Origin: Cytobacillus sp. NCCP-133
GTDB lineage: Bacteria > Bacillota > Bacilli > Bacillales > Cytobacillaceae
Assembly (NCBI RefSeq): GCF_026011715.1
Contig: NZ_BRVM01000002.1
Coordinates: forward strand, 124,001-188,000
Length of the DNA: 64,000 nt
Direction of reading: 5' to 3'
Below the pieces are notes generated by a model. It saw only the letters and a list, made by a program, of their open reading frames with translations, searched no databases and was not told the DNA's origin. This document shows, piece after piece, positions 1 to 64,000 of this stretch; within the stretch, counting starts at the first letter, position 1; each line of letters starts with the position of its first letter. The position numbers were made by a program, and so were the translations under genes.

Positions 1-429
1 TCTATTATGCCGGGAAAAGTAAATCCTACACAAAGTGAAGCTCTTACGATGGTGGTTTGTCAGGTTTTTGGAAATGATGCTGCTATTGGCTTCGCAGCAA
101 GTCAGGGTAATTTTGAATTAAACGTATTTAAACCGGTGATTATTTATAACCTTCTTCAAAGCATAAGAATCCTTGGAGATGGAATGGCATCGTTTAATGA
201 AAAATGCCTGTCAGGCTTAGAGGCGAACGAAGATGTGATATCAGGTCATGTTGAAAGGTCATTAATGCTTGTAACAGCCCTTAATCCATATATCGGATAT
301 GAAAAAGCAGCTGAGATTGCCAAGCTCGCATTCAAGGAAAATACAACATTAAAGGAAGCAGCACTAAAAACTGGTTACATTACAGAAGAGCAATATGAAG
401 AATGGGTTGTGCCGGAAAAGATGGTGTAA
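1..429 (+). CDS. fumC: Fumarate hydratase class II, C-terminal part (cut by window start)
   Basis: This is the C-terminal third of a class II (iron-independent) fumarase, which interconverts fumarate and malate in the TCA cycle in the cytoplasm. The first codons read S-I-M-P-G-K-V-N-P, the family signature loop (usually GSSxMPxKxNP) at the active site. About 142 of the usual 460 or so residues are present, and the reading frame is already open at base 1, so the start lies outside the window. The remaining sequence ([13 protein letters not shown], then the helical tail) is typical of the fumarase/aspartase superfamily. Aspartase shares the signature, so a small chance of AspA remains, but the tail fits fumarase better. 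A hairpin follows the stop directly. Confidence 0.88.
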
Positions 430-435
430 ATTAAA

Positions 436-461
436 GGGCCCTCTTTAATGAAGGAGGGCCC
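436..461. terminator. Hairpin between fumC and the SASP gene
   Basis: An 11-bp stem (GGGCCCTCTTT / AAGGAGGGCCC, one G-T pair) with a 4-nt loop lies just after the fumC stop and beyond the 3' end of the convergent SASP gene. The T-run is weak on both sides (AAATTT on plus, TTTAATTT on minus). It probably serves as a shared terminator for the two convergent genes. Confidence 0.65.
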
Positions 462-493
462 AGCCAAATTTATTCAATTGTTATCTTGCTTTA

Positions 494-712
494 TTAGAAA
501 GAACCGCCGCCAAGCTGTTGTTCTGCCATTTGTACAAGGCGTTTTGTGATTTCTCCACCAACAGATCCGTTAGCACGTGAAGTTGTTTCTGCACCAAGGT
601 TTACGCCAAATTCAGTAGCGATTTCGAACTTCATTTGGTCAAGTGCTTGTGCTACTCCTGGTACTAGTAATTGGTTTGAGGAATTGCTTCTGCTAGATGT
701 TTGGTTGTTCAT
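494..712 (-). CDS. sspB: Alpha/beta-type small acid-soluble spore protein
   Basis: A 72-residue alpha/beta-type SASP. These proteins coat forespore DNA, protect it from UV and heat, and are degraded by the GPR protease at germination. Family hallmarks seen: the [10 protein letters not shown] segment (GPR cleavage region, about residues 28-37), then [22 protein letters not shown], the conserved C-terminal DNA-binding helix. Q/N-rich N-terminus as usual. The start ATG has a strong upstream GAGGAGG. In B. subtilis sspB also lies near yheE-yheD-yheC, so the position fits sspB, though several ssp paralogues are nearly identical and the exact letter is inferred. A sigma-G-like promoter lies at 858-887, and a tRNA-like element occupies the leader between promoter and gene. 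Confidence 0.93.
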
Positions 713-746
713 GTGATTTTCCTCCTCATAAAATTTTGTTGGTTTT

Positions 747-813
747 TGGTTGGGTTAGCTGGAATTGCACCAGCGCAAGGATCAAATCCTGTTCCACTGC
801 CTGGCTTAACCCA
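747..813 (-). tRNA. tRNA-like RNA (degenerate tRNA-Gln(UUG)-like) in the SASP leader
   Basis: Read on the minus strand from 813, the sequence folds as a small cloverleaf of 67 nt. Acceptor TGGGTTA (813-807) pairs perfectly over 7 bp with TAACCCA (757-751). D arm is CCA-GGCAG-TGG (804-794). Anticodon arm is CAGG / CCTTG around the 7-nt loop ATTTGAT, giving U33, anticodon TTG (785-783) and A37. T arm is GCTGG-TGCAATT-CCAGC (774-758), a perfect 5-bp stem with a 7-nt loop. Discriminator A (750) is followed by an encoded CCA (749-747). Departures from a normal tRNA: position 8 is not T, the anticodon stem has a mismatch or bulge, the variable loop is about 1 nt, and the T loop is TGCAA rather than TTCRA. 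Acceptor and T arm resemble Bacillus tRNA-Gln(UUG) from memory. It lies 34 nt before the SASP start, so it is probably a tRNA-derived regulatory or processed RNA, not a working Gln tRNA. Confidence 0.7.
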
Positions 814-857
814 TCGGTATTGGTGTGCGGTGGCTTGCTGCCGCTGTGTTTACTCTC

Positions 858-887
858 TATTATGTTTGATTTATAAAAGTTTATTCT
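858..887 (-). promoter_or_regulatory. Putative sigma-G promoter of the SASP transcript
   Basis: On the minus strand AGAATA (887-882) and CATAATA (864-858) are separated by 17 nt. This closely matches the sigma-G consensus as I recall it (TGAATA, 17-18 nt, CATAMTA) and suits a forespore SASP gene. Transcription would begin near 850, about 37 nt before the tRNA-like element and 140 nt before the SASP start. Confidence 0.65.
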
Positions 888-1009
888 TTAATTAAATCGG
901 GAATTTTTTCCTGGAGTGTTACCTGTTTAGGTGTGTTATATAACAAAGCAGAAACAAACAAACTATATAAGAAATATACTCTGTAAAACGAAAGCGAGAG
1001 GTTCTGAAA

Positions 1010-1252
1010 ATGGCAATTTGCCCTGTTTGCAATGGTTTTGAAAATTTGGAAGCAGCTTGCTGCTCTTGCGGAAAGAAAATGGAGGACAGCGGCAGAATCA
1101 TGGATTTTTACGATGATTACAGTGCTTATATGCCTATTGATCAAATGAAAATGGAAGATGGCTTTCCTCAAGATTTTCAAAAAGAGGAATGTCCGCATCT
1201 TTTGAAATGTCCATCATGCGGCCAGGATTCAGTGATGTTTATAAAAGAGTAA
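1010..1252 (+). CDS. Small cysteine-rich (zinc-ribbon-like) protein, unknown function
   Basis: An 80-residue protein of unrecognised function. It has an N-terminal CPVC (residues 4-7), a CCSCGKKM cluster near residue 18, and a C-terminal ECPHLLKCPSCGQD block (about 60-72). The CxxC pairs suggest one or two structural zinc-binding knuckles. The acidic, aromatic middle (YDDYSAYMPIDQMKMEDGF) contains no domain I know. A GAGAGG ribosome-binding site precedes the ATG, and a strong bidirectional terminator follows, so it appears to be a single-gene unit. It is divergent from the SASP transcript. Similar short proteins are annotated as hypothetical in Bacillus. Coding status is well supported; function is open. 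Confidence 0.75.
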   Translation: MAICPVCNGFENLEAACCSCGKKMEDSGRIMDFYDDYSAYMPIDQMKMEDGFPQDFQKEECPHLLKCPSCGQDSVMFIKE

Positions 1253-1266
1253 ATTAAACCAAAAAA

Positions 1267-1300
1267 CCCCGTCTGCCTGGCCTGACGGGGTCTCTTTTTT
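1267..1300. terminator. Bidirectional rho-independent terminator
   Basis: CCCCGTC / GACGGGG stem (1267-1273 with 1284-1290), followed on plus by TCTCTTTTTT and preceded by six A on the other side. It serves the Cys-rich protein gene on plus and the MsmX-type gene on minus. Confidence 0.9.
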
Positions 1301-1305
1301 TAATC

Positions 1306-2409
1306 TTAATGTGAGCGGATTCTGCTTTCCGTTTGGGCATCAAAGAAATGGGCTTTGTTCATATCAAATGCCAGCTCAAGGTTTTGCCCTGGGTTAATAT
1401 CTGTACGGGAATCAACGCGTGCAACGAAATCCTGGCCTTCAATGCTAGAGTAAATCATTGTTTCAGCACCAGTAAGTTCGGAAACGTCAATCCGTGCATT
1501 AATTTTAGAACCTGAGGAAGCATCAATAAAAACAGGTTCGTCATGAATATCTTCCGGGCGTATGCCAAGAATGATATCTTTTCCCACATAGCTTTGGTCA
1601 CGAAGTACCTTCATTTTTCCTCCTGGAACGGTAATTTGTGTTTGGCTGACAACAAACTTTCCGTCTTCAAGCTTGCCGTTGAAGAAGTTCATGGCAGGAG
1701 AGCCTATAAAACCGCCGACAAAAACATTTTCAGGTTTCTCATATACTTCTTTCGGTGCACCAACCTGCTGGATTATCCCATCCTTCATAACAACAAGACG
1801 GGTTGCCATTGTCATGGCCTCTGTCTGGTCATGTGTTACATAGATGGTTGTTGTCTGCAGACGCTGGTGCAGCTTGGCAATTTCTGCACGCATTTGCACA
1901 CGAAGCTTTGCATCTAAATTGGATAATGGTTCATCCATCAGGAAGACTTTTGCATCACGGACAATCGCTCGGCCTAATGCAACACGCTGGCGCTGACCGC
2001 CTGATAAAGCTTTCGGTTTGCGGTCAAGGTATGGTTCAAGCCCGAGGATTTTCGCAGCTTCTTTTACGCGGCGTTCAATTTCGTTCTTTGGAAACTTACG
2101 AAGTTTAAGCCCGAAAGCCATGTTGTCATATACGGACATATGCGGATAAAGGGCATAGTTCTGGAAAACCATCGCGATATCACGATCTTTGGGCGGCACA
2201 TCATTCACACGCTTATCATCGATATAAAAGTCACCCTTTGAAATTTCTTCAAGGCCTGCAATCATACGAAGTGTTGTAGATTTACCGCAGCCTGAAGGCC
2301 CGACAAATACGATAAATTCCTTATCCTGGATGTGGAGATTGAAATCTTCTACTGCAGTAATTTTGTTATCATAGATTTTGTAAATGTGATCTAATTTTAG
2401 TTCAGCCAT
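1306..2409 (-). CDS. msmX: Carbohydrate ABC-transporter ATPase, MsmX/UgpC type
   Basis: A 367-residue ATPase of the MalK/MsmX/UgpC family, which powers several sugar importers from the cytoplasmic face of the membrane. Walker A GPSGCGKST (about 37-45), Q-loop VFQNYALYPHM (about 82), signature LSGGQRQRVAL (about 135), Walker B VFLMDEPLSNLD (about 155) and switch histidine in YVTHDQTEA are all intact. The C-terminal third (from about 240) is the MalK-type regulatory/TOBE domain. No permease or binding-protein gene adjoins it. This fits MsmX of B. subtilis (365 residues), an orphan ATPase shared by several sugar transporters. Starts at ATG after an AGG-rich site; a shared terminator lies downstream. 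Confidence 0.9.
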   Translation of the reverse strand: MAELKLDHIYKIYDNKITAVEDFNLHIQDKEFIVFVGPSGCGKSTTLRMIAGLEEISKGDFYIDDKRVNDVPPKDRDIAMVFQNYALYPHMSVYDNMAFGLKLRKFPKNEIERRVKEAAKILGLEPYLDRKPKALSGGQRQRVALGRAIVRDAKVFLMDEPLSNLDAKLRVQMRAEIAKLHQRLQTTTIYVTHDQTEAMTMATRLVVMKDGIIQQVGAPKEVYEKPENVFVGGFIGSPAMNFFNGKLEDGKFVVSQTQITVPGGKMKVLRDQSYVGKDIILGIRPEDIHDEPVFIDASSGSKINARIDVSELTGAETMIYSSIEGQDFVARVDSRTDINPGQNLELAFDMNKAHFFDAQTESRIRSH

Positions 2410-2524
2410 TTGGATAACCTCCCAGTATTTTTTGCTTATATTCAGTTTAAAGGAAGCAGGGGTTTTCCCATATGGCTAATCTGCACAAAATTCCTGAAGG
2501 CGGTTTTATGCAAAGTGTTCAATT

Positions 2525-3418
2525 TTATGGCTGTTCATACAGCAAGCAAGCAAGATAAACTGTCGCAGCGCTGTTGAAGTCCTTCAATTGGAGCCCTGTT
2601 TTCTTTGTGAATTTGTCTAATCGATATTGCAGGGTATTGCGATGGATATACAGCTTTTTGGCCGTTAATGACACGTTGGAGCTATTTTGCAAAAATATCT
2701 TAATCGTGATTAATAGTTCAGGGTCATCTTTTAGCAAAGAAAGCCGGGAGAGCAGATTTCTTTTCAAAAAAGGATCCAGGTTTACCGTGACTAAGGATGG
2801 AAATGTCTTCTCGAAAGAAAAGATCCTTTCTGAGGGCAGCATTGTATAGGCATGCTGGAAAAATTTTATTTCCTCCTGAAATTGCATGGGAAGGTCATTT
2901 TCCAATGTATTGGGACAGCCAATATAAAAAGCTGTTTTAACGAAGAAGTCGCTCTCAAGGGCATTGGAAATTGCGAGAAATTCCATGTCAGCAAGCGGAT
3001 CATTAAATTCTTCGACTATGACTCCTTTTGAAGGCTTATTCCATAAAATAATAATATCTTTCTCAAAAAATGCTTTAAAAGCATCTTCCATATCTTCGCG
3101 CATCCAATCACCCTCGGCTGTTTTAAATTGGATAAGCCGATATGCTGAATGCTTGGCTGCCTTTGGAGTACGTCCGTTAGAAAATAAAAAATCAAACCAG
3201 GTTTGGGCCTCAGGGTTATGATGGGGAGAGATATCATGAAATTCAAAAAGGGTTTTTAAGATCTTCAGACTATCTTCGGTTAAATCTTTTGCAGGAATGC
3301 CGAGCCATTGTCCTGTTTTCTGATAATAAAACCAGTAGGTGCTTGAAAATGAGTGGAAATTTGGTTTTGCTTCCATCAAGATAGAACCAGGATATTTGTC
3401 GTGTAATTTTTTTAACAT
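2525..3418 (-). CDS. PucR-type helix-turn-helix regulator
   Basis: A 297-residue cytoplasmic protein. Its C-terminus (about 235-292: LFLQNSSNVSLTAKKLYIHRNTLQYRLDKFTKKTGL) is the PucR/CdaR-type helix-turn-helix, in which S/T-x-TA-x-x-L-x-I/V-H-R-N-T-L-x-Y-R is diagnostic. The N-terminal 200 residues have no domain I recognise; they are aromatic-rich (HSFSSTYWFYYQKTGQWLG) and may sense a ligand. It lies downstream of csoR/cstR on the opposite strand and upstream of the msmX-type gene, with a gap of about 115 bases before the latter. A role in sugar uptake is conceivable but unsupported. Target genes are unknown. Confidence 0.75.
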   Translation of the reverse strand: MLKKLHDKYPGSILMEAKPNFHSFSSTYWFYYQKTGQWLGIPAKDLTEDSLKILKTLFEFHDISPHHNPEAQTWFDFLFSNGRTPKAAKHSAYRLIQFKTAEGDWMREDMEDAFKAFFEKDIIILWNKPSKGVIVEEFNDPLADMEFLAISNALESDFFVKTAFYIGCPNTLENDLPMQFQEEIKFFQHAYTMLPSERIFSFEKTFPSLVTVNLDPFLKRNLLSRLSLLKDDPELLITIKIFLQNSSNVSLTAKKLYIHRNTLQYRLDKFTKKTGLQLKDFNSAATVYLACLLYEQP

Positions 3419-3531
3419 ATTTTTTTCCTTTAATTTGATAAATTTTTGTGTTTCTTATAGTATAGCAGTTATAATTTAATTGAAAAAACTATCGGAAACG
3501 GTCTGGTTTTTATAAATAAGGGGTGAGATGT

Positions 3532-3792
3532 ATGGAATACACACCAGAGATGAAAAACCGCTTGAAAAGGCTTGAAGGGCAAGTGCGGGGCGTAATCCGT
3601 ATGATGGAAGAGGAGAAGCATTGCAAGGATGTTGTTACACAATTATCTGCAGTGCGCTCTGCAGTTGATCGTGCAATGGGTTATATCGTAGCAAAAAACC
3701 TGGAATCCTGTATCCGTGATGCAAATTCAGAAGGCAAAAACGCTGAAGATGCGATCCAGGAAGCAGTCAATATGATTGTTAAAAGCAGATAA
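3532..3792 (+). CDS. CsoR/CstR-family (DUF156) repressor
   Basis: An 86-residue all-helical repressor of the CsoR/RcnR/CstR family (EMKNRLKRLEGQVRGVIRMMEE is the family N-terminus). It has a Cys in HCKDV and a second in NLESC. The position four before the second Cys, a His ligand in copper-sensing CsoR (H-x3-C), is Asn here. Loss of the His points to the CstR class, which senses persulfide or reactive sulfur through two cysteines, and not to a copper sensor. ATG at 3532 is preferred over the in-frame GTG at 3523 because AAGGGGTG lies 7 nt upstream of it. No sulfurtransferase or copper genes adjoin, so the regulon must be elsewhere. Terminator follows. Confidence 0.85.
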   Translation: MEYTPEMKNRLKRLEGQVRGVIRMMEEEKHCKDVVTQLSAVRSAVDRAMGYIVAKNLESCIRDANSEGKNAEDAIQEAVNMIVKSR

Positions 3793-3810
3793 TATCTTTT
3801 CTTAACTATA

Positions 3811-3850
3811 AAAGGCACCTGAACGGTAACCCGCTCATGGTGCCTTTTTT
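3811..3850 (+). terminator. Terminator after the CstR-like gene
   Basis: AAAGGCACC (3811-3819) pairs with GGTGCCTTT (3839-3847) and is followed by a T run. Confidence 0.9.
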
Positions 3851-3892
3851 ATTAATCTGCGTCCTTTGTGGGCAAGGCGCCTTGCGCTTTTC

Positions 3893-4084
3893 TTATTCCG
3901 CTTGATAAGGCGGCTTTTCTTCATGGAATTCTCTTGCCTGTTCGATATTCATATCATCCCCGCGCCCGTGGACGGACCCTCCTGACAGGCCTTCATTAAT
4001 GATTCTGTCAATATCCATATAGGTTTTGTCACGGCCTTCGTAATCTAAATCCTCTGATGCCTTTGAATTTTTATTTTTTTCCAT
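3893..4084 (-). CDS. Small hydrophilic protein, possibly DUF4025-like
   Basis: A 63-residue, highly charged protein with no hydrophobic segment (M-E-K-N-K-N start, an IDRIINEGLSGG centre, and a HEEKPPYQAE tail). It resembles small Bacillus proteins annotated as DUF4025/YozQ-like or as hypothetical, but I cannot assign it with confidence. A strong AAAAGGAGAGG ribosome-binding site precedes the ATG and composition matches its neighbours, so it is likely expressed. It stands alone between the CstR-like gene and yheE. No function can be stated. Confidence 0.6.
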   Translation of the reverse strand: MEKNKNSKASEDLDYEGRDKTYMDIDRIINEGLSGGSVHGRGDDMNIEQAREFHEEKPPYQAE

Positions 4085-4190
4085 AATGTCCTCTCCTTTT
4101 AAGAAATTGATGATCTACCTGTTATTTTCTCAAAAGGGCATTAAAGTCATGCAAAATATTTAAAGGCTGAACGGAAAGTATATATCTTAA

Positions 4191-4397
4191 TTATTCATAA
4201 ACATGGTATAACATTAACTGATGAATTTGTGATTTCAGTTCTCCCTCCTGGCTCGCAGGATTTCCGGATGTCCATTCAATTTTTCCATCGGGATGGTAAA
4301 TACCCGCGATCTTTTGTTTTTTGAAGTAAAAAGAAAATGTCCATCCCGGCAATTGTTTATTTACATATAGAGGCTTGAATTGAAAGTGTGTTAGCAT
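4191..4397 (-). CDS. yheE: YheE family protein (DUF5342)
   Basis: A 68-residue protein that matches, from memory, the B. subtilis YheE family (MLTHFQFKPLYVNKQLPGWTFSFYFKKQKIAGIYHPDGKIEW), an uncharacterised family next to sspB and yheD-yheC. Start chosen at the ATG at 4397, because GGGAGG lies a few bases upstream. The frame stays open nine codons further up, but that would move the start upstream of the ribosome-binding site. No transmembrane segment or catalytic motif is visible. Gene order supports the name; function unknown. Confidence 0.8.
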   Translation of the reverse strand: MLTHFQFKPLYVNKQLPGWTFSFYFKKQKIAGIYHPDGKIEWTSGNPASQEGELKSQIHQLMLYHVYE

Positions 4398-4502
4398 TCT
4401 GCGTCCTCCCGGTTGTCTTTTCAAGATATCCGTTTATAGTCCCTGAAAGAGGGAATAGAATAGATGTAGAAATATTTTAACATTAAAAGGAGGCAAAAAA
4501 TA

Positions 4503-4670
4503 ATGAAAAGAAACAATACATTTATGATGTCAGCCATGGCACTTGGAGCTGCATACTTAATGAGAAACCCGGAAGCACGTCAAAAACTAAAAGACCAGTT
4601 TCGTTCATTTGCAGGCACCTCTACAAAGAAAAATAATGTAAAAACCCCTAAAAGGCCTGTAACCTCTTAA
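4503..4670 (+). CDS. Short basic protein with hydrophobic N-terminus (55 aa), unknown
   Basis: A 55-codon reading frame with an excellent AAAAGGAGG seven nt upstream of its ATG. The product begins MKRNNTFMMSAMALGAAYLM, a short hydrophobic stretch, followed by RNPEARQKLKDQFRSFAG and a Lys/Pro-rich tail. This layout resembles very short members of the YtxH-type surface or stress proteins (small hydrophobic anchor, then basic helix), but it is too short to assign. It is divergent from yheE and ends about 60 bases before a strong terminator. Coding is likely from the ribosome-binding site and composition. Confidence 0.6.
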   Translation: MKRNNTFMMSAMALGAAYLMRNPEARQKLKDQFRSFAGTSTKKNNVKTPKRPVTS

Positions 4671-4729
4671 AACAATATTTACGATTGGACTAGCGCAAGT
4701 CAAGAAATACTGTATACTAATCGCATAAA

Positions 4730-4764
4730 AATAGCCGTACACCTTCAGTGTGTACGGCTATTTT
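4730..4764. terminator. Bidirectional terminator
   Basis: AATAGCCGTACAC pairs with GTGTACGGCTATT around a short loop and continues into TTTTC on plus and TTTTT on minus. It ends the 55-residue gene on plus and the four-gene yheC/yheD-type operon on minus. Confidence 0.88.
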
Positions 4765-4776
4765 CAATAACGGCCA

Positions 4777-5946
4777 TTAGAACCCCGCCCTTGCAAAAAA
4801 TAAATGGGTGAGCTCTTTAATCCTTTTCTTTTCAATGGAGAGTTCATCAAAGCTCATGGGCTTTGAATTGATTTCATAGATTACATAGTTACCTTCATCT
4901 GTTCTGCCTGCATCAATAGAGAATTCACCGTAGAAGCCTTTGCTTTTTTCAAGAAGCTTTCCGGTTTGTGCAGCTGCCATTTGAATAAAGTCATCATGCT
5001 CTTGGGTTCGAACCATTTCGTACGGAATCAAGATCCCGCCATTCGGGATATGTGTTGTAATTTCCTGTCCCTGAGCCTGCCGTATGCCAATTCCGGTAAC
5101 TTGAAAGCTGCCATTGCAGAAATGAACAAGAATCCTAAAATCGAAGCGCTTGCCATCAATCTTGGCAGAGCTCATTGCTTCCTGTGCAATATATGCTTTG
5201 TCTGTCAGCGGGATACTCCATTCATTCCAAAAACCTTCAAAATGGGTGTAATTAAAAGCATGGTTCAGCCCGTTTATGATTACCTTTTCTCCATCTTGCA
5301 TGCTTAGGCGGTAGATTCCTTTGCCTTTTGATCCGCTGGCAGGCTTCAGATAGATATTTTTATAAGTGTGGATAAAATGGCTCAGTTTTGATTTATCAGT
5401 GATAAGAATTGTGTCAGGAATATACTTTTGCAGAGGAGGATAGGCTTTCAATAATTGGCAGACTTCATATTTATCAAGAAAGCCCGGATTAAAAAAAGGG
5501 ATCTTATTTTTCTTAAAAAACAGGAAAGCCTTTTGAAAAGTCTCCTTTTGTTCTAGCTTTCTAAAGGGCACTCTATTATAGACAAGGTGGGGAAGGGGAA
5601 ATCTCGCTTCGGCCCATTTATCTTTTGCAGGCAAATAGATATAGCCGTTCACGGAATCATCTTGTATGTCTTCCGCTGTAAATACAAATGAAATTCCGTT
5701 GTTTTGCAGGATTTTTTTCTGCAGCGCCTTAAATAACGGGCCATTTCCGGCGATCGATTGGTCCTTCCCCTTTCCAGAAAGAATACCTATAACTGGTCCT
5801 GCATTATCTTTTTTGTTTAATAAATTTAAAGATAATACGTTTTCGGCCTCCGTGCTGCATGATTTTAAGGGCTGAGAATTGTTTCCGAGTGTGGCATTGG
5901 ATGGGCCAAACCATTCTTTGCTGGTCCAGTCGTAATAAACTTTCAT
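4777..5946 (-). CDS. YheC/YheD-family ATP-grasp spore protein (fourth paralogue)
   Basis: A 389-residue ATP-grasp protein of the YheC/YheD family (endospore coat-associated proteins). Features: GILSGKGK-type N-terminal domain, LPHLVYNRVPFRK (the family's 'YNR' motif), a lysine in IYLKPASGSKGKGIYRL (ATP-grasp nucleotide site, about 198-214), the QEAMSS strand, DFRILVH, and the C-terminal metal-binding segment EFSIDAGRTDEGNYVIYEINSKP. It is last in a four-gene operon and overlaps the previous stop by 4 bp (ATGA), so is translationally coupled. It is the shortest C-terminal arm of the four and ends with MSFDE instead of PGR. Substrate unknown for the family; an amide- or peptide-forming ligase is the usual inference. 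Confidence 0.85.
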   Translation of the reverse strand: MKVYYDWTSKEWFGPSNATLGNNSQPLKSCSTEAENVLSLNLLNKKDNAGPVIGILSGKGKDQSIAGNGPLFKALQKKILQNNGISFVFTAEDIQDDSVNGYIYLPAKDKWAEARFPLPHLVYNRVPFRKLEQKETFQKAFLFFKKNKIPFFNPGFLDKYEVCQLLKAYPPLQKYIPDTILITDKSKLSHFIHTYKNIYLKPASGSKGKGIYRLSMQDGEKVIINGLNHAFNYTHFEGFWNEWSIPLTDKAYIAQEAMSSAKIDGKRFDFRILVHFCNGSFQVTGIGIRQAQGQEITTHIPNGGILIPYEMVRTQEHDDFIQMAAAQTGKLLEKSKGFYGEFSIDAGRTDEGNYVIYEINSKPMSFDELSIEKKRIKELTHLFFARAGF

Positions 5947-7307
5947 CTGAAAATTTCCTCTGGTTTCATGATGGAAGCTTCCGTAAGGAAAACGGCAAAT
6001 GAAAGGGAAAGCTTTCTGGTTAGAAGGTCAAACTCGCGCAGCTGGGGGTGCTTGAATATGGATCTTCCCGGTTTGGAGTTTGCTTCAAAGAGCCACACGT
6101 TCCCTTTGCGGTCCAGCCCAAAATCGAAGCCAATCTCGCCAATTATGCCTTCCATGTTCCGTTCAAGAGCCTTGCTTATTTTAAGTGCTGCTTCAGTCAG
6201 TCTTTTTAGCGAATCTTCCATCTCATTTTCCGATTCAAAAATTTCATTGATTGTCTTAATTATCCCGCCGCTTTTTACATGAGTTGTAACACTGCCGGGA
6301 CCTGCAATTTTAGCAGCTGTCGCGGTAATTCTCCATTCTCCGTTTTCATCTTTATTGGTATGAATTCGGAAGTCAACAGGCCTCTGGTCATGACGCAATA
6401 AATGGATCCCTTGCTGGACGAGAATCTTGCTTAAATTCCTGCCAGCAAAAACATTTCGCATCAAACTTTCCAGGCTATTGTACTTTCTTAGCCGATTTTC
6501 ATCCCTTACACGGTATCTGCAATAATAGTTTCCTTCCTTTTTATCATAAATAATTTGATGGATTCCCAGCCCAAGGCTTCCATTGATTGGCTTTAGGAAT
6601 ACATGACCATAATCTGCAAGCATTCTTTCTATAACAGAAAAAGAAGAAAAAGAGTGTGTCTCTGGCAAATATACACTGATCTCATCTTCGTTTTGCAGTC
6701 TTTCGTAAACATCTAATTTATTAAAGAACCCAGGATTATACCATGGAATCAAGTAGTCCTTCTGCAAGCGGTCACGGACTTCTTTAAGTTCGTTCTTTTT
6801 TTCGCTTTTTCGATTTGGGAGCCGATCATACACGACATTTGGGAAGGGAACTTCATAGGTTTCAAAGCCCTCCTGATGATAAAAAAGGCCCCGGATTGTT
6901 CCTTGTTCCCAGTTGATATGCTGGTCGCCAAACAAGAAAGGGATTGCTCCCACCGTTTTCTTAACCGACAATAGTTTTGCAAAAAACAAGGTCCTGTCTC
7001 CAATAGGCCTCAATGGGAAAGAAGTGAAGCCTGAAGTAAAAATTCCGACGAGCGGCCCGATAAACAATGTTTCGTTATTGGCAAATGCGTGAAGCGGAAT
7101 ATTCAAATCTGGAAAGTTAAGTGCTTCTGCGACGTCTTTGCTTAGTATAATCGAGTTTTTCTTCGTTTTATGGAGAACGAAAGCAGCATCTTCTGAATGT
7201 GTCCCAAATGCAATTTTGGTCAAATGGGTATGAAGGTTTAGCTCATTCGGGATATAAACCGTTTTGGAGGGTGAATCCAAAATTTCAATTTGATACTGTT
7301 TTCGCAT
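5943..7307 (-). CDS. yheD: YheD, ATP-grasp spore coat-associated protein
   Basis: A 454-residue ATP-grasp protein matching B. subtilis YheD in length and context. N-terminal part (1-110) is a beta-rich domain ending in the GPLVGIFTSGF loop seen in this family. VVYDRLPNRK is the 'Y-D/N-R' motif. The nucleotide site is FLKPINGSLGLGIHQI (about 237-252), followed by DFRIHTNKDENGEW, TTHVKSGG, and EIGFDFGLDRKGNVWLFEANSKPGRS (about 395-420), the acidic metal-binding end. Third gene of the operon: its start overlaps yheC by 23 bp, and its stop overlaps the next start by 4 bp. In B. subtilis YheD localises to the forespore; the reaction is not known. Confidence 0.88.
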   Translation of the reverse strand: MRKQYQIEILDSPSKTVYIPNELNLHTHLTKIAFGTHSEDAAFVLHKTKKNSIILSKDVAEALNFPDLNIPLHAFANNETLFIGPLVGIFTSGFTSFPLRPIGDRTLFFAKLLSVKKTVGAIPFLFGDQHINWEQGTIRGLFYHQEGFETYEVPFPNVVYDRLPNRKSEKKNELKEVRDRLQKDYLIPWYNPGFFNKLDVYERLQNEDEISVYLPETHSFSSFSVIERMLADYGHVFLKPINGSLGLGIHQIIYDKKEGNYYCRYRVRDENRLRKYNSLESLMRNVFAGRNLSKILVQQGIHLLRHDQRPVDFRIHTNKDENGEWRITATAAKIAGPGSVTTHVKSGGIIKTINEIFESENEMEDSLKRLTEAALKISKALERNMEGIIGEIGFDFGLDRKGNVWLFEANSKPGRSIFKHPQLREFDLLTRKLSLSFAVFLTEASIMKPEEIFR

Positions 7308-8388
7308 GATTTGGTCTCCTTTCTTTATCTATGCCCGCTTCGAGATATTTTGCATAAAGAAGGGGAGCGGTATATAATTCTTCCCTTTTTTCAGGTTCGG
7401 TGTTTAAGATCGTCTTTCTTCCAGGCTTGGAATTGATATCAAGAATCCAGAGGGAACCATTATCGCCGATCCCAATATCAATTCCCATTTCAAATAAGGG
7501 AGGGAGTTTTTCTTCAAGTGCAGCAGGAAGTGTTTCAATAATTTCATCAAGTTCATCTCGTAAATAATTTTTTAATGAAGATGGAAAAGCAGTGATCCAG
7601 TCATCAAACCGAATATTCTTACCGCCTGCACTTAAGTTTGAAATGATGCCATCCTTTTTTCCTGTCCGGATTCCCCGTCCAATTTCGTTCCAAGTGCCTT
7701 TAGAATCCTTTTGCAATAAAATTCTAATGTCAAAGGGATGGCCATCCTTATCAGAGAGAGTGACATAAGGCTGGATAAGATACTGCCGCTTAGCAGTTAG
7801 CCTATTTAACCAGCTGATAGCCTTTTCAGTTTTTTCAAAGTGATGGGTCACCTGGGCGTCCTTTTTATCTGTTTTAACCAGTATGCCTTCGCCGGCCTTT
7901 TTAATATGGAAGATGCCCTGCCCCTGAGATCCTCTGGCTGGCTTAATAATTAGGGACTGTTCAGCTAGCAGGCTGTCAATAAACGATTGCGGGTTCGTGA
8001 AAGGCATCGTTTTCACCAAATAAGGCGAAATGTTCGTATGGGTAAGGATATCATATAATTCAAGCTTATTTGGCAAGCCGTAGCCAAGAAAACGGATATC
8101 ATCTCTTGCTTTTAGCCAATTAACAATGGACATGCATTGCTTTGAGAGGGAATCCTCACTATAAAAGCATCGATCATAGAGGATAGCGGGAACGGAAAAC
8201 TCTTTGTTTTCCCATCTCCCTATGCTTGGATTATAAAAATCGCCGTTGATTTTTTCCGAAATGGGGTTGATATCAGAAGGGACAAATCGATAGCAGGCAA
8301 TGCCGTACTTATATGCCCTTTTAGCCATTTCCAAGTAGTAAGATTTTTCGCTGCGCTTGTTTAACGTCATGATTCCGAATGAAAGCAT
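7285..8388 (-). CDS. yheC: YheC, ATP-grasp spore coat-associated protein
   Basis: A 367-residue ATP-grasp protein, the length of B. subtilis YheC. It lacks the extra N-terminal domain of the 450-residue paralogues and begins directly with LSFGIMTLNK. VPAILYDRCFY carries the family 'YDR' motif, LIIKPARGSQGQGIFHI (about 160-176) the nucleotide-binding lysine and glycine loop, DIRILLQKDSKGTW the middle strand, and EMGIDIGIGDNGSLWILDINSKPGRK the metal-binding end. It starts one base after the upstream paralogue's stop and overlaps yheD by 23 bp. Expected to act in sporulation. Confidence 0.87.
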   Translation of the reverse strand: MLSFGIMTLNKRSEKSYYLEMAKRAYKYGIACYRFVPSDINPISEKINGDFYNPSIGRWENKEFSVPAILYDRCFYSEDSLSKQCMSIVNWLKARDDIRFLGYGLPNKLELYDILTHTNISPYLVKTMPFTNPQSFIDSLLAEQSLIIKPARGSQGQGIFHIKKAGEGILVKTDKKDAQVTHHFEKTEKAISWLNRLTAKRQYLIQPYVTLSDKDGHPFDIRILLQKDSKGTWNEIGRGIRTGKKDGIISNLSAGGKNIRFDDWITAFPSSLKNYLRDELDEIIETLPAALEEKLPPLFEMGIDIGIGDNGSLWILDINSKPGRKTILNTEPEKREELYTAPLLYAKYLEAGIDKERRPNHAKTVSN

Positions 8389-8389
8389 C

Positions 8390-9778
8390 CTAGTAATCCT
8401 CCTTTAAGGGTCTGCCCGAAAATGATAAGGAAACAGCATATTCAATCAGCGCTTTGGCTGAAGGCCTTATTTTTTTACAGCTGTCTTCAAAGTTTTTGGA
8501 GGGTTTTGAATTGGCTTCAATGATCCATAGCTTTCCTTTATTATCTATGCCAATATCAATACCGAGTTCACCGATTAGACCATCGGATTTTTGACTGATT
8601 ATGGAGGCGGTTTCAACTGCTAGCTCCTTCAACAGTGCAAGCTGCTGGATGGCTGTTTTTTGATCTGACAAAAGTGAAAAAATCTTTATCGGTTTCATCA
8701 TCTCTCCGCCTCTTGCGATATTGGAAACAAATTGCTGCTCAGCAGAAACTCGGGCAACTGCCGAAGTTGCTTTCCACGTATCCTGAAAATTTTTATGGCA
8801 AAGAATACGAAAATCAAACTGTCTGTTTTTATAGGTTTGGAGGGGGATGGCCTGCTGGGCTAAAAAGGTTTTTTTCATAAGCTGGTGCTTAAACCAATGG
8901 GTGAAACGGGTATAGTTTTCAAAGAAAAGCGTTTCTTCTTTGCGGCTGCCGGATGATAATTGTGCTATAATTTCGTCCCCATTTAAGGTAGTTCGGATGA
9001 TACTGCGGCCTTGGCTGCCATGGATCGGTTTAATATATATAGACTCATGTTTAGCTAACAATTCCTTGACTGTCTGTTCATCTGCAATAACTGTATCTGG
9101 CAGATAGGGCTCCATATGGTATTCGGAATGAAGCAGCTGGTGAACTTCTTTTTTGGATAAAAAGCGGTCATTAAACATGGGGATGGTTAGGCTGCTTATA
9201 CTCTTTCTGAATGATTGGAAGGCGGTGCTGGCCTCCAGCAATCTTGAGTGAATCCGGTTATAAATTACACCTGGCAGCGGAACTTCCTTTTTTAGCCACA
9301 TACCATCCTGATGGCAGTATCCCTGTAGTTTTCCTGCTTCAAAATCTTTGAAGTGGAAGACATAAAAGTAACCTCCCAAATTCGAAACAACCTCATGCAA
9401 TTCATAGCAAAAGGCATGAATAGAGCGGAAGTCTGGTTCTTCTCCCGTATCATTTAAATCAGTCAAGAGGCCTATGACCGGCCCGAGTGTAAGGGAATGA
9501 TCTGTGTTCGAGTAGGCTGCAACAAAGTTGAGCTCTTCTATAGGCAGTAAGCATTCCTGAAATAGACGATCACTGAATAAGAACTGGTCCTTCGTCATGT
9601 TAGCCCCTTCAATGGTAATCTGAATGGAGCGCCTCCCTATATGCAGAACATGGGGGATATGCAAATCTATATTCCAGTAATGAATAAGAGAATGGCTCAT
9701 TTGGATGCGAAACAGATTTTCTTGAAACCTTTTTACCGGAATAATCGTAATAGGCAATAAAGAAACTGACATGATCAT
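8390..9778 (-). CDS. YheC/YheD-family ATP-grasp spore protein (first gene of operon)
   Basis: A 462-residue ATP-grasp protein resembling YheD in architecture: an N-terminal beta domain (1-110), a GPVIGLLTD loop, GVIYNRIHSR, IYIKPIHGSQGRSIIRT (nucleotide site, about 245-261), DFRILCHKNFQDTW, and the metal-binding ELGIDIGIDNKGKLWIIEANSKPSKN. It is first in the operon; the ATG has GAGG a few bases upstream, and there is a second in-frame ATG two codons on. No sigma-factor promoter was assigned with confidence. The glycine loop reads GSQGRS, not GSQGQG, a small departure that could affect nucleotide binding. B. subtilis has no third or fourth copy at this locus. Confidence 0.85.
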   Translation of the reverse strand: MIMSVSLLPITIIPVKRFQENLFRIQMSHSLIHYWNIDLHIPHVLHIGRRSIQITIEGANMTKDQFLFSDRLFQECLLPIEELNFVAAYSNTDHSLTLGPVIGLLTDLNDTGEEPDFRSIHAFCYELHEVVSNLGGYFYVFHFKDFEAGKLQGYCHQDGMWLKKEVPLPGVIYNRIHSRLLEASTAFQSFRKSISSLTIPMFNDRFLSKKEVHQLLHSEYHMEPYLPDTVIADEQTVKELLAKHESIYIKPIHGSQGRSIIRTTLNGDEIIAQLSSGSRKEETLFFENYTRFTHWFKHQLMKKTFLAQQAIPLQTYKNRQFDFRILCHKNFQDTWKATSAVARVSAEQQFVSNIARGGEMMKPIKIFSLLSDQKTAIQQLALLKELAVETASIISQKSDGLIGELGIDIGIDNKGKLWIIEANSKPSKNFEDSCKKIRPSAKALIEYAVSLSFSGRPLKEDY

Positions 9779-9942
9779 TCCTCATTTGCTCGTCTTTGTA
9801 TGTGCGCGTATAATGAAAAAATAGGCAAAAGCTGATACGGTATCGTATGTAACAACGCAGAAAATGGTGCAATGACGAAGCGGGGATGCTTGAGAGCAGG
9901 GGTTTTATCCCGCTATATAAATTTTTGCATGGAAGGTAGTAG

Positions 9943-11088
9943 ATGTTAATGCAGATAACAATTACAATTTTTATCATGATTATTATAGGGGCTGTCATAG
10001 GGGGATTTACCAACTCTCTAGCTATAAAAATGCTGTTTAGGCCATATAAGCCAATTTATATAAAGAATTGGAGAGTCCCATTCACTCCTGGGCTTATTCC
10101 AAAGCGAAGGGACGAGCTCGCTGCGCAAATGGGGAAAATGGTAACAGACCATTTGCTTACACCAGAAAGCATCCAGCGGAAATTTTTAAATGAAGGATTC
10201 CAAAAGGATATGACCGGTCTTGTTCAAAAGGAACTTGTGAACATGCTTGATACTGAAAAAACCCCGGAAGAGCTGCTTGCAGTTCTTGGGATTCATAATG
10301 CTCAGGTAAAAGCTGAAGGCAAGCTTAATCAGTTTGTTGAAGAGAAATATGAAGCGCTTAAGGCAAAATATCGAAGCAGACCTCTGAGAGATGTCATCTC
10401 GCCAGAAATCATTCAAAAGGCAGATGCCAAGCTCCCGATCATTTCTTCTTATATTCTGGAAAAAGGAGCCGACTATTTTTCCAGCATTGAGGGGAAGATG
10501 CGCATCCAGCGAATGGCTGATGATTTTGTCCGTGAGCGCAGCGGTGTACTCAGCAATATGCTGCAAATGTTCATGGGGAACATAAACCTTGCTGATAAGA
10601 TTCAGCCGGAAATCGTAAGGTTTTTAAAAAATGAAGGTACTGCAGACCTTATTACCACAATTCTGAAGAAAGAATGGGATAAGGTGCTTAATTGGGAAGC
10701 AGAGCGAATTGAAGAGCAATTTGAAAAAGAAAAACTTGTTAACATGATAAAGAATTTTGTTCAAAAAGCAGTCAAGCTTGAAGGCTTATTCCAAAAGCCG
10801 TTCTCTGAGCTGACCAGTTCCTTCAGAGAGAAAGTAATTGAAGAGATAGCTCCGAAAAGCGTTGAATTACTTGGCGGGTGGCTTTCCAGCCGCATTGATG
10901 TTCTCATGGAACGCCTTCACCTGGCTGAAATTGTCCGTCAGCAGGTGGAAACCTTCTCCGTTGAGAGACTTGAAGAAATGGTATTATCCATTACGAAAAG
11001 CGAACTGAAAATGATCACCTATCTGGGTGCATTGCTTGGCGGTCTGATTGGGCTTTTCCAGGGGATTCTGGTGGTTTTCATTAATTAA
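9943..11088 (+). CDS. yheB: YheB, DUF445 membrane protein
   Basis: A 381-residue DUF445 protein as in B. subtilis yheB. A TM helix at the N-terminus (about 3-24, [20 protein letters not shown]) is followed by the family signature FRPYKPIYI...[21 protein letters not shown] long, charged helical central part follows, and a closing hydrophobic helix ([21 protein letters not shown]). Both ends are in the membrane and the middle is probably in the cytoplasm or spore core side. GGAAGG lies 6 nt before the ATG. It is divergent from the yheC/yheD operon, as in B. subtilis. Function unknown. Confidence 0.9.
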
Positions 11089-11205
11089 ATGGTATCGCCT
11101 CGCGTTTGCTGTCATAGTTTGTTATAGTGGAGTGGATGTTCAAAGTACGGGAAATATTGTGGTTATTATTCTCTTTTTTGAACGAGAATTGGGAGGAGTT
11201 TACAA

Positions 11206-11556
11206 ATGGCAGTAAATTTATATGATTCAGCTTATGAATTGGAAAAAGCAGTGCGTGAAAGCGATGAATACAAGGCCTTAAGACAGGCGTACGATGAGGT
11301 GAATGCAGATCCGTCTGCAAAAACCATGTTTGAAAACTTCCGTAACATCCAAATGGAACTTCAGCAAAAGCAAATGATGGGCCAGGATATTACACAGGAA
11401 GAAGTAGAGCAGGCGCAAAAAACCGTTGCGCTTGTACAGCAGCATGAGCAAATTTCCAAGCTTATGGAAGCAGAGCAGCGCATGAGCATGATGATTGCTG
11501 AAATGAACAAAATCATCATGAAGCCTCTTGAAGAGCTTTATGGAGCTGTTGAATAA
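11206..11556 (+). CDS. yheA: YheA, YlbF/YmcA-family protein
   Basis: A 116-residue, almost wholly helical protein of the YlbF/YmcA (DUF964) family. YlbF, YmcA and YaaT form the RNase-Y-associated Y-complex; YheA is a paralogue with no settled role. Seen: NLYDSAYELEKAVRESDEYKALRQAYDEV at the N-terminus, and the Q/M-rich second helix pair. The strong TTGGGAGGAG site lies 9-14 nt before the ATG. It follows yheB by about 117 bases and is terminated by a clear hairpin. Confidence 0.9.
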   Translation: MAVNLYDSAYELEKAVRESDEYKALRQAYDEVNADPSAKTMFENFRNIQMELQQKQMMGQDITQEEVEQAQKTVALVQQHEQISKLMEAEQRMSMMIAEMNKIIMKPLEELYGAVE

Positions 11557-11566
11557 ATAAGCACTT

Positions 11567-11597
11567 AAACCTCCCGTGATGAATGGCGGGAGGTTTT
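11567..11597 (+). terminator. Terminator after yheA
   Basis: AAACCTCCCG (11567-11576) pairs with CGGGAGGTTT (11587-11596), ending in four T. Confidence 0.9.
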
Positions 11598-11692
11598 CCA
11601 ATGGGAAAAAGGCTAGATGTTTACTGTATTAAACTACCTTAAGTTTGGGTACCTTTATGTTAAATAAGGTGTAAAGGAAAGAAGGTATTTAA

Positions 11693-12217
11693 ATGAAAAA
11701 AGCGATTTTTCTCGATCGTGATGGTGTATTAAATGAGGTATTGTCTGATAGAGTCAAATTCGTCAACAAACCTGAGCAGCTTTTTTTACTGGAAGGTGCG
11801 GCAGAAGCGGTTGCGGATTTAACCAAGGCTGGTTATGAGATTTTCGTTGTAACAAATCAGGGCGGCGTTGGACTTGGATTTTTAAAAGAGAAGGAATTAA
11901 AGAGAATTCATGAAAGGCTGCAAGAGCTGGTGAATGATAAAGGCGGCCAAATTAGAGAGGTAGCTTATTGCCCGCATAAGCCTAAAGCAGGATGTGAATG
12001 CCGGAAACCAAATGCAGGCATGCTGCTCGATCTTGCAAAAAGATATCAGATCAACCTAGCTAACTGCGTTATGGTAGGCGATCACGAGCGGGACATTGAG
12101 GCTGGAAAAAGAGCTGGCTGTAAAACTGTTTTTATCGGATCAGAGCCAACAAGTGCGGATATTCAGGCAGCATCACTTTTTGAGGCTGTGGAGGACATTT
12201 TGGAAATGCTTAAATAA
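11693..12217 (+). CDS. HAD-family histidinol-phosphate/heptose-bisphosphate phosphatase (GmhB type)
   Basis: A 174-residue HAD phosphatase of the GmhB/HisB-N group. The nucleophile motif FLDRDGVLN is at residues 5-13, motif II VTNQGGV near 57, the zinc-binding CPHKPKAGCECRKP loop at about 95-108 (three Cys plus His), and the acid pair in VGDHERDIEAGKRAG. The zinc loop is typical of D-glycero-D-manno-heptose-1,7-bisphosphate phosphatases and HisB-type histidinol phosphatases. With no heptose or his genes nearby, the true substrate cannot be chosen. It is a single-gene unit with an AAAGAAGG site and its own terminator. Confidence 0.82.
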   Translation: MKKAIFLDRDGVLNEVLSDRVKFVNKPEQLFLLEGAAEAVADLTKAGYEIFVVTNQGGVGLGFLKEKELKRIHERLQELVNDKGGQIREVAYCPHKPKAGCECRKPNAGMLLDLAKRYQINLANCVMVGDHERDIEAGKRAGCKTVFIGSEPTSADIQAASLFEAVEDILEMLK

Positions 12218-12227
12218 TTGAGTGAAA

Positions 12228-12256
12228 ACCGCTTCTTATTAGGGAAGCGGCTTTTT
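12228..12256 (+). terminator. Terminator after the HAD phosphatase gene
   Basis: CCGCTTC / GAAGCGG stem followed by CTTTTT. Confidence 0.88.
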
Positions 12257-12395
12257 AGATCGGACTAACGTGATTGTTACAATCCTAGCTCTAGAAAGAA
12301 GAATATAATTTAGTCATTGTTTCTTCTGGTGATTAAGGGATTCTATTTTACCAGCCTTTAATTATGACTTTACGCACAAAATCATCATCTATTCT

Positions 12396-13175
12396 TTAAA
12401 GCTCACCGTTATAAAGCTGAAGAAAGCCGAAAAACCAGGAAATATAGGCACTTGCTAATACCATAGCTATAAAAAATGCGAAAAATAGCCAATCCTTCGG
12501 TGAAACTGCGATTTTATGATAGTAATTTCTGTTTTTATCTCCAGTAAACCCTTTTGACTCCATCGCCATTGCAGTCCTCTCGGCTTTACGGATAGCCCCC
12601 GCAAGGAGAGGAACTGCATATCTCTTAAGCTCCGCAATTTTTTCCGGAAGCGACCTCGCTTTAGGTACTCCCCTAATCCGGTGAGCACTTCTGATAATCT
12701 CAAATTCTTCTTTCATCAATGGCAGAAACCGATAGCCTGCCATGATCCCGTAAGCAAGCTTTGGAGGAAGCCGGCATTGCTGCATTAAACTGAGCAGGAA
12801 TTCTGATGGCTTTGTGGTTAAAATGAACAGCAGGGATAGCGACGTAAAACTTAAAACCCTTAGTCCAAGGGAGAGGGCGCGCTGTAAGCTCTCCTCAGTC
12901 AGAATTAAAATTCCCCATGACCAAAGAATGGTTTCTCCTTCATGAGTTCTTGAAAAAATGAGAGCTGACCAAATATATATAAGAGCCATGAAGATAAACG
13001 GCGAGAAAAGCAGAATCCATCTTTTGAATGACACTTTTCCAAAAATAAACGTGGCCGCTGCTGTCACGGCTAGTGTCAGCATAGGAGTAACCGGGTCAAA
13101 GAAAACGGATAAAATCAATACGCACACGATTACAGTCAGCGCTTTTATACTTGGGTTGATATCATGTAAAAGCAA
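12396..13175 (-). CDS. ykoC: ECF transporter T component, YkoC
   Basis: A 259-residue membrane protein of the EcfT/CbiQ family, the scaffold that links the energy-coupling ATPase to the substrate-binding S component. It has five or six hydrophobic helices and the family's cytoplasmic motif (GVPKARSLPEKIAELKRYAVPLLAGAIRKAERTAMAMESKGF), including the AxRxxG-like pair that docks on the ATPases. Start is TTG at 13175, supported by AAGGAGGG six nt upstream; it overlaps ykoD by 14 bp. Last gene of ykoF-ykoE-ykoD-ykoC, a predicted uptake system for the thiamine precursor HMP, controlled by a TPP riboswitch. Confidence 0.9.
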   Translation of the reverse strand: MLLHDINPSIKALTVIVCVLILSVFFDPVTPMLTLAVTAAATFIFGKVSFKRWILLFSPFIFMALIYIWSALIFSRTHEGETILWSWGILILTEESLQRALSLGLRVLSFTSLSLLFILTTKPSEFLLSLMQQCRLPPKLAYGIMAGYRFLPLMKEEFEIIRSAHRIRGVPKARSLPEKIAELKRYAVPLLAGAIRKAERTAMAMESKGFTGDKNRNYYHKIAVSPKDWLFFAFFIAMVLASAYISWFFGFLQLYNGEL

Positions 13176-14862
13176 GTTTTTCCCTCCTTGACATGGCGCG
13201 CAATTCGTCCTTGAGTTTTTCTATATATGGAACCTTAAGGGAGGCCAGTTTCATAATTTCCTGTTCTTTCCATAATTCTGCGGGGGTTCCTTCGTATATC
13301 TTTTCTCCGTCTGAAAGGACTATTACTTTATCGGCATATGAATGTAAGATTTCCATGTCATGTGTGATCATAACGACAGAGCTGCCGCTTTGGATCTTTT
13401 CTTCCATTAATGCCATAAGCTCACGGGCCGTTTTGGCATCCTGTCCAAATGTAGGTTCATCAAGCAGCAGCAATTCCTGTTCATTAACAAGCATTGATGC
13501 AACACTAAGCCGCCGTTTTTGTCCCTGGCTTAAGGAAAAAGGATGCATGTCACCGTGATGAAGTAAGTTCACTTGCTTCAGTGTCGTTTGAACAATCTTT
13601 TGTATTTCGTTATCTGGCATATGCTGTATTTTTAGGCTGAAGGCAATTTCATCAGTGACTGTATCCGCAATTAACTGGTGTTCGGGATTTTGAAAAACAT
13701 ATCCCAATTTATTTCTTAATTCATGCTCCTTCCAGCTGGAAAGGGGGCGGTCATGGTATAAAATTTCGCCAGAGGAAGGAGAGAATAATCCAGCAAGCAG
13801 TCTGGAAAGCGTAGTTTTGCCTGACCCATTTGAACCGGAAATAGCCACAAATTCACCTTTTTTTACAGTAAAGCTGATACTTTTTAGCAATTCCTTGGGG
13901 CCTATATTAAAGGAAAGGTCTTTTGCTGACAGGATTGTCTGCTTCTCCAAGCATGTCGGTGTGTTCTTCTTATTATCTAAAAACTGAAGTGCTGAATCGG
14001 GACTTATAAGTCCAGCAATCATTTCCTCGTGGTTTAGCGGAAGCTCTTTCCCAGTGAATATTCCAGCCTTTTTGGTTAGCAGGCCCGCCTTTACTGTGTT
14101 TGGCAGCCAGATGCCCTCAGCTTGAAGTTCTTCTGCATATGTATTAAAGCAATCAGCATGGCTGCCGTTGAATAAAATTTCGCCTTCCCGGTTCAGGACT
14201 AAGCAGCGGTCGGTTAAATCAATCCAATCATCCAGCTTATGCTCAATAATTAGAAGGGATAAAGCTCGCTCATCTTTAATCCTTTTGATGATTCGGGTAA
14301 GTTCATGGCTTGAAGCGGGATCCAGATTTGCTGTCGGCTCGTCCAAAATCAGGATTTCCGGTTTTAATGACAATACACATGCAAGTGCAAGTTTTTGTTT
14401 TTGTCCTCCGGATAGAGTGTGAATTAAGGCATGCTTAAATGGCAGTAAATGAACAAGCTTCAACGCCTCGTCAATTTTACATCCGATTTCTTCGGGTGGT
14501 GTTTTCATGTTCTCAAGCCCGAATGCCAGCTCATCTTCGACTGTTGTCATGCAAAATTGGCTTTCAGGGTCCTGAAACACAATGCCAATGTGCTTATTTA
14601 TTTCACCAGGACGGAATTCCTCCAGCATTTTTCCCTTATATGAAACTGTACCTTCTAGTTCGCCATCAACAGCTTCCGGATATAATTTATTTAAGCAGAA
14701 GGCAAGTGTACTCTTTCCACAACCACTGGGGCCCAATAATAAAATGGCTTCCCCGGGATAAAGGGTGAAATCAATACTTTTAAAAACAGGTTTTTGCTCA
14801 TCTTCATGCCGGAAAGTAAGGTGTTCGCATTTTATTAAAGACTGATTACGCAGTGAAGCCAT
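13162..14862 (-). CDS. ykoD: ECF transporter double ATPase, YkoD
   Basis: A 566-residue protein with two fused ABC ATPase domains. Domain 1: GPSGCGKST, VFQDPESQFC, LSGGQKQKLALA, ILDEPTANLDP. Domain 2: GSNGSGKTT, VFQNPEHQLI, LSQGQKRRLSVA, LLLDEPTFGQD. The VFQ(D/N)PE(S/H)Q Q-loops are hallmarks of ECF ATPases. It powers the YkoE/YkoC membrane complex. The ATG at 14862 was chosen because GAAGGAG lies upstream; a longer in-frame start exists at 14895. It overlaps ykoE by 17 bp and ykoC by 14 bp, so the operon is tightly coupled. Confidence 0.92.
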   Translation of the reverse strand: MASLRNQSLIKCEHLTFRHEDEQKPVFKSIDFTLYPGEAILLLGPSGCGKSTLAFCLNKLYPEAVDGELEGTVSYKGKMLEEFRPGEINKHIGIVFQDPESQFCMTTVEDELAFGLENMKTPPEEIGCKIDEALKLVHLLPFKHALIHTLSGGQKQKLALACVLSLKPEILILDEPTANLDPASSHELTRIIKRIKDERALSLLIIEHKLDDWIDLTDRCLVLNREGEILFNGSHADCFNTYAEELQAEGIWLPNTVKAGLLTKKAGIFTGKELPLNHEEMIAGLISPDSALQFLDNKKNTPTCLEKQTILSAKDLSFNIGPKELLKSISFTVKKGEFVAISGSNGSGKTTLSRLLAGLFSPSSGEILYHDRPLSSWKEHELRNKLGYVFQNPEHQLIADTVTDEIAFSLKIQHMPDNEIQKIVQTTLKQVNLLHHGDMHPFSLSQGQKRRLSVASMLVNEQELLLLDEPTFGQDAKTARELMALMEEKIQSGSSVVMITHDMEILHSYADKVIVLSDGEKIYEGTPAELWKEQEIMKLASLKVPYIEKLKDELRAMSRREKLAFT

Positions 14863-15442
14863 TTTCAGATTTTCTCCTTCTTTGTTCTTTTCCAATAGGG
14901 AAACTGCTTAATGCTCCGGTTTTAGCGAGACTCTCGCTCAGCCATTTACCGAGCAATCCTGCAAGTAAAGCACCGCTGATCAGCCTGACGAAAAACATGG
15001 CAGTCACGTAACTTGGTGAAAGGGCTGCATAGCCGGAAATGAAGTAGCCCCAAATAAAACTTGTAACAGAGGAACCCATGCCGGCAGCAATCAGAACCCA
15101 AGTTCTGTAATTATTCCATCTGGCAGCGGCAAAAACAGCTTCAGCACCTATCCCCTGAATCATACCGGAGAGAATTAGGCGCGGGCCAACAGCATTGCCA
15201 ATCATAACTTCGATGGCTGCAGCGATGGTTTCTGATAAAAGGGCTGCACCAGGCTTTCTGATTATATAGGCCGCGATAATCGAAACAATAAACCAAATGC
15301 CAAAAATAAGATCATACCCAATTAAGCCGAACACCCCATACAGAACGTTGCCAAATTGAAGGAATACCAGGTATACAACTGCAAACACAACAGCAAGTAC
15401 AGAAAGAACAATAACCTCGCGAAGCTTCCATTTTTCGAGCAT
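14846..15442 (-). CDS. ykoE: ECF transporter S component, YkoE
   Basis: A 198-residue membrane protein with about six helices, matching YkoE, the substrate-capture (S) component of the thiamine-precursor (HMP) ECF transporter. Typical features: KLREVIVLSVLAVVFAVVYL in helix 1, AAIEVMIGNAVGPRLILSGMIQGIGAEAVFAA in the middle. It starts one base after the ykoF stop and overlaps ykoD. The basic C-terminal tail (GKEQRRRKSENG) is cytoplasmic by the positive-inside rule. Confidence 0.9.
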   Translation of the reverse strand: MLEKWKLREVIVLSVLAVVFAVVYLVFLQFGNVLYGVFGLIGYDLIFGIWFIVSIIAAYIIRKPGAALLSETIAAAIEVMIGNAVGPRLILSGMIQGIGAEAVFAAARWNNYRTWVLIAAGMGSSVTSFIWGYFISGYAALSPSYVTAMFFVRLISGALLAGLLGKWLSESLAKTGALSSFPIGKEQRRRKSENGFTA

Positions 15443-15443
15443 A

Positions 15444-16049
15444 TTATTCAGCCTCCTTTTTGGAAGGACTGTTTGCAGACATATTCACTGTCATGACGAT
15501 ATGAGTGGTGCCACCTTTTTTACAGTTTTCGAAAGAATCTTCCAGTGTTTTGAAAACAGCATGTGCATTTCCGTCTAATCTTGAAGCATAATGGACACCT
15601 TTTGTAAACGTCCCCTGATCCTTCGCGAATATGACTTGATCCATAATGACATTCATGTATGTAGGAATCCCCATTGGATAAAGGGCGAACTGTGCAGCAG
15701 CCTCCTGGTTAATTTCAGCTGCCTTTTTTTCATTCGCTCTTTCTTCATTTTCAGCAAGATAAGCGTCGCCCGCAGTATCCCCAGGGCATCCATTTGAAAA
15801 AGTGCCGTTAAAAACAACATGGTCACCATGTTTGGCTGCTTCCAGATAAATGGCTTTTACCACATCAAAAACATGAATGGAGCGTCCTCGCACACAGGTG
15901 CTCACATCATCTGTTTCCATCCATACCTTGCTGGTATCCACTTCTTTCAAAGCTGATAGAATAACATCTTCAAACCTGTCAGTCATTGGGTAAATCGAAA
16001 ATCTGCATCCTGTAATCTCACTTGTTCCGCATAAGAAATTTTCTTGCAT
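15444..16049 (-). CDS. ykoF: YkoF, thiamine/HMP-binding protein
   Basis: A 201-residue cytoplasmic protein with two tandem YkoF domains (about 10-95 and 115-195), related by ferredoxin-like repeats: CGTSEITGCRFSIYPMTDRFEDVILSALKEVD in the first, AAQFALYPMGIPTYMNVIMDQVIFAKD in the second. YkoF binds thiamine or HMP with low affinity in B. subtilis. The ATG at 16049 is chosen for the GGAGG nine nt upstream; the open frame extends much further up but that stretch is riboswitch and terminator. First gene of the ykoFEDC operon. Confidence 0.9.
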   Translation of the reverse strand: MQENFLCGTSEITGCRFSIYPMTDRFEDVILSALKEVDTSKVWMETDDVSTCVRGRSIHVFDVVKAIYLEAAKHGDHVVFNGTFSNGCPGDTAGDAYLAENEERANEKKAAEINQEAAAQFALYPMGIPTYMNVIMDQVIFAKDQGTFTKGVHYASRLDGNAHAVFKTLEDSFENCKKGGTTHIVMTVNMSANSPSKKEAE

Positions 16050-16075
16050 TTTGTCATTCCTCCAATTTTTAATAA

Positions 16076-16110
16076 AAATAAAAAACTGCATTCCCATAAG
16101 GAAATGCAGT
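16076..16110 (-). terminator. Riboswitch-controlled terminator before ykoF
   Basis: On the minus strand AACTGCATTTCC pairs with GGGAATGCAGTT, followed by TTTTATTTTTATT. It lies between the TPP aptamer and the ykoF ribosome-binding site and is the expected OFF element when TPP is bound. Confidence 0.85.
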
Positions 16111-16146
16111 TGAATGTTACCCGAAAAAAATGATAGCCCTTCACCT

Positions 16147-16232
16147 GCACTTCCCCACGCTGGTATTATCCAGATCGGGTGATAAGAGTCAGAACGGAAT
16201 GTTCTTCTCAGCCAAAAAAGCTCCCCTAGTGC
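16147..16232 (-). promoter_or_regulatory. TPP riboswitch (THI element)
   Basis: Minus-strand aptamer with the conserved pieces in order: GGGGAGC, GGCTGAGA, a short variable hairpin, CCCGATCTGGATAATACCAG and CGTGGGGAAG. The outer stem pairs GCACT with AGTGC. This is the classic thiamine-pyrophosphate sensor; TPP binding should favour the terminator at 16076-16110 and switch off ykoFEDC. Confidence 0.97.
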
Positions 16233-16263
16233 AAAAATTGATATGCAGTTTTTTGTTGACTCC

Positions 16264-16292
16264 ATCTTAATACGGAGAATACAAATTGTAAA
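16264..16292 (-). promoter_or_regulatory. Candidate sigma-A promoter of ykoFEDC
   Basis: TTTACA (16292-16287) and TAAGAT (16269-16264) on the minus strand, 17 nt apart, about 30 nt before the TPP aptamer. The -10 matches consensus at four of six positions. Confidence 0.4.
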
Positions 16293-16469
16293 TGAATAAT
16301 TTATTATTCTTTGAATTAAACAACCATTGAAAAATAGATAAACGCTGCCATTATGCAGAAAAGCATCGAGAAAAATTTCTGCGTTGTCCATGTCATGTTC
16401 TAATCCCATGCATCTCCTCATAAAAGTGTAATAGGACAATTTTACATCGAGAATAGGGGGCAAAATCAG

Positions 16470-17336
16470 ATGATTTATCGCTTGCTTGCTTTAAATATTG
16501 ACGGAACACTTCTCCAAACGAATGGAAGACTTCATAAATCGACGAAAGAAGCGATTGAATATGTACAGCAAAAAGGAATTTATGTAACGCTTGTAACTTC
16601 AAGGAGCTTTCCTTCTGCAAAGAAAGTGGCAAAAGCCTTGAAAATTAATTCTTTGCTGGTTACTCATAGGGGAGCTTATATTGCCGCCACCCAGGAAAAA
16701 CCAATTTTTGTAAAACGAATTCAGGAAGATGAGACATTTGAAATCGTGCGCCTGCTTGAAGGCTTTACTTGCCAAATCAGGCTGGTGCACGAAAAATATT
16801 CACTTGCCAATAAAACTAAGCTAAATTCCAATATGCTTGCCAAAACCGTTTTTACAACTGGTGATCCTATTTTTTACTCACAGCAATTCGTAGATTCATT
16901 GAGCGACACAATTTTAGATGAACCAGTAACGCCGCCTAAAATTGAAGTCTCCTTTGAAGATAAAGAGGATCTTCGGGATGCTCAGGCAGCAATTAAAGGC
17001 ATGTTTGAAAATATCGATGCGATTAAATTGAATGACCTGCGCATGGATATTGTGCCTTCAGGCGTATCGAAGCTAAATGGCTTGCTGTATTTGGGTGAAT
17101 ATCTGGGAATCTCACGAAACAAGATGGTCGTTATCGGAGACTCTTCAGATGACCTGGAAATGATTGAAGCAGCCGGTCTTGGCGTGGCAATGGGCAATGC
17201 TCCGGCAGAAGTAAAAAAGGCAGCCGACTGGCTAACGCGTTCCAATAACCAGAACGGCGTCAGCTATATGGTTAAAGAGCATTTCCGCAAACAGCATCCA
17301 ATCGAATTTTTGAAGAAAATGAATTTATTAAAATAA
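16470..17336 (+). CDS. yhaX: HAD-IIB (Cof-type) phosphatase-like protein, YhaX
   Basis: A 288-residue Cof-type HAD protein in the B. subtilis yhaX position next to hemZ. Core motifs: LALNIDGTLLQTNG (residues 6-19), VTSRS (motif II, about 43), a cap domain in the middle, and VIGDSSDDLEMIEAAGLGVAMGNAP (motif IV, about 215-240). The first Asp of motif I, the phosphate-accepting nucleophile in the D-x-D-G-T family, is Asn here (L-N-I-D-G-T). If the base is right, normal phosphatase chemistry should be impaired. Position and length support YhaX, a sporulation-associated protein in B. subtilis. Start ATG has a GGGGG-rich site before it. Confidence 0.85.
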   Translation: MIYRLLALNIDGTLLQTNGRLHKSTKEAIEYVQQKGIYVTLVTSRSFPSAKKVAKALKINSLLVTHRGAYIAATQEKPIFVKRIQEDETFEIVRLLEGFTCQIRLVHEKYSLANKTKLNSNMLAKTVFTTGDPIFYSQQFVDSLSDTILDEPVTPPKIEVSFEDKEDLRDAQAAIKGMFENIDAIKLNDLRMDIVPSGVSKLNGLLYLGEYLGISRNKMVVIGDSSDDLEMIEAAGLGVAMGNAPAEVKKAADWLTRSNNQNGVSYMVKEHFRKQHPIEFLKKMNLLK

Positions 17337-17582
17337 AGTGAGCAAAAGAGAGTGCGATTATACTAATCGGCTCTTTTTTGCGGTAATTGAAACTGGAGGA
17401 GAAAAGAGGAGGGAACGGCGCTGAGGTAAGCTGACTCAGCATGAATTCAGGATAGCAACGCAATAGAGGATGAAGTGGACGCAAACACAATCAGATTGAT
17501 GCTAAAAAAGCTTAAACGGCAAAGATCAGAACCCTTCACTACATAGAAGTATTTCAATTTATTAGGAATGTTTACCCCTGTA
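17337..17582 (+). other. Intergenic region yhaX-hemZ
   Basis: No gene is supported here. The stretch holds a weak GAG/CTCTTTTTT hairpin just after yhaX, and a GCTGAG / CTCAGC hairpin near 17420-17445. Two TTACCCC motifs occur 20 bp apart just after 17565, in the direction of the hemZ promoter. Confidence 0.4.
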
Positions 17583-17611
17583 TTGACCTGGTTACCCCAT
17601 TTCTGTACACT
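17583..17611 (+). promoter_or_regulatory. Sigma-A-type promoter upstream of hemZ
   Basis: TTGACC (17583-17588) and TACACT (17606-17611), spaced 17 nt, about 110 bases before hemZ. Confidence 0.5.
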
Positions 17612-17724
17612 TAAAGAAGTTTGTCATCAAAGAAAAAAACTAAATAAAATAGACTTTCGGCTGCCGTTAGCAAACAGGAAAATGGCAGTCTTTATGATAA
17701 TTTATAAATAAAAAGGTGATTGCT

Positions 17725-19230
17725 TTGAACATTTCGATTCTAGGTATACAGGATGAGCGTTTCCACCGCCCACTCCGTCTGATTGGGAATCTCTTTTTTG
17801 AAGAGTGTGAGGTGGTACTTGGTGAATCAGCAGAAGCTGATATCACGATTGCGTTTCAGCTTGAGCATGGAACCAGTATTAAAGCCCAAGCTGCACTTAC
17901 TGATAAAGAAGGCAAAGAACTCTCTGCAGCTTTTGAAAAAGAATTTGTACCTGCTGAAAATGAAAAAGAGAATTTCAAACAAGTTAAAAATGCTGTTTCG
18001 CATGTTTATCTAACTGTGTTGCAGGATTGGACAGGCATTATTCAAAAATGGGGAATTCTGACTGGTGTTAGGCCTACCAAACTTCTCCACCGGGCAATGC
18101 AAACCCAGATTCCTCAACATGAGGTTCATCAAAAGCTTAAGGAAGAATATCTGATAACGGACGAAAAAATTCAGCTTATGCAGAGAATCGTGGACAGGCA
18201 GGTTTCGGTTGTTCCCGATCTTTATGAGCTGAAAAATGAAGTCAGCATTTATATTGGCATACCTTTCTGTCCAACAAAATGTGCTTATTGTACTTTTCCA
18301 GCGTATGCGATTAACGGCAGACAGGGATCTGTAGACTCATTCCTTGGCGGTTTGCATCACGAAATGCGAAAAGTTGGTGAGTGGCTAAATGAAAATGATG
18401 TAAAGATTACTGCCGTATACTATGGAGGCGGAACGCCAACCAGCATCACAGCTGAAGAAATGGATATGCTTTATGAGGAAATGTACACGTCCTTTCCGGA
18501 TGTGAAAAATATCCGGGAAGTGACTGTCGAAGCCGGACGTCCGGACACCATTACTCCAGAGAAGCTTGAAGTTCTGAAGAAATGGAATATTGACCGGATA
18601 AGCATCAATCCTCAGTCCTATATCCAGGAAACATTGAAAGCAATTGGCCGACATCATACTGTGGGAGAAACCATTGAAAAATTTCACCTTGCACGGGATA
18701 TGGGAATGAACAACATAAATATGGACTTGATTATTGGCCTTCCTGGAGAAGGAGTGCCAGAGTTTTCTTATACTTTGAATGAAACAGAGAAACTGATGCC
18801 GGAGTCACTGACTGTCCACACACTCTCATTTAAACGAGCATCCGAAATGACGAAGAATAAGCAAAGATATAAGGTTGCCGATCGAGCAGAAATTGAAAGA
18901 ATGATGGAAAAAGCCGATGGGTGGACAAAAGAGCATAAATATGAACCGTATTACTTGTACCGCCAGAAAAACATCCTTGGGAATCTTGAAAACGTCGGCT
19001 ATGCTCTTCCAGATCAGGAGAGCATCTATAACATCATGATTATGGAAGAGCAGCAGACGATTATCGGACTTGGCTGTGGCGCTGCCAGTAAATTTATAGA
19101 TCTGCAAACAGGCAAAATCACGCACTTTGCCAACCCTAAAGATCCAAAATCTTATAATGAGAGCTTTGAACATTATACAAACGAGAAATTAAAGATATTA
19201 AGCGAACTATTTAATAACACGAATCCTTAG
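17725..19230 (+). CDS. hemZ: HemZ, oxygen-independent coproporphyrinogen-III oxidase-like radical SAM protein
   Basis: A 501-residue radical SAM protein matching B. subtilis HemZ (YhaW). The Fe-S cluster motif is PFCPTKCAYCTF (Cx3Cx2C, near residue 175), followed by the HemN-family YYGGGTPTSI, EAGRPDTI, SINPQS, and MDLIIGLPGE segments. HemZ is associated with anaerobic coproporphyrinogen metabolism, though some HemN-like members are heme chaperones (HemW), so the activity is inferred. TTG at 17725 is preferred over GTG at 17716, because AAAAGGTGA overlaps the latter and lies 6 nt before the former, and because the N-terminus then aligns with B. subtilis HemZ. Terminator follows. Confidence 0.9.
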   Translation: MNISILGIQDERFHRPLRLIGNLFFEECEVVLGESAEADITIAFQLEHGTSIKAQAALTDKEGKELSAAFEKEFVPAENEKENFKQVKNAVSHVYLTVLQDWTGIIQKWGILTGVRPTKLLHRAMQTQIPQHEVHQKLKEEYLITDEKIQLMQRIVDRQVSVVPDLYELKNEVSIYIGIPFCPTKCAYCTFPAYAINGRQGSVDSFLGGLHHEMRKVGEWLNENDVKITAVYYGGGTPTSITAEEMDMLYEEMYTSFPDVKNIREVTVEAGRPDTITPEKLEVLKKWNIDRISINPQSYIQETLKAIGRHHTVGETIEKFHLARDMGMNNINMDLIIGLPGEGVPEFSYTLNETEKLMPESLTVHTLSFKRASEMTKNKQRYKVADRAEIERMMEKADGWTKEHKYEPYYLYRQKNILGNLENVGYALPDQESIYNIMIMEEQQTIIGLGCGAASKFIDLQTGKITHFANPKDPKSYNESFEHYTNEKLKILSELFNNTNP

Positions 19231-19250
19231 CCGAATAGGCAAGGGTTTTT
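19222..19250 (+). terminator. Terminator after hemZ
   Basis: AATCCTTAGCC pairs with GGCAAGGGTT (one bulge) followed by T5; it overlaps the last codons of hemZ. Confidence 0.75.
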
Positions 19251-19354
19251 GTTTGTATATTGTTTAGAAAATGTAGAAATGTTTAAAGGATTTATTTGAA
19301 AGTTAATAGAATGATATAGGTATAACAGCCCGTGAATTTTCATGGGCGAATAAA

Positions 19355-19368
19355 TGTAAGCGTTTACT
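19355..19368 (+). promoter_or_regulatory. cre-like (CcpA) site
   Basis: TGTAAGCGTTTACT agrees at 13 of 14 positions with a strong cre (TGTAAGCGTTTACA). It lies 17 nt before the start of the broken acyl-CoA ligase gene, where CcpA binding would repress transcription under good carbon supply. Confidence 0.6.
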
Positions 19369-19384
19369 GAAAAGGGGAATTGTA

Positions 19385-20994
19385 ATGATGATGCAAACAC
19401 CTTTGACTATGACGCAGATGATCAAACGGGCTGAAAAGTATTTTCCAAAGAAAATGGTCATTTCAAGAACGGCCAGTTGAATTCAGAGATTAACATATAA
19501 TGAGATTGCAGAACGAACCAAAAAGCTGGCGGAAAGCCTGCAAAATCTTGGAGTTGAAAGAGGAGATAAGATAGGGACACTTGCGTGGAACCATCATCGC
19601 CATCTGGAGGCTTATTTTGCAATCCCATGCAGCGGGGCGGTTCTTCATACGATCAATATCCGTCTGTCGCTGAAGCATATTTCCTCTATTATAAATCATG
19701 CCGAAGATAAGATGCTGCTCATAGATCCCGATATTGTTCCGTTAATCGAGAAGGTGAAGGATGAACTAAAGACAGTCAAGGCGTTCATTATTACGACTGA
19801 TGATAAAGAACTGCCGGAGACATCTCTATCACCTGTTTATCATTATGAAAAATTGATTGAGGAAGCAAGCTGCGAATATGATTATCGGGATGATTTGAAT
19901 GAAAACTCACCTGCAGGAATGTGCTATACTTCCGCTACAACGGGCAATCCAAAAGGCATTGTATATTCCCATCGCGGCATCGTTCTCCATAGCATGGCAC
20001 TTGGAATGGCGGATAGTGCAGCGGTAAGCGAAAAAGATATCGCTCTTCCCATGGTGCCGATGTTCCATGAGAATGCATGTGGGCTGCCATTTGCAGCTGT
20101 TTGGTTTGGAACAACACTAGTCTTGCCGGGACCTTATTTTACACCTAAGCTTCTCGCTGAACTTATCCAATCGGAAAAAGTCACGATAACCGCAGGGGTG
20201 CCGACAATCTGGCTGGGCCTTTTAAAAGAACTGGATGAAAATGAACATGACATGAGTTCGCTCAGATCGGTTCTTTGCGGTGGTTCTGCAGCACCGAAAA
20301 GTATGATTAAAGCTTTCGAGCAAAAGCACAAGATTCCTTTCATGCATGCTTATGGAATGACAGAAACAAGTCCGCTTGTAGTCATCTCAACCCTAAAAAG
20401 CTATCAGGAAGAATTATCCGCCGAAGAGCAGCTTGAGATTAAAGCCAAGCAGGGCATTCTTGTTCCAGGGCTGGAAATGAAGGTTGCCGGCAAGAACGGG
20501 GAAGCGGCTTGGGATGGCAAGGAAATGGGTGAGCTTGCTATCAGAGGCCCGTGGATTGCTTCTGAATATTATAAAGAGATGCATTCTTTGATGGCTGGCT
20601 CTATACTGGGGATGTGGTAACCATTGATGAAGAAGGCTTTATCAAAATTGTTGACCGGACAAAAGACTTGATTAATAGCGGTGGAGAGTGGATTTCTTCG
20701 GTTGATATTGAAAATGCCCTAATGGGCCATGAAGCTGTGTTCGAGGCAGCAGTTGTTGCCGTACCCCATGAGCAGTGGCAGGAGCGGCCTGTTGCGTGTG
20801 TCGTTTTAAAAGAGCAGTTTAAAGGGAAAACAAGCAAACAAGAGTTATATGAATTCCTTAAACCGCAGTTTGCGAAATGGTGGCTTCCAGAAGATATTTT
20901 ATTTCTTGAAGAAATACCGAAAACGTCTGCTGGCAAATTCCTTAAGAAGGCATTAAGGGATCAAGTCCATAAACAATATACAGGAAAAGCATAG
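19385..20994 (+). pseudogene. Acyl-CoA synthetase (fatty-acid CoA ligase), broken by a stop and a frameshift
   Basis: An AMP-forming acyl-CoA ligase of about 535 codons, disrupted twice. The ATG at 19385 (AAAAGGGG upstream) opens MMMQTPLTMTQMIKRAEKYFPKKMV; a TGA at 19478-19480 stands where RTA-S-x-IQRLTYNEIAERTKKL needs a sense codon. The frame then continues through the AMP-binding motif (YTSATTGNPKGIVYSHRG) and YGMTETSP, until a one-base shift near 20585-20587. After it the downstream frame reads FDGWLYTGDVVTIDEEGFIKIVDRTKDLINSGGEWIS and the C-terminal PKTSAGKFLKKALR. No long intact product can be made. An upstream cre-like site and downstream terminator remain. A sequencing error could explain one lesion, less easily both. 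Confidence 0.9.
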
Positions 20995-21008
20995 AAAATT
21001 ATTGAATA

Positions 21009-21040
21009 AAGCAGGATCCATCCCCGGATGCTGCTTTTTG
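21009..21040 (+). terminator. Terminator after the acyl-CoA ligase pseudogene
   Basis: AGCAG-ATCC / GGAT-CTGCT stem with a symmetric G-G mismatch, followed by a T run. Confidence 0.8.
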
Positions 21041-21206
21041 GTGGTTCTTCCGATGATTTATCGATTGCTCGATCACTCTGCGGGAGGTTTACTAAATAAA
21101 AAAATCTAAAAAAAATAACAAAATTTAAAATTTTTGGATAAAATACTTTTTAAACATAATAATACTCTTTATAATAAAAGAAGCTATTAAAGGAGGGGGA
21201 AGGATT

Positions 21207-21998
21207 TTGGCAATAGATTTTGTAACTGATACTGTCAGCTTGGAGATTAATGGGCGCGTGGCAACTGTTGAGATGAACAGACCGGAATCACTAAATGCAT
21301 TAAATGTGGAGATGCTAAAAGGGTTATTGGCTGTTATGAAGGATGTCAGCCAAATAAATGAGGTAGATATTGTTATTTTAAAAGGGAAGGGACGAGCTTT
21401 TTCCTCCGGCGGTGATATTAAAACCATGCTTTTGGAAGCGAATGAAAGCGATTTCTCTACTGTGATGGATTGCATCAATGAACTGGTGGTAACCATATAC
21501 AGCTTACCGAAGCTGACGATTAGCACAGTGGCAGGTGCTGCTGCGGGCTTAGGTTTCAGTCTTGCGTTAGCCACCGATTATATTTTGGCAGATAAGAACA
21601 GCAAGCTGGCAATGAACTTTATTGGCATAGGATTAATCCCAGATGGAGGTTCCCATTTCTTCCTGCAGCAGCGTATCGGTGAGGATAGAGCGAAACACTT
21701 AATCTGGGAAGGAAAAGTGCTGACAGCAGATGATGCCTTGCAAATGGGGCTAATCCATGAAGTAGCACAGGGTGATTTAAGTGAAGCGGTTCATGCAAAG
21801 CTGAATAAATGGCTTAACAGTCCCACAGAAGCAATGATTAAAACAAAGAAAATCCTTGCAGATAAAAACCGTTCTGTATTATTAAAAGTACTCGAGCTAG
21901 AAAAACTAGGACAGCATAAAATGAGGCAAACCGAGGATCACAAGGAAGGAATTCAGGCCTTTATTGAAAAAAGAAAGCCGGTATTCGAAGGGAAGTAA
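21207..21998 (+). CDS. yhaR: Enoyl-CoA hydratase/isomerase family protein (YhaR-like)
   Basis: A 263-residue crotonase-fold protein. Oxyanion-hole motifs: KGRAFSSGGDIKTM (about 60-73) and STVAGAAAGLGFSLALATD (about 108-126). The second catalytic Glu region reads MNFIGIGLIPDGGSHFFLQQRIG, so a Gly replaces the first hydratase Glu and Asp is found where Glu is usual; this suggests an isomerase or divergent activity. The position between hemZ and yhaQ matches B. subtilis yhaR. The TTG start at 21207 follows AGGAGGGGG. It may take part in fatty-acid or branched-chain acid breakdown together with the adjacent ligase, now broken. Confidence 0.85.
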   Translation: MAIDFVTDTVSLEINGRVATVEMNRPESLNALNVEMLKGLLAVMKDVSQINEVDIVILKGKGRAFSSGGDIKTMLLEANESDFSTVMDCINELVVTIYSLPKLTISTVAGAAAGLGFSLALATDYILADKNSKLAMNFIGIGLIPDGGSHFFLQQRIGEDRAKHLIWEGKVLTADDALQMGLIHEVAQGDLSEAVHAKLNKWLNSPTEAMIKTKKILADKNRSVLLKVLELEKLGQHKMRQTEDHKEGIQAFIEKRKPVFEGK

Positions 21999-22009
21999 AC
22001 GAGTAATAG

Positions 22010-22042
22010 AAAAAAGCAAAGAGCCTATGCCTTTGCTTTTTT
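22010..22042 (+). terminator. Terminator after yhaR
   Basis: AAAAAGCAAAG / CTTTGCTTTTTT stem, 9-nt loop, T-run. Confidence 0.88.
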
Positions 22043-22096
22043 GTTTATAGAGGTAAGAAATTCAATTGTGGGTTGAATAAATGAAAGCTACTAGAT

Positions 22097-22282
22097 TTAT
22101 CTATGGAATAAAATTAGCTTTCCTGCAGGTGAAGTGCATCGGTGAGTTGTTTCTTCCAAACCCTTTTCTTTTAATAGTTTTTCTCCGAGATCTTTTGCTT
22201 CATCATCATTTGCCGCCTGGAAGGCCTCATCTAATATTTTTCCTCCGTCCGGCCCAAAAGCAGTAAGTTTATAAGTTAACAT
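22097..22282 (-). CDS. yhzC: Small YhzC-like protein
   Basis: A 61-residue protein (MLTYKLTAFGPDGGKILDEAFQAANDDEAKDLGEKLLKEKG and so on). It resembles the small YhzC proteins found at this locus in Bacillus; the tail ETTHRCTSPAGKLILFHR is typical of that family. Start chosen at the ATG at 22282, with GGAGC upstream; the frame is open further, but without a ribosome-binding site. No known role. Confidence 0.65.
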   Translation of the reverse strand: MLTYKLTAFGPDGGKILDEAFQAANDDEAKDLGEKLLKEKGLEETTHRCTSPAGKLILFHR

Positions 22283-22587
22283 TCTGGTAAGCTCCTTTAT
22301 TATAAAATTCAGATAGTTACTATTATTTTTGCATAATTTTTGCAAATGTGCAAAAGAAATTTGTTTAGTTGAGAAATAGTTAGAAGGTCCGTCCTAAATG
22401 GAGAGCTTCTCAGATGGGAAGCGATTCAAAAGGAAGTCCTCGTCAAAGTGTCAAAGGAAATAAATCAAGATCGGCATAATTAGTTTCATACTACAGAAGA
22501 AATAAGGAGCTCAATTTTTTTCAGGAAAAATGAACCTTTTTTCCTTTCTGTCCGTATTACCAGTTAGGCAAAGGAGGAATTAGAACA

Positions 22588-23487
22588 ATGTCATTGTTGC
22601 TTGATCATGTTACAAAGCGTTTTGGCAAGTTTATGGCGGTTGATGATTTGTCTCTGGCCATTCCCGAAAGTGAGATGTTTGGCTTTTTGGGTGCCAATGG
22701 AGCGGGTAAAACGACAACATTTCGGATGATTCTGGGATTGCTGGATCCAAGCGAAGGGAAGATTACCTGGAATGGAAAGCGAATCGATTATTCAACGAGT
22801 CCGCAGATTGGCTACCTTCCTGAGGAAAGAGGCTTATATCCGAAACTAAAGATAAAAGACCAGATCGTATACTTGGCAAAGCTTAGAGGCATGGCCAAAC
22901 AGGATTCCTTAAAGGAATTGGTCTATTGGCTGGAACGATTCAAGGTGCCTGAGTATGAGAACAAAAAGGTGGAAGAGCTATCGAAAGGGAACCAGCAGAA
23001 GATTCAATTCATTACCGCTGTCATCCATAAGCCGAAGCTTCTGATTCTCGACGAACCTTTCAGCGGGTTGGATCCTGTAAATGTGGAACAGATGAAGGAA
23101 GCAGTTCTGGAGCTGAAAGAGAGCGGCACGACAATAGTTTTTTCTTCCCATAGAATGGAACATGTAGAGGAATTATGCGAATATTTATGCATCATGCAAA
23201 AAGGACGGCCAGTCGTACATGGGTCATTGAAAGAAATAAAACGTTCTTTTGGAAAGAAGAATCTTGTCATCCATGCAGATTACGATTTAAGCTTTTTGGC
23301 GAATAGCCATGGAGTAATAAAAGCCAGACAGACTGCAGAGGGAATTCACTTGCAGATAGCAGGGGAAAAGACGGCAGAAGATATTTTCAAGGAGATTGCG
23401 GAGAAGGGCTTTGTCCGGAAATTTGTATTGGAAGAACCTTCATTGCATGATATTTTCATTGAAAAGGCAGGTGCTTCCTATGAATAA
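22588..23487 (+). CDS. yhaQ: ABC transporter ATP-binding protein, YhaQ
   Basis: A 299-residue ABC ATPase of the NatA/DrrA type. Walker A GANGAGKTT (about 37-45), Q-loop YLPEERGLYPKL, signature LSKGNQQKIQF (about 134, an unusual S-K-G-N-Q form typical of this subfamily), Walker B LLILDEPFSGLDP, H-loop FSSHRM. The C-terminal 80 residues are the usual small domain. It overlaps yhaP by 8 bp and forms a two-gene exporter, matched in B. subtilis by YhaQ-YhaP, thought to be a Na+/drug efflux type. Substrate unknown. Confidence 0.9.
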   Translation: MSLLLDHVTKRFGKFMAVDDLSLAIPESEMFGFLGANGAGKTTTFRMILGLLDPSEGKITWNGKRIDYSTSPQIGYLPEERGLYPKLKIKDQIVYLAKLRGMAKQDSLKELVYWLERFKVPEYENKKVEELSKGNQQKIQFITAVIHKPKLLILDEPFSGLDPVNVEQMKEAVLELKESGTTIVFSSHRMEHVEELCEYLCIMQKGRPVVHGSLKEIKRSFGKKNLVIHADYDLSFLANSHGVIKARQTAEGIHLQIAGEKTAEDIFKEIAEKGFVRKFVLEEPSLHDIFIEKAGASYE

Positions 23488-24730
23488 TTTTATGACCATA
23501 CTTTTTCATACCTATTTAAGCAAACTAAAGACCAAGTCATTTATAGTTACGACTATTATAACGGTTCTGATTGTCGTGGGACTTGCGAATTTATCAGGCA
23601 TAATAGACTTTTTTAATAAGGATAGCCAGGAAGAAATAGCAGTAATTGATGAGACTGGTGAGCTATTTGCCCCTATAAGTGAACAACTGAAAGCAGTTAA
23701 TAAGGAAATAGGATTAGAAAATTATAATGGCACAGTGGAAAATGGTGAAAAAGCTGTTAAAGAGGGAGAATATAAAGGTCTTTTGATTTTGTCATATGAC
23801 CAGGATGAACTGCCGGAAGCAATCTATAAAGCAAAAAGCATAGCCGATTCTGCCATCCCTTCAGAATTGCAAAGTGTGCTGCAGCAGATGAAAACTCAGA
23901 TGGCCGCTTCACAAATAAACCTCAGCCCTGAGCAGCTAGGGAAAATATATGAACCTGTTTCTTTTAAGCAAATAGCACTAGAAGAAAATGCAAAGACAGA
24001 AGAAGAATTAAATCAGGCAAGGGGTCTAGTTTATGTTTTGTTATTTGTTATCTATTTTGCAGTTGTTTTATATGCAAATATGATAGCTATGGAAGTAGCA
24101 ACAGAGAAATCATCCCGGGTAATGGAAATACTCATTTCCAGTGTCTCGCCTATCAAGCAGATGTTCGCCAAAATATTGGGCATCGGGCTGCTTAGCCTGA
24201 CACAGATGGCACTCATTTTATTAGTAGGCTACTATTCCATCAAACAAAATCTTAGTTCAATGGAAGGCGGCTTTTTTGAATTCTTTGGGTTTGGCAATAT
24301 CCCCGCCTCAACGATCGCCTATGCTCTCATCTTTTTCATTCTTGGGTATTTCCTCTATGCGACATTGGCCGCTTTTTTAGGATCACTTGTCAGCAGGATC
24401 GAGGATATACAGCAGATGATTACACCCATGACGATGATGGTTGTGGCTGGCTTTATGATCGCTATGTTTGGCTTGAACCAGCCTGAGGCTTCGTTCGTCA
24501 CCATCACATCTTACATTCCATTTTTCACTCCAATGCTTATGTTCATGAGGGCGGGAATGCTGTCCTTGCCGGTCTGGGAGCCAATCCTTGGTATTGCGAT
24601 TCTCCTTGCTGCCATTATTTTATTAGCTGTCTTTGGTGCAAGGGTTTACAGAGGCGGCGTATTGATGTATGGAAATTCAAACTCTTTCAAAGATATTAAA
24701 AAGGCGCTTCTGCTAACTAAAAATGATTAA
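23480..24730 (+). CDS. yhaP: ABC transporter permease, YhaP
   Basis: A 416-residue ABC-2-type permease. Topology: one TM helix at about 20-40, a large extracytoplasmic loop (about 45-190), then five or six helices (from about 195), including the NatB-type segment MEVATEKSSRVMEILISSVSPIKQMFAKILGIG. Start ATG at 23480 overlaps the yhaQ stop by 8 bp. A longer frame starting at 23396 lies wholly inside yhaQ and is not likely used. Forms an exporter with YhaQ. Confidence 0.9.
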   Translation: MNNFMTILFHTYLSKLKTKSFIVTTIITVLIVVGLANLSGIIDFFNKDSQEEIAVIDETGELFAPISEQLKAVNKEIGLENYNGTVENGEKAVKEGEYKGLLILSYDQDELPEAIYKAKSIADSAIPSELQSVLQQMKTQMAASQINLSPEQLGKIYEPVSFKQIALEENAKTEEELNQARGLVYVLLFVIYFAVVLYANMIAMEVATEKSSRVMEILISSVSPIKQMFAKILGIGLLSLTQMALILLVGYYSIKQNLSSMEGGFFEFFGFGNIPASTIAYALIFFILGYFLYATLAAFLGSLVSRIEDIQQMITPMTMMVVAGFMIAMFGLNQPEASFVTITSYIPFFTPMLMFMRAGMLSLPVWEPILGIAILLAAIILLAVFGARVYRGGVLMYGNSNSFKDIKKALLLTKND

Positions 24731-24784
24731 ATAATGCTGTTTTCGCAAAGGTTGTTGCTTTCGAACCAATATTAATTAATCACT

Positions 24785-24983
24785 GAGTTGATTGGAGGAA
24801 GGCATGAGATCCTCGAAAATGCTACCGCATTTTCTTCGTGCGATGATCATTCAAGGATGATTATTCAACGTCCTACGGGAGTTGCGTTACAAAGGAGACC
24901 TCGCAGACGCAGAGCGTCGAGGAGTCTTCCGGTAGCCCCATGTGTTGCTAAGTACCAGCAGCAGAAATCAACGGGCAGAGTTC
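24785..24983. repeat. Dispersed Bacillaceae intergenic repeat, diverged copy
   Basis: Begins GAGTTGATTGGAG and ends GAAATCAACGGGCAGAGTT, the same edges as the copy at 49151-49284. The interior contains CGAGGAG and GGAGACC pieces of the same family plus extra sequence. It is GC-richer than its surroundings and has no convincing gene. Such repeats are common in Bacillus-group intergenic regions and look like non-autonomous mobile elements. Confidence 0.65.
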
Positions 24984-25013
24984 TTAAGCAAAAACAACAA
25001 TCTATACTTAAAG

Positions 25014-25045
25014 AAAAAGCTCCGTTCTCAAGCGGAGCTTTTTCT
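25014..25045. terminator. Terminator for the LysE-type gene (bidirectional)
   Basis: AAAGCTCCG / CGGAGCTTT stem with T-runs on both strands. Confidence 0.88.
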
Positions 25046-25059
25046 ATTGCTAAAGGCAT

Positions 25060-25710
25060 TCAGCCGAACATTGCTATTAAGCCTTCAAATGCAAAGTAAA
25101 CACCGAATCCAATCAGGGATAATCCGGACAGAATGGAGATGATGATAATTCCTTTGGAAGTGAGGAATTTGCGGAAGCCTGTGGTCAGCCCTGCTACAAA
25201 TAAATCCCAGAGCATAAGTCCCAGAAAAATCATTGAACTATATAAAAAGAGTTCAGCATTGCCGTAGGCAGCTGCCGTTTTGGCGAGAACCGATCCGTAA
25301 ATACCCAGCCAGAACAATATGGAAAGGGGACTCGAAATCGACATGATGAACCCTGAAAAAAAGCACTTGAACAACGAATCCTGGCTCCGAACATAGTTAA
25401 TGGAAATTTTATTCGCATTTATAATGCTTTCAAATCCTGTATATAACAGAATAAATCCACCAAACAGCCACAAAAAAATTTGAACAATGGGAGTGTCTAA
25501 AAATTGTACAAGACCTAGATAAACAATAAGCATATAAAAGGCGTCAGCAAGCATGGAGCCAACCCCAACAATCCACGCATGCCAAAATCCATTTTTTATC
25601 CCCTTTTCAAGCCTGACTGCATTAACTGGCCCGATTGGAGCTGCCAATGACAGTCCGAGAAATATATAACTTAAATAAATTCCAATACCCAAAAGTACCA
25701 CTCCGCCCAT
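25060..25710 (-). CDS. LysE-family amino-acid exporter
   Basis: A 216-residue inner-membrane protein with six predicted helices. The N-terminal LGLSLAAPIGPVNAVRLEKGIKNGFWHAWIVGVGSMLADAFYM is the diagnostic LysE/RhtB signature (PGP(V/N) region then D-x(n)-Y). It likely exports an amino acid or related compound; substrate cannot be deduced. It lies alone between the yhaQP exporter and the yhaO operon, in opposite orientation, and is not part of the B. subtilis order here, so may be a local insertion. Confidence 0.88.
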   Translation of the reverse strand: MGGVVLLGIGIYLSYIFLGLSLAAPIGPVNAVRLEKGIKNGFWHAWIVGVGSMLADAFYMLIVYLGLVQFLDTPIVQIFLWLFGGFILLYTGFESIINANKISINYVRSQDSLFKCFFSGFIMSISSPLSILFWLGIYGSVLAKTAAAYGNAELFLYSSMIFLGLMLWDLFVAGLTTGFRKFLTSKGIIIISILSGLSLIGFGVYFAFEGLIAMFG

Positions 25711-25908
25711 TTATTTTTTCCAAAGCCAGCCAACCAGCTCTTGAAAGAGTACTTGTACATTTTTATGCACTAGCTTCTAATGCTAAAACCGGATCGCCTA
25801 ATCCTAGGAAACTTTTAGGAAGAAGTTTGGCTGCTGAATTTGAATAGGAACGTGCATTCGCCTTTTAGATGGGTTAAAATGAAAGAAAAGGAATGAAAGG
25901 AAGTTCAC

Positions 25909-27132
25909 ATGAAAAAGGTAACATTTATTCATGCAGCTGATTTGCACCTGGATAGTCCAATGGCTGGATTGAAACATTTACCGTCAGCTATTTTTAAAGT
26001 ACTGCAGGAAAGTACGTTTACGGCATTTACCACCATTGTTGACGCGGCTATTTTTCATGCTGTTGATTTTGTTATTCTGGCCGGAGATTTATTTGATGGA
26101 GAAGACAGAAGCATAAGGGCGCAGACACGTTTTCGAAAAGAGATGCAGCGTCTTGCTGAAAAAGGAATTCCTGTTTTTGCGGTGCATGGCAATCATGACC
26201 ATATGGAGGGCCAATGGGTTCATATGCCTATGCCTCAAAATGTCCACGTATTTTCCCATGAAGTTGAAGTTTTTAAGCACACTGCTGAAAATGGTACATC
26301 AGTCCATCTATATGGCTTCAGCTATCCGAAGAGACATGTAGTGGAACGCATGATTGATCAATACACCAGGAAAAACGGAGCAGATTTGCATATTGGAATC
26401 CTGCATGGGCAGTTTGAAGGGAACAGTGACCATGATCAATATGCTCCGTTCCGGTTAAAGGATTTGCTTGGAAAGGACTTTGATTATTGGGCTCTGGGCC
26501 ATATACATAAACGTGAAAGCTTAAACCAGCAGCCGCCGATCATTTATCCAGGCAATATACAGGGACGTAATCGAAAAGAAACTGGGGCAAAAGGATGCTA
26601 TTTAGTGGAGCTGGGCAGTTCGAGTGCAAAGTTGGAGTTTATGGAAGCTTCAGCTGTCCTTTGGAATGAAGAGCAAATAGATGCTTCAAATGCGAAAAGT
26701 TATCATGATCTTTATGTACTGTGCAAAAGAATGCTGGAAGACAAGCGGCAAAACAGGAAGGGTACCATTTTAAATCTGGTGCTCAACAATGTCAGCCTGC
26801 CTGACCATGAAATGAAAGGCATCATAACTGGCGAACTGCTTGAATCCTTGCAGGAGGACGAAACAGAGGAAGAGCCATTCGTTTGGATTTCCAATCTTAC
26901 TGTGAATGAAAATAGAATGTGGGATAAAGAAAAACTTGCACATGAATCCGACTTTTTTAGTGAGCTTTTTAAGACTGCTGATCAATTTGCTGAAGATAGT
27001 GGTTGTACGCTGGCTTTGTATGCACATCCCCTGGCTAGAAGATATCTGGGAAATCTTTCTGAAGGTGAAAAACACAAAATTGCCGGGGAAGCTGAAGAGC
27101 TGCTGGTGAATCTTTTATACAAGAACCATTGA
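25909..27132 (+). CDS. yhaO: DNA repair exonuclease, YhaO (SbcD-like)
   Basis: A 407-residue calcineurin-type metallophosphoesterase of the SbcD/Mre11 group. Metal-binding motifs: HAADLHLD (8-15), AGDLFDGEDR (about 58), GNHD (about 95), GILHGQ (about 160) and GHIHKRE (about 200). The rest is the C-terminal capping region. It is followed by yhaN, an SbcC-like ATPase, with only a 31-base gap, so the pair probably forms a SbcCD/Mre11-Rad50-type nuclease complex acting on DNA ends. The ATG has AAAGGAAG upstream. Confidence 0.92.
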   Translation: MKKVTFIHAADLHLDSPMAGLKHLPSAIFKVLQESTFTAFTTIVDAAIFHAVDFVILAGDLFDGEDRSIRAQTRFRKEMQRLAEKGIPVFAVHGNHDHMEGQWVHMPMPQNVHVFSHEVEVFKHTAENGTSVHLYGFSYPKRHVVERMIDQYTRKNGADLHIGILHGQFEGNSDHDQYAPFRLKDLLGKDFDYWALGHIHKRESLNQQPPIIYPGNIQGRNRKETGAKGCYLVELGSSSAKLEFMEASAVLWNEEQIDASNAKSYHDLYVLCKRMLEDKRQNRKGTILNLVLNNVSLPDHEMKGIITGELLESLQEDETEEEPFVWISNLTVNENRMWDKEKLAHESDFFSELFKTADQFAEDSGCTLALYAHPLARRYLGNLSEGEKHKIAGEAEELLVNLLYKNH

Positions 27133-27163
27133 TTGCCCAGTTAGAATAAGAGGTGGTGGAAGA

Positions 27164-30163
27164 ATGAAAATTACTGATATACATATTTATGGATATGGGA
27201 AGTTAACCGATTTTAGTCTAACGGATATTCAATCCCTGCAAGTAATCTACGGTGAAAATGAAGCAGGCAAATCTACAATTATGTCTTTTATTCATAGCAT
27301 TTTATTTGGCTTTCCTACAAAAATTCAATCTGATCTAAGGTATGAGCCTAAAGAAGGAGCCAAATATGGCGGCAGGCTGACCGCAACTTTCCCTGATAAA
27401 GGGAATGCAGTGATAGAGCGAGTTAAAGGAAAAGCTTCGGGAGATGTCAGCGTCCTGCTTGAGGATGGAACAAGAGGAGGAGAAGAACTATTAAGCGAGC
27501 TTCTCCACCATATAGATAAAAGCATGTTTCAATCGATTTTTTCCTTTAATATTCATGGCTTGCAGAATGTGAATCAAGTGAAGGGAGAGGACTTAGGGAG
27601 ATATTTGTTTTCAGCAGGTTCGCTGGGGACTGACAAGCTGGTGACAGCTGAAATGGTCCTTCAAAAGGAATTGGAAAGCCGCTTTAAACCAAATGGAAAA
27701 AAGCCAACTTTAAATGTAAAGCTAAAAGAGCTGAAGCAGCTTCATTATGAGTTGAAGAAAGCGGAGCAGCAAAATGAGCAGTATTTTACATTGCTTTGTG
27801 AAAAGGAAAAACTGGAAAAGGATATTGAAAGATTGCACCAAGATTTGATGTATTCCCAGAAGGAGCTTTCCCGCATAAAAGAATGGCAGGAATTATCCCC
27901 GTTCATGTCGGAGGAACAAAAGCTGAAAAAGGAAAGGGAACAATATGCAGAGGTCTCATTTCCGGCAAAAGGGATGGCAGTCCTGGAAAAAATCGAAAAT
28001 CTGATGGATCCGCTAAAAGGGCGTAAAGCGAGCCTGGAAGCGAGAATAAGCGGAATTGAAATAGATCTTAAGAAGAATCAGCCAGATTATGAAATTCTCC
28101 GCAGCGAACCTCTTATCCATGCTGCATTAGAAGGGCTTCCATTGCTGGATAAGCTTAAACAAGAGGAAAGTGAATTATCAATAAAGATTGGAAATCTTTC
28201 TGAAGAAATCTTAAATCTTCAGGAAAGACTTCATTTTCAAATTGAAGAATCACAGCTAAAGCAAATTGACACAAGCGTCTTTATGAAGGATAAGATTAAT
28301 CATGCACAAAAGCGCCAAAACAGCCTTCATACAAAGAAGCAGGAACTGGATGAGCGCTTTAACGAAGAGAAGTCAGACTTGGAGGCAATCGAACAGAAGA
28401 TAGCTGAATTGAAGAAGCAGCTTCTGACTGAAGCGGAACGTTCTGCAATCAAAGCAGAATTAAATCGGTCAGCTGATAGGCATATGCTTGAAAAAGAATG
28501 GCAGGATACACAAGATAGGCTTCTATTTCTTCAAAAAGCAGAGGAAAAAGAACGGAAAAATAAAGAAGAAAAAAGATATCAGGAAAAAAGGCAGCTTTTG
28601 GTTTTTGGCATTCTTTTTGCAGCTTTATTCGGCTGGGGGCTATGGAGTCAAACATGGATTCTTGCCTTTGCAGGTTTGTTTGGTACTGCCTTTTGTGTTT
28701 TCATGGCGATTAAGAAACAGCCGCAGACGAATGCCGGCTTCATTCAAGAAGAAATAAAAGCTTTGGCTAAAAAAGAAAGCTTGCTTCTTGAAAAATTGAA
28801 GCAGCCTGATAATCAGTTTGCATCAAACCTTGAGGCGAAGCTTCAAAGAGACAGTCAACTTCAAAACCAGCTGCGCCATTATCATTTTCAGCTGGAACAG
28901 TCGACTGAAAAATATGAAAAAGTGATTACAGCTTTTGAAAAATGGGAGAAGGAATCTGCCGATCTGGAGGAGGAATTGCTTCATTTTGGAAGACAGCTAT
29001 TACTGCCTGCAGACATATCAAAAGCCCATTTGGGAGAAGCTTTTGGACTTATTGAACAGCTTAAATCCCTTTTCAGAGAAAAGAAATATGCAACGGAGAG
29101 AAAGGTAGCAGCTGAGAAGGCAAAAAATGAGAGACTTCATATTCTTCATCAGCTAAAAGGCCTGCTGGATGATGAACCTGGAAATGTTCAGGAAATCGCC
29201 TATCAGTTGAAGAAAAAGCTAAAGGAGGAGATGGAAAATCATATCAAGCTTTGTGAAAGGGAAGCCAAGCTAAATGAGCTAAAAGTCGAATACAGTACTG
29301 TTCTTGCCGAACTAAATCACTATGAAAAAGAGTATGAGGAACAGCTTGCTCTTGCCGGAACAGAAACTGCTGACGAGTATCGGAAAAAGGCTCTAGCAGC
29401 AGAGAAATTAGCTGATCTTGATGAGCAGATTAAACAAATTACAAAGCAAATCAATATGTACACCTTCTCGCAAGAGGAGATTGATCGATACTCAAATTTA
29501 AATGCACCCGAAATAGCCATTCAAGCCCGTACAGAAGAAATAAATAAACTTCAGGGCAAAATTCCCTCTTTGCAAAGCGAGCTTGCAGAGGTGAAATACG
29601 AACTTCACCTGCTTGAAGAGGGAGGGACATATGCTGAACTGCTTCATAAATTTGTCCTATTAAAAGCTGAGTTCGAGGAAGAAGCAAGGGAATGGGCTAA
29701 ATATGCAGCTGCAAAGGATATACTAGAAAAAACCATCAGTACCTTTAAAAATGAGCGCATGCCTAAGATGCTGAAACAAGCTGAAGAATTTCTTTCTTCC
29801 TTAACAAAGGGCAACTATGTCCGCATTTTTCCTAAAGAGGAAGGGAGCGGCTTTCTCATTGAAAGCAGGACTGGTGCCGTTTTTGAAGCAAAAGAGCTAA
29901 GCCAGGCAACTGCTGAACAGATATATGTTTCCTTTAGGCTTGCGCTGGCTTTGACGATTTATGGTAAATATCCATTTCCCATTATTATTGATGACAGCTT
30001 TGTTAACTTTGACCATCTCCGTACCGAAAGAATGATTAGCCTGTTGAGGAATCTTCCTGGCCGGCAAGTATTATTTTTTACTTGCCATAAACACCTTCTG
30101 CCCTACTTTCAGGAAGAACAAATACAGTCTGTCAGCAAGGAAAAGCTGTCTGTACAACTATGA
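27164..30163 (+). CDS. yhaN: AAA ATPase YhaN (SbcC/Rad50-like)
   Basis: A 999-residue SMC-like ATPase. Walker A is GENEAGKST (about 31-39). Long coiled-coil arms span about 185-465 and 520-860. A pair of hydrophobic segments lies at about 478-517 (LLVFGILFAALFGWGLW, then ILAFAGLFGTAFCVFM), which is unusual for SbcC and typical for YhaN, and suggests membrane attachment at the hinge. The C-terminal Walker B/D-loop is FPIIIDDSFVNFDHLR, with signature ELSQATAEQIYVSFRLALAL. Probable partner of YhaO. Terminator follows. Confidence 0.92.
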   Translation: MKITDIHIYGYGKLTDFSLTDIQSLQVIYGENEAGKSTIMSFIHSILFGFPTKIQSDLRYEPKEGAKYGGRLTATFPDKGNAVIERVKGKASGDVSVLLEDGTRGGEELLSELLHHIDKSMFQSIFSFNIHGLQNVNQVKGEDLGRYLFSAGSLGTDKLVTAEMVLQKELESRFKPNGKKPTLNVKLKELKQLHYELKKAEQQNEQYFTLLCEKEKLEKDIERLHQDLMYSQKELSRIKEWQELSPFMSEEQKLKKEREQYAEVSFPAKGMAVLEKIENLMDPLKGRKASLEARISGIEIDLKKNQPDYEILRSEPLIHAALEGLPLLDKLKQEESELSIKIGNLSEEILNLQERLHFQIEESQLKQIDTSVFMKDKINHAQKRQNSLHTKKQELDERFNEEKSDLEAIEQKIAELKKQLLTEAERSAIKAELNRSADRHMLEKEWQDTQDRLLFLQKAEEKERKNKEEKRYQEKRQLLVFGILFAALFGWGLWSQTWILAFAGLFGTAFCVFMAIKKQPQTNAGFIQEEIKALAKKESLLLEKLKQPDNQFASNLEAKLQRDSQLQNQLRHYHFQLEQSTEKYEKVITAFEKWEKESADLEEELLHFGRQLLLPADISKAHLGEAFGLIEQLKSLFREKKYATERKVAAEKAKNERLHILHQLKGLLDDEPGNVQEIAYQLKKKLKEEMENHIKLCEREAKLNELKVEYSTVLAELNHYEKEYEEQLALAGTETADEYRKKALAAEKLADLDEQIKQITKQINMYTFSQEEIDRYSNLNAPEIAIQARTEEINKLQGKIPSLQSELAEVKYELHLLEEGGTYAELLHKFVLLKAEFEEEAREWAKYAAAKDILEKTISTFKNERMPKMLKQAEEFLSSLTKGNYVRIFPKEEGSGFLIESRTGAVFEAKELSQATAEQIYVSFRLALALTIYGKYPFPIIIDDSFVNFDHLRTERMISLLRNLPGRQVLFFTCHKHLLPYFQEEQIQSVSKEKLSVQL

Positions 30164-30180
30164 CAGGCAGCTTTTTATTT
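30142..30180 (+). terminator. Terminator after yhaN
   Basis: AAGCTGTCTGT pairs with ACAGGCAGCTT (one G-T pair), followed by TTTATTTT. Confidence 0.85.
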
Positions 30181-30400
30181 TAGGTTTATTAAGTAAGACA
30201 GGGTGACCAAATGCTATACTTTCGGAACACCTGCTTCATCCATGTGTTAACAGCAAAATGGCAGAGATAAGTTTAGGAGCGAAAAGGATGTGTATGATAT
30301 ACTAGTTTAAAAGAATTGCATGTTTGGAAAGGTTACACAGAAACAATCTAATATTTTGGACCTTTTTAAACAACCTCTTGAAGGGAGAGTCGGTGCACGT

Positions 30401-31345
30401 ATGTCCAAAGGAATTGTTTATTACGAAGTAGGAGAGCAAATTGAACTTTTTTTACTTATTAAAAATGCAACCAAAGGCGTTGCAAGCAATGGAAAGCCGT
30501 TCTTGACACTTATTTTCCAGGACCAGAGCGGGGAAATCGAAGCAAAACTCTGGGATGTCTCAGATGAAGATGCAAAGAACTACAGTCCGGAAACCATTGT
30601 AAAAGTGGCAGGGGATATTTTAAATTATCGTGGACGCAATCAGCTAAGAATCCGCCAAATTCGGCCGGCTTCACCGACAGATCCGGTTAAACTGGCAGAT
30701 TTCCTTGAGACAGCGCCATTAAGTACAGATGAAATGATGAGTAAAGTCACTCAATATATATTCGAAATGAAAAACCCCAATATTCAAAGAATCACTCGGC
30801 ATCTTTTGAAAAAACACCAAAAGGATTTTCTTGAATATCCGGCGGCTACCAAGAATCATCATGAGTTTGTTTCAGGCCTGGCGTATCACGTCGTATCTAT
30901 GCTTGATTTGGCTAAAGCGATTGCCAGCCTTTATCAAACCCTTGATAAAGACTTGTTATATGCAGGAGTCATTTTGCATGATCTTGGAAAAATAACGGAG
31001 CTTTCTGGCCCAATTTCAACATCCTATACGATTAAAGGAAATCTGTTAGGCCATATTACGATTATGATTAATGAGATTGGAAAAGCAGCAGAGGAACTCG
31101 GGATCGACGGTGAAGAAGTTATGATCCTGCAGCACTTGGTTCTATCCCATCACGGCAAGGCTGAATGGGGCAGTCCCAAACCGCCTCTTATTAAAGAAGC
31201 TGAAATTCTTCACTATATTGATAATATAGATGCGAAAATGAATATGCTGGATCGGGCACTTGACAGGATTAAACCAGGAGAATATACAGAGAGGGTATTT
31301 GCTCTGGATAACCGTTCATTTTATAAACCAGCATTCCATAAATAA
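30401..31345 (+). CDS. yhaM: 3'-5' exoribonuclease YhaM
   Basis: A 314-residue exoribonuclease with an N-terminal OB-fold (about 15-95, [35 protein letters not shown]) and an HD hydrolase domain (about 155-300) with [20 protein letters not shown] and [13 protein letters not shown] metal sites. YhaM trims RNA 3' ends in Bacillus and was also tied to DNA replication in B. subtilis. The ATG at 30401 gives exactly the length of B. subtilis YhaM and a GGGAGAG site upstream; the frame is open to 30320, but that extension does not match the family. Confidence 0.9.
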
Positions 31346-31385
31346 AAGCCAGCTGCCTATCCCATTTGGGAAAGGTGGCTTTTTA
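31345..31385 (+). terminator. Terminator after yhaM
   Basis: AAAGCCA...TCCC pairs with GGGA...TGGCTTT through an interrupted stem and is followed by TTTTATT. Confidence 0.75.
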
Positions 31386-31468
31386 TTGGTATCTAAACAT
31401 ATTTCCTTAGTACAAGCATACATTTTATAGTACCTGGACAAACATTTAATAGAAAGAGGGGAAAAATA

Positions 31469-31654
31469 ATGATTCCATTTTGGGTATATTTTATAGCAGC
31501 CGGAATCGTTGTAAGTGCATATATGGCCGTTAAGACGGGCAGGGAAGAGAAAAAAGTGGAAAATGACAGCATTGAACGCGAAGGTGAAATCTATATGAAG
31601 CGCCTGGAACGGGAAAAGGAAGAGCGAAAAGCTGCACAGCAATCCGCAGGGTGA
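31469..31654 (+). CDS. yhaL: Sporulation protein YhaL
   Basis: A 61-residue protein: one N-terminal TM helix (IPFWVYFIAAGIVVSAYMAV), then a charged helix (REEKKVENDSIEREGEIYMKRLEREKEERK). Length and sequence match B. subtilis YhaL, a sporulation-associated membrane protein next to prsA. The strong GAAAGAGGGG site lies 8-15 nt before the ATG. A perfect hairpin separates it from convergent prsA. Confidence 0.85.
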   Translation: MIPFWVYFIAAGIVVSAYMAVKTGREEKKVENDSIEREGEIYMKRLEREKEERKAAQQSAG

Positions 31655-31666
31655 AGAGCTGATCAA

Positions 31667-31699
31667 CGAAATGGGTCTCCATATCGGAGACCCATTTCG
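31667..31699. terminator. Bidirectional terminator between yhaL and prsA
   Basis: A 14-bp near-perfect stem (CGAAATGGGTCTCC / GGAGACCCATTTCG) around ATATC. T-runs are short on both strands. Confidence 0.85.
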
Positions 31700-31712
31700 T
31701 TTAGGCAGGTAA

Positions 31713-32597
31713 TTATTTTTCTTCCGTTCCTGTTTCAGCTTCAGGTTCTTTAAGAATGCCTTTAAGCTCTTTATCTTTAATGTCAACATCAGCAGCCTTT
31801 AATTCTCGTTCCATTGCCTGCTGTATTTTCTCGCCATCGAGCTTGGACACTTTAACTTGATATTCCATTTCTTTTTTCATTTCTTCAAATGGTTTTTTCT
31901 CTTTTTTCTCTATTACTTGGATGATGTGGAAGCCGTGCTCAGATTTGACTGGCTCGCTGATTTCATTTACATCAAGGGCATAGGCAGCTTCTTCGAATTC
32001 AGGAACCATTTGGCCTGGGCCAAACCATCCGAGGTCCCCACCGTTTGCTGCAGATCCAGGATCTGTTGAGTATTCTTTTGCCAGGTCTTCAAATTTTCCG
32101 CCTTCATCAAGCTTTTTCTTCACTTCGCTGGCAGTCTTTTCATCTTTAACAAGGATATGACGGGCCTTAATTTCAGGCTTGTAATGATCGTAGTATTCTT
32201 TTACTTCTTCTTCTGTTGCTTCGATATCCTTAATGGCAGCTTTTTCTTGGAGGAGGCCAGTTCTGAAGGTTTCTTTTAGATCTTCTTCATCTTTATAGCC
32301 ATACTGCATAAGCGCCATTTCAAAGTTAGCGCCAAGCTGCTGCTTCAATTCATCTATTTTCTGGTTTAATTCTTCATCCGTTATTTCATATTTATCAGCA
32401 AGGACCTTTTCATAAATAAGCTCTTGAAGCGCCTGTTCACCGTATTTATCCTTCATCGCTTCATAAAGCTCGTCCTTCGTAATGTTTCCTGCCTTTGTTT
32501 CAACGACAACATCACCTGACTCACCGCCAGCATTGCTGCATGCGCTTAATCCAATCACTCCAGCTGCAATGGAGAGCGATAGCATCCATTTCTTCAT
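31713..32597 (-). CDS. prsA: PrsA, foldase lipoprotein (parvulin-type prolyl isomerase)
   Basis: A 294-residue extracytoplasmic lipoprotein that folds secreted proteins at the outer face of the membrane. Signal peptide MKKWMLSLSIAAGVIGLSAC with lipobox LSAC (Cys 20), an N-terminal chaperone domain, a PpiC/parvulin domain (about 138-228: KARHILVKDEKTASEVKKKL...GSAANGGDLGWFGPGQMVPEFEEAAYALDVNEISEPVKSEHGFHIIQV), and an acidic C-tail. The ATG at 32597 was chosen for the signal peptide and AGGAGTG upstream; the frame stays open 35 codons further, through the leader. Essential in B. subtilis. Confidence 0.95.
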   Translation of the reverse strand: MKKWMLSLSIAAGVIGLSACSNAGGESGDVVVETKAGNITKDELYEAMKDKYGEQALQELIYEKVLADKYEITDEELNQKIDELKQQLGANFEMALMQYGYKDEEDLKETFRTGLLQEKAAIKDIEATEEEVKEYYDHYKPEIKARHILVKDEKTASEVKKKLDEGGKFEDLAKEYSTDPGSAANGGDLGWFGPGQMVPEFEEAAYALDVNEISEPVKSEHGFHIIQVIEKKEKKPFEEMKKEMEYQVKVSKLDGEKIQQAMERELKAADVDIKDKELKGILKEPEAETGTEEK

Positions 32598-32724
32598 GTT
32601 GAACACTCCTAAGTTTTTTTTCAGGGCCCTGTAAAATTTGCCTGTTGATGATTCTTCTCTCATCAAGTTGCAAAAATCGAAAATTCCGCCTTCACAGAGC
32701 ATTTTTTATTTAATCATATTCACT

Positions 32725-32752
32725 ACTATACCATAAATGTAAAAAATAACAA
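32725..32752 (-). promoter_or_regulatory. Candidate sigma-A promoter of prsA
   Basis: TTGTTA (32752-32747) and an extended TGG-TATAGT (32733-32725) on the minus strand, 16 nt apart, giving a leader of about 120 nt. Confidence 0.5.
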
Positions 32753-32974
32753 AAGCAGAAGAGCACCTTAGATGGATACATATCCGATATGGTTTTTAAA
32801 AATTCTGGGTATTTGCCCATCCCATTTCGTCCCTTTGTACATATGATACATGGAAACCCTCTGATAAGAGGTTTCAAGCAGCCTAAAAAAATTGTGGCAG
32901 CCGGGTTAAAAGCCTAGCCCACAAAAGAGGCGAATGAATAGGATATGGTAGCAACCTGAAGGGGAGGTGTTATC

Positions 32975-33058
32975 ATGGGTGCTGGATACGGCGGAGGTTT
33001 CGCGTTAATCGTTGTATTGTTCATTTTATTAATCATTGTAGGAGCTGCGTGGCTGTAA
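32975..33058 (+). CDS. YjcZ-family sporulation miniprotein (27 aa)
   Basis: A 27-residue protein, MGAGYGGGFALIVVLFILLI followed by IVGAAWL. It has a Gly-rich head and one TM helix, as in the YjcZ/SscA-type spore membrane miniproteins of Bacillus. An excellent GGGGAGGTG ribosome-binding site lies a few bases before the ATG. It is the first of two tandem copies; a GGCCC / GGGCC hairpin follows. Expression in the mother cell or forespore during sporulation is expected from the family. Confidence 0.85.
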   Translation: MGAGYGGGFALIVVLFILLIIVGAAWL

Positions 33059-33070
33059 TTTTTAGAGAGG

Positions 33071-33094
33071 TATAAGGCCCTAGAAGGGGCCTTA
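33071..33094 (+). terminator. Hairpin between the two YjcZ-type genes
   Basis: ATAAGGCCC pairs with GGGCCTTAT around TAGAAG. There is no T-run, so attenuation or mRNA processing is as likely as termination. Confidence 0.5.
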
Positions 33095-33121
33095 TGCCAG
33101 AATTTGAAAGGAGGATCCTAT

Positions 33122-33214
33122 ATGTCTGGAGGACATGGATGCGGCGGAGGTTTCGCTTTAATTGTGGTGCTGTTTATTTTGTTAATCATCATTGGAGCAT
33201 CTTGGCTTTATTAA
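33122..33214 (+). CDS. YjcZ-family sporulation miniprotein (30 aa)
   Basis: A 30-residue paralogue of the preceding gene: MSGGHGCGGGFALIVVLFIL then LIIIGASWLY. GGFALIVVLFILLI is identical in both copies, and the head differs (HGCGG versus AGYGG), so the pair is a tandem duplication. GAAAGGAGG lies before the ATG. One TM helix, Gly-rich head, one Cys. Followed by a strong terminator. Confidence 0.85.
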   Translation: MSGGHGCGGGFALIVVLFILLIIIGASWLY

Positions 33215-33240
33215 GCCTTTAAATAACAATTGTTAATATA

Positions 33241-33277
33241 AAAAAGCGGCGGAAATGTTTCCGCCGCTTTTGCTTTT
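33241..33277 (+). terminator. Terminator after the YjcZ-type pair
   Basis: AAAGCGGCGGAAA pairs with TTTCCGCCGCTTT around a 2-3-nt loop, then TGCTTTTT. Confidence 0.9.
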
Positions 33278-33329
33278 TAAGGAATTTTTATTTAGAAGAA
33301 GCAAGTAATTTTGTGGAAAAGTTGCTTGC

Positions 33330-33592
33330 TTACAGCTTCAGCGCCCAGCTAAGCTTTCATTCAAAATAGCATCCTTTGATATCTTGCTCGAAGCATGAGA
33401 TCTAAGGGTTCGAGCAGTTTGGGTCATAAGCAAAATACCAATTACTTCCGAAGTCAGGACAAAGAACGTTTCAACAGCGATACATCACCCGACCAAAGCT
33501 CTATTTGGGCATTTTCCTGTCTTATGCCTTCCTGACTTGCACTTAATGTGCTGAAGCTGATGTTCATTAATTCTAGGCGCTTCCGCTTTTGA
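33330..33592. repeat. Degenerate mosaic copy of a dispersed repeat
   Basis: No gene is supported. CAGCGCCCAGC, GGTCATAAGC, GTCTTATGCC and CTAGGCGCTTCC modules are shared, in order, with the repeat at 33922-34100 and with the inverse copy at 46958-47219. It appears to be an old, rearranged member of the same family. Confidence 0.45.
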
Positions 33593-33593
33593 T

Positions 33594-33773
33594 TTATGCA
33601 TACAAAATTTCTACAAAGGAAGATATAAGCAGTATGGTAACAAGAATGTTAATGGTTCTAAATACTTTTGGCTGCCGTTCCTCAGGAATCTCTCTTTGGA
33701 GACAAAGCGAATTTGTCATCTTGTTGATATAAAATAAAATAAAAACGGCAAAAATAATAAAGATGGAGATCAT
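33594..33773 (-). CDS. Small two-helix membrane peptide (59 aa), unknown
   Basis: A 59-codon frame with AAGGAGGG eight to nine nt before its ATG. The product has two hydrophobic helices (ISIFIIFAVFILFYI at 2-16, and INILVTILLISSFVEILYA at 41-59) joined by a polar, basic linker. No family was recognised. It lies in a gene-poor, repeat-rich stretch between the YjcZ pair and the DUF3267-like gene. Coding is likely from ribosome-binding site and hydrophobic pattern, but not proven. Confidence 0.55.
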   Translation of the reverse strand: MISIFIIFAVFILFYINKMTNSLCLQREIPEERQPKVFRTINILVTILLISSFVEILYA

Positions 33774-33921
33774 CCAAGATTCCCTCCTTGGGCAGTCATT
33801 GTGTTTTGTCTGTTATTTACAATAACAAAAATCACAAAAAAAAGATAGTATAAAAGATTGCCTGTGAAAAAAGCAAAAGGTATGTAAAGGTATCCTTTTA
33901 TTAAAGATCAGAAAGGTACCT

Positions 33922-34100
33922 TTTGAACTTAGAGATCTGTCTAGCGCAAGCAGCCTAGCTCGAGGTCATAAGCCGATTTCTTCCAGAAGGAAATACGCCT
34001 TCTTACAGGAATCGTCTTATGCCTGTCGTCCCTGGGCAGTCGCCTCCACATTTCAGTTTGTCTAGTTGCGGCTCCTAGGGACTCGGGGTCCGCAGGACAA
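33922..34100. repeat. Dispersed repeat, plus orientation
   Basis: Starts TTGAACTTAGAGATCTGTCT, carries GCGCAAGCAGCC and GAGGTCATAAGC, then CTTATGCCTGTCGTCCCTGG and GTTGCGGCTCCTAGGGACTC. Long stretches match the reverse complement of 46958-47219. The next 200 bases (34100-34304) are also intergenic and hold no supported gene; they include AGCGGCAGCTG and GGACAAGG-rich GC pieces that look like further repeat-derived sequence. Confidence 0.7.
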
Positions 34101-34304
34101 GGAAGGCTCCGTCAGCAAATCTTTTGACACGAAGAAAAAAGCAGTAGCTTTTTTGAAGGATAAACATCGCTCGACCGAAAGCGGCAGCTGTTGGGAGGAT
34201 GCGGGTCATGCAGACGTTGCCACAGGACATGGCGCTTTTAGTCTGCGTTCCTTTGTGGACAAGGTGCACTGCGCCATTCTTATACTCGATATTTGTTTAT
34301 GAAG

Positions 34305-34853
34305 TTATTGATTTGTATGGAGCAAAATTTCAAAGCCGTCTTCATTCTCTTCAATATATGAATGATTCGGCGCTGTAAGGACATTTTTTGCACATACCAT
34401 ATCTGAAAAAGAAATTCCAGCATGGTAGGCAAACAATATAATAAAATAATGGACATAATGTGGGAAAATAAAACATGCTGTCAGCAGCAAGCAATTTATC
34501 ACGATTGTCGGCGCCAAAATGGCAGTCAGGAAAAGCTGCTTTGAAATAGGTTCAGTAATCCTGATATAGATAATTGGCATTATGCCATATCGAAATGTCA
34601 CGCGTTTATTAACGATTTTTCCTAGATGCATGATAGGCAAATAATGAAGCAGCTTATGAAGCGGGTATATAAACCATAAAGCTGCCGAAAAGAATATGAA
34701 GTAGTTATCGTAAAAGGATTCGTGCATAAATAAATAAGTAGCAGGAACATAGGCAAAAATAAACGTAGCCAGCATGGTTAAGGAAGACAATATAAAAAGT
34801 CTTTGCGATCCATATTGCTTCGTGAAGTTAATCGTCTTCCAGCAGTTCATCAT
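34305..34853 (-). CDS. DUF3267-like membrane protein
   Basis: A 182-residue protein with about four hydrophobic helices, resembling DUF3267 proteins (possible site-2-like membrane peptidases) in the B. subtilis yhaJ region. The expected HExxH sits in the second helix as HKLLHYLP, so Glu is Lys; a working zinc protease is unlikely unless the base is wrong. A later acidic C-terminus (PNHSYIEENEDGFEILLH) is typical of the family. It stands upstream of scoC in the same direction. Function unknown. Confidence 0.65.
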   Translation of the reverse strand: MMNCWKTINFTKQYGSQRLFILSSLTMLATFIFAYVPATYLFMHESFYDNYFIFFSAALWFIYPLHKLLHYLPIMHLGKIVNKRVTFRYGIMPIIYIRITEPISKQLFLTAILAPTIVINCLLLTACFIFPHYVHYFIILFAYHAGISFSDMVCAKNVLTAPNHSYIEENEDGFEILLHTNQ

Positions 34854-35049
34854 AACAGTACCCCCATAAGGAGAGAATAGTAATCTTCCAAACTCACTAA
34901 GATACTTTACGATGAATATAGAAAAAAATCAATAGGGAAAAGCAGAGCATTTTGTCGAAAAAAATCTTTTTTTAAAAAGGGGAAAATTCGAGATACACAG
35001 GGAAAGGGAGGGCAGTATATGTGAAGTTGTGAGCAATATGGCACAAGAC

Positions 35050-35078
35050 ACAAAGCGAATGTGATGCATTCGCTTTGT
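35050..35078. terminator. Strong hairpin downstream of scoC
   Basis: ACAAAGCGAATG pairs with CATTCGCTTTGT, 12 bp, with a 5-nt loop. T-runs are poor, so termination is inferred from stem strength and position after scoC. Confidence 0.55.
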
Positions 35079-35119
35079 AAGGGTTGGCATTCCAAAAAGG
35101 AAGCAGAATTATTATTTTT

Positions 35120-35695
35120 CTATACAAGTTCCTTCTCAACAGTTTCTTTTTTCTTTAATTTTCCTTCCTCGTCCTCAAATTGATTTTCCAGGTTGGCGAA
35201 TGATTTCTCAAAGATTTCCATAAAATCGTCACCGTAAATATTACGGACGATTGCCATAATTTCAATAATATCGGGAAACTTGCCATATAGGTCTCTTAAT
35301 GGAAGGGCACCTGAAAACACAGCATTTTTATCCGGTGAATAGGTTTCCATTAAGCTTAGTAGAACCTTTTCTCCATCTTCAGTCAATTTGATATAAGTAT
35401 TTCTTTTATCGCTCTCTTTTTTCGAGAATTGAAGAAAACCTCGTTCTTCAAGTTTTTTGGAAAAATTGAATGCAGTTGAAACATGCATTACTCCAAACTT
35501 TGCTACATCGGAAATAGATGCTCCATTCAAGTGATAAGCAATCCATAAAATATGGTGCTCGTTAATATTCAAATCATAAGGTTTAATCCATTGCTGCCAG
35601 TCCTTCTCAATGGACTTCCATAGAGCCTTGCTTAATTGTGCAATTCTTTGGCTGAAAATCATTGCTTCCTTCATAGATACTGGTTTATCCGACAT
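35120..35695 (-). CDS. scoC: ScoC/Hpr transition-state regulator (MarR family)
   Basis: A 191-residue MarR-family winged-helix protein (wHTH about 40-125: [63 protein letters not shown]), matching B. subtilis ScoC/Hpr. It represses exoprotease, peptide transport and other post-exponential genes. The GAPxRDLYG... and acidic C-terminal tail ([18 protein letters not shown]) are as in ScoC. Gene order next to yhaH and trpP agrees with B. subtilis. Confidence 0.92.
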
Positions 35696-35945
35696 TCAAT
35701 TATTCACCTACTTTGAAATATTGATAAAAAACTTCTTTTCTATTAGAGCTCCAGCTGGTCTTACTTCTTTCTTATTATCATTATGCCAATAAAACAAAAA
35801 TTAATAAAGATATAATTTACAAAATTTTTAGAAATATTATTCTGCATTTCTATAAAGGGCTCTAGGATAAGCATTTTAGCACCATTTACGAATAAGAAAA
35901 AAATGAAGCATTTTTATAATATATTGGTTTTCTCCTAAAAACGAA

Positions 35946-35987
35946 AAAATCCTTCTTTTTTAACCAAATAAAAAGAAGGACATTTTT
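35946..35987. terminator. Bidirectional terminator near yhaH 3' end
   Basis: AAATCCTTCTTTTT pairs with AAAAAGAAGGA and continues into TTTTT on both strands. It ends yhaH on the minus strand. Confidence 0.85.
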
Positions 35988-35993
35988 GTAGAG

Positions 35994-36353
35994 CTATTTA
36001 TTAAGGTTCAAGTTTGCTTCAAGTTCGCGGATAGCAGCTTCTATTTTCTGTAATTCCCGCTGCAGTTCCTGCTGATGGGGACGAATTTCGTTTTTCCAGT
36101 TGTTTAGGGAGAATTTAATGTCTTTTGAAAACTCTTTAAAGGCTGTTTTTCCTTCTTTAGATGCAAAGGAAGCTGAGCTTTTTATATCCATTATTTCAGC
36201 CTTTAAGTCTGTTAATTGGCTTTTAAGAGTTTCTTTGCTGTCTTTTAAGTATTGTCTTGCTTCCCTTCCGGAGGCAGGTGCTGTTAATAGTGCAGATATG
36301 CCTGCAGCAGCACCGCCAGCAAGGAATCCGAGCAATAAAGATTTGGCTTTCAT
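35994..36353 (-). CDS. yhaH: YhaH, YtxH-domain protein
   Basis: A 119-residue YtxH/gas-vesicle-like protein: N-terminal Gly/Ala hydrophobic segment (SLLLGFLAGGAAAGISALLTAPASGREARQYL, 4-36), then a long amphipathic helix. Such proteins are stress- or sporulation-induced membrane-associated coiled coils. ATG at 36353 is chosen because GAGGTGAAGG lies right before it; the GTG at 36362 overlaps that site. Position matches B. subtilis yhaH, between scoC and trpP. Confidence 0.85.
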   Translation of the reverse strand: MKAKSLLLGFLAGGAAAGISALLTAPASGREARQYLKDSKETLKSQLTDLKAEIMDIKSSASFASKEGKTAFKEFSKDIKFSLNNWKNEIRPHQQELQRELQKIEAAIRELEANLNLNK

Positions 36354-36553
36354 GACCTTCACCTCAAAATCTGTTATATGTCTATTTTACTACATAATCC
36401 GTTTTACCAAAGCTATAAATTAACAAACTCTTCCTATATCTATATATCACAAAACGCGGAAGGGTAAACTATATCCTCTCATAGCTGGCCATGTTTTGGC
36501 ATACAATTTCACTAAGGGACATTCCAGCTTGTGGAACGAAGGGGGGCGATTGG

Positions 36554-36745
36554 TTGGCGGGAGCGGCCGTTGGCTTATTCGCATTTAGTGTGGTGCTGTT
36601 TTTAGGGGGAATACATTTTTTGCTTTCAATAAAAAAACCTGGAGTCTACCCTCCGAAATATGTTCTTAAAAAAAGGGCTGCTGCTTTAGCGGCAGGTGGA
36701 GCCGTGTTATTCTTGCTTGCTCTGATTGTAGGGAGTTTTCAATAA
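36554..36745 (+). CDS. Small two-helix membrane protein, unknown
   Basis: A 63-residue protein with two TM helices (AAVGLFAFSVVLFLGGIHFLL and AAALAAGGAVLFLLALIVGSF) joined by a basic loop (KKPGVYPPKYVLKKR). TTG at 36554 is chosen because AAGGGGGG lies 7 nt upstream; the frame opens earlier, at ATG 36491, but without a ribosome-binding site. No family recognised. It stands alone, and a repeat copy (36752-36840) follows at once. Confidence 0.55.
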   Translation: MAGAAVGLFAFSVVLFLGGIHFLLSIKKPGVYPPKYVLKKRAAALAAGGAVLFLLALIVGSFQ

Positions 36746-36751
36746 ACAACA

Positions 36752-36840
36752 TAAGAAAAGCGCAAGAGCCTTGACCTTGAGGGGGAAGGCTGCTTGCGCT
36801 AGACAGTTATCTAAGTTCAAAGGGATATAAATTCTGATAA
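36752..36840. repeat. Dispersed repeat, short copy (minus orientation)
   Basis: Reads AAAAGCGCAAG, then GAGGGGGAAGGCTGCTTGCG, CTAGACAGTTATCTAAGTTC and AAAGGGATATAAATTCTGAT. The same final piece is found in the copy ending at 47219, and the reverse complement of the GCTTGCGCTAGACAG core in the copies at 33922 and 60850. Confidence 0.75.
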
Positions 36841-36842
36841 CA

Positions 36843-36871
36843 CAAAAAAGCCCGCAGGCTGCGGGCTTTTG
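36843..36871. terminator. Terminator after trpP (bidirectional)
   Basis: AAAAGCCCGC pairs with GCGGGCTTTT, with A/T runs on both sides. It serves trpP on the minus strand. Confidence 0.88.
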
Positions 36872-36879
36872 ATATTCAT

Positions 36880-37407
36880 TTACTGGCTAACCGTTTGAGT
36901 AGTCAGTTTTGTTCTGTTTGCGATAGACTTTGCCACCGGGTAAAGGATAATCATAGCGACTGTATTAACGGCTGCAGCCGGCAATACTACTGCTGCAAAT
37001 AAGGCAGCAAATGGTCCAGGAAGTCCGGCGATCAGGAATGCTGAAGTTAAAAATACAATTCCGGAAATGATGGTTCCAACCGCTGTTAGTACAGCAGCAC
37101 TGACAATGGATTTGCGGAATTTCTTCAGCGCTAAATAAAAGGCGAAAAATGCAAATGCTGTGACTGGCTTATCTATGATATTAGGGATTAGACCACCAGG
37201 GAAGGTTGTAGTTAGCCCGGAAATTAAACCGGTTACTAGTCCTAACAGCAAAACGCTTTTTTTATCCGGAAAAAGGATAATTCCCAAAAACATCATTGTA
37301 AGCATCATATCGGGCTTCATTCCAAGGAAAAATCCCGGAACTACTGCGTGCAGCACTGCTCCCATTCCAGCCAATAGGGAAAGGGCGACTAAATTCTTCG
37401 TATTCAT
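36880..37407 (-). CDS. trpP: TrpP, probable tryptophan transporter
   Basis: A 175-residue membrane protein with five or six helices, matching B. subtilis TrpP (YhaG), a tryptophan uptake protein of the ECF-S-like fold: MNTKNLVALSLLAGMGAVLHAVVPGFFLGMKPDMMLTMMFLGIILFP is characteristic. Its leader carries a row of six GAG/TAG triplets that overlaps the ribosome-binding site (37411-37439), so translation should be blocked by TRAP when tryptophan is plentiful, as in B. subtilis. It is downstream of serC, in the same direction and with its own leader. Confidence 0.92.
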   Translation of the reverse strand: MNTKNLVALSLLAGMGAVLHAVVPGFFLGMKPDMMLTMMFLGIILFPDKKSVLLLGLVTGLISGLTTTFPGGLIPNIIDKPVTAFAFFAFYLALKKFRKSIVSAAVLTAVGTIISGIVFLTSAFLIAGLPGPFAALFAAVVLPAAAVNTVAMIILYPVAKSIANRTKLTTQTVSQ

Positions 37408-37410
37408 TTC

Positions 37411-37439
37411 TCATCTCTCCTCTGCTATTCTCGAACTCT
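37411..37439 (-). promoter_or_regulatory. TRAP-binding site overlapping the trpP ribosome-binding site
   Basis: On the minus strand, GAG, GAG, TAG, GAG, GAG, GAG occur in series with 3, 2, 2, 2 and 2-nt spacers, ending three or four nt before the trpP ATG. Further AAG/GAG triplets lie upstream at 37448-37470. This matches TRAP sites ((G/U)AG repeats, 2-3-nt spacing), where bound TRAP hides the Shine-Dalgarno sequence. Confidence 0.75.
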
Positions 37440-37536
37440 TTTAATCTTGTTTCTCCTGCAGTGCACTCTTTGCCTGCAGCCAAAAACTTTACCTTATTAT
37501 AACATATCTAACCTTAAATAAAAGGTGTAAGACTTT

Positions 37537-38616
37537 TTAATATTTGTTTTTGAAGGTTGTCATGAATTCAGCAAGCTTATGGACATGTTCGGGCGGAACA
37601 GCGTTATAGATAGATGCACGACAGCCCCCAATAGAGCGGTGTCCGCCTAGGCCGACAAAGCCAGCTTCTTTTGCCTGCTGCAAAAAGTCTTTGGAGGCTT
37701 CTTCGCTATGCAGGTTAAATGTAACATTCATCAGTGATCTGCTGTCTTGATGAGCATGCCCTAGATAAAAGCCTTCACTTTCATCTATGACATCGTAAAG
37801 AGCTTTTGCTTTCTTCTCATTCATTTTCTGGATTTGCTGAAGGCCTCCCTCCTCTTCTGCCCATTCAAGCACTAAGGATAGCAGATAGATTGCCAGAGTA
37901 GGTGGTGTATTATATAAGGAGTTATTGCTGGCATAAGTATTATAATTCAGCATGGCTGGCAAATTTTCAGGCGATTTATTCAAAAGGTCTTTGCGGATTA
38001 TGACCACAGTAACTCCGGATGGACCAAGATTTTTCTGGGCTCCCGCGTAAATTAAATCAAAATTATTTATATCTAAGGGCCGGCTTAGAATATCACTTGA
38101 CATGTCTGCAATCAATGGATTTTTCTCATTTGAAGGGAACGAATGCCACTGTGTCCCGTAAATGGTATTGTTGCTCGTTATGTGAAGATAAGCTGCATTA
38201 CTTTGAATATCTGCATTATATTCCGGAATAAAACGGTATTTCTGATCTTTGCTTGAACCAGCAATTAAAGTACTGCCGATTTTATTTGCTTCTTTTAATG
38301 CTTTCTCCGACCAAGACCCGCTTAACACATACTGGGCAGTTTGGCCTTCTTCAAGCAGGTTCATTGGAACCATTGAAAACTGAAGACTTGCCCCTCCTTG
38401 GATAAACAGAACTTCAAAGTCATCAGAAATGGTTAAAAGTTTTCTTAGAAGCGAAATAGCTTTATCATGTACTGTTTGATATTCTTTGCTTCTGTGGCTA
38501 AGTTCCATAACTGCCATTCCGCTGCCATTAAAATTCAGCCAATTTTTTTCTGCTTCTTTTAAAACCGCTTCAGGCAAGGCAGCAGGGCCTGCATTAAAAT
38601 TAAGTGCCCGGTTCAT
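37537..38616 (-). CDS. serC: Phosphoserine aminotransferase SerC
   Basis: A 359-residue class V PLP enzyme that makes 3-phosphoserine from 3-phosphohydroxypyruvate (serine biosynthesis; also serves pyridoxal synthesis). Seen: N-terminal FNAGPAALPEAVLKEA, SHRSKEY, IQGGASLQFSMVPMN (cofactor phosphate site), the PLP-lysine in YAGAQKNLGPSGVTVVIIRKDLL (about 195-216), and C-terminal GHRSIGGCRASIYNAVPPEHV. Full family length. It lies upstream of trpP, as in B. subtilis. An ATG with a GGAGG site starts the protein. Confidence 0.95.
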   Translation of the reverse strand: MNRALNFNAGPAALPEAVLKEAEKNWLNFNGSGMAVMELSHRSKEYQTVHDKAISLLRKLLTISDDFEVLFIQGGASLQFSMVPMNLLEEGQTAQYVLSGSWSEKALKEANKIGSTLIAGSSKDQKYRFIPEYNADIQSNAAYLHITSNNTIYGTQWHSFPSNEKNPLIADMSSDILSRPLDINNFDLIYAGAQKNLGPSGVTVVIIRKDLLNKSPENLPAMLNYNTYASNNSLYNTPPTLAIYLLSLVLEWAEEEGGLQQIQKMNEKKAKALYDVIDESEGFYLGHAHQDSRSLMNVTFNLHSEEASKDFLQQAKEAGFVGLGGHRSIGGCRASIYNAVPPEHVHKLAEFMTTFKNKY

Positions 38617-38787
38617 TAATTTCCCTCCAAATTCAAATAATAAGATAAATAATTTACTATAATGCTGTGAAGAAATAAAGATATTTTATATGTTATCAAA
38701 ATTTACAGTTTTGTACAGAGAAAATAATGAACATTTAGAAAATTAATCAAAGATGGGTAGGCAATATCATAGAGGAAAGCAGAGTAA

Positions 38788-38816
38788 AAAGCTTTCCTGC
38801 GGTTACAGGAAAGCCT
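38788..38816 (-). terminator. Terminator after hit
   Basis: On the minus strand GGCTTTCCTG pairs with CAGGAAAGC, followed by TTTTTAC. Confidence 0.82.
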
Positions 38817-38823
38817 TCATGGA

Positions 38824-39243
38824 TTAAAGATGTTTATTGATGGCTTCTGAAATTTCCTGGAGGTCCGATGCGGTGTATTCTGATTGATGCGATTTCCATA
38901 CAACACCTAAACCGTCACCATTGCCATAACGCGGAATTAAGTGAGAATGAAAATGGAAAACAGTTTGACCTGCCAGTTCGCCGTTATTGTTAAGCAAGTT
39001 TAAGCCAGCTGGATCAAACTCGGCTTTAATGGCTTGTGCAATTTTAGGGACAGCTTCGAAATAATTCCGGGCTGTTTCCGTATCCATTTCATATATGTTT
39101 TCCTTATGTACCTTTGGGATTACAAGTGTATGTCCTTTTGTGACCTGGCTAATATCCAGAAATGCCATTATATGTTCGTTTTCATATACCTTGGCTGCAG
39201 GAATGTCACCATTAATAATTTTACAAAAAATACAATCACTCAT
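38824..39243 (-). CDS. hit: HIT-family protein (Hit)
   Basis: A 139-residue HIT (histidine triad) nucleotide hydrolase, similar to B. subtilis Hit. Triad motif near residue 97 is VFHFHSHLIP (H-x-H-x-H, giving FHFHSHLIPR), preceded by CIFCKIINGDIPAAKVYENEHIMAFLDISQV with a zinc-knuckle CxxC (CIFC). It hydrolyses nucleoside phosphoramidates in this family. Divergent from ecsA, as in B. subtilis. A terminator follows. Confidence 0.93.
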   Translation of the reverse strand: MSDCIFCKIINGDIPAAKVYENEHIMAFLDISQVTKGHTLVIPKVHKENIYEMDTETARNYFEAVPKIAQAIKAEFDPAGLNLLNNNGELAGQTVFHFHSHLIPRYGNGDGLGVVWKSHQSEYTASDLQEISEAINKHL

Positions 39244-39430
39244 TTTAAAACAGCTCCTATCATATTTTCATTCTTTTTACACGATTTTACCATATTCAGC
39301 AAAAAAACGATAAAGCTGACTATCATAATTGTTAGCTCATGCACATAAGGATTAGGAATATTTGGTTTAATTACATGAACATACAGAAGTTGATTGGCTT
39401 GTCAGACTGGCTAATGTATGCTCAATAGTA

Positions 39431-39459
39431 AAGGCAGGATCCGCATGGAATCCTGCCTT
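39431..39459. terminator. GC-rich hairpin in the hit-ecsA gap
   Basis: AAGGCAGGA pairs with TCCTGCCTT around a 10-nt loop. On the minus strand it continues TTTACTATT, so it may terminate a minus-strand transcript; on plus the tail is GC-rich. Confidence 0.45.
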
Positions 39460-39509
39460 CGGTGAAGGGGAAGCTTCTTTTAGTACGTTTCTACTTCAGG
39501 ACATTCTCT

Positions 39510-39850
39510 TTGACAAACACCTCATTTTTTAAATGAATGTGTTTATTCTGGAGAAAATCGATCTTTGTTCAATCGGACCATCCCCTTAATTCTTTATAGC
39601 TTACTTGGGCGTATAAAGCATGGATGATAGTCTTTAACAAACACCTCATTTAAAAATGACTTAGTGATCCCTTACGGGTAAAGCGATCAAGTGTTTAAGA
39701 TCATAAGGTTATTCACACTATTGTGCAATGCAACCATCCCCTTGTTAGGAACGTTTGAAGCTTAGACTGAAAGGAAACTGTCTGCAACAGACACCTCATT
39801 TCGAGTTTTGATCATTCGATTGAATCAAATGACTTGTTTTCCCCTTCATA
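39510..39850. repeat. Three-copy box array between hit and ecsA
   Basis: Box A, ACA(A/G)ACACCTCATTT, occurs at 39513-39527, 39637-39651 and 39787-39801 (spacings 124 and 150 bp). Each is followed by a T-rich segment that can pair back with the box (TCATTT...AAATGA). Box B, ACCATCCCCTT, follows at 39577-39587 and 39733-39743; at 39837-39846 it is reduced to TTTTCCCCTT. AGCTTA also recurs between units. No gene is supported in the 730-base hit-ecsA gap. CACCTC and TCCCC can pair with Shine-Dalgarno sequences, so tandem small RNAs are one reading. Confidence 0.6.
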
Positions 39851-39972
39851 AATTAGAATGCCCGCTTTTGAATTTTATATGCAAGCGATTTTGAAGATTT
39901 TTTTCCAAACTGGACAACTTACTTTGGCTTTTTTTACAATAGTCATACAAGCATACGGGAAGGACGTTGAAA

Positions 39973-40713
39973 ATGGCTTTATTAGAGATAAGAAATATGA
40001 CAGGCGGCTATACAAGAAACCCGGTATTAAAGGACGTTTCTTTTGAAGTGGGGCAAAATGAAATTGTGGGGCTGATTGGTCTGAACGGAGCAGGAAAAAG
40101 TACGACAATAAAACATGTAATTGGCCTGATGGAACCTCATAAAGGCAGGGTCACGATAAATGGCATGGAATTTCTTAAAGATAAGGAGGGCTACCGCAAA
40201 CAATTTACATTTGTTCCGGAAACCCCAATTCTTTATGATGAGCTAACTCTAGAAGAGCATTTGAGAATCACAGCCATGGCCTACCGTGTTCCGGAAGCAG
40301 AGTATAAAAAAAGACAGGAAAAACTTCTGAAGGAATTTCGAATGGAAAAAAGACTGAAGTGGTTTCCTGCCCATTTTTCAAAAGGAATGAAGCAGAAAGT
40401 CATGATTATGTGCGCTTTTCTGGTGCAGCCGTCTTTATATATAGTTGATGAGCCTTTTGTAGGGCTTGATCCGCTTGGGATCCAGTCACTGCTTGACCTA
40501 ATGAAGAAAATGAAGGAGAGAGGGGCGGGCATTCTAATGTCTACTCATATACTTGCCACTGCGGAAAGATATTGTGACCGCTTCGTTATTTTACATGAAG
40601 GAAAGGTAAGGGCAAAAGGCACTTTGGCAGAGCTTCAGGAGCAATTTGACATGTCGGGTGCGACTCTTGACGATTTATATATCCAGCTCACAAAGGAAGA
40701 AGACTATGTTTGA
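39973..40713 (+). CDS. ecsA: EcsA, ABC transporter ATPase
   Basis: A 246-residue ABC ATPase matching B. subtilis EcsA: MALLEIRNMTGGYTRNPVLKDVSFEV, Walker A GLNGAGKST, signature FSKGMKQKVMI, Walker B LYIVDEPFVGLDP, and STHI. EcsAB affects secretion, competence, sporulation and biofilm formation by enabling RasP intramembrane proteolysis. ATG at 39973 is chosen for agreement with EcsA and GGGAAGG 9 nt upstream; an in-frame TTG two codons before is too close to that site. First gene of ecsABC. Confidence 0.92.
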   Translation: MALLEIRNMTGGYTRNPVLKDVSFEVGQNEIVGLIGLNGAGKSTTIKHVIGLMEPHKGRVTINGMEFLKDKEGYRKQFTFVPETPILYDELTLEEHLRITAMAYRVPEAEYKKRQEKLLKEFRMEKRLKWFPAHFSKGMKQKVMIMCAFLVQPSLYIVDEPFVGLDPLGIQSLLDLMKKMKERGAGILMSTHILATAERYCDRFVILHEGKVRAKGTLAELQEQFDMSGATLDDLYIQLTKEEDYV

Positions 40714-41929
40714 TGAAAAACAATTATGGAAGGAGCGGTTCGGAAGGACAAGCAAGGAGCTTTCCCGCTATCTGCGATATATATTTAATGGCCATATTGT
40801 CATTGTCCTGGTCTTCCTGCTTGGCACAGCAGCATACTATTATCAGGAATGGCTAAAGACGCTGCCGGAGCCATTTCCTGTTTCAGCAGTAATGGCAGTT
40901 ATCCTGGCAATTTTGCTTACATACTGCCCGATTTATACCTTTCTTTCAGAAGCGGATAAAGTATTTCTTCTGCCGCTTGAAAATCGGCTTTCTGGCTATT
41001 TCAAACGTTCAATGATGGTAAGCTTTTTAGTGCATGCCTATCTCATTGTCATGGGACTCGGGGTTCTCATGCCGATCTATGCCCGTGTGAATGAAGGTGA
41101 TTTCAGTGCATTTCTGCCGTTTTTGCTAATTATGCTCGCAGCCAAAGCACTTAACTTGCTAATCCGCTGGAAAGTCCAATACTATGTAGAAACGAATGTT
41201 CATCGATTGGATACCCTTGTTCGATATGCCATCAATGCTGTGTTTCTATATTTGCTGTTCTCTGGCGCATCTTTAATATTTTTGCTGGCTGTCGGAGTAC
41301 TCTTTGTCGTGCTGTATATCTATTTTAGGGCAAGGTCAAAAGAAAGAGGCCTTAAATGGGAACTCTTGATTGATCAGGAAGAAAGAAGAATCACATCATT
41401 TTACCGGCTGGCCAATATGTTTACTGATGTTCCAAATTTAAGAGATCGCGTAAAGAGGAGAAAATGGCTCGACTGGCTGCTTGGAAGCATCCCGTATAAG
41501 CAGGAAGAATTATTCAAAAACCTTTATGCGAGGACATTTCTCCGATCAGGGGATTATTTTGGCCTGTTTATTCGCTTAACCATTATTGGGGGGATGGCGA
41601 TTTATTTCATCTCCTATGGAATGGGCCAGGTTTTGATGGTGCTCTTATTTATGTATCTAACTGGATTCCAGCTTTTGCCGCTTTGGAACCACCATCAAAA
41701 TAAAATATGGGTAAATCTTTATCCAGTTCATGGAGGGTATAAAGAAAAAGCCTTTAAACAATTGCTGTCAGCCATTTTATCTCTTCAAACTCTAATGCTT
41801 TCTTTAGCTGTTTGGGCAAATGGAGATTGGAAAGGTTCCCTTCTATCCTTAGCTGCAGGCCTGCTTTTCGCTTATGTATATACCCACTTTTATATTCAAA
41901 AGCGTCTTGGAACCGCTGATAAAAAATAA
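40706..41929 (+). CDS. ecsB: EcsB, ABC transporter membrane subunit
   Basis: A 407-residue membrane protein, with about six to eight helices, matching EcsB (MFDEKQLWKERFGRTSKELSRYLRYIFNGHIVIVLVFLLGTAAYYYQEWL). It is the membrane partner of EcsA. The start ATG at 40706 lies inside the end of ecsA (8-bp overlap). A longer frame from 40646 has no ribosome-binding site. Many positively charged residues flank the central cytoplasmic loop (ERRITSFYRLANMFTDVPNLRDRVKRRKWLDWLL). Confidence 0.92.
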   Translation: MFDEKQLWKERFGRTSKELSRYLRYIFNGHIVIVLVFLLGTAAYYYQEWLKTLPEPFPVSAVMAVILAILLTYCPIYTFLSEADKVFLLPLENRLSGYFKRSMMVSFLVHAYLIVMGLGVLMPIYARVNEGDFSAFLPFLLIMLAAKALNLLIRWKVQYYVETNVHRLDTLVRYAINAVFLYLLFSGASLIFLLAVGVLFVVLYIYFRARSKERGLKWELLIDQEERRITSFYRLANMFTDVPNLRDRVKRRKWLDWLLGSIPYKQEELFKNLYARTFLRSGDYFGLFIRLTIIGGMAIYFISYGMGQVLMVLLFMYLTGFQLLPLWNHHQNKIWVNLYPVHGGYKEKAFKQLLSAILSLQTLMLSLAVWANGDWKGSLLSLAAGLLFAYVYTHFYIQKRLGTADKK

Positions 41930-41989
41930 TGAATCTTTTTCGTGCTGTTTTGCGTATTTATATCAATCCTGACAAAAGGAAGGTAATCC

Positions 41990-42715
41990 ATGAAGCAGTA
42001 TGAATTAAAAGCTTATCAGGAGATAGAGGAATGGAGAAGGCAAATCAATAAACGTTCGAGCCTCCTTAACCGACTTTCAAAAAAAGCGCAAACCAAGGTG
42101 AATAGCCTAATTCCTGAAAAAGCACATAAAATTATGACAGATAGCATTAAGAATATGGTTAAAGCAACGCTTATCGGATCCCATGCAACAACCAGAAAAA
42201 ACCAATCTCCCGGAAGCACGTTGGCTGATATGGATCAAAAGCTGGAGAGAAAGATTGCCGCTTACCGCAAAACAGCTGCGGTTGAAGGAGCTGGAACAGG
42301 AGCGGGAGGAATCCTCCTTGGGTTAGCTGATTTTCCTTTGCTTTTAAGCATAAAAATGAAATTCCTATTTGAGGCAGCTTCTATATACGGATTTGATGCA
42401 AATGAGTATGAAGAGCGCCTCTATATACTTCATATCTTTCAGCTTGCGTTTTCAAGCGATGAAAGAAGGAAAGAAACCTTTAAACTGATTGAAGAATGGG
42501 AAGACCGCAAAGAAGGATTGGCAGAGCTCGATTGGAAAGTGTTTCAGCAGGAATACCGTGACTACATCGACTTTGTGAAAATGCTTCAGCTCGTGCCTGG
42601 AATAGGTGCAGCCGTTGGAGCATATGCGAACTATAATTTGCTTGACCATCTGGGTGAAACAGCTAAAAATGCCTATCGCCTTAGATTATTTAAAACAGCC
42701 CCACGGCCTGATTAG
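41990..42715 (+). CDS. ecsC: EcsC family protein
   Basis: A 241-residue EcsC-domain protein, mostly helical with a Gly/Ala-rich hydrophobic region (EGAGTGAGGILLGLADFPLLLSIKMKFLFEAASIYGF, about 95-130) and a second near the C-terminus (VPGIGAAVGAYANYNLLDHLGETA). It has no established activity. Third gene of the ecs operon, after a 60-base gap and an AAAGGAAGG site. A terminator overlaps its last codons. Confidence 0.9.
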   Translation: MKQYELKAYQEIEEWRRQINKRSSLLNRLSKKAQTKVNSLIPEKAHKIMTDSIKNMVKATLIGSHATTRKNQSPGSTLADMDQKLERKIAAYRKTAAVEGAGTGAGGILLGLADFPLLLSIKMKFLFEAASIYGFDANEYEERLYILHIFQLAFSSDERRKETFKLIEEWEDRKEGLAELDWKVFQQEYRDYIDFVKMLQLVPGIGAAVGAYANYNLLDHLGETAKNAYRLRLFKTAPRPD

Positions 42716-42729
42716 GCAGGGGCTGTTTG
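42692..42729 (+). terminator. Terminator after ecsC
   Basis: AAACAGCCCC pairs with GGGGCTGTTT around a long loop, overlapping the ecsC stop. Confidence 0.8.
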
Positions 42730-42844
42730 AGTTTTTGCAGGCATGAACAATTTGTTTGAACAGCTATAACCGCATTCCTAAAGAAATAACAAACGAACTT
42801 TCAAAAAGAAAGTGGGCTAGCACACTGGACCATTTTCCTTCCTC

Positions 42845-44053
42845 CTATTGTCCTACCTCAACTGAATCTGTGCTTTCTTTAAAACTGTGATAATTTAAAA
42901 CAGCTGCGCCGAGTGTTTTTGCAGCGATTAGCATGGCTTTTTCGTCAATATCAAACTTAGGATGGTGGTGCGGATAGTTCTCATCTGCGTGTTCCGGCTT
43001 GGCACCTGTAAAGAAGAAGGTTCCTTTTGTATGCTGGAGATAATACGCAAAATCCTCCCCCCCCATTTCAGGGTCAGCTTCTTCAATACTATTGATGTCA
43101 TTGATTTTGCCTGCACATTCAACCAGGTATTCTGTTTCTGCTTTATGGTTGACCAATGCAGGATAGCCTCTATGGTAATTGTATTCATAAGAAGAGTCTG
43201 CGGTATAGCAGGTTCCTTTTACAATGCGCTCGATTTCTGCCTCGATATTGGTGCGCACATCTTCATTGAATGTACGTACTGTGCCGATCAATTTAGCTTT
43301 ATCGGAAATCACATTAAAGGCGTTATCAGCCACGAATGAACCGATAGTAACAACAGCGGAGTCAATCGGATTAATCTTTCTGCTGATAATTTGCTGAAGG
43401 TTAACTACAAGCTGTGAGGCTGTTACAATCGCATCCTTTGTTTTATGGGGCTGAGCTCCATGTCCGCCTTTTCCTTGGACTGTAATTTCAAATCTGTCTG
43501 CAGCTGCCATAAATGGTCCCACTCGATATTGAATTTTTCCTGTTGGCTCAGATGCCCATAAGTGAGTTCCGAAAATGGCATCTACTCCATCCAGACATCC
43601 ATCTTCGATCATCGAAATGGCTCCGCCTGGTGCATATTCCTCTGCATGCTGGTGAATCATCACATATGTGCCTTCCAATTCTTCACGCAATTCATGAAGG
43701 GCTTTCGCAAGTATAAGCAAAGTGGCTGTGTGTCCGTCATGTCCACAGGCATGCATGACGCCCGGGACTAAGGACTTGTACGGTACATCCTTCTCATCCT
43801 GGATTGGCAGCGCATCAAAGTCTGCTCTTAATGCGATTGTTTTTCCGGGCTTTTCACCATAAACTTTGGCGACAACACCGTTGCCTCCTACATGGGCCTG
43901 GACTTCTATACCCAAATTCTCATAATAGGTTTTGATATAATGGGCTGTTTTTTCTTCTTTGAAAGATACCTCAGGATGCTGATGAAGATAACGTCGGATT
44001 GATACCATTTCTTCGTAATAGCCTTCAAGTTTGGTGAATAAATTCTCTGACAT
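42845..44053 (-). CDS. yhaA: M20-family amidohydrolase, YhaA-like
   Basis: A 402-residue M20D peptidase/amidohydrolase of the N-acyl amino-acid amidohydrolase type. Metal ligands are in VMHACGHDGHTATLL (about 100), HQHAEEYAPGGA (about 134), THLW (about 161) and the C-terminal GGEDFAYYLQ (about 345). Dimerisation lid present. Matches B. subtilis YhaA at this position. Probable substrates are N-acetylated or aromatic-conjugated amino acids; no direct evidence. Own ATG; no clear terminator seen. Confidence 0.88.
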   Translation of the reverse strand: MSENLFTKLEGYYEEMVSIRRYLHQHPEVSFKEEKTAHYIKTYYENLGIEVQAHVGGNGVVAKVYGEKPGKTIALRADFDALPIQDEKDVPYKSLVPGVMHACGHDGHTATLLILAKALHELREELEGTYVMIHQHAEEYAPGGAISMIEDGCLDGVDAIFGTHLWASEPTGKIQYRVGPFMAAADRFEITVQGKGGHGAQPHKTKDAIVTASQLVVNLQQIISRKINPIDSAVVTIGSFVADNAFNVISDKAKLIGTVRTFNEDVRTNIEAEIERIVKGTCYTADSSYEYNYHRGYPALVNHKAETEYLVECAGKINDINSIEEADPEMGGEDFAYYLQHTKGTFFFTGAKPEHADENYPHHHPKFDIDEKAMLIAAKTLGAAVLNYHSFKESTDSVEVGQ

Positions 44054-44217
44054 GCCATTCTCCCCTAACTAATTTAATTTTTCCATTATTATAACATTCT
44101 TTAATAAGATGAAGAGGGATTTATCCGTTTCTGTAAATTTTACATAAAAAAGGTGGAAAAAGAATGATAATATAGATGGAGGCAGATTGAGGTATATTAT
44201 GGAAGGGGTTAGTGTGA

Positions 44218-44892
44218 TTGGAAATGCGAAAATCTAAGTGGGCATATGTTTTTTTGATTGGATCAGCTGCTATTTTTCTATATTTTTTATTTGCTGTAAA
44301 AAGTGGGGAACAAATAAGCTTTGACCGCTCACTATCAACAGTTTTTACAGGCCTTTTCCCGGAGAGCACTTATCCCTTTTTTGAGTTTATGGATGGCCTG
44401 GGTGGCAAAATTGGCGTGGGAATCGTTACCCTGATTTTTTTGATTATGCTATGGGTTAAGCATGGGAATTATGCGGCCATGGCAGCACTTGTTTTTGCCG
44501 TTGCTATTGGAAATGAGGTAAACAAGTGGCTGAAAAATACAATTGGCAGGGCGCGCCCAGACCAGGAACATTTGGTAAGTGTAGCAAGCCTTAGTTTTCC
44601 AAGCGGCCATGCCATGATTGGCATGATTCTCTATACTTTTATCGCATTTGTAATTATAAATGGGCTAAGGACTTCAAAAGCAAAATGGATTACTGGCGTT
44701 TTGGCGGGGATTTGGATTTTTCTGATGGGAATAAGCCGGATCGTTATGGGGGTACATTATCCTTCTGATGTTGCAGCCGGATTTGCAGCAGGTTTTATTT
44801 GGGTGTTCCTGTCGATTGTCCTTTATGAAGCAGTAAAAGCAAAGACCACTAAGGTAAGCTATAAAAAACACTCTCCCAAAATTAGCCCTTAA
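44218..44892 (+). CDS. PAP2-family membrane phosphatase
   Basis: A 224-residue membrane protein with six helices and the full PAP2 active-site triple: KNTIGRARP (about 102-110), PSGH (about 125-128), SRIVMGVHYPSDV (about 163-175). It likely dephosphorylates undecaprenyl diphosphate, phosphatidylglycerol phosphate or a related lipid phosphate on the outer face of the membrane. The start is TTG at 44218, with AAGGGG 9 nt upstream (an ATG two codons on is 15 nt away). Terminator follows. Confidence 0.88.
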   Translation: MEMRKSKWAYVFLIGSAAIFLYFLFAVKSGEQISFDRSLSTVFTGLFPESTYPFFEFMDGLGGKIGVGIVTLIFLIMLWVKHGNYAAMAALVFAVAIGNEVNKWLKNTIGRARPDQEHLVSVASLSFPSGHAMIGMILYTFIAFVIINGLRTSKAKWITGVLAGIWIFLMGISRIVMGVHYPSDVAAGFAAGFIWVFLSIVLYEAVKAKTTKVSYKKHSPKISP

Positions 44893-44910
44893 AGAAAATG
44901 CATTGCATAC

Positions 44911-44952
44911 AAAAAAGAGGCTACCTCTAAAGCGATAGTCTCTTTTTTTGTG
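44911..44952. terminator. Bidirectional terminator
   Basis: AAAAAGAGGCTA pairs with TAGTCTCTTTTT (one mismatch), with A/T runs on both strands. It ends the PAP2 gene on plus and the permease gene on minus. Confidence 0.85.
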
Positions 44953-44958
44953 CTGAGT

Positions 44959-46365
44959 TTAAATAAGAAACATGGCGATAATGGTTGTAACAATCAAACC
45001 AATTGTGACCGGAAGAAGGTTTCTTCTTGCAAGCTCGAAGGCATCTACATTACAAATGGCAGCGGCAGGAATTAATGCCCATGGAACCAAAGTTCCTCCG
45101 CCAACCCAAATAGCAGCTACCTGGCCAAGAGCAGTCAATGTAGCAGCGCCTGTACCAAGTGCTGCTGAAAATAAATTAGCAATCGAGCCTGCGAGTGAAA
45201 TTCCTGAGAACCCCGATCCATCAAGGCCGGTAATGGCACCTACAGCTGTTAAAGTGATGGCACCGACTTCTTTGCTTAAAGGTACAACGGATGCAAGCCC
45301 GACACCCAGGTCGTTGACAATTCCATGGGAACCCGTTGGCAGGTAGTCTCCAATCATTTTCGTGAATCCAGAATCCCCCAGGTAGAAGAAAGCTGCAATT
45401 GGAATAACTGGGCCAAATACTCTAAAACCAAACTGAAACCCTTCAATTAAATAGCTAGTTGTTTTTTCCAGCCCTTTATTTCGGTGGGCTGCAAGCGTAA
45501 TGATTAGGAGGATAAAAATCGATGTACCGCCTACTAACGCAGTGGCGTCACCGCCTTGTAAATTTAAAATAAACATCGCTGCCACGTCAGCTGCAAACAA
45601 TAGAGGAATCAAAAGGGCAAAAATCCTTTTCTGATTAAGGGAAAGCAAATGAGTATTGCGGCTATCTGCATGAAGCTCGTTTGGCGAATCCTTTGTAATG
45701 CCCGTTGCTGCTGTCAGTTTTCCGTTCTTCATATCCCTTTTAATCAAATAAAAAGCGGTAATAGTGGTGACTGCACCCATCACAATAACAAGCGGGATAC
45801 TCGCTGATATGACATCACCCACTGGCAGTCCAGCTGCATCTGCTGTTAGCTTTGGTGCAGCCTGGATAATGTAGTCGCCTGATAATGCAATTCCGTGTCC
45901 AAATAGGTTCATTGCCATGGCAACGCCAAGAGCAGGCAGTCCTACACGAATCGCTACTGGGAGGAGTACTGCACCCATAAGAGCCACAGCTGGAGATGGC
46001 CAAAAGAACCAGGAAATGACCATCATTAATATCCCGATTGTCCAATAGGCCAGTGCGGGGGTTCTGATAAACCTGGCAAAAGGAGATATCATTACATCAT
46101 TTATACCGGTTGTTGATAGTGTGCGGCTCATTGCCACTATAATTGAAATGACAAGTATAGTAGAAAGAAGCTCGGTAATAGCAAATATAAAACTTGTAAA
46201 AATGCTGCTTACTGACCCGCTTAAGGATCCTGTCGCAGTGAGGGCAATCAAAAAGATCCCTGCTATACAAACAAGTGTTGTATCTCTTCTCATGACCATA
46301 AAGCCGATGATAAAAAGAATAAAAAGTACATATAGCCAATGAATAGCGGTTAATTCTGCGCCCAT
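44959..46365 (-). CDS. Large permease of the ion-transporter superfamily, substrate unknown
   Basis: A 468-residue permease with about 12 hydrophobic helices, two inverted halves, and re-entrant-type Gly/Ser segments (FWPSPAVALMGAVLLPVAIRVGLPALGVAMAMNLFGHGIALSGDY and GLDGSGFSGISLAGSIANLFSAALGTGAATLTALGQVAAIWVGGGTLVPWALIPAAAICNVDAFELARRN, given here by position about 120-165 and 375-440). These features fit the ion-transporter superfamily (dicarboxylate/gluconate/short-chain-acid transporters). It is a monocistronic minus-strand gene between PAP2 and a decayed region. Substrate cannot be deduced. Confidence 0.75.
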   Translation of the reverse strand: MGAELTAIHWLYVLFILFIIGFMVMRRDTTLVCIAGIFLIALTATGSLSGSVSSIFTSFIFAITELLSTILVISIIVAMSRTLSTTGINDVMISPFARFIRTPALAYWTIGILMMVISWFFWPSPAVALMGAVLLPVAIRVGLPALGVAMAMNLFGHGIALSGDYIIQAAPKLTADAAGLPVGDVISASIPLVIVMGAVTTITAFYLIKRDMKNGKLTAATGITKDSPNELHADSRNTHLLSLNQKRIFALLIPLLFAADVAAMFILNLQGGDATALVGGTSIFILLIITLAAHRNKGLEKTTSYLIEGFQFGFRVFGPVIPIAAFFYLGDSGFTKMIGDYLPTGSHGIVNDLGVGLASVVPLSKEVGAITLTAVGAITGLDGSGFSGISLAGSIANLFSAALGTGAATLTALGQVAAIWVGGGTLVPWALIPAAAICNVDAFELARRNLLPVTIGLIVTTIIAMFLI

Positions 46366-46775
46366 CTCAAATCCTCCTTCCGAATTCCTTGGTAGAAGCG
46401 CCCCTCTGGGCGAATCACCCGGTTTGGAATGTAATACAAAATATGATGGAATGGGAAAGTTGTGATAAGTATTGAATCAGACTTAAGACGGAGGAGGAAA
46501 TACTCTGGGAACCGTTTCAGTGAATGGGATGGTTGATAGAATAAAGTTAAAACAGGCTTAAAGGAAATGGTTTAGTCTTTAGAGAATATAAGAATAGGAG
46601 AAAAGAAGGAAGGAAACGCCAATGAGATACAGGTCAGTCAATCAAATACTCCTCACAGTAGGTTTATCGAAAATGGGAGTTCTTCTTCTCCCATAAACAT
46701 CGGTGTCATTTCCTTGGAAATAAAAGAGCTATTTGTCGCATTTTATCCTTTCATTATTTTAATGAGGGGTGCCTA
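46366..46775. other. Intergenic region, no gene seen
   Basis: Upstream of the permease the first 250 bases hold a GCGCCC / GGGCG hairpin near 46398-46413, and the rest holds a hairpin in TGGGAG...CTCCCA near 46676-46694. No coding sequence is supported until the response-regulator remnant at 46776. Confidence 0.4.
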
Positions 46776-46931
46776 TTAAAAGAAAGGCCGGATATCGTCC
46801 TGATGGATCTCCCAATGGAAGACGGGAACGGGATTGAAGCAACAAGGGAGATATTGAATTGCTGCCCCAGCAGCAAGATCCTAAGCAAAATGGGCGTTTC
46901 TGACCGACCCAGGCTGAAGTTATGCCAATAG
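46776..46931 (+). pseudogene. Remnant of a NarL/LuxR-type response regulator
   Basis: One frame reads KERPDIVLMDLPMEDGNGIE, then ATREILNCCPSSKI, then LSKMGVSDRPRLKLCQ and a stop. The first part is a receiver-domain block including the phospho-acceptor Asp (VLMD) and the P-MEDGNGIEA loop. The last part is the C-terminal end of the helix-turn-helix (IL-SKMGVSDR). The 120 or so residues between the two are missing, and no N-terminus or start is present, so this is a decayed gene with an internal deletion. Confidence 0.75.
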
Positions 46932-46957
46932 AAATGGCATTATAATGGCATTATAAA

Positions 46958-47219
46958 GAAACAGGCATAAGATAAGCGCAGGGCGCCTTGACCCCGAGTT
47001 CCTAGGAGCCGCAACTAGACAAACCGAAATGTGGAGGCGACTGCCCAGGGACGACAGGCATAAGACAAGCCCTGTAAGAAGGTGTTCTTCCCTTCTGAAA
47101 GGGATTGGCTTATGACCCCGAGTTCCTAGGAGCCGCAACTAGACAAGCTTGTGACCTCGAGGAGGCAGGCTGCTTGTGCTAGACAGTTCTCTAATTTCAA
47201 AGGGATATAAATTCTGATA
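46958..47219. repeat. Dispersed repeat, long copy (minus orientation)
   Basis: Contains two direct copies of a CCCCGAGTTCCTAGGAGCCG core with CAACTAGACAA after each, separated by AAATGTGGAGGCGACTGCCC-type sequence and GACAGGCATAAGACAAGCCC. The end is CTAGACAGTTCTCTAATTTC then AAAGGGATATAAATTCTGAT. The reverse complement matches 33922-34100, and the end matches 36752-36840. Confidence 0.75.
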
Positions 47220-47225
47220 GCCTAA

Positions 47226-47256
47226 AAAAGGATGAGCATTCGTGCCCATCCTTTTC
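47226..47256 (-). terminator. Terminator after hmoB
   Basis: AAAAGGATGGGCACG (minus) pairs with CGTGC..CATCCTTTT through one bulge; a T-run follows on the minus strand. Confidence 0.82.
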
Positions 47257-47276
47257 AATTTTTATTTTGATACTGC

Positions 47277-47795
<519 letters not shown>

Positions 47796-48057
47796 TCAGT
47801 AACATTATTTTTATCCCATTATAAACATACGGACATCCAGTTCATAATTTTAGTAGGTTTTAGCGTTTAATTCTCTAATTATTTCCCTTATATAGACATT
47901 AAAAAACGTCTATTTTTTGACATTTGGCATTCAAATCTATACAAGAACAGTGAAAAAAGGATATATTCATTAAAGATAGACACTAGCGTGTTTCTAATTT
48001 GGATACATATATATTACAATAATATGCAGACAAGTCTTGAAAGGTGGATAAAATTTA

Positions 48058-49104
48058 ATGACTAAATCATTTAACGATACATTTTTAAGGGCTGCCAGAG
48101 GTGAACAGACTGAACATGTCCCTGTTTGGTATATGCGCCAGGCCGGCCGTTCACAGCCCGAATATAGAGCCATAAAAGAAAAATACTCACTTTTTGAAAT
48201 TACGCATCAGCCGGAGCTATGCGCTTATGTGACAAGGTTGCCGGTTGAACAATATAACAATGATGCAGCGATCCTTTATAAAGATATCATGTCGCCTCTT
48301 CCTGCTATTGGAGTGGATGTGGAAATAAAGTCAGGCATTGGACCTGTCATCTCAAATGCAATCCATTCGCTTGCCGATGTAGAGAAGTTAGGTGAAATAC
48401 ATCCAGAAGAGGACGTTCCATACGTTATGGATACCATTAAACTGCTTACACAGGAGCAGTTAACGGTGCCTTTAATCGGCTTTGCCGGTGCACCATTCAC
48501 TCTTGCCAGCTATATGATCGAGGGCGGGCCATCAAAAAATTATAATAAAACAAAAGCATTTATGTATGCAGAATCAAAAGCTTGGTTTGCATTAATGGAT
48601 AAGCTTGGTGAAATGACCATTACTTATGTGAAATCCCAGATCAAAGCAGGTGCGAAAGCAATTCAAATTTTTGATTCCTGGGTTGGTGCATTGAATGTCG
48701 AAGATTACCGTTACTTCATTAAACCAGTGATGAATCACATTTTTTCTTCCCTAAAAGAAGAACATGTACCGCTTATCATGTTTGGTGTCGGAGCAAGCCA
48801 TTTGGCAATGGAATGGCAAGAGCTGCCTCTTGATGTAGTGGGGCTTGACTGGAGACTTCCAATCGGGGAAGCAAGAGCGAAGGGCATAACTAAAACAGTA
48901 CAAGGGAATCTTGATCCGGCTATTCTCCTTGCTCCTTGGGAGGTTATCGAGGAAAAAGCAAAGGCAATTCTGGACCAGGGCATGGCCCAGCCAGGTTATA
49001 TTTTTAATCTTGGGCATGGAGTTTTCCCTGAAGTGAATCCTGACACGCTAAAAAGGTTAACAGCTTTTATTCATGAGTATTCAGCTTCAAAACTGAACAA
49101 TTAG
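48058..49104 (+). CDS. hemE: Uroporphyrinogen decarboxylase HemE
   Basis: A 348-residue enzyme that removes the four acetate carboxyls of uroporphyrinogen III to give coproporphyrinogen III. Signature motifs: [16 protein letters not shown] (about 21-36, with the catalytic Arg pair), [17 protein letters not shown] (about 140-156), and [10 protein letters not shown] (about 203). Full length. Start ATG at 48058 has AAAGGTGG upstream, at a slightly long 10-12-nt spacing. First of hemE-hemH-hemY; a repeat (49151-49284) lies before hemH. Confidence 0.95.
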
Positions 49105-49150
49105 TCCATTGCTGTTTTCTTAAAGTTTGTTGCAACCAAGTTCAACAAAT

Positions 49151-49284
49151 GAGTTGATTGGAGCGGAGGGCATTTGACTCCTGCGGGAGGAGATGGAGTG
49201 GGAGACCCCACAGGCGAAGCCGAGGAGGCTCTCATTCCTTCCCTCGGAAAGCAAATGCCCGCAGCGGAAATCAGCGGACAGAGT
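49151..49284. repeat. Dispersed Bacillaceae intergenic repeat, well-preserved copy
   Basis: Begins GAGTTGATTGGAGCGGAGGG, contains GACTCCTGCGGGAGG, GAGACCCCACAGGCG and CCGAGGAGGCTC, and ends GCGGAAATCAGCGGACAGAG. The same edges occur in the copy at 24785-24983. It sits between hemE and hemH within what is an operon in B. subtilis. The remaining 170 bases before hemH hold no gene. Confidence 0.8.
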
Positions 49285-49455
49285 TTATTAGTAAAACAAC
49301 ATTCTTTGAGAAAGTGCCTATAATTAAAAGCCGCTCTTTTTTGCCAGCAGATATTCCATGCTTTTTTGCGCACTTCATAAGCATTAGTGTTGGTAATCCG
49401 GTTATTTTTTGGCACAATAAGGGACTAGAGAAAGAAAATAATTGAGGTGGATAAC

Positions 49456-50403
49456 ATGGGTAAAAAGACGATGGGATTGCTTGTAATGGCTTATGGCACT
49501 CCTTATAAGGAAGAAGACCTTGAACGTTATTATACACATATCAGAAGAGGAAGAAGACCTTCTGAGGAAATGCTTGAAGATTTAAGAAGCAGATATAAAG
49601 CAATAGGCGGAATCTCACCCCTTGCAGATATTACGACAAATCAGGCTAAAAAGCTTGAGCAGCATTTGAATGAAATTCAAGATGAGTATGAATTCAAAAT
49701 GTATTTAGGTCTCAAACATATTGAGCCGTTTGTTGAAGATGCAGTCAAGCAAATGCACGAAGATGGAATTGAAGAGGCTATCAGCATTGTTCTGGCTCCC
49801 CATTTTTCCACATTCAGCGTGAAGTCCTATAACGGGAGGGCAAAGGAGGAAGCCGAAAAGCTGGGCGGACCAGTTATTAACTCTGTAGAAAGCTGGTATA
49901 AAGAGCCTAAATTCATTAAATATTGGGCTGATCGGGTTAAAGAAACGATTGATCGGATGACATGGGAAGAAAAAGATTCTGCCGTTTTAATCGTTTCCGC
50001 TCACAGCTTGCCGGAAAAGATTCTGCAAGCTGGAGATCCATATCCTCAGCAGCTGCAAGAAACAGCTGATTTAATTGCAGAACAGGCAGGAGTCAGCGAT
50101 TATGCTGTAGGGTGGCAAAGTGCAGGAAATACGCCTGAACCATGGCTTGGCCCTGATGTTCAGGATCTTACCAGAGAACTTTTTGAAAAGAAAGGTTATA
50201 ATGCCTTTATTTATACTCCTGTCGGTTTTGTGTCTGATCATCTGGAAGTGCTATATGACAATGATTATGAATGCAAGGTTGTCACAGATGAACTGGGTTC
50301 AACCTATTACCGCCCGGAAATGCCAAATTCCAAGCCTGAATTTATTGAGGCCATGTCTGATGCCATTTTTAAGTTGCTGAAAGGGAGCAAAAAAAATAAG
50401 TAA
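49456..50403 (+). CDS. hemH: Coproporphyrin ferrochelatase HemH (CpfC)
   Basis: A 315-residue ferrochelatase that inserts Fe2+ into coproporphyrin III in the Gram-positive heme pathway, in the cytosol. B. subtilis-type sequence: [57 protein letters not shown] (catalytic His), [27 protein letters not shown], and [23 protein letters not shown] at 49456 is chosen because TTGAGGTGG is right before it; the in-frame GTG at 49447 overlaps that site. Second gene of hemEHY. Confidence 0.95.
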
Positions 50404-50418
50404 AGAAGGCGATTTACT

Positions 50419-51858
50419 ATGCAGGAAGAGAGACGGAAGGTTGTAATTATCGGAGGGGGAATCACTGGCCTTGCTGCAGCCTATTATTTGCAGAAGGAAG
50501 CCGAGGAAAAAGGATTGCATTTGGATGTAAAGCTGGTGGAAGCGTCACATCGACTGGGCGGTAAAATCCAAACGATCAAAAGAGATGGCTTCGTCATTGA
50601 AAAAGGCCCTGATTCATTTTTGGCCCGAAAACAAAGTGCGTCCCGGCTTGTCAGAGAAGTTGGCATGGAAAAAGAGCTTATCAGCAATACTTCAGGAAAG
50701 TCCTATGTACTTGTTAGGCAGAAGCTTTATCCAATGCCAGGCGGATCGATTATGGGGATTCCAACTCAAATCGCTCCTTTTATTACAACCGGATTATTCT
50801 CGCCTGCAGCGAAGGCAAGAGCAGCTGCTGACTTTGTGCTGCCTCGATCCAATCCTGCGCATGATCAGTCACTTGGTGAATTCTTTCGCAGAAGGCTGGG
50901 GGACGAGGTTGTTGAAAACTTGATTGAACCGCTTCTCTCCGGCATTTATGCAGGAGATATCGATCAATTAAGCTTAATGGCAACATTCCCGCAATTTTTC
51001 CAGGTGGAGCAGAAGTATAGAAGCTTAATTATGGGAATGAAGAAGTCCACTGGTTCACAGCCAATAGAGTCAGGACATTCCAAGAAAAAAGAGGGGATGT
51101 TTTTAACAATTAAGTCTGGGCTCCAATCGCTTGTCGATGCAGTTGAAAGCAAGCTTGAGCCTGGATCTGTTCTTAAAGGGCACCGAGTAGTATCTATTAG
51201 CAAAAACGGCCGCGTCTATACCATCAATATGAATGGGAGAAAAGAGCTGCAGGCAGATAGTATCGTGATGGCAGCTCCTCACCACACGGTAAATTCAATT
51301 TTTACCGATTGGGGGCTATTTGGAGAATTTAAGGGAATGCCTTCCACCTCTGTGGCAACTGTAGCTCTTGCTTTCCCAGAAGAAGCAATTGAGAATGATA
51401 TTGACGGTACAGGATTTGTCGTTTCGAGGAATAGTGATTACACGATTACAGCATGTACATGGACCCATAAGAAATGGCCTCACTCCACTCCTAAAGGAAA
51501 AGCGCTTCTTCGCTGTTATGTAGGAAGAGCAGGGGATGAAGCCGTTGTAGATTTATCTGATGATCAAATGATCAAGATTGTGCTTGATGATTTGAACAAA
51601 ACCATGAATATCACGGCTAATCCTGACTTTGCTTACATAACAAGATGGAAGGATTCTATGCCCCAATACACAGTTGGGCACAAAGAACGGATTGAAAGGG
51701 CTAAAAAACAGGCTAAAGAAAATCTGCCCGGGTTCTTTTTGGCCGGCAGCTCCTTTGAAGGCTTAGGAGTTCCCGACTGTATTGATCAGGGAGAAAAAGC
51801 GGTCCAAAGTGTTTTAAGTTATTTGTATAGCAATAAGAAAGAAGCTGTCCCATCGTGA
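50419..51858 (+). CDS. hemY: Coproporphyrinogen III oxidase HemY (CgoX)
   Basis: A 479-residue FAD enzyme that oxidises coproporphyrinogen III to coproporphyrin III (the Gram-positive route). N-terminal dinucleotide fold IIGGGITGLAAAYYLQKEAE (residues 9-28), FVIEKGPDSFLARK, FEGLGVPDCIDQGEKA near the C-terminus. It starts 15 bases after the hemH stop with AAGAAGG upstream. The third enzyme, HemQ, is not in this window. A terminator overlaps the last codons. Confidence 0.95.
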   Translation: MQEERRKVVIIGGGITGLAAAYYLQKEAEEKGLHLDVKLVEASHRLGGKIQTIKRDGFVIEKGPDSFLARKQSASRLVREVGMEKELISNTSGKSYVLVRQKLYPMPGGSIMGIPTQIAPFITTGLFSPAAKARAAADFVLPRSNPAHDQSLGEFFRRRLGDEVVENLIEPLLSGIYAGDIDQLSLMATFPQFFQVEQKYRSLIMGMKKSTGSQPIESGHSKKKEGMFLTIKSGLQSLVDAVESKLEPGSVLKGHRVVSISKNGRVYTINMNGRKELQADSIVMAAPHHTVNSIFTDWGLFGEFKGMPSTSVATVALAFPEEAIENDIDGTGFVVSRNSDYTITACTWTHKKWPHSTPKGKALLRCYVGRAGDEAVVDLSDDQMIKIVLDDLNKTMNITANPDFAYITRWKDSMPQYTVGHKERIERAKKQAKENLPGFFLAGSSFEGLGVPDCIDQGEKAVQSVLSYLYSNKKEAVPS

Positions 51859-51872
51859 CAGCTTCTTTCTTG
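51835..51872 (+). terminator. Terminator after hemY
   Basis: AAGAAAGAAGCTGTC pairs with GACAGCTTCTTTCTT, overlapping the hemY stop codon. Confidence 0.88.
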
Positions 51873-51937
51873 TATGGTTGCCTCTATTTTCAATTGCTTT
51901 TTTGGAAAAGATATGATAAATTACTTTTTGTACAAAT

Positions 51938-51960
51938 TGACCGGAAATCTCATTCGGTCA
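51938..51960. promoter_or_regulatory. Operator-like palindrome upstream of yhgD
   Basis: TGACCG (51938-51943) and CGGTCA (51955-51960), an inverted repeat of total 23 bp, ending about 20 bp before the yhgD start. The same TGACC...RGTCA spacing recurs before yhgE. Confidence 0.65.
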
Positions 51961-51980
51961 TAATGATGTGAGGTGAAGAA

Positions 51981-52553
51981 ATGTCATTCGATCGGAAACA
52001 GCAAATTTTAGAAGCAGCCACGAAATCTTTTTCTTTGTTCGGTTATAAGGCAACAACCATGGAGCAGGTTGCAAAGCTATCGAATGTAGGAAAAGGTACG
52101 ATTTATACTTTTTTCAAAAACAAAGAAGAGCTTTTCGATGAAATAATTCGTTCACTTATTGCAGAGATGAAGGCTGCTGCAGATGAAGCAATTGACCCTT
52201 CTCTTTCTTTTTACGAAAATGTTCATCGCGGTTTATATAAAATACTGGAGTTTCGCCTTAAACATCAGCTTACCATTAAGCTTTTCCAGGAAGAAAAAGA
52301 AATGGGAACACCTGCTGTAATGGAAGTCATTGGCCAGTTGGAGGATGCCATTTTAAATTACCTCAAGGATAAAGTGTCCCTGGCTATCGAAAAAGGTGTA
52401 ATTCGGGAATGTGATCCGGAACTGACTGCGTTTGTCATGCTTAAAGTTTATATTGCCTTAATTTTTGATTGGGAGCAGCATCATGAACCTTTGGAGAAGG
52501 AAAAGATAGCGATGCTATTTGAACAATATATTATGAAGGGATTATCTCTTTAG
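51981..52553 (+). CDS. yhgD: TetR-family regulator YhgD
   Basis: A 190-residue TetR repressor. N-terminal HTH is KQQILEAATKSFSLFGYKATTMEQVAKLSNVGKGTIYTFFKNKEELFDEII (about 6-56); the C-terminal ligand domain is unassigned. It lies just before yhgE, as in B. subtilis. A 23-bp palindrome upstream and a matching one before yhgE suggest autoregulation and control of yhgE. AGGTGAAG lies before the ATG. Confidence 0.9.
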   Translation: MSFDRKQQILEAATKSFSLFGYKATTMEQVAKLSNVGKGTIYTFFKNKEELFDEIIRSLIAEMKAAADEAIDPSLSFYENVHRGLYKILEFRLKHQLTIKLFQEEKEMGTPAVMEVIGQLEDAILNYLKDKVSLAIEKGVIRECDPELTAFVMLKVYIALIFDWEQHHEPLEKEKIAMLFEQYIMKGLSL

Positions 52554-52578
52554 ATAGTCCTATATTTTTTTAAAATAT

Positions 52579-52601
52579 TGACCAAATGAATGTTTTAGTC
52601 A
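52579..52601. promoter_or_regulatory. Operator-like palindrome upstream of yhgE
   Basis: TGACC (52579-52583) and AGTCA (52597-52601) form an inverted repeat of total 23 bp, the same size and edges as the one before yhgD. It lies between yhgD and yhgE, 34 bases before the yhgE start. Confidence 0.55.
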
Positions 52602-52634
52602 ATTAGTTATTTCAAGGTATGGGAGGATATTAAA

Positions 52635-54803
52635 ATGAAGAACAGTCTATTTAAAAAGGAATTATCAGCGGTAGTACGGAATAAAAAACTGTTGATTCCT
52701 ATATTAGCAGTTTTATTTATACCCATTTTGTATAGCGGCATGTTCTTATGGGCATTCTGGGATCCATATGATCATTTACAAGATTTGCCCGTTGCGATTG
52801 TGAATGAAGATAAAGATGCCGCTTTTGAAGATATTGAACTGCAGCTTGGGAATGAGCTTGTTGATAAATTAAGGGAAAGCAAAGACTTTAATTTTAAATT
52901 TGTCAGCAAAGAGGATGGATATAAAGATCTTAAAGATCAAAAGTATTATATGCTTGTAGAAATACCAGCCGACTTTTCAAAAAATGCAACCACTCTCTTA
53001 GAGGAAAATCCACAGAAGATGAAACTGATCTATGTGCCTAATGAAAGTTATAATTTCTTATCAGCACAAATAGGCGGTACAGCAGTAGACAGAATCAAAG
53101 CAACCCTATCTGAAAAAGTGACTGAGACCTACGCAGAAACCATGTTTGAAAAGATTGGCGAGCTTGCTGATGGCATTGAAAAGGCCAGTGATGGTGCCCT
53201 TCAAATATCTGAAGGAGCCGCCGATCTAAAGGATGGTTCAGCAACTTTACATGAAAAACTTTCACTTCTGGCTGATAAATCACTAGAGTTTAACAACGGA
53301 GTAAACAGTGCAAATAAAGGTTCACAGGAAATCGCAAAAGGGGCAGAATCTCTTTCAGAAGGTCTGGGGCAATTGGCCGATGGACAATTAAAATTACTTG
53401 AAGCTTCAGGCCAGCTGGAGTCTGGCAGCCAGGAGCTTTCAGCAGGTATTACCCAGGCTAAGGAAGGGATTGTAACAGTTATCGATAAATTCCCTGAAAT
53501 CATCAACGGTACAAACCAGCTTCAAGATGGAGCCAACAGCCTTTCTTCCTCTTTGCAGCAATGGCAAGAGGAAGCACAAAAGCTAAGCGGCGGTACTGGC
53601 TTGCTGGAGAAGAAACTGCAGGGCTTACTATCACAGTTTCCTGAAGAGTCACCAGAAAAAGCAGAGCTTCAGGCTGCTTTAAGCCAGCTGAAAACAGGTT
53701 CAGCTCAGCTTGCACAATCAGCCGGTAAACTATCTGCAGGTGGTGCAGAATTATCCCAAAATATGGGTCAGCTTCAAGAAGGGCAAGTTCAGCTGCAGCA
53801 AGGAATGAAACAGCTTGAACAAGGAAGTTTTGCGCTGGAAGGCGGTGCCCAAAAGCTGGTGCAGGGACAAAAAGATTTTCAGACTGGAATGGATACGTTC
53901 AGGCAAATGTTTGCGGAAGCTCAAACGGGAGCAGACAGGCTAGCGGGTGGTGCGTCCGAATTATCAGGCGGGATGGGAAAGTTATCCCAAGGCTCTGCTG
54001 CTTTTACTGATGGCACAAAGCAGCTAGCAAATGGTGCAGATCAAGTCGCAGAAGGCAATACCAAAGTTTTTGAAGGGTCATCTGAATTGGCTGATAAGCT
54101 TGCAGATGGCGCTGAAAAAGCGTCCTCAACAAATGCCAGCGAGAAAACCTATAAAATGATGGCGGATCCTGTAAAGGTAGATAACGAAAAAATCACTGAA
54201 GTTCCCAACTATGGTACAGGTTTTGCTCCATATTTCCTTTCACTGGGCTTATTTGTTGGCGCGTTGCTGCTTTCAATTGTATTCCCGCTTCGTGAGCCGG
54301 CCGATACGCCGAAATCTGGATTTAGCTGGTTTGCAAGCAAGCTTGGCATACTTGCTGGTATAGGGATTATTCAAGCCCTTTTAGCAGCACTTATTCTGTT
54401 AACAGGACTTGGCCTTGAAGTTCAAAGTGTTCCGTTGTTTTTATTATTCACCATGTTAACAAGCGTTGCGTTTATGGCTTTAATTCAATTTTTAGTTACC
54501 GTCATGGGTGACCCGGGACGATTTGTGGCAATCATTATTTTAATTCTGCAACTAACGACAAGTGCCGGAACCTTCCCGCTTGAATTGATTCCTAATGCAC
54601 TGCAGCCAATTAGTGCATACTTGCCGATGACTTATTCTGTATCAGGACTTAAGGCTGTCATATCCAGTGGAAACTTTGATTTCATGTGGGAGAATGCGGT
54701 CATTTTATTCATTTTTGCAGCTGTTTTCATTGCAGGCACATTTATATATTTTACTGCAATGCACAGAAAAAGATTTGCAGCTGTTGCAGAACAGGCAGAT
54801 TGA
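52635..54803 (+). CDS. yhgE: YhgE, large membrane protein (Pip/EsaA-type)
   Basis: A 722-residue protein of the YhgE/Pip (phage infection protein-like) family. N-terminal TM helix (about 18-42, LLIPILAVLFIPILYSGMFLWAFWD), a long extracellular stretch (about 190-500) with many repeated LxxGxxxLxxG segments (GASELSGGMGKLSQG and so on) that form an extended helical coil, and a five-to-six-helix ABC-2-type permease-like C-terminus (from about 530). A peptide or protein exporter-like role is possible but not shown. Preceded by yhgD, its probable regulator. Confidence 0.9.
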   Translation: MKNSLFKKELSAVVRNKKLLIPILAVLFIPILYSGMFLWAFWDPYDHLQDLPVAIVNEDKDAAFEDIELQLGNELVDKLRESKDFNFKFVSKEDGYKDLKDQKYYMLVEIPADFSKNATTLLEENPQKMKLIYVPNESYNFLSAQIGGTAVDRIKATLSEKVTETYAETMFEKIGELADGIEKASDGALQISEGAADLKDGSATLHEKLSLLADKSLEFNNGVNSANKGSQEIAKGAESLSEGLGQLADGQLKLLEASGQLESGSQELSAGITQAKEGIVTVIDKFPEIINGTNQLQDGANSLSSSLQQWQEEAQKLSGGTGLLEKKLQGLLSQFPEESPEKAELQAALSQLKTGSAQLAQSAGKLSAGGAELSQNMGQLQEGQVQLQQGMKQLEQGSFALEGGAQKLVQGQKDFQTGMDTFRQMFAEAQTGADRLAGGASELSGGMGKLSQGSAAFTDGTKQLANGADQVAEGNTKVFEGSSELADKLADGAEKASSTNASEKTYKMMADPVKVDNEKITEVPNYGTGFAPYFLSLGLFVGALLLSIVFPLREPADTPKSGFSWFASKLGILAGIGIIQALLAALILLTGLGLEVQSVPLFLLFTMLTSVAFMALIQFLVTVMGDPGRFVAIIILILQLTTSAGTFPLELIPNALQPISAYLPMTYSVSGLKAVISSGNFDFMWENAVILFIFAAVFIAGTFIYFTAMHRKRFAAVAEQAD

Positions 54804-54812
54804 ACTAACAAC

Positions 54813-54843
54813 AAAAGCCAGCCCTTACAAGGGCTGGCTTTTA
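54813..54843 (+). terminator. Terminator after yhgE
   Basis: AAAGCCAGCCC pairs with GGGCTGGCTTT, then TTAAT. Confidence 0.88.
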
Positions 54844-54853
54844 ATATATGATT

Positions 54854-54988
54854 CTATAAATCTGTCATTCCCATACACTTGTCACACTTGTTTCCATAGC
54901 ACTCATGCTGCTCATCAATTGACTTCCCACACTCTGAACATTGCTTTGCCGGCAAATTTCTGAAAAATTCCATAATGTTTTGGATCAT
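54854..54988 (-). CDS. yhfH: YhfH family small zinc-ribbon protein
   Basis: A 44-residue protein: MIQNIMEFFRNLPAKQCSEC then GKSIDEQHECYGNKCDKCMG and MTDL. Four cysteines in two CxxC pairs (CSEC, CDKC) make a zinc ribbon, with one extra Cys (HEC). It matches the YhfH family, found in B. subtilis between yhgE and yhfI. GGAGG lies before the ATG, 12 nt upstream. Convergent with yhgE. Confidence 0.9.
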   Translation of the reverse strand: MIQNIMEFFRNLPAKQCSECGKSIDEQHECYGNKCDKCMGMTDL

Positions 54989-55210
54989 GCTGAAGCCTCC
55001 TAATAATTTGTTATTTTCTTCTAAATAGTTTGATTATTTATATTTATTGTACTATAACAGTTTTTGTATGTCAACAACTGTCTAAGAACAATTTTAAAAA
55101 AGTGAAAAAATAGGCATAATCGAGTAGATTGGACTTAGGAAAATGAAGTTTCTTTTTACCATAAACATTTTCCGTACAGCACCTTGTGCTTTTTATAGGG
55201 AGGAATTGTG

Positions 55211-55945
55211 ATGAAGTTAACAGTAATCGGTGGCTGGGGCGGTTATCCTAAAGCCGATGGGGCAAGCTCTGGCTACTTACTGGAGCATGAGGGATTTCAT
55301 CTGCTGATTGACTGCGGAAGCGGTGTTCTGGCAAAAATGCAAAATTTCTTTCAGCCTGAAGATCTAGATGCAGTAATTATTTCGCATTATCACCCAGATC
55401 ATATTGCGGATATTGGAGTTTTGCAGCATGCCAGGCTGATACAGGGATTTTTGGGCAAAAAAACAAATACACTTCCGATTTATGGGCATTGCCTGGATCA
55501 GGAGGAATTTAAGAAACTTACATACAAGGAAGTTACAAAGGGAATTGCTTATAACCCTGAAGATGTTTTGTCTGCTGGGCCTTTTCAAATCTGCTTCTTA
55601 AAGACAAACCATCCCGTGCCATGCTTTGCAATGAGAATTGAAGCAGGGGGAAAGACGCTAATATATACGGCAGACACTTCTTATAAGGAAGAATTGGAAC
55701 CATTCAGTGAAGGTTCTGATTTGCTCGTTTGCGAATGCAATTTTTATGGGCATCAAAATGGGAAAAATGCTGGACATATGACAAGCTTGGATGCAGGGAC
55801 CTTAGCAAGAAGATCTAAAACTAAGAATCTGTTGCTGACTCATTTGCCTCATTATGGAGAGCTTCAAAAACTGAAGGAAGAAGCGTCAAGTAAATATAAC
55901 GGACCTATATCGATCGCAGACTATCAATGGTCCCATACTTTTTAG
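55211..55945 (+). CDS. yhfI: MBL-fold hydrolase YhfI
   Basis: A 244-residue metallo-beta-lactamase-fold protein, close to RNase Z in motif. Metal-binding SHYHPDHIADI (about 58-68), the THLPHYG C-terminal His (about 216), and TADT (about 155). ATG at 55211 is chosen over an upstream in-frame GTG at 55208 because GGGAGG is 7-8 nt before it. Same place as B. subtilis YhfI. Next gene lplJ follows after 12 bases and is probably in the same operon. Confidence 0.87.
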   Translation: MKLTVIGGWGGYPKADGASSGYLLEHEGFHLLIDCGSGVLAKMQNFFQPEDLDAVIISHYHPDHIADIGVLQHARLIQGFLGKKTNTLPIYGHCLDQEEFKKLTYKEVTKGIAYNPEDVLSAGPFQICFLKTNHPVPCFAMRIEAGGKTLIYTADTSYKEELEPFSEGSDLLVCECNFYGHQNGKNAGHMTSLDAGTLARRSKTKNLLLTHLPHYGELQKLKEEASSKYNGPISIADYQWSHTF

Positions 55946-55957
55946 GAGTGAAAATAG

Positions 55958-56947
55958 ATGTTATTTATAGACAATCAGGGAATAACAGATCCAAGAATCA
56001 ATCTTGCAATTGAGGAATATGCACTGAAAAATCTGGATATAAATGAAACCTATCTGCTTTTTTACATAAATGAACCTTCCATTATAATTGGAAAAAATCA
56101 AAATACAATTGAAGAAATTAATACTGATTATGTAGAAAGTAATGGGATCCACGTTGTGAGAAGGCTTTCTGGCGGGGGGGCTGTTTATCATGATTTAGGG
56201 AACCTTAACTTCAGCTTTATTACAAAGGATGATGGAGAGAGTTTCCATAACTTTCTCAAGTTTACAGAGCCAGTCATTAATGCTTTGAAGAAGCTGGGTG
56301 TAAATGCAGAGCTGAGTGGGAGAAATGACTTAACTGCAGAAGGAAGAAAAATTTCCGGGAATGCCCAATTTTCTACGAAGGGCAGAATGTTCAGCCATGG
56401 CACACTTCTGTTTGATTCGGAAATAGAAAGTGTAGTATCGGCGCTGAAAGTAAAGAAAGACAAAATTGAATCAAAAGGCATTAAATCCATTCGGAGCAGG
56501 GTTGCAAACATCTCGGAGTTTTTGGAAGAGAAAATCACTATAGAAGAATTCCGAACGCTGCTTCTTAAGAATATTTTCGGTGATTTAGATGAGGTTCCAG
56601 AGTATAAGCTGAGGGAGGAAGACTGGGAAAAAATTCACGAGCTTTCCAAAGAACGTTATCAAAGTTGGGACTGGAATTACGGAAAATCACCTAAATTTGA
56701 TTTGCAGCATTCCCACCGATTTCCTGTTGGGCAAATTGATATCCGATTAAATGTGGCAAAAGGGAAAATCGAAAACTGTAAAATTTACGGAGACTTTTTT
56801 GGGGTAGGCGATGTTAGTGAAATTGAAAATATGCTTATTGGAATTCGCTATGAAAAATCAGAAATTGAAAAAGCTTTGGAGAATGTCGATATTAAACATT
56901 ACTTTGGCAATGTGACAAAAGAAGAATTTATTAACCTTGTTTATTAA
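55958..56947 (+). CDS. lplJ: Lipoate-protein ligase LplJ
   Basis: A 329-residue lipoate-protein ligase that attaches scavenged lipoic acid to E2 and GcvH proteins in the cytosol. Signature RRLSGGGAVYHDLGNLNFSFI (about 68-88) with the lipoate-binding Gly-rich loop, GRNDLTAEGRKISGNAQFSTKGRMFSHGTLLFD (about 125-157, containing the ATP/lipoyl-Lys site), and the C-terminal accessory domain (about 250-329). Gene order yhfI-lplJ-lcfB follows B. subtilis. Own terminator follows. Confidence 0.93.
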   Translation: MLFIDNQGITDPRINLAIEEYALKNLDINETYLLFYINEPSIIIGKNQNTIEEINTDYVESNGIHVVRRLSGGGAVYHDLGNLNFSFITKDDGESFHNFLKFTEPVINALKKLGVNAELSGRNDLTAEGRKISGNAQFSTKGRMFSHGTLLFDSEIESVVSALKVKKDKIESKGIKSIRSRVANISEFLEEKITIEEFRTLLLKNIFGDLDEVPEYKLREEDWEKIHELSKERYQSWDWNYGKSPKFDLQHSHRFPVGQIDIRLNVAKGKIENCKIYGDFFGVGDVSEIENMLIGIRYEKSEIEKALENVDIKHYFGNVTKEEFINLVY

Positions 56948-56953
56948 GGCGTG

Positions 56954-56976
56954 AAACCGGCGATTGCCGGTTTTTT
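56954..56976 (+). terminator. Terminator after lplJ
   Basis: AAACCGGC pairs with GCCGGTTT around GATT, then a T run. Confidence 0.88.
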
Positions 56977-57103
56977 ATATTTATATATAGATATTAAGAC
57001 TCAGGAGCAAGGAAAGAAAAGAATTTGTGAACAATTCGCTTTCCTACTTGAATACAAAAATTTCTTTCAATATAATATATTTAGAAAATTTTTTAAATAA
57101 AAA

Positions 57104-57121
57104 TGAATGATTATTCATTCA
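57104..57121. promoter_or_regulatory. FadR operator upstream of lcfB
   Basis: TGAATGATTATTCATTCA matches the B. subtilis FadR consensus (TGAATGANTANTCATTCA) at every specified position and is nearly perfectly palindromic. It lies 18 bases before the lcfB start, where FadR would repress until long-chain acyl-CoA is present. Confidence 0.85.
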
Positions 57122-57138
57122 CTAGAGGGGGATTGAAG

Positions 57139-58695
57139 ATGAATTTAACAGAGCAGCTGCATGAAACTGCGAAAAAGATGGGCAATAAACCTGCCTATTA
57201 TTTCATGGACCAGTCCAGTACATATGCAGAGCTTGATGGCGCTGTTACAAAATTTGCAGATGGCCTATCGAAATTGGGGGTGAAACAAGGTGACCATGTT
57301 GCCTTATTGTTGGGAAACTCGCCGCATTTTATGATCGGCCTCCATGGAGCAATGAGGCTTGGGGCTACCGTCATACCGATTAACCCGATCTATACACCGG
57401 ATGAAATCGGCTATATTGTCAATAACGGTGATGTCAAAGCGGTTGTTACGCTAGATTTATTGGTGCCACTGGTTGAAAAAATGCATCATGCACTTCCTAA
57501 AGTTGAACATTATATAATTTGTGAAACACCTCAGGGCCGAGCATCCGAATTGGATGCAAAAGTTTTATCTGTTTATCCTAAAATGAAATCGTTTACACAG
57601 CTTGCAGCTTCAGGGGATTTAGGATTCGAGGGGCCAGTGCTGGATGATGAGGAAACAGCGATCATTCTTTATACATCCGGTACAACAGGAAAGCCAAAAG
57701 GGGCAATGTTATCTCATAAAAACCTTTACAGCAATGCAAAGGATGTCAGTAATTACCTTCATATGAATGAAGATGATCGAGTTATAACTACTCTTCCTAT
57801 GTTCCATGTGTTTTGTTTAACAGTTGCTCTAAATGCACCTTTAATGAATGGGGCCACTATTCTCATAGACCCAAAATTCAGCCCGAAAGAAATTTTTAGG
57901 CTTGCCAAAAAATATGAACCTACTGTATTTGCAGGCGTACCGACCATGTACAATTTCCTTCTTCAGTATGAAGATGGCAATCCGGAAGATTTACAGTCTT
58001 TAAGACTTTGCATTTCCGGGGGCGCTGCCATGCCTGTTGCGCTTTTGCATGGCTTTGAAAAAAAATTCAATGTGATGATTTCTGAAGGGTATGGACTGTC
58101 CGAGGCTTCTCCGGTAACTTGCTTCAACCCGCTGGATAAATCAAGGAAACCTGGATCGATTGGCCAATCAATCCTCAATGTTGAAAATAAGGTTGTAAAT
58201 GAACTTGGTGAAGAAGTTCCGATTGGAGAAGTAGGGGAATTGATTGTACGAGGGCCTAATGTAATGAAGGGCTATTATAAGCTTCCTGAGGAAACAGCTG
58301 CAACCATCCGTGATAACTGGCTCTATACTGGGGATTTGGCAAAAAAAGACGAGGAAGGCTATTTTTATATTGTTGACCGCAAAAAGGATTTAATCCTGGT
58401 AGGCGGTTACAATGTGTATCCAAGAGAAGTAGAAGAGGTTCTTTATAACCATGTGGACATTGTTGAAGCGGCAGTGCTGGGGGTGCCGGATCCAAACCTG
58501 GGAGAGGCCGTCAGATGCTTTGTCGTTTCGAAAAATCCTGAGCTCACAGACGAACAGCTTCTGGCATATTGCTCTCGGTATTTGGCTAAGTACAAAGTGC
58601 CGGCTTCAATTGAATTCCTGGACGAGCTTCCGAAAAACACAACAGGCAAGATACTGCGCAGGGCATTGAAGAATCAAGTGCTTCAGACAAAATAA
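57139..58695 (+). CDS. lcfB: Long-chain-fatty-acid-CoA ligase LcfB
   Basis: A 518-residue AMP-forming acyl-CoA ligase that activates fatty acids for beta-oxidation. P-loop-like AMP motif [18 protein letters not shown] (about 172-189), [49 protein letters not shown] (about 390-427), and catalytic Lys in [14 protein letters not shown]. Matches B. subtilis LcfB (YhfL). ATG at 57139 follows AGGGGGATTGAAG; the frame is open to 57103, but that part overlaps the FadR box. The intact counterpart of the broken ligase at 19385. Confidence 0.93.
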
Positions 58696-58704
58696 GAGGA
58701 CTTA

Positions 58705-58735
58705 GGCAGACATTAAAACGTGTCTGCCGTTTTTC
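58705..58735 (+). terminator. Terminator after lcfB
   Basis: GGCAGAC pairs with GTCTGCC around a 10-nt loop, then GTTTTTC. Confidence 0.82.
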
Positions 58736-58813
58736 TTTCTTTCTTGAAAGGGTTTTCAGGATGTTTATCGAATTGAGAATGTGTAGCAAAGCAAATGAAG
58801 GAGAGATGCACAT

Positions 58814-59590
58814 ATGAGTTCTATTACAGTTGAATTAAAAGAACATATTGCGCTCGTGACCCTTAATCGTCCCGATGCGATGAATGCCTTTAATTTTGAA
58901 ACATTATGTGAGCTTCAGGCTTCCGTTGAAAAGTTGCGTACAAATCCTGGAGTGCGAGTGGTTATCTTTACAGGATCAGGAGAGAAAGCATTTAGTGTGG
59001 GAGCTGATTTAAAAGAGCGCAGAACGTTATCGGATGAAGAGGTAAGAAGGAATATCTATAAAATTGGTGAGGTTTTTTCTCTAATTGATCAGCTTCCGCA
59101 GCCAACGATCGCTGCCATCAATGGTTTTGCCTTCGGAGGTGGGATGGAATTGGCCCTTTCTTGTGATTTTCGTATTGCGGCGGCAGGGACTTCCATGGGA
59201 CTTACAGAAACAAGCCTTGCCATTATACCTGGAGCAGGCGGTACACAAAGGCTGCCTAGATTGATTGGCCAGGCAAAAGCGCTCGAACTTATCTTGACTG
59301 CTAAAAGGCTTACCTCAGAAGAAGCGCTTGAGTATGGAATGCTTACAAAAGTAACAGACCGAGATATTCTGTTAAATGATTGCTTCGAATTTGCCGGACA
59401 AATGCTTGCAAACGGGCCGCTTGCTCTCCAGCAGGCAAAGTTCGCCGTTAAGCAGGGAATAGGTGTTGATTTGCAAACCGGTTTGCAAATTGAGCGAAAA
59501 GCTTACGAAGTCATTATTCCTACAGAAGACAGAGTGGAGGCACTTGCTGCTTTTGCTGAAAAGAGAAAGCCGGATTTTAAAGGGAAATGA
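58814..59590 (+). CDS. Enoyl-CoA hydratase
   Basis: A 258-residue crotonase-fold enzyme. Motifs: SVGADLKER (about 62-70, oxyanion hole), AINGFAFGGGMELALSCDFRIAA (about 98-120) and both catalytic glutamates, in GGMELALS and LTETSLAIIPGAGGTQRLPRLIG (about 128-150). It likely hydrates enoyl-CoA in beta-oxidation or branched-chain amino-acid breakdown (methylglutaconyl-CoA type is also possible). It follows lcfB after a terminator, so has its own promoter. AAGGAGAG lies before the ATG. Confidence 0.9.
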   Translation: MSSITVELKEHIALVTLNRPDAMNAFNFETLCELQASVEKLRTNPGVRVVIFTGSGEKAFSVGADLKERRTLSDEEVRRNIYKIGEVFSLIDQLPQPTIAAINGFAFGGGMELALSCDFRIAAAGTSMGLTETSLAIIPGAGGTQRLPRLIGQAKALELILTAKRLTSEEALEYGMLTKVTDRDILLNDCFEFAGQMLANGPLALQQAKFAVKQGIGVDLQTGLQIERKAYEVIIPTEDRVEALAAFAEKRKPDFKGK

Positions 59591-59620
59591 TTTAACCGTT
59601 AATAGAATTTTTTAAGTTAG

Positions 59621-59647
59621 CACGGCAGAATAATGCCGTGTTTTTTC
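59621..59647 (+). terminator. Terminator after the hydratase gene
   Basis: CACGGCA pairs with TGCCGTG, then six T. Confidence 0.88.
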
Positions 59648-59687
59648 TATTAAATTATTAAATTTTTAGAAAACAGTAAAAAAGATC

Positions 59688-59716
59688 TTGAACAAAGACA
59701 ATGTTACCTATATAAT
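59688..59716 (+). promoter_or_regulatory. Sigma-A promoter of the three-gene ABC importer
   Basis: TTGAAC (59688-59693) and a perfect TATAAT (59711-59716), separated by 17 nt. About 70 nt to the first start codon. Confidence 0.75.
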
Positions 59717-59788
59717 TTAGTGAATAAAAGCATAAAAGCGTAAAAGTGATGAAGCGAAAAAAGAGAGATAAGAGGGGGATCATCTAAA

Positions 59789-60799
59789 ATGCTAGAGAAT
59801 TTAAAATCAATCAAATCAATCGCTGCAGCAGGTGTGATGGGAGCGGTGCTGCTGAGCGGCTGCGGCAGTGAAAGCAGTAATGGAGGAACTGATTCTTCAG
59901 ATACTGAAAAAGAAGATTCATACAAAGTAGGAATTACACAGATAGTTGAACATCCTTCGTTAGATGCTGCACTTGAAGGATTTAAAAAAGCATTGGAACA
60001 GGAAGGACTTGAAGTAAGCTATGATGTCCAAATTGCCCAAGGTGACCAAAATAACAACCAATCGATTGCCAATAACTTTGCAGGAGACGGAGTGGATCTG
60101 ATTTTTGCCAACTCCACACCAAGTGCACTGAGCGCCCTGAATGCAACGAAGGAAATACCTATCGTATTCACATCCGTAACCGATCCGGTTGGTGTGCAAT
60201 TGGTAAAATCAATGGAAGTCCCGGATGGAAACATTACAGGTACAACAGATACTCATCCTGATGCCATTCCAAACATGATTACATTTATTGATGAACAGTT
60301 TGATGCCAGGACTGTTGGTGTGATCTATAATTCTGGCGAACAGAACTCTGAAGTTCAAATTGAGAAAGTGAAGGAAGCTCTTTCGGGTACGGATATGAAA
60401 CTGGCTGAAGCAACGGTTTCCAATTCATCGGAAGTAAAACAGGCTGCTGAATCATTAGTTGGAAAAGCGGATGTCATCTACATTATCACTGATAATACAG
60501 TAGTTTCTGCTTTGGAATCCGTTATTCAGGTTTCAAATGACATTGATATCCCATTATTCGTTGGAGAGCTTGACTCTGTCGAACGCGGCGGGTTCGCAGC
60601 TTATGGCTTTGACTATGAAGATATCGGATATGAAGCTGGAGAAATGGCTGCCCAAATTTTAAAGGAAGGCAAAAAGCCATCGGAACTTCCTGTTCAGTAT
60701 CCGCAAAATTTAAAACTGGTTATTAATAAAAAGGCCGCTGAAGAAATGGGCATTGAATTAAAAGAAGAATGGAACGATCTTGCTGAGTTTGTAGAATAA
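59789..60799 (+). CDS. ABC importer substrate-binding lipoprotein (TrpX type)
   Basis: A 336-residue lipoprotein of the ABC-sub-bind family (TrpX-type, probably amino acid or nucleobase uptake). Lipid signal: AAAGVMGAVLLSGCGSE (lipobox LSGC, Cys about 26), then an acidic Ser/Glu linker, then KVGITQIVEHPSLDAALEGFKKALEQEG, which begins the binding fold. Followed by permease and ATPase genes, making a complete importer. AGGGGG lies before the ATG. Close relatives are called tryptophan/tyrosine transporters, but the ligand is not known here. Confidence 0.85.
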   Translation: MLENLKSIKSIAAAGVMGAVLLSGCGSESSNGGTDSSDTEKEDSYKVGITQIVEHPSLDAALEGFKKALEQEGLEVSYDVQIAQGDQNNNQSIANNFAGDGVDLIFANSTPSALSALNATKEIPIVFTSVTDPVGVQLVKSMEVPDGNITGTTDTHPDAIPNMITFIDEQFDARTVGVIYNSGEQNSEVQIEKVKEALSGTDMKLAEATVSNSSEVKQAAESLVGKADVIYIITDNTVVSALESVIQVSNDIDIPLFVGELDSVERGGFAAYGFDYEDIGYEAGEMAAQILKEGKKPSELPVQYPQNLKLVINKKAAEEMGIELKEEWNDLAEFVE

Positions 60800-60849
60800 C
60801 ACCAGCAAAAAATTAGCGCTTACACTTTTCTAATAGATAATAATAAAAT

Positions 60850-60924
60850 CTTTGAACTTCGAGAACTGTCTAACGCAAGCAGCCTACGCCCTCGAGGTGT
60901 CGGGAGTGGACAAGACGCTTGCTT
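60850..60924. repeat. Dispersed repeat, short copy (plus orientation) inside an operon
   Basis: Reads CTTTGAACTTCGAGAACTGT, then CTAACGCAAGCAGCC and CTCGAGGTG. It matches the start of the copy at 33922 and, as reverse complement, the end of 46958-47219. It separates the binding-protein gene from the permease gene. An ill-matched cre-like TTAGCGCTTACA lies just before it (60811-60824). Confidence 0.7.
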
Positions 60925-60949
60925 ATTTCTAATTGAAAGGAAGATTACT

Positions 60950-61981
60950 ATGCCAACAGCCATCTTTGGTTCCATCGAGGCAGGAGCGATTTACGCCTTG
61001 ATGGCACTGGGCGTTTACCTATCATTCAGAATATTGGATTTTCCTGACCTGACCGTTGATGGAAGTTTTGTTACCGGTGCTTCTGTAGCGGCAGTTATGA
61101 TTGTCGGGGGATATAATCCGTTTTTGGCTACAATTGCTGCCCTGCTGGCCGGATTTGCAGCTGGCTGCCTTACAGGACTGCTTCATACAAAAGGAAAAAT
61201 CAACGCGCTCTTATCAGGGATCTTAATGATGATCGCCTTATACTCTATTAATCTCCGGATAATGGGCAAGTCAAATGTCCCTCTTTTATCAGAGGAAACG
61301 GCTATGACGAAGCTTACAGAATTCTGGCAGGGGCTTGGGATTGATCAAGCCATCCAAAGTCTGACAGCTGCACTGGGAATGAACTTTATCCCGAAAACCT
61401 GGGGAATTCTGATCTTAATGCTTATTTTAGCACTTGCTGTAAAGGTACTGATTGACCTCTTCTTGAAGACAGATGTTGGTTTGGCAATTCGCGCGACGGG
61501 TGATAATGAAACAATGATCCGTAGCTTTTCGGCTGACACAGACCTTCTTAAGATTTTTGGATTAGGAATTTCAAATGCGCTGGTTGCTTTTTCAGGAGCA
61601 TTAGTGGCGCAGTATAACGGGTTCAGTGATGTCGGCATGGGAATAGGAATGATTATTATCGGCCTGGCATCTGTTATTATCGGTGAAGCCATTTTTGGTG
61701 CAAAAACAATTGTTAGGGCTACTCTGGCCGTTATCGGCGGAGCCATTTTATATCGGATTATTGTAACACTGGCATTAAGGGTCGAATTCCTGGAAACGGG
61801 AGATATGAAGCTGATTACAGCAGTAATCGTTATTAGTGCACTTATCCTTCCAAAGATTATTCAACAGCAAAAAGAAAAGCAAAGAAAGCGTCGGAGATTA
61901 TTGGAAGCGAAAAAAAATCAGGCATCTAATGCTTATGGGAAAAGTGGTGAACATCTTGCTGCAATTAAATCAGATTCATAA
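60950..61981 (+). CDS. ABC importer permease (TrpY type)
   Basis: A 343-residue permease of the BPD_transp_2 (branched-chain amino acid/monosaccharide type) family with 8-9 TM helices. Family segments are FGSIEAGAIYALMALGVYLSFRILDFPDLTVDGSFVTGASV (1-45) and GLAIRATGDNETMIRSFSADTDLLKIFGLGISNALVAFSGALVAQYNGFSD (about 180-230). AAAGGAAG lies before the ATG. The C-tail is basic (EKQRKRRRLLEAKKNQ). The stop overlaps the start of the ATPase gene. Middle gene of the importer. Confidence 0.87.
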   Translation: MPTAIFGSIEAGAIYALMALGVYLSFRILDFPDLTVDGSFVTGASVAAVMIVGGYNPFLATIAALLAGFAAGCLTGLLHTKGKINALLSGILMMIALYSINLRIMGKSNVPLLSEETAMTKLTEFWQGLGIDQAIQSLTAALGMNFIPKTWGILILMLILALAVKVLIDLFLKTDVGLAIRATGDNETMIRSFSADTDLLKIFGLGISNALVAFSGALVAQYNGFSDVGMGIGMIIIGLASVIIGEAIFGAKTIVRATLAVIGGAILYRIIVTLALRVEFLETGDMKLITAVIVISALILPKIIQQQKEKQRKRRRLLEAKKNQASNAYGKSGEHLAAIKSDS

Positions 61982-62750
61982 AGTGTTTAATGAGGGAACA
62001 CCTGATGAAAAAATTGCTTTGCACCGTATCAACCTCCAATTAAAGCCTGGCGACTTCATGACGGTTATCGGCAGTAATGGCGCTGGGAAATCAACTCTAA
62101 TGAATATGATATCAGGAAAACTAATTCCTGATATGGGCGATGTTCTGATTGATGGGTCAGATGTTACCCTTGTAAAAGAGCATAAAAGGTCTAAACTAAT
62201 TGGGCGGGTTTTTCAGGATCCGATGGCAGGCACAGCTCCATCCATGACGATAGAGGAAAATCTGGCTATTGCATACTCCAGGACAATGACGCGCAGTTTG
62301 CATAAAGGCGTATCTAAGAAAAGAAGGGATTTTTTTCAGGAAAAGCTTGAAATGCTTCACTTGGGGCTGGAGAATAGGCTTTCTGCTAAAGTGGGGCTAT
62401 TATCAGGGGGTGAGCGGCAGGCCTTATCATTATTGATGGCTACTTTTACCGAACCGAAAATTTTGCTATTGGATGAGCATACAGCTGCATTAGATCCAGC
62501 ACGTGCAGAGCTGATTACCAATCTTACAAAAGAAATTGTGGAAACTTTCAAACTTACAACCTTAATGGTTACCCATAACATGCAGCAGGCACTTGATCTC
62601 GGCAACAGGCTGATCATGATGGACAAAGCCCAGGTCATCTTTGAAACAAATGAAGAACAAAAACAAAAATTGACTGTGGAAAAATTGCTGGAAGAATTCC
62701 AGAAAATCCGCGGTGAGAAAATGAGTAGCGATAAAGCTGTATTGATTTAA
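61956..62750 (+). CDS. ABC importer ATPase (TrpZ type)
   Basis: An ATPase of about 264 residues. Walker A GSNGAGKST, Q-loop VFQDPMAGTAPSMTI, signature LSGGERQALSL, Walker B ILLLDEHTAALDP (H replaces the usual P after DE, as in this subfamily), and VTHNM. The start is uncertain: TTG at 61956 has AAAGTGGTGA 6 nt upstream; ATG 61935 and GTG 61947 are alternatives. All overlap the permease stop at 61981, so translation is coupled. Third gene of the importer. Confidence 0.87.
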   Translation: MLQLNQIHKVFNEGTPDEKIALHRINLQLKPGDFMTVIGSNGAGKSTLMNMISGKLIPDMGDVLIDGSDVTLVKEHKRSKLIGRVFQDPMAGTAPSMTIEENLAIAYSRTMTRSLHKGVSKKRRDFFQEKLEMLHLGLENRLSAKVGLLSGGERQALSLLMATFTEPKILLLDEHTAALDPARAELITNLTKEIVETFKLTTLMVTHNMQQALDLGNRLIMMDKAQVIFETNEEQKQKLTVEKLLEEFQKIRGEKMSSDKAVLI

Positions 62751-62756
62751 ATAGAA

Positions 62757-62792
62757 GACCGGACAGGGCGTAATGCTTGGTCCGGTTTGTTT
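62757..62792 (+). terminator. Terminator after the importer operon
   Basis: ACCGGAC pairs with GTCCGGT, followed by TTGTTT. Confidence 0.75.
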
Positions 62793-62900
62793 AGTTTGAA
62801 AAGACAGCGTTTGTGCGGCAGAGGACCACAGTGAAACTAAAATTTATCTGAATGTTAATTAGGGCTTAAAATTGTCACACCTAGCATGAATTGGACCAAA

Positions 62901-63025
62901 TGTAAGATAAATTTTTTTTAAGATGCTAGATAAATTTTCAATCTTGTAAGATAAAAAGAATTCATTCGATGCCGGATAAATGCCTAATGCTGTCAGATAA
63001 AATGGAAAATTTGCTGGATAAATGG
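62901..63025. repeat. Six-copy GATAAA box array, about 21-bp period
   Basis: Boxes of the form TGYNNGATAAA begin their GATAAA at 62906, 62929, 62950, 62975, 62996 and 63017, with spacings of 23, 21, 25, 21 and 21 bp. The 11-mers are TGTAAGATAAA, TGCTAGATAAA, TGTAAGATAAA, TGCCGGATAAA, TGTCAGATAAA, TGCTGGATAAA. Intervening sequence is not conserved. It lies in the intergenic gap between two convergent transcripts and contains no gene. Confidence 0.7.
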
Positions 63026-63074
63026 AAAAAGCCCAGAAAAATGCATACCGCCTGTCAGCCATATGCCAATAATT

Positions 63075-63626
63075 TTATGGATAATACATAACTGCCTGAT
63101 ATCGGATCAATTCTTTGCCCATATTTTTATACGTATGGGCTTTGTTTGCAAGAAATTTAATGGAGTTGCCGGCTCGGACTGTAATTCGCTGGTCGCCAAT
63201 CTCCATTTCCAGAATGCCGGACATAACTGTGATATATTCTTCAACACCTTCATTATGTTTATCGGAGGTGTGCTGGCAGCCTGGTTCGACTTCGACCGTA
63301 AAGATTTCAAATTTCTTGCGCGGATCAAAAGGGAAGACCGGATAAACCTTGTAATTGCCCTTGCTTTCCATAATTGGCGTAATTGTTTGTAATTCAATAA
63401 AGTGTACATCTGAAGATTCTTCATTAATTAAAGAAGAAAATGAGACTTGTAGACCGCTTGCAATTTTCCAAAGGGTGGTTACAGTCGGATTTGATTCTCC
63501 TCGCTCAATTTGCCCCAGCATGGCTTTGCTGACGCCTGTCATTTCAGCTGTGGCATCAAGGCTGTATCCTCTTGCTTTTCGAATATTCCTCAGATTTTCC
63601 CCTATACTTTTTTGAATATTCTCCAT
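63075..63626 (-). CDS. XRE-cupin transcriptional regulator
   Basis: A 183-residue regulator. N-terminal XRE helix-turn-helix (about 8-62: GENLRNIRKARGYSLDATAEMTGVSKAMLGQIERGESNPTVTTLWKIASGL), C-terminal cupin (about 105-180: FEIFTVEVEPGCQHTSDKHNEGVEEYITVMSGILEMEIGDQRITVRAGNSIKF). ATG at 63626 has GGAGG upstream; the frame is open further. It is divergent from azlC, its likely target. In this family the cupin senses a small molecule, possibly an amino acid. A palindromic ATAATAT-ATATTAT lies between the genes. Confidence 0.88.
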   Translation of the reverse strand: MENIQKSIGENLRNIRKARGYSLDATAEMTGVSKAMLGQIERGESNPTVTTLWKIASGLQVSFSSLINEESSDVHFIELQTITPIMESKGNYKVYPVFPFDPRKKFEIFTVEVEPGCQHTSDKHNEGVEEYITVMSGILEMEIGDQRITVRAGNSIKFLANKAHTYKNMGKELIRYQAVMYYP

Positions 63627-63691
63627 TACATCCTCCAAAATCATTGTGTAATATAACGCACGAATGTATAATATATCATAATAAAACATCA

Positions 63692-63705
63692 ATAATATAT
63701 ATTAT
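63692..63705. promoter_or_regulatory. AT-rich palindrome between the XRE-cupin gene and azlC
   Basis: ATAATATATATTAT is a perfect 14-bp palindrome, with a related TATAATATATCATAAT beside it. It is a candidate operator for the divergent regulator. Being AT-rich it may be chance or a -10 region. Confidence 0.35.
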
Positions 63706-63760
63706 GTCTATTATAGTATATTTTCAGAACCTATTTTTATTTTTTTGGACGGTGAACGTA

Positions 63761-64000
63761 ATGGCAGAAATTGCAGTTAACAAGCCTGCTACAGAGTACA
63801 GGAGGGGATTACAGTCTGGGATTAGCATTGCAATTGGATATGCGCCGATTGCTTTAACCTTCGGGCTGCTGGCAAAAACAACCGGTCTGTCAATTGGTGA
63901 AACAGCCTTAATGAGTTTGCTTGTGTTTGCAGGTGCAGCACAATATATATCCTTGAGCCTGCTTTCGCTGGGAACAGGCATTTTTGAAATTATACTTACA
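63761..64000 (+). CDS. azlC: AzlC-family branched-chain amino-acid exporter subunit, N-terminal part
   Basis: The first 80 residues of an AzlC-family membrane protein (EYRRGLQSGISIAIGYAPIALTFGLLAKTTGLSIGETALMSLLVFAGAAQYISLSLLSLGTGIFEI). AzlC pairs with AzlD to export branched-chain amino acids or analogues. The sequence runs off the window at 64000 with the frame still open. The ATG at 63761 has a weak GACGGTGAAC site. It is divergent from an XRE-cupin regulator, a common arrangement. Confidence 0.88.
   Translation, partial: MAEIAVNKPATEYRRGLQSGISIAIGYAPIALTFGLLAKTTGLSIGETALMSLLVFAGAAQYISLSLLSLGTGIFEIILT

Follow-up and report, generated by a model that had tools for sequence, protein, structure and literature searches.

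What is an RNA with the outline of a tRNA doing in the leader of a spore protein gene? The question arises from the window analysed here (64,000 nucleotides of the genome of Cytobacillus sp. NCCP-133), in which a 67-nt cloverleaf, the tRNA-like element (TLS), lies on the minus strand at 747-813 between a sigma-G-type promoter and a gene for an alpha/beta-type small acid-soluble spore protein (SASP; Table 1). The original prediction had reported this RNA 34 nt before the SASP start; its arms and CCA can be read directly, and the gap from CCA to the SASP ATG (712) is 34 nt. Among sporulation genes those for SASP are classic, and the sspB promoter is often used to report on the forespore; sspB fusions may differ in including the TLS or not. 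A structured or tRNA-like SASP leader was not found in the openly licensed literature, a scope outside which the subscription ssp papers of the 1980s-90s lie. The evidence presented here indicates that in many Bacillus-like bacteria one of the mRNAs for SASP, the protein that covers spore DNA, starts with a preserved tRNA shape; probably this makes the message a target for a tRNA-processing enzyme or for the ribosome during spore formation.

Table 1. Features of the SASP locus in the window (all on the minus strand).
Feature	Position	Strand	Details
Sigma-G-type promoter	858-886	-	-35 GAATA (886-882), 17 bp, -10 CATAATA (864-858)
Leader between -10 box and TLS, ending CCGA	814-857	-	44 nt; about 37 nt transcribed if the start lies about 7 nt past the -10 box (assumed)
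TLS	747-813	-	covariance model R1 78.9 bits, E 3.2e-16 (the window sequence is one of the 22 R1 training sequences); covariation
Acceptor 5' strand UGGGUUA	807-813	-	pairs with 751-757; compensatory change at 6/7 pairs, 98.1% of cells paired (n=82)
D-like hairpin CCA-GGCAG-UGG	794-804	-	3 bp (804-802/796-794), loop GGCAG
Anticodon-arm-like variable hairpin	775-792	-	83.2% of cells paired (n=82); loop variable
T arm GCUGG-UGCAAUU-CCAGC	758-774	-	5 bp (774-770/762-758), loop TGCAATT; 97.3% of cells paired (n=82)
Acceptor 3' strand UAACCCA	751-757	-	partner of 807-813; 7 Watson-Crick pairs in the window
Discriminator A750 and encoded CCA (749-747)	747-750	-	purine N73 in 82/82, CCA in 81/82
Shine-Dalgarno (SD) GAGGAGG	721-727	-	read from the sequence
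Alpha/beta-type SASP, 72 aa	494-712	-	Pfam PF00269, E 1.3e-22

A conserved tRNA-like fold

General-purpose searches pass over the element. ARAGORN found no tRNA gene in the 64-kb window and no Rfam family reached its gathering threshold at the TLS; the tRNA covariance scan of 700-900 proposed in the original prediction came back without a match to the tRNA model RF00005 at E<=10, the five sub-threshold Rfam matches in that interval (best E 0.14, 18.7 bits, on the plus strand) belonging to other models, and RF00005 likewise gave no match at E<=1 in five homologous loci. After the element had been seen, a strict descriptor was composed from a 7-bp acceptor, a T arm of 5 bp, T1 and A5 in the T loop and NCCA; it matched the window once, at 747-813, and 60 dinucleotide-shuffled windows three times in total (0.05 each). 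Folding of the single sequence (z -1.67 and -1.52) is weak evidence that neither proves nor disproves the cloverleaf, and the minimum free energy structure differs from it; the case therefore rests on covariation.

A DNA search of 61 genomes gave a match in 39, and on their alignment the acceptor, T arm and CCA stood out as the fixed parts. A covariance model (R1) was built from 22 sequences and run over 397 genomes of the order (Bacillales). Since real 75-nt tRNA-Gln genes reach 43.8 bits with this model, its E-values are unusable for counting the TLS (at E<=0.001, 361/397 genomes have some match, real tRNA genes included), and we used a cut-off of 44.2 bits, just above the best match of tRNA length (75 nt). 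At least this score was reached in 102 of the 397 genomes, a count that is a floor because true copies also lie below it (e.g. loci L105 and L107).

An alignment referred to as A2 holds 82 matches from 81 sources (the window and 80 loci, near-duplicates excluded, 22 of them the training set), with scores of 42.1-82.4 bits except for one second tandem copy at 37.4. Of the 47 GTDB family labels sampled in the order, 23 are represented, two of them (f19 and f25) by matches below 44.2 bits that are located in SASP leaders. In A2, 91.4% of cells pair and compensatory change occurs at 16 of 19 modelled pairs. Both partners had changed in 206 cells, compared with 54.8 after shuffling and 14 to 38 with slid partners, and the slid structures pair in only 10.6-50.7% of cells. 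These counts lean toward the named structure, since the covariance model itself realigned A2. In the MAFFT alignment A1 (n=22), for which the structure was named by hand, 93.1% of cells pair and 17 double changes stand against 6.1 shuffled, while the number of pair types (12 vs 12.9) shows no excess over shuffles. RNAalifold with default settings retained one isolated pair on A1 besides the acceptor and T stem, losing the other arms because their lengths vary. The acceptors encountered include UGAGUUA/UAACUCA, UGGGCCA/UGGCCCA and AGGGUUA/UAACCCU, and within the genus the mean identity to the window is 0.93 for the TLS, 0.74 for the leader before it and 0.74 for the linker behind it.

That the TLS exists and is under selection is as good as certain, and support for its tRNA-like secondary structure is very good, the D arm having the least. 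The arms are kept in relatives, and their loss there was what the original prediction had named as its refutation; a conserved tRNA-like RNA in a SASP leader is thereby supported. An inert relic of a tRNA gene would agree with likely descent from a tRNA, but is hardly conceivable given the excess of double changes over shuffles and a CCA and T loop kept across many genera; the TLS is an old, selected RNA element. Outside the order, the R1 matches listed for the class are all of tRNA length (75 or 77 nt). Among 28 of 29 SASP loci from six such genomes, R1 matched only inside one tRNA cluster, a result that a divergent element could escape; a seventh genome had no SASP match.

Fixed acceptor half, variable anticodon arm

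The arms are unevenly conserved. The T loop is of 7 nt with U54 and A58 in 82/82 and has C56 in 79/82, and the length from T stem to CCA (the "ruler") is exact in 79/82. The D-like arm is the weakest of the four: its two modelled pairs form in 69.8% of cells (n=82), the drawn stem begins 0-3 nt past the acceptor, and GG occurs in the D loop of 16/81 homologues; 81/82 can be drawn with a hairpin of 3 bp or more, a figure that carries no chance control. The absence of T/U at position 8, pointed out in the original prediction, is confirmed for the window.

The anticodon-like hairpin is where the original prediction and the homologues part company. The U33-UUG-A37 loop read there corresponds to TTTGA, which is found in only 1 of 20 aligned members of the genus, the window itself (TAAAA 9, TTTAA 2, eight other readings). 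Across the homologues, the 74 predicted apical loops range from 3 to 9 nt with 68 distinct sequences, and none is a 7-nt loop with U33. The TLS of loci L102 and L114 (52-54 nt) leave no room for this hairpin and that of L088 (52 nt) almost none. Four further loci (L080, L086, L099, L105) carry long insertions in the anticodon-arm region, so that the whole TLS measures 79 to 111 nt. The UUG "anticodon" of the window is accidental. Since it is not conserved, an anticodon-dependent role does not fit: codon reading by the TLS was rejected or set low, and charging, for which the original prediction had suggested a test, is not credible through UUG. The TLS thus shares with a functional tRNA the 7-bp acceptor, the 5-bp T arm, the 7-nt loop with U54/A58 and NCCA, but lacks a conserved anticodon, a 7-nt U33 loop and a match to RF00005. 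No known family shares every tested feature with it.

Likely descent from tRNA-Gln

Each TLS was set against 27 isoacceptor types taken from five loci of the own genome, and tRNA-Gln(UUG) was the best own-genome match for 77/82 (76 with a positive margin) and tRNA-Trp for the other five. With the acceptor strands removed, tRNA-Gln remained best for only 38/82. Sequence likeness therefore makes an origin from tRNA-Gln likely, though the argument leans on the acceptor. In one locus from another order of the class (L267), a tRNA cluster Ser-Met-Tyr-His-Gln-Cys (1886-2599) lies just upstream of a SASP gene on the same strand (about 1490-1693, minus strand); this single case is possibly the sort of arrangement from which a SASP leader with a TLS could arise.

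The same likeness invites the idea of an amino-acid sensor, in which the TLS would mimic tRNA-Gln and GluRS/GatCAB would charge or read it. Besides the match to tRNA-Gln, U1-A72, a GatCAB determinant, is present in 76/82 TLS; however, 4/82 have A1-U72, the anticodon is not conserved and the 3' end is internal, so that we regard such a sensor as very improbable.

One SASP gene per genome, behind a sigma-G-type promoter

Scored against what we take to be the sigma-G consensus, the promoter of the window reaches 18/18. By the same presumed consensus, 76/82 homologues score at least 15 (15.2 for shuffled upstreams) and 53/82 at least 17 (0.85 for shuffled). Because sigma-G-type promoters precede the TLS, its co-transcription with the SASP gene in the forespore is likely, in agreement with the original prediction. 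The bases just before the acceptor are also biased (814-816, minus strand, in the window and its equivalents in homologues), with C at -3 in 68/82 and A/G at -2 in 79/82; we know of no reason for the C(-3) bias. On the other side, the SD core begins 11-23 nt past the CCA in 77/82 homologues (the 77 being those measured) and an alpha/beta SASP start follows 3-109 nt downstream of the TLS in 82/82.

A gene-independent pattern scan of the named genomes, which overlaps in part with the 82, yielded 105 stretches, of which 80 were examined. All but one of these (79/80) are SASP leaders, the exception being L129, whose record ends after the first codons. A SASP start lies 5-37 nt on in 69/80 (5-75 nt inspected); the other 11 include nine tandem arrays, whose SASP (MAS...) begins 106-138 nt further along, and L133, which shows a SASP start in a shortened record. 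The named hosts include Cytobacillus, Rossellomorea, Metabacillus, Mesobacillus, Neobacillus, Niallia, Heyndrickxia, Anoxybacillus, Priestia koreensis and B. methanolicus, together with the B. subtilis relatives B. halotolerans, B. mojavensis and B. inaquosorum and Bacillus sp. SKDU12. The SASP behind the TLS in the B. subtilis relatives (MANQNSSN...) resembles SspB. Four records titled Sporosarcina globispora, Paenibacillus bovis, Chryseobacterium and Pseudomonas (L143, L175, L181, L187) hold TLS-SASP loci of Bacillaceae type, and are probably misnamed or mixed assemblies.

In each genome checked, a single paralogue among those scanned carries the element. One TLS accompanies the six SASP genes of the own genome, and in seven further genomes, chosen for having a TLS, 30 of 33 SASP loci were scanned and the TLS was found on one gene each (in genome G040 the same TLS falls inside two overlapping loci), which brings the count to 8/8 genomes with 36/39 SASP genes scanned. 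Beside the SASP gene of the window lies an 80-aa cysteine-rich ORF without a Pfam family (1010-1252, plus strand). A homologue of this small ORF is present in 68/80 named TLS loci and the C-terminal end of fumarase in 52/80 (presence within a locus of at most 8 kb), which speaks for one old locus. Spread of the TLS by phages or plasmids was set low; the SASP loci examined, three from phages and one from a P. megaterium plasmid (4 of 113 matching records), lack an R1 match.

Ten distinct tandem arrays of the TLS (L088, L123, L126, L128, L144, L148 [the same locus as L082], L150, L154, L181 and L189) occur in Mesobacillus-type genomes, Neobacillus niacini and one further genome. In these arrays the first copy has the CCA, whereas the second, closer to the SD, has no NCCA after the acceptor and is longer by 1-2 nt between the T stem and the end of the acceptor (CCA status was judged by eye in L144 and L088). 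It is as if one full mimic were needed.

Putative RNase P processing and retention of the CCA

Our preferred reading, with a probability of about two in five, is that RNase P trims the leader, that the CCA blocks RNase Z and that the tRNA-like 5' end protects the SASP mRNA. RNase P would cut between 813 and 814; the encoded CCA would then keep RNase Z away, so that the TLS stays on the mRNA, where its tRNA-like 5' end would shield, and may boost, the message in the forespore. The consensus for pre-tRNA recognition by RNase P consists of a 12-bp stem, the T loop and a 3' RCCA (PMC10731613, in part), and these are the constant parts of the TLS (ruler 79/82, U54/A58 82/82, R73 82/82, CCA 81/82), while the anticodon arm can differ from one TLS to the next or even be absent.

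The leader is constrained as well. Pairing of N-1/N-2 with the RCCA is an RNase P antideterminant (PMC9433436, in part). Two contiguous leader-RCCA pairs are possible in 1 of 135 distinct TLS, against 17.5 expected with N-1 shuffled, and in 0 of 91 clusters, against 10.9; in either set 0/5000 shuffles were as low as observed, a test that ignores phylogeny, although the signal survives clustering. Among the tRNA genes of the own genome, 2/54 allow such pairing. The avoidance would, however, follow equally from any need for a free CCA. The dinucleotides N-2N-1 that are best for the E. coli enzyme (AU, AA, AC) account for 62/135 and the worst (GG, GU, CG, UG) for 4/135, but the commonest, GA (59/135), is outside those named best. 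Both the E. coli and the B. subtilis enzymes prefer U(-1) (PMC10731613, in part), which is not the rule here (A 45, T 18, C 16, G 3; n=82); T occupies N-1 in 33/54 own-genome tRNA genes. The absence of T/U at position 8 in the window and the rarity of the D-loop GG also count against RNase P.

The RCCA need not help cleavage, since its deletion raised the kcat/Km of E. coli RNase P 3.8- and 7.9-fold on two substrates (PMC9433436, in part). CCA is an RNase Z antideterminant (PMC4919913, in part), and keeping it would therefore permit an RNase P cut without the leader being severed. As B. subtilis RppH requires unpaired 5' nucleotides (PMC3997798, in part), a 5' end inside the acceptor helix should be protected. 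Stabilisation of an mRNA by RNase P cleavage has a precedent in pbuE, according to a title cited in PMC10731613 (in part). Against this, cleavage by RNase P produces a 5'-monophosphate that, should the end open, can promote decay, and that the SASP mRNA benefits is wholly inferred. A review places SASP mRNAs within the approximately 50 most plentiful transcripts of dormant spores and considers it very unlikely that SASP must be made anew once spores germinate (PMC7649253, in part), so that a gain from the TLS would lie in sporulation.

The original prediction had the RNA cut out by RNase P. The 5' cleavage is plausible and draws statistical support from the leader-RCCA avoidance, whereas a free RNA of about 67 nt is less likely, because the CCA acts against RNase Z cleavage and any cut on its 3' side would strip the TLS from the mRNA. 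The encoded CCA, the RNase P-compatible 5' side and the conservation of the RNA would all suit excision as a CCA-ended small RNA with its own function, for instance as a tRNA decoy; yet the usual RNase Z exit would be blocked by the CCA (PMC4919913, in part) and the link to one kind of gene is tight and in cis (82/82 upstream of SASP), which makes this alternative improbable. A wider scenario, in which Bacillales turned a tRNA-Gln into an anticodon-free cis element, RNase P became a developmental mRNA processor and an RNase Z-proof cap keeps the SASP message alive through late sporulation, is doubtful as a whole.

A possible effect on translation

SASP are produced in large amounts within a short time, which favours an alternative to RNase P trimming: the TLS would remain unprocessed, fold upstream of the SD, bind the ribosome (perhaps at the E site) and raise SASP initiation. 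This enhancer is a tentative reading, somewhat less probable than leader trimming by RNase P. The short spacing to the SD is in its favour, as are a 2- to 6.3-fold increase of translation in vitro by tRNA-like elements upstream of an SD and the binding of the activator-bound yjdF aptamer to 70S ribosomes with a Kd of about 6-14 nM (PMC9142559, in part). In the same source, however, changing ACCA to UAAU caused minimal loss, yet the CCA is present in 81/82 TLS and pairing of the leader with it is avoided; the yjdF effect also fell near background after mutation of the D-loop GG, a motif found in 16/81 TLS. Enhancement could be all that the TLS does, but it leaves the CCA, the ruler and the leader constraint unexplained. 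RNase P processing and a ribosome-binding enhancer can both be true, and regulation of SASP translation by the TLS, as the original prediction suggested, is possible.

The TLS may instead be a site for another reader of tRNA shape (the CCA-adding enzyme, EF-Tu, a tRNA-modifying enzyme or a forespore protein) that controls the mRNA. Several such proteins require a free 3' end, and we consider this unlikely, even though the acceptor/T half, the elbow loop and a free CCA are what they read (general knowledge; PMC4919913, in part).

Sequestration of the SD by the TLS was rejected, the mean predicted SD pairing with the TLS being 0.027. In the predicted folds the SD pairs with early SASP codons (661-727 of the window, minus strand) to a greater extent than in codon-shuffled sequences (mean 0.384 vs 0.175-0.243). 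This pairing is 0.378 in TLS-bearing genes (n=8) and 0.193 in others (n=19), in a set for which a SASP start was found in 27 of 36 loci, nine being dropped, and in which the start kept for L256 looks wrong. From the modelled folds, it is possible that such pairing would act as a second layer of control.

Relation to known tRNA-like RNAs

The tRNA-like domain of tmRNA and the plant-virus 3' tRNA-like structures, mimics that are charged and sit at an RNA end, have the acceptor, T arm and CCA in common with the SASP TLS, which differs in lying in a 5' leader with its CCA internal. tmRNA is an RNase P substrate (PMC10731613, in part).

The closest parallel in placement is the yjdF riboswitch (PMC9142559, in part), a tRNA-Lys-like four-way junction in an mRNA leader near the SD. 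The likeness is one of secondary structure, which for the TLS comes from covariation. Unlike yjdF, the TLS resembles tRNA-Gln, retains an encoded CCA, is without the long A-rich J1/2 (the purine-rich J1/2 pocket has no counterpart in it), has the D-loop GG in 16/81 where yjdF conserves it, is not predicted to pair with its SD (mean 0.027) and was found here only before SASP genes. The yjdF Rfam model was not among the matches at the window or in five homologous loci. The leader of B. subtilis pbuE (named in PMC10731613, in part) is alike in its proposed stabilising RNase P cut in a B. subtilis-type mRNA leader, and differs in containing an adenine riboswitch where the TLS is a cloverleaf with T loop and RCCA.

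Identity with tRNA-Other of B. cereus, which the original prediction had left undecided, is not borne out. Both are tRNA-like elements within a longer Bacillus RNA, but tRNA-Other has a Trp (CCA) anticodon, adjoins a thioesterase gene and has predicted sigma-A, sigma-B and Fur sites, and reports of its longer transcripts are confined to the B. cereus group; the available part of that paper does not describe a SASP leader setting for it (PMC3399842). The TLS of the window has the loop TTTGA, and its neighbours are SASP and fumarase.

Control by a tRNA-like leader has so far been shown for yjdF and for grafted tRNAs. If our interpretation is true, the occurrence of the TLS in 23 of 47 sampled families would make it a natural and widespread case of such control, which bears on how spore mRNAs reach high abundance. 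Elsewhere in the window, on the minus strand, two known RNA families were recognized, a TPP riboswitch (RF00059, 16135-16237, 75 bits) and a Bacillaceae-1 RNA (RF01690, 34184-34257, 58.6 bits).
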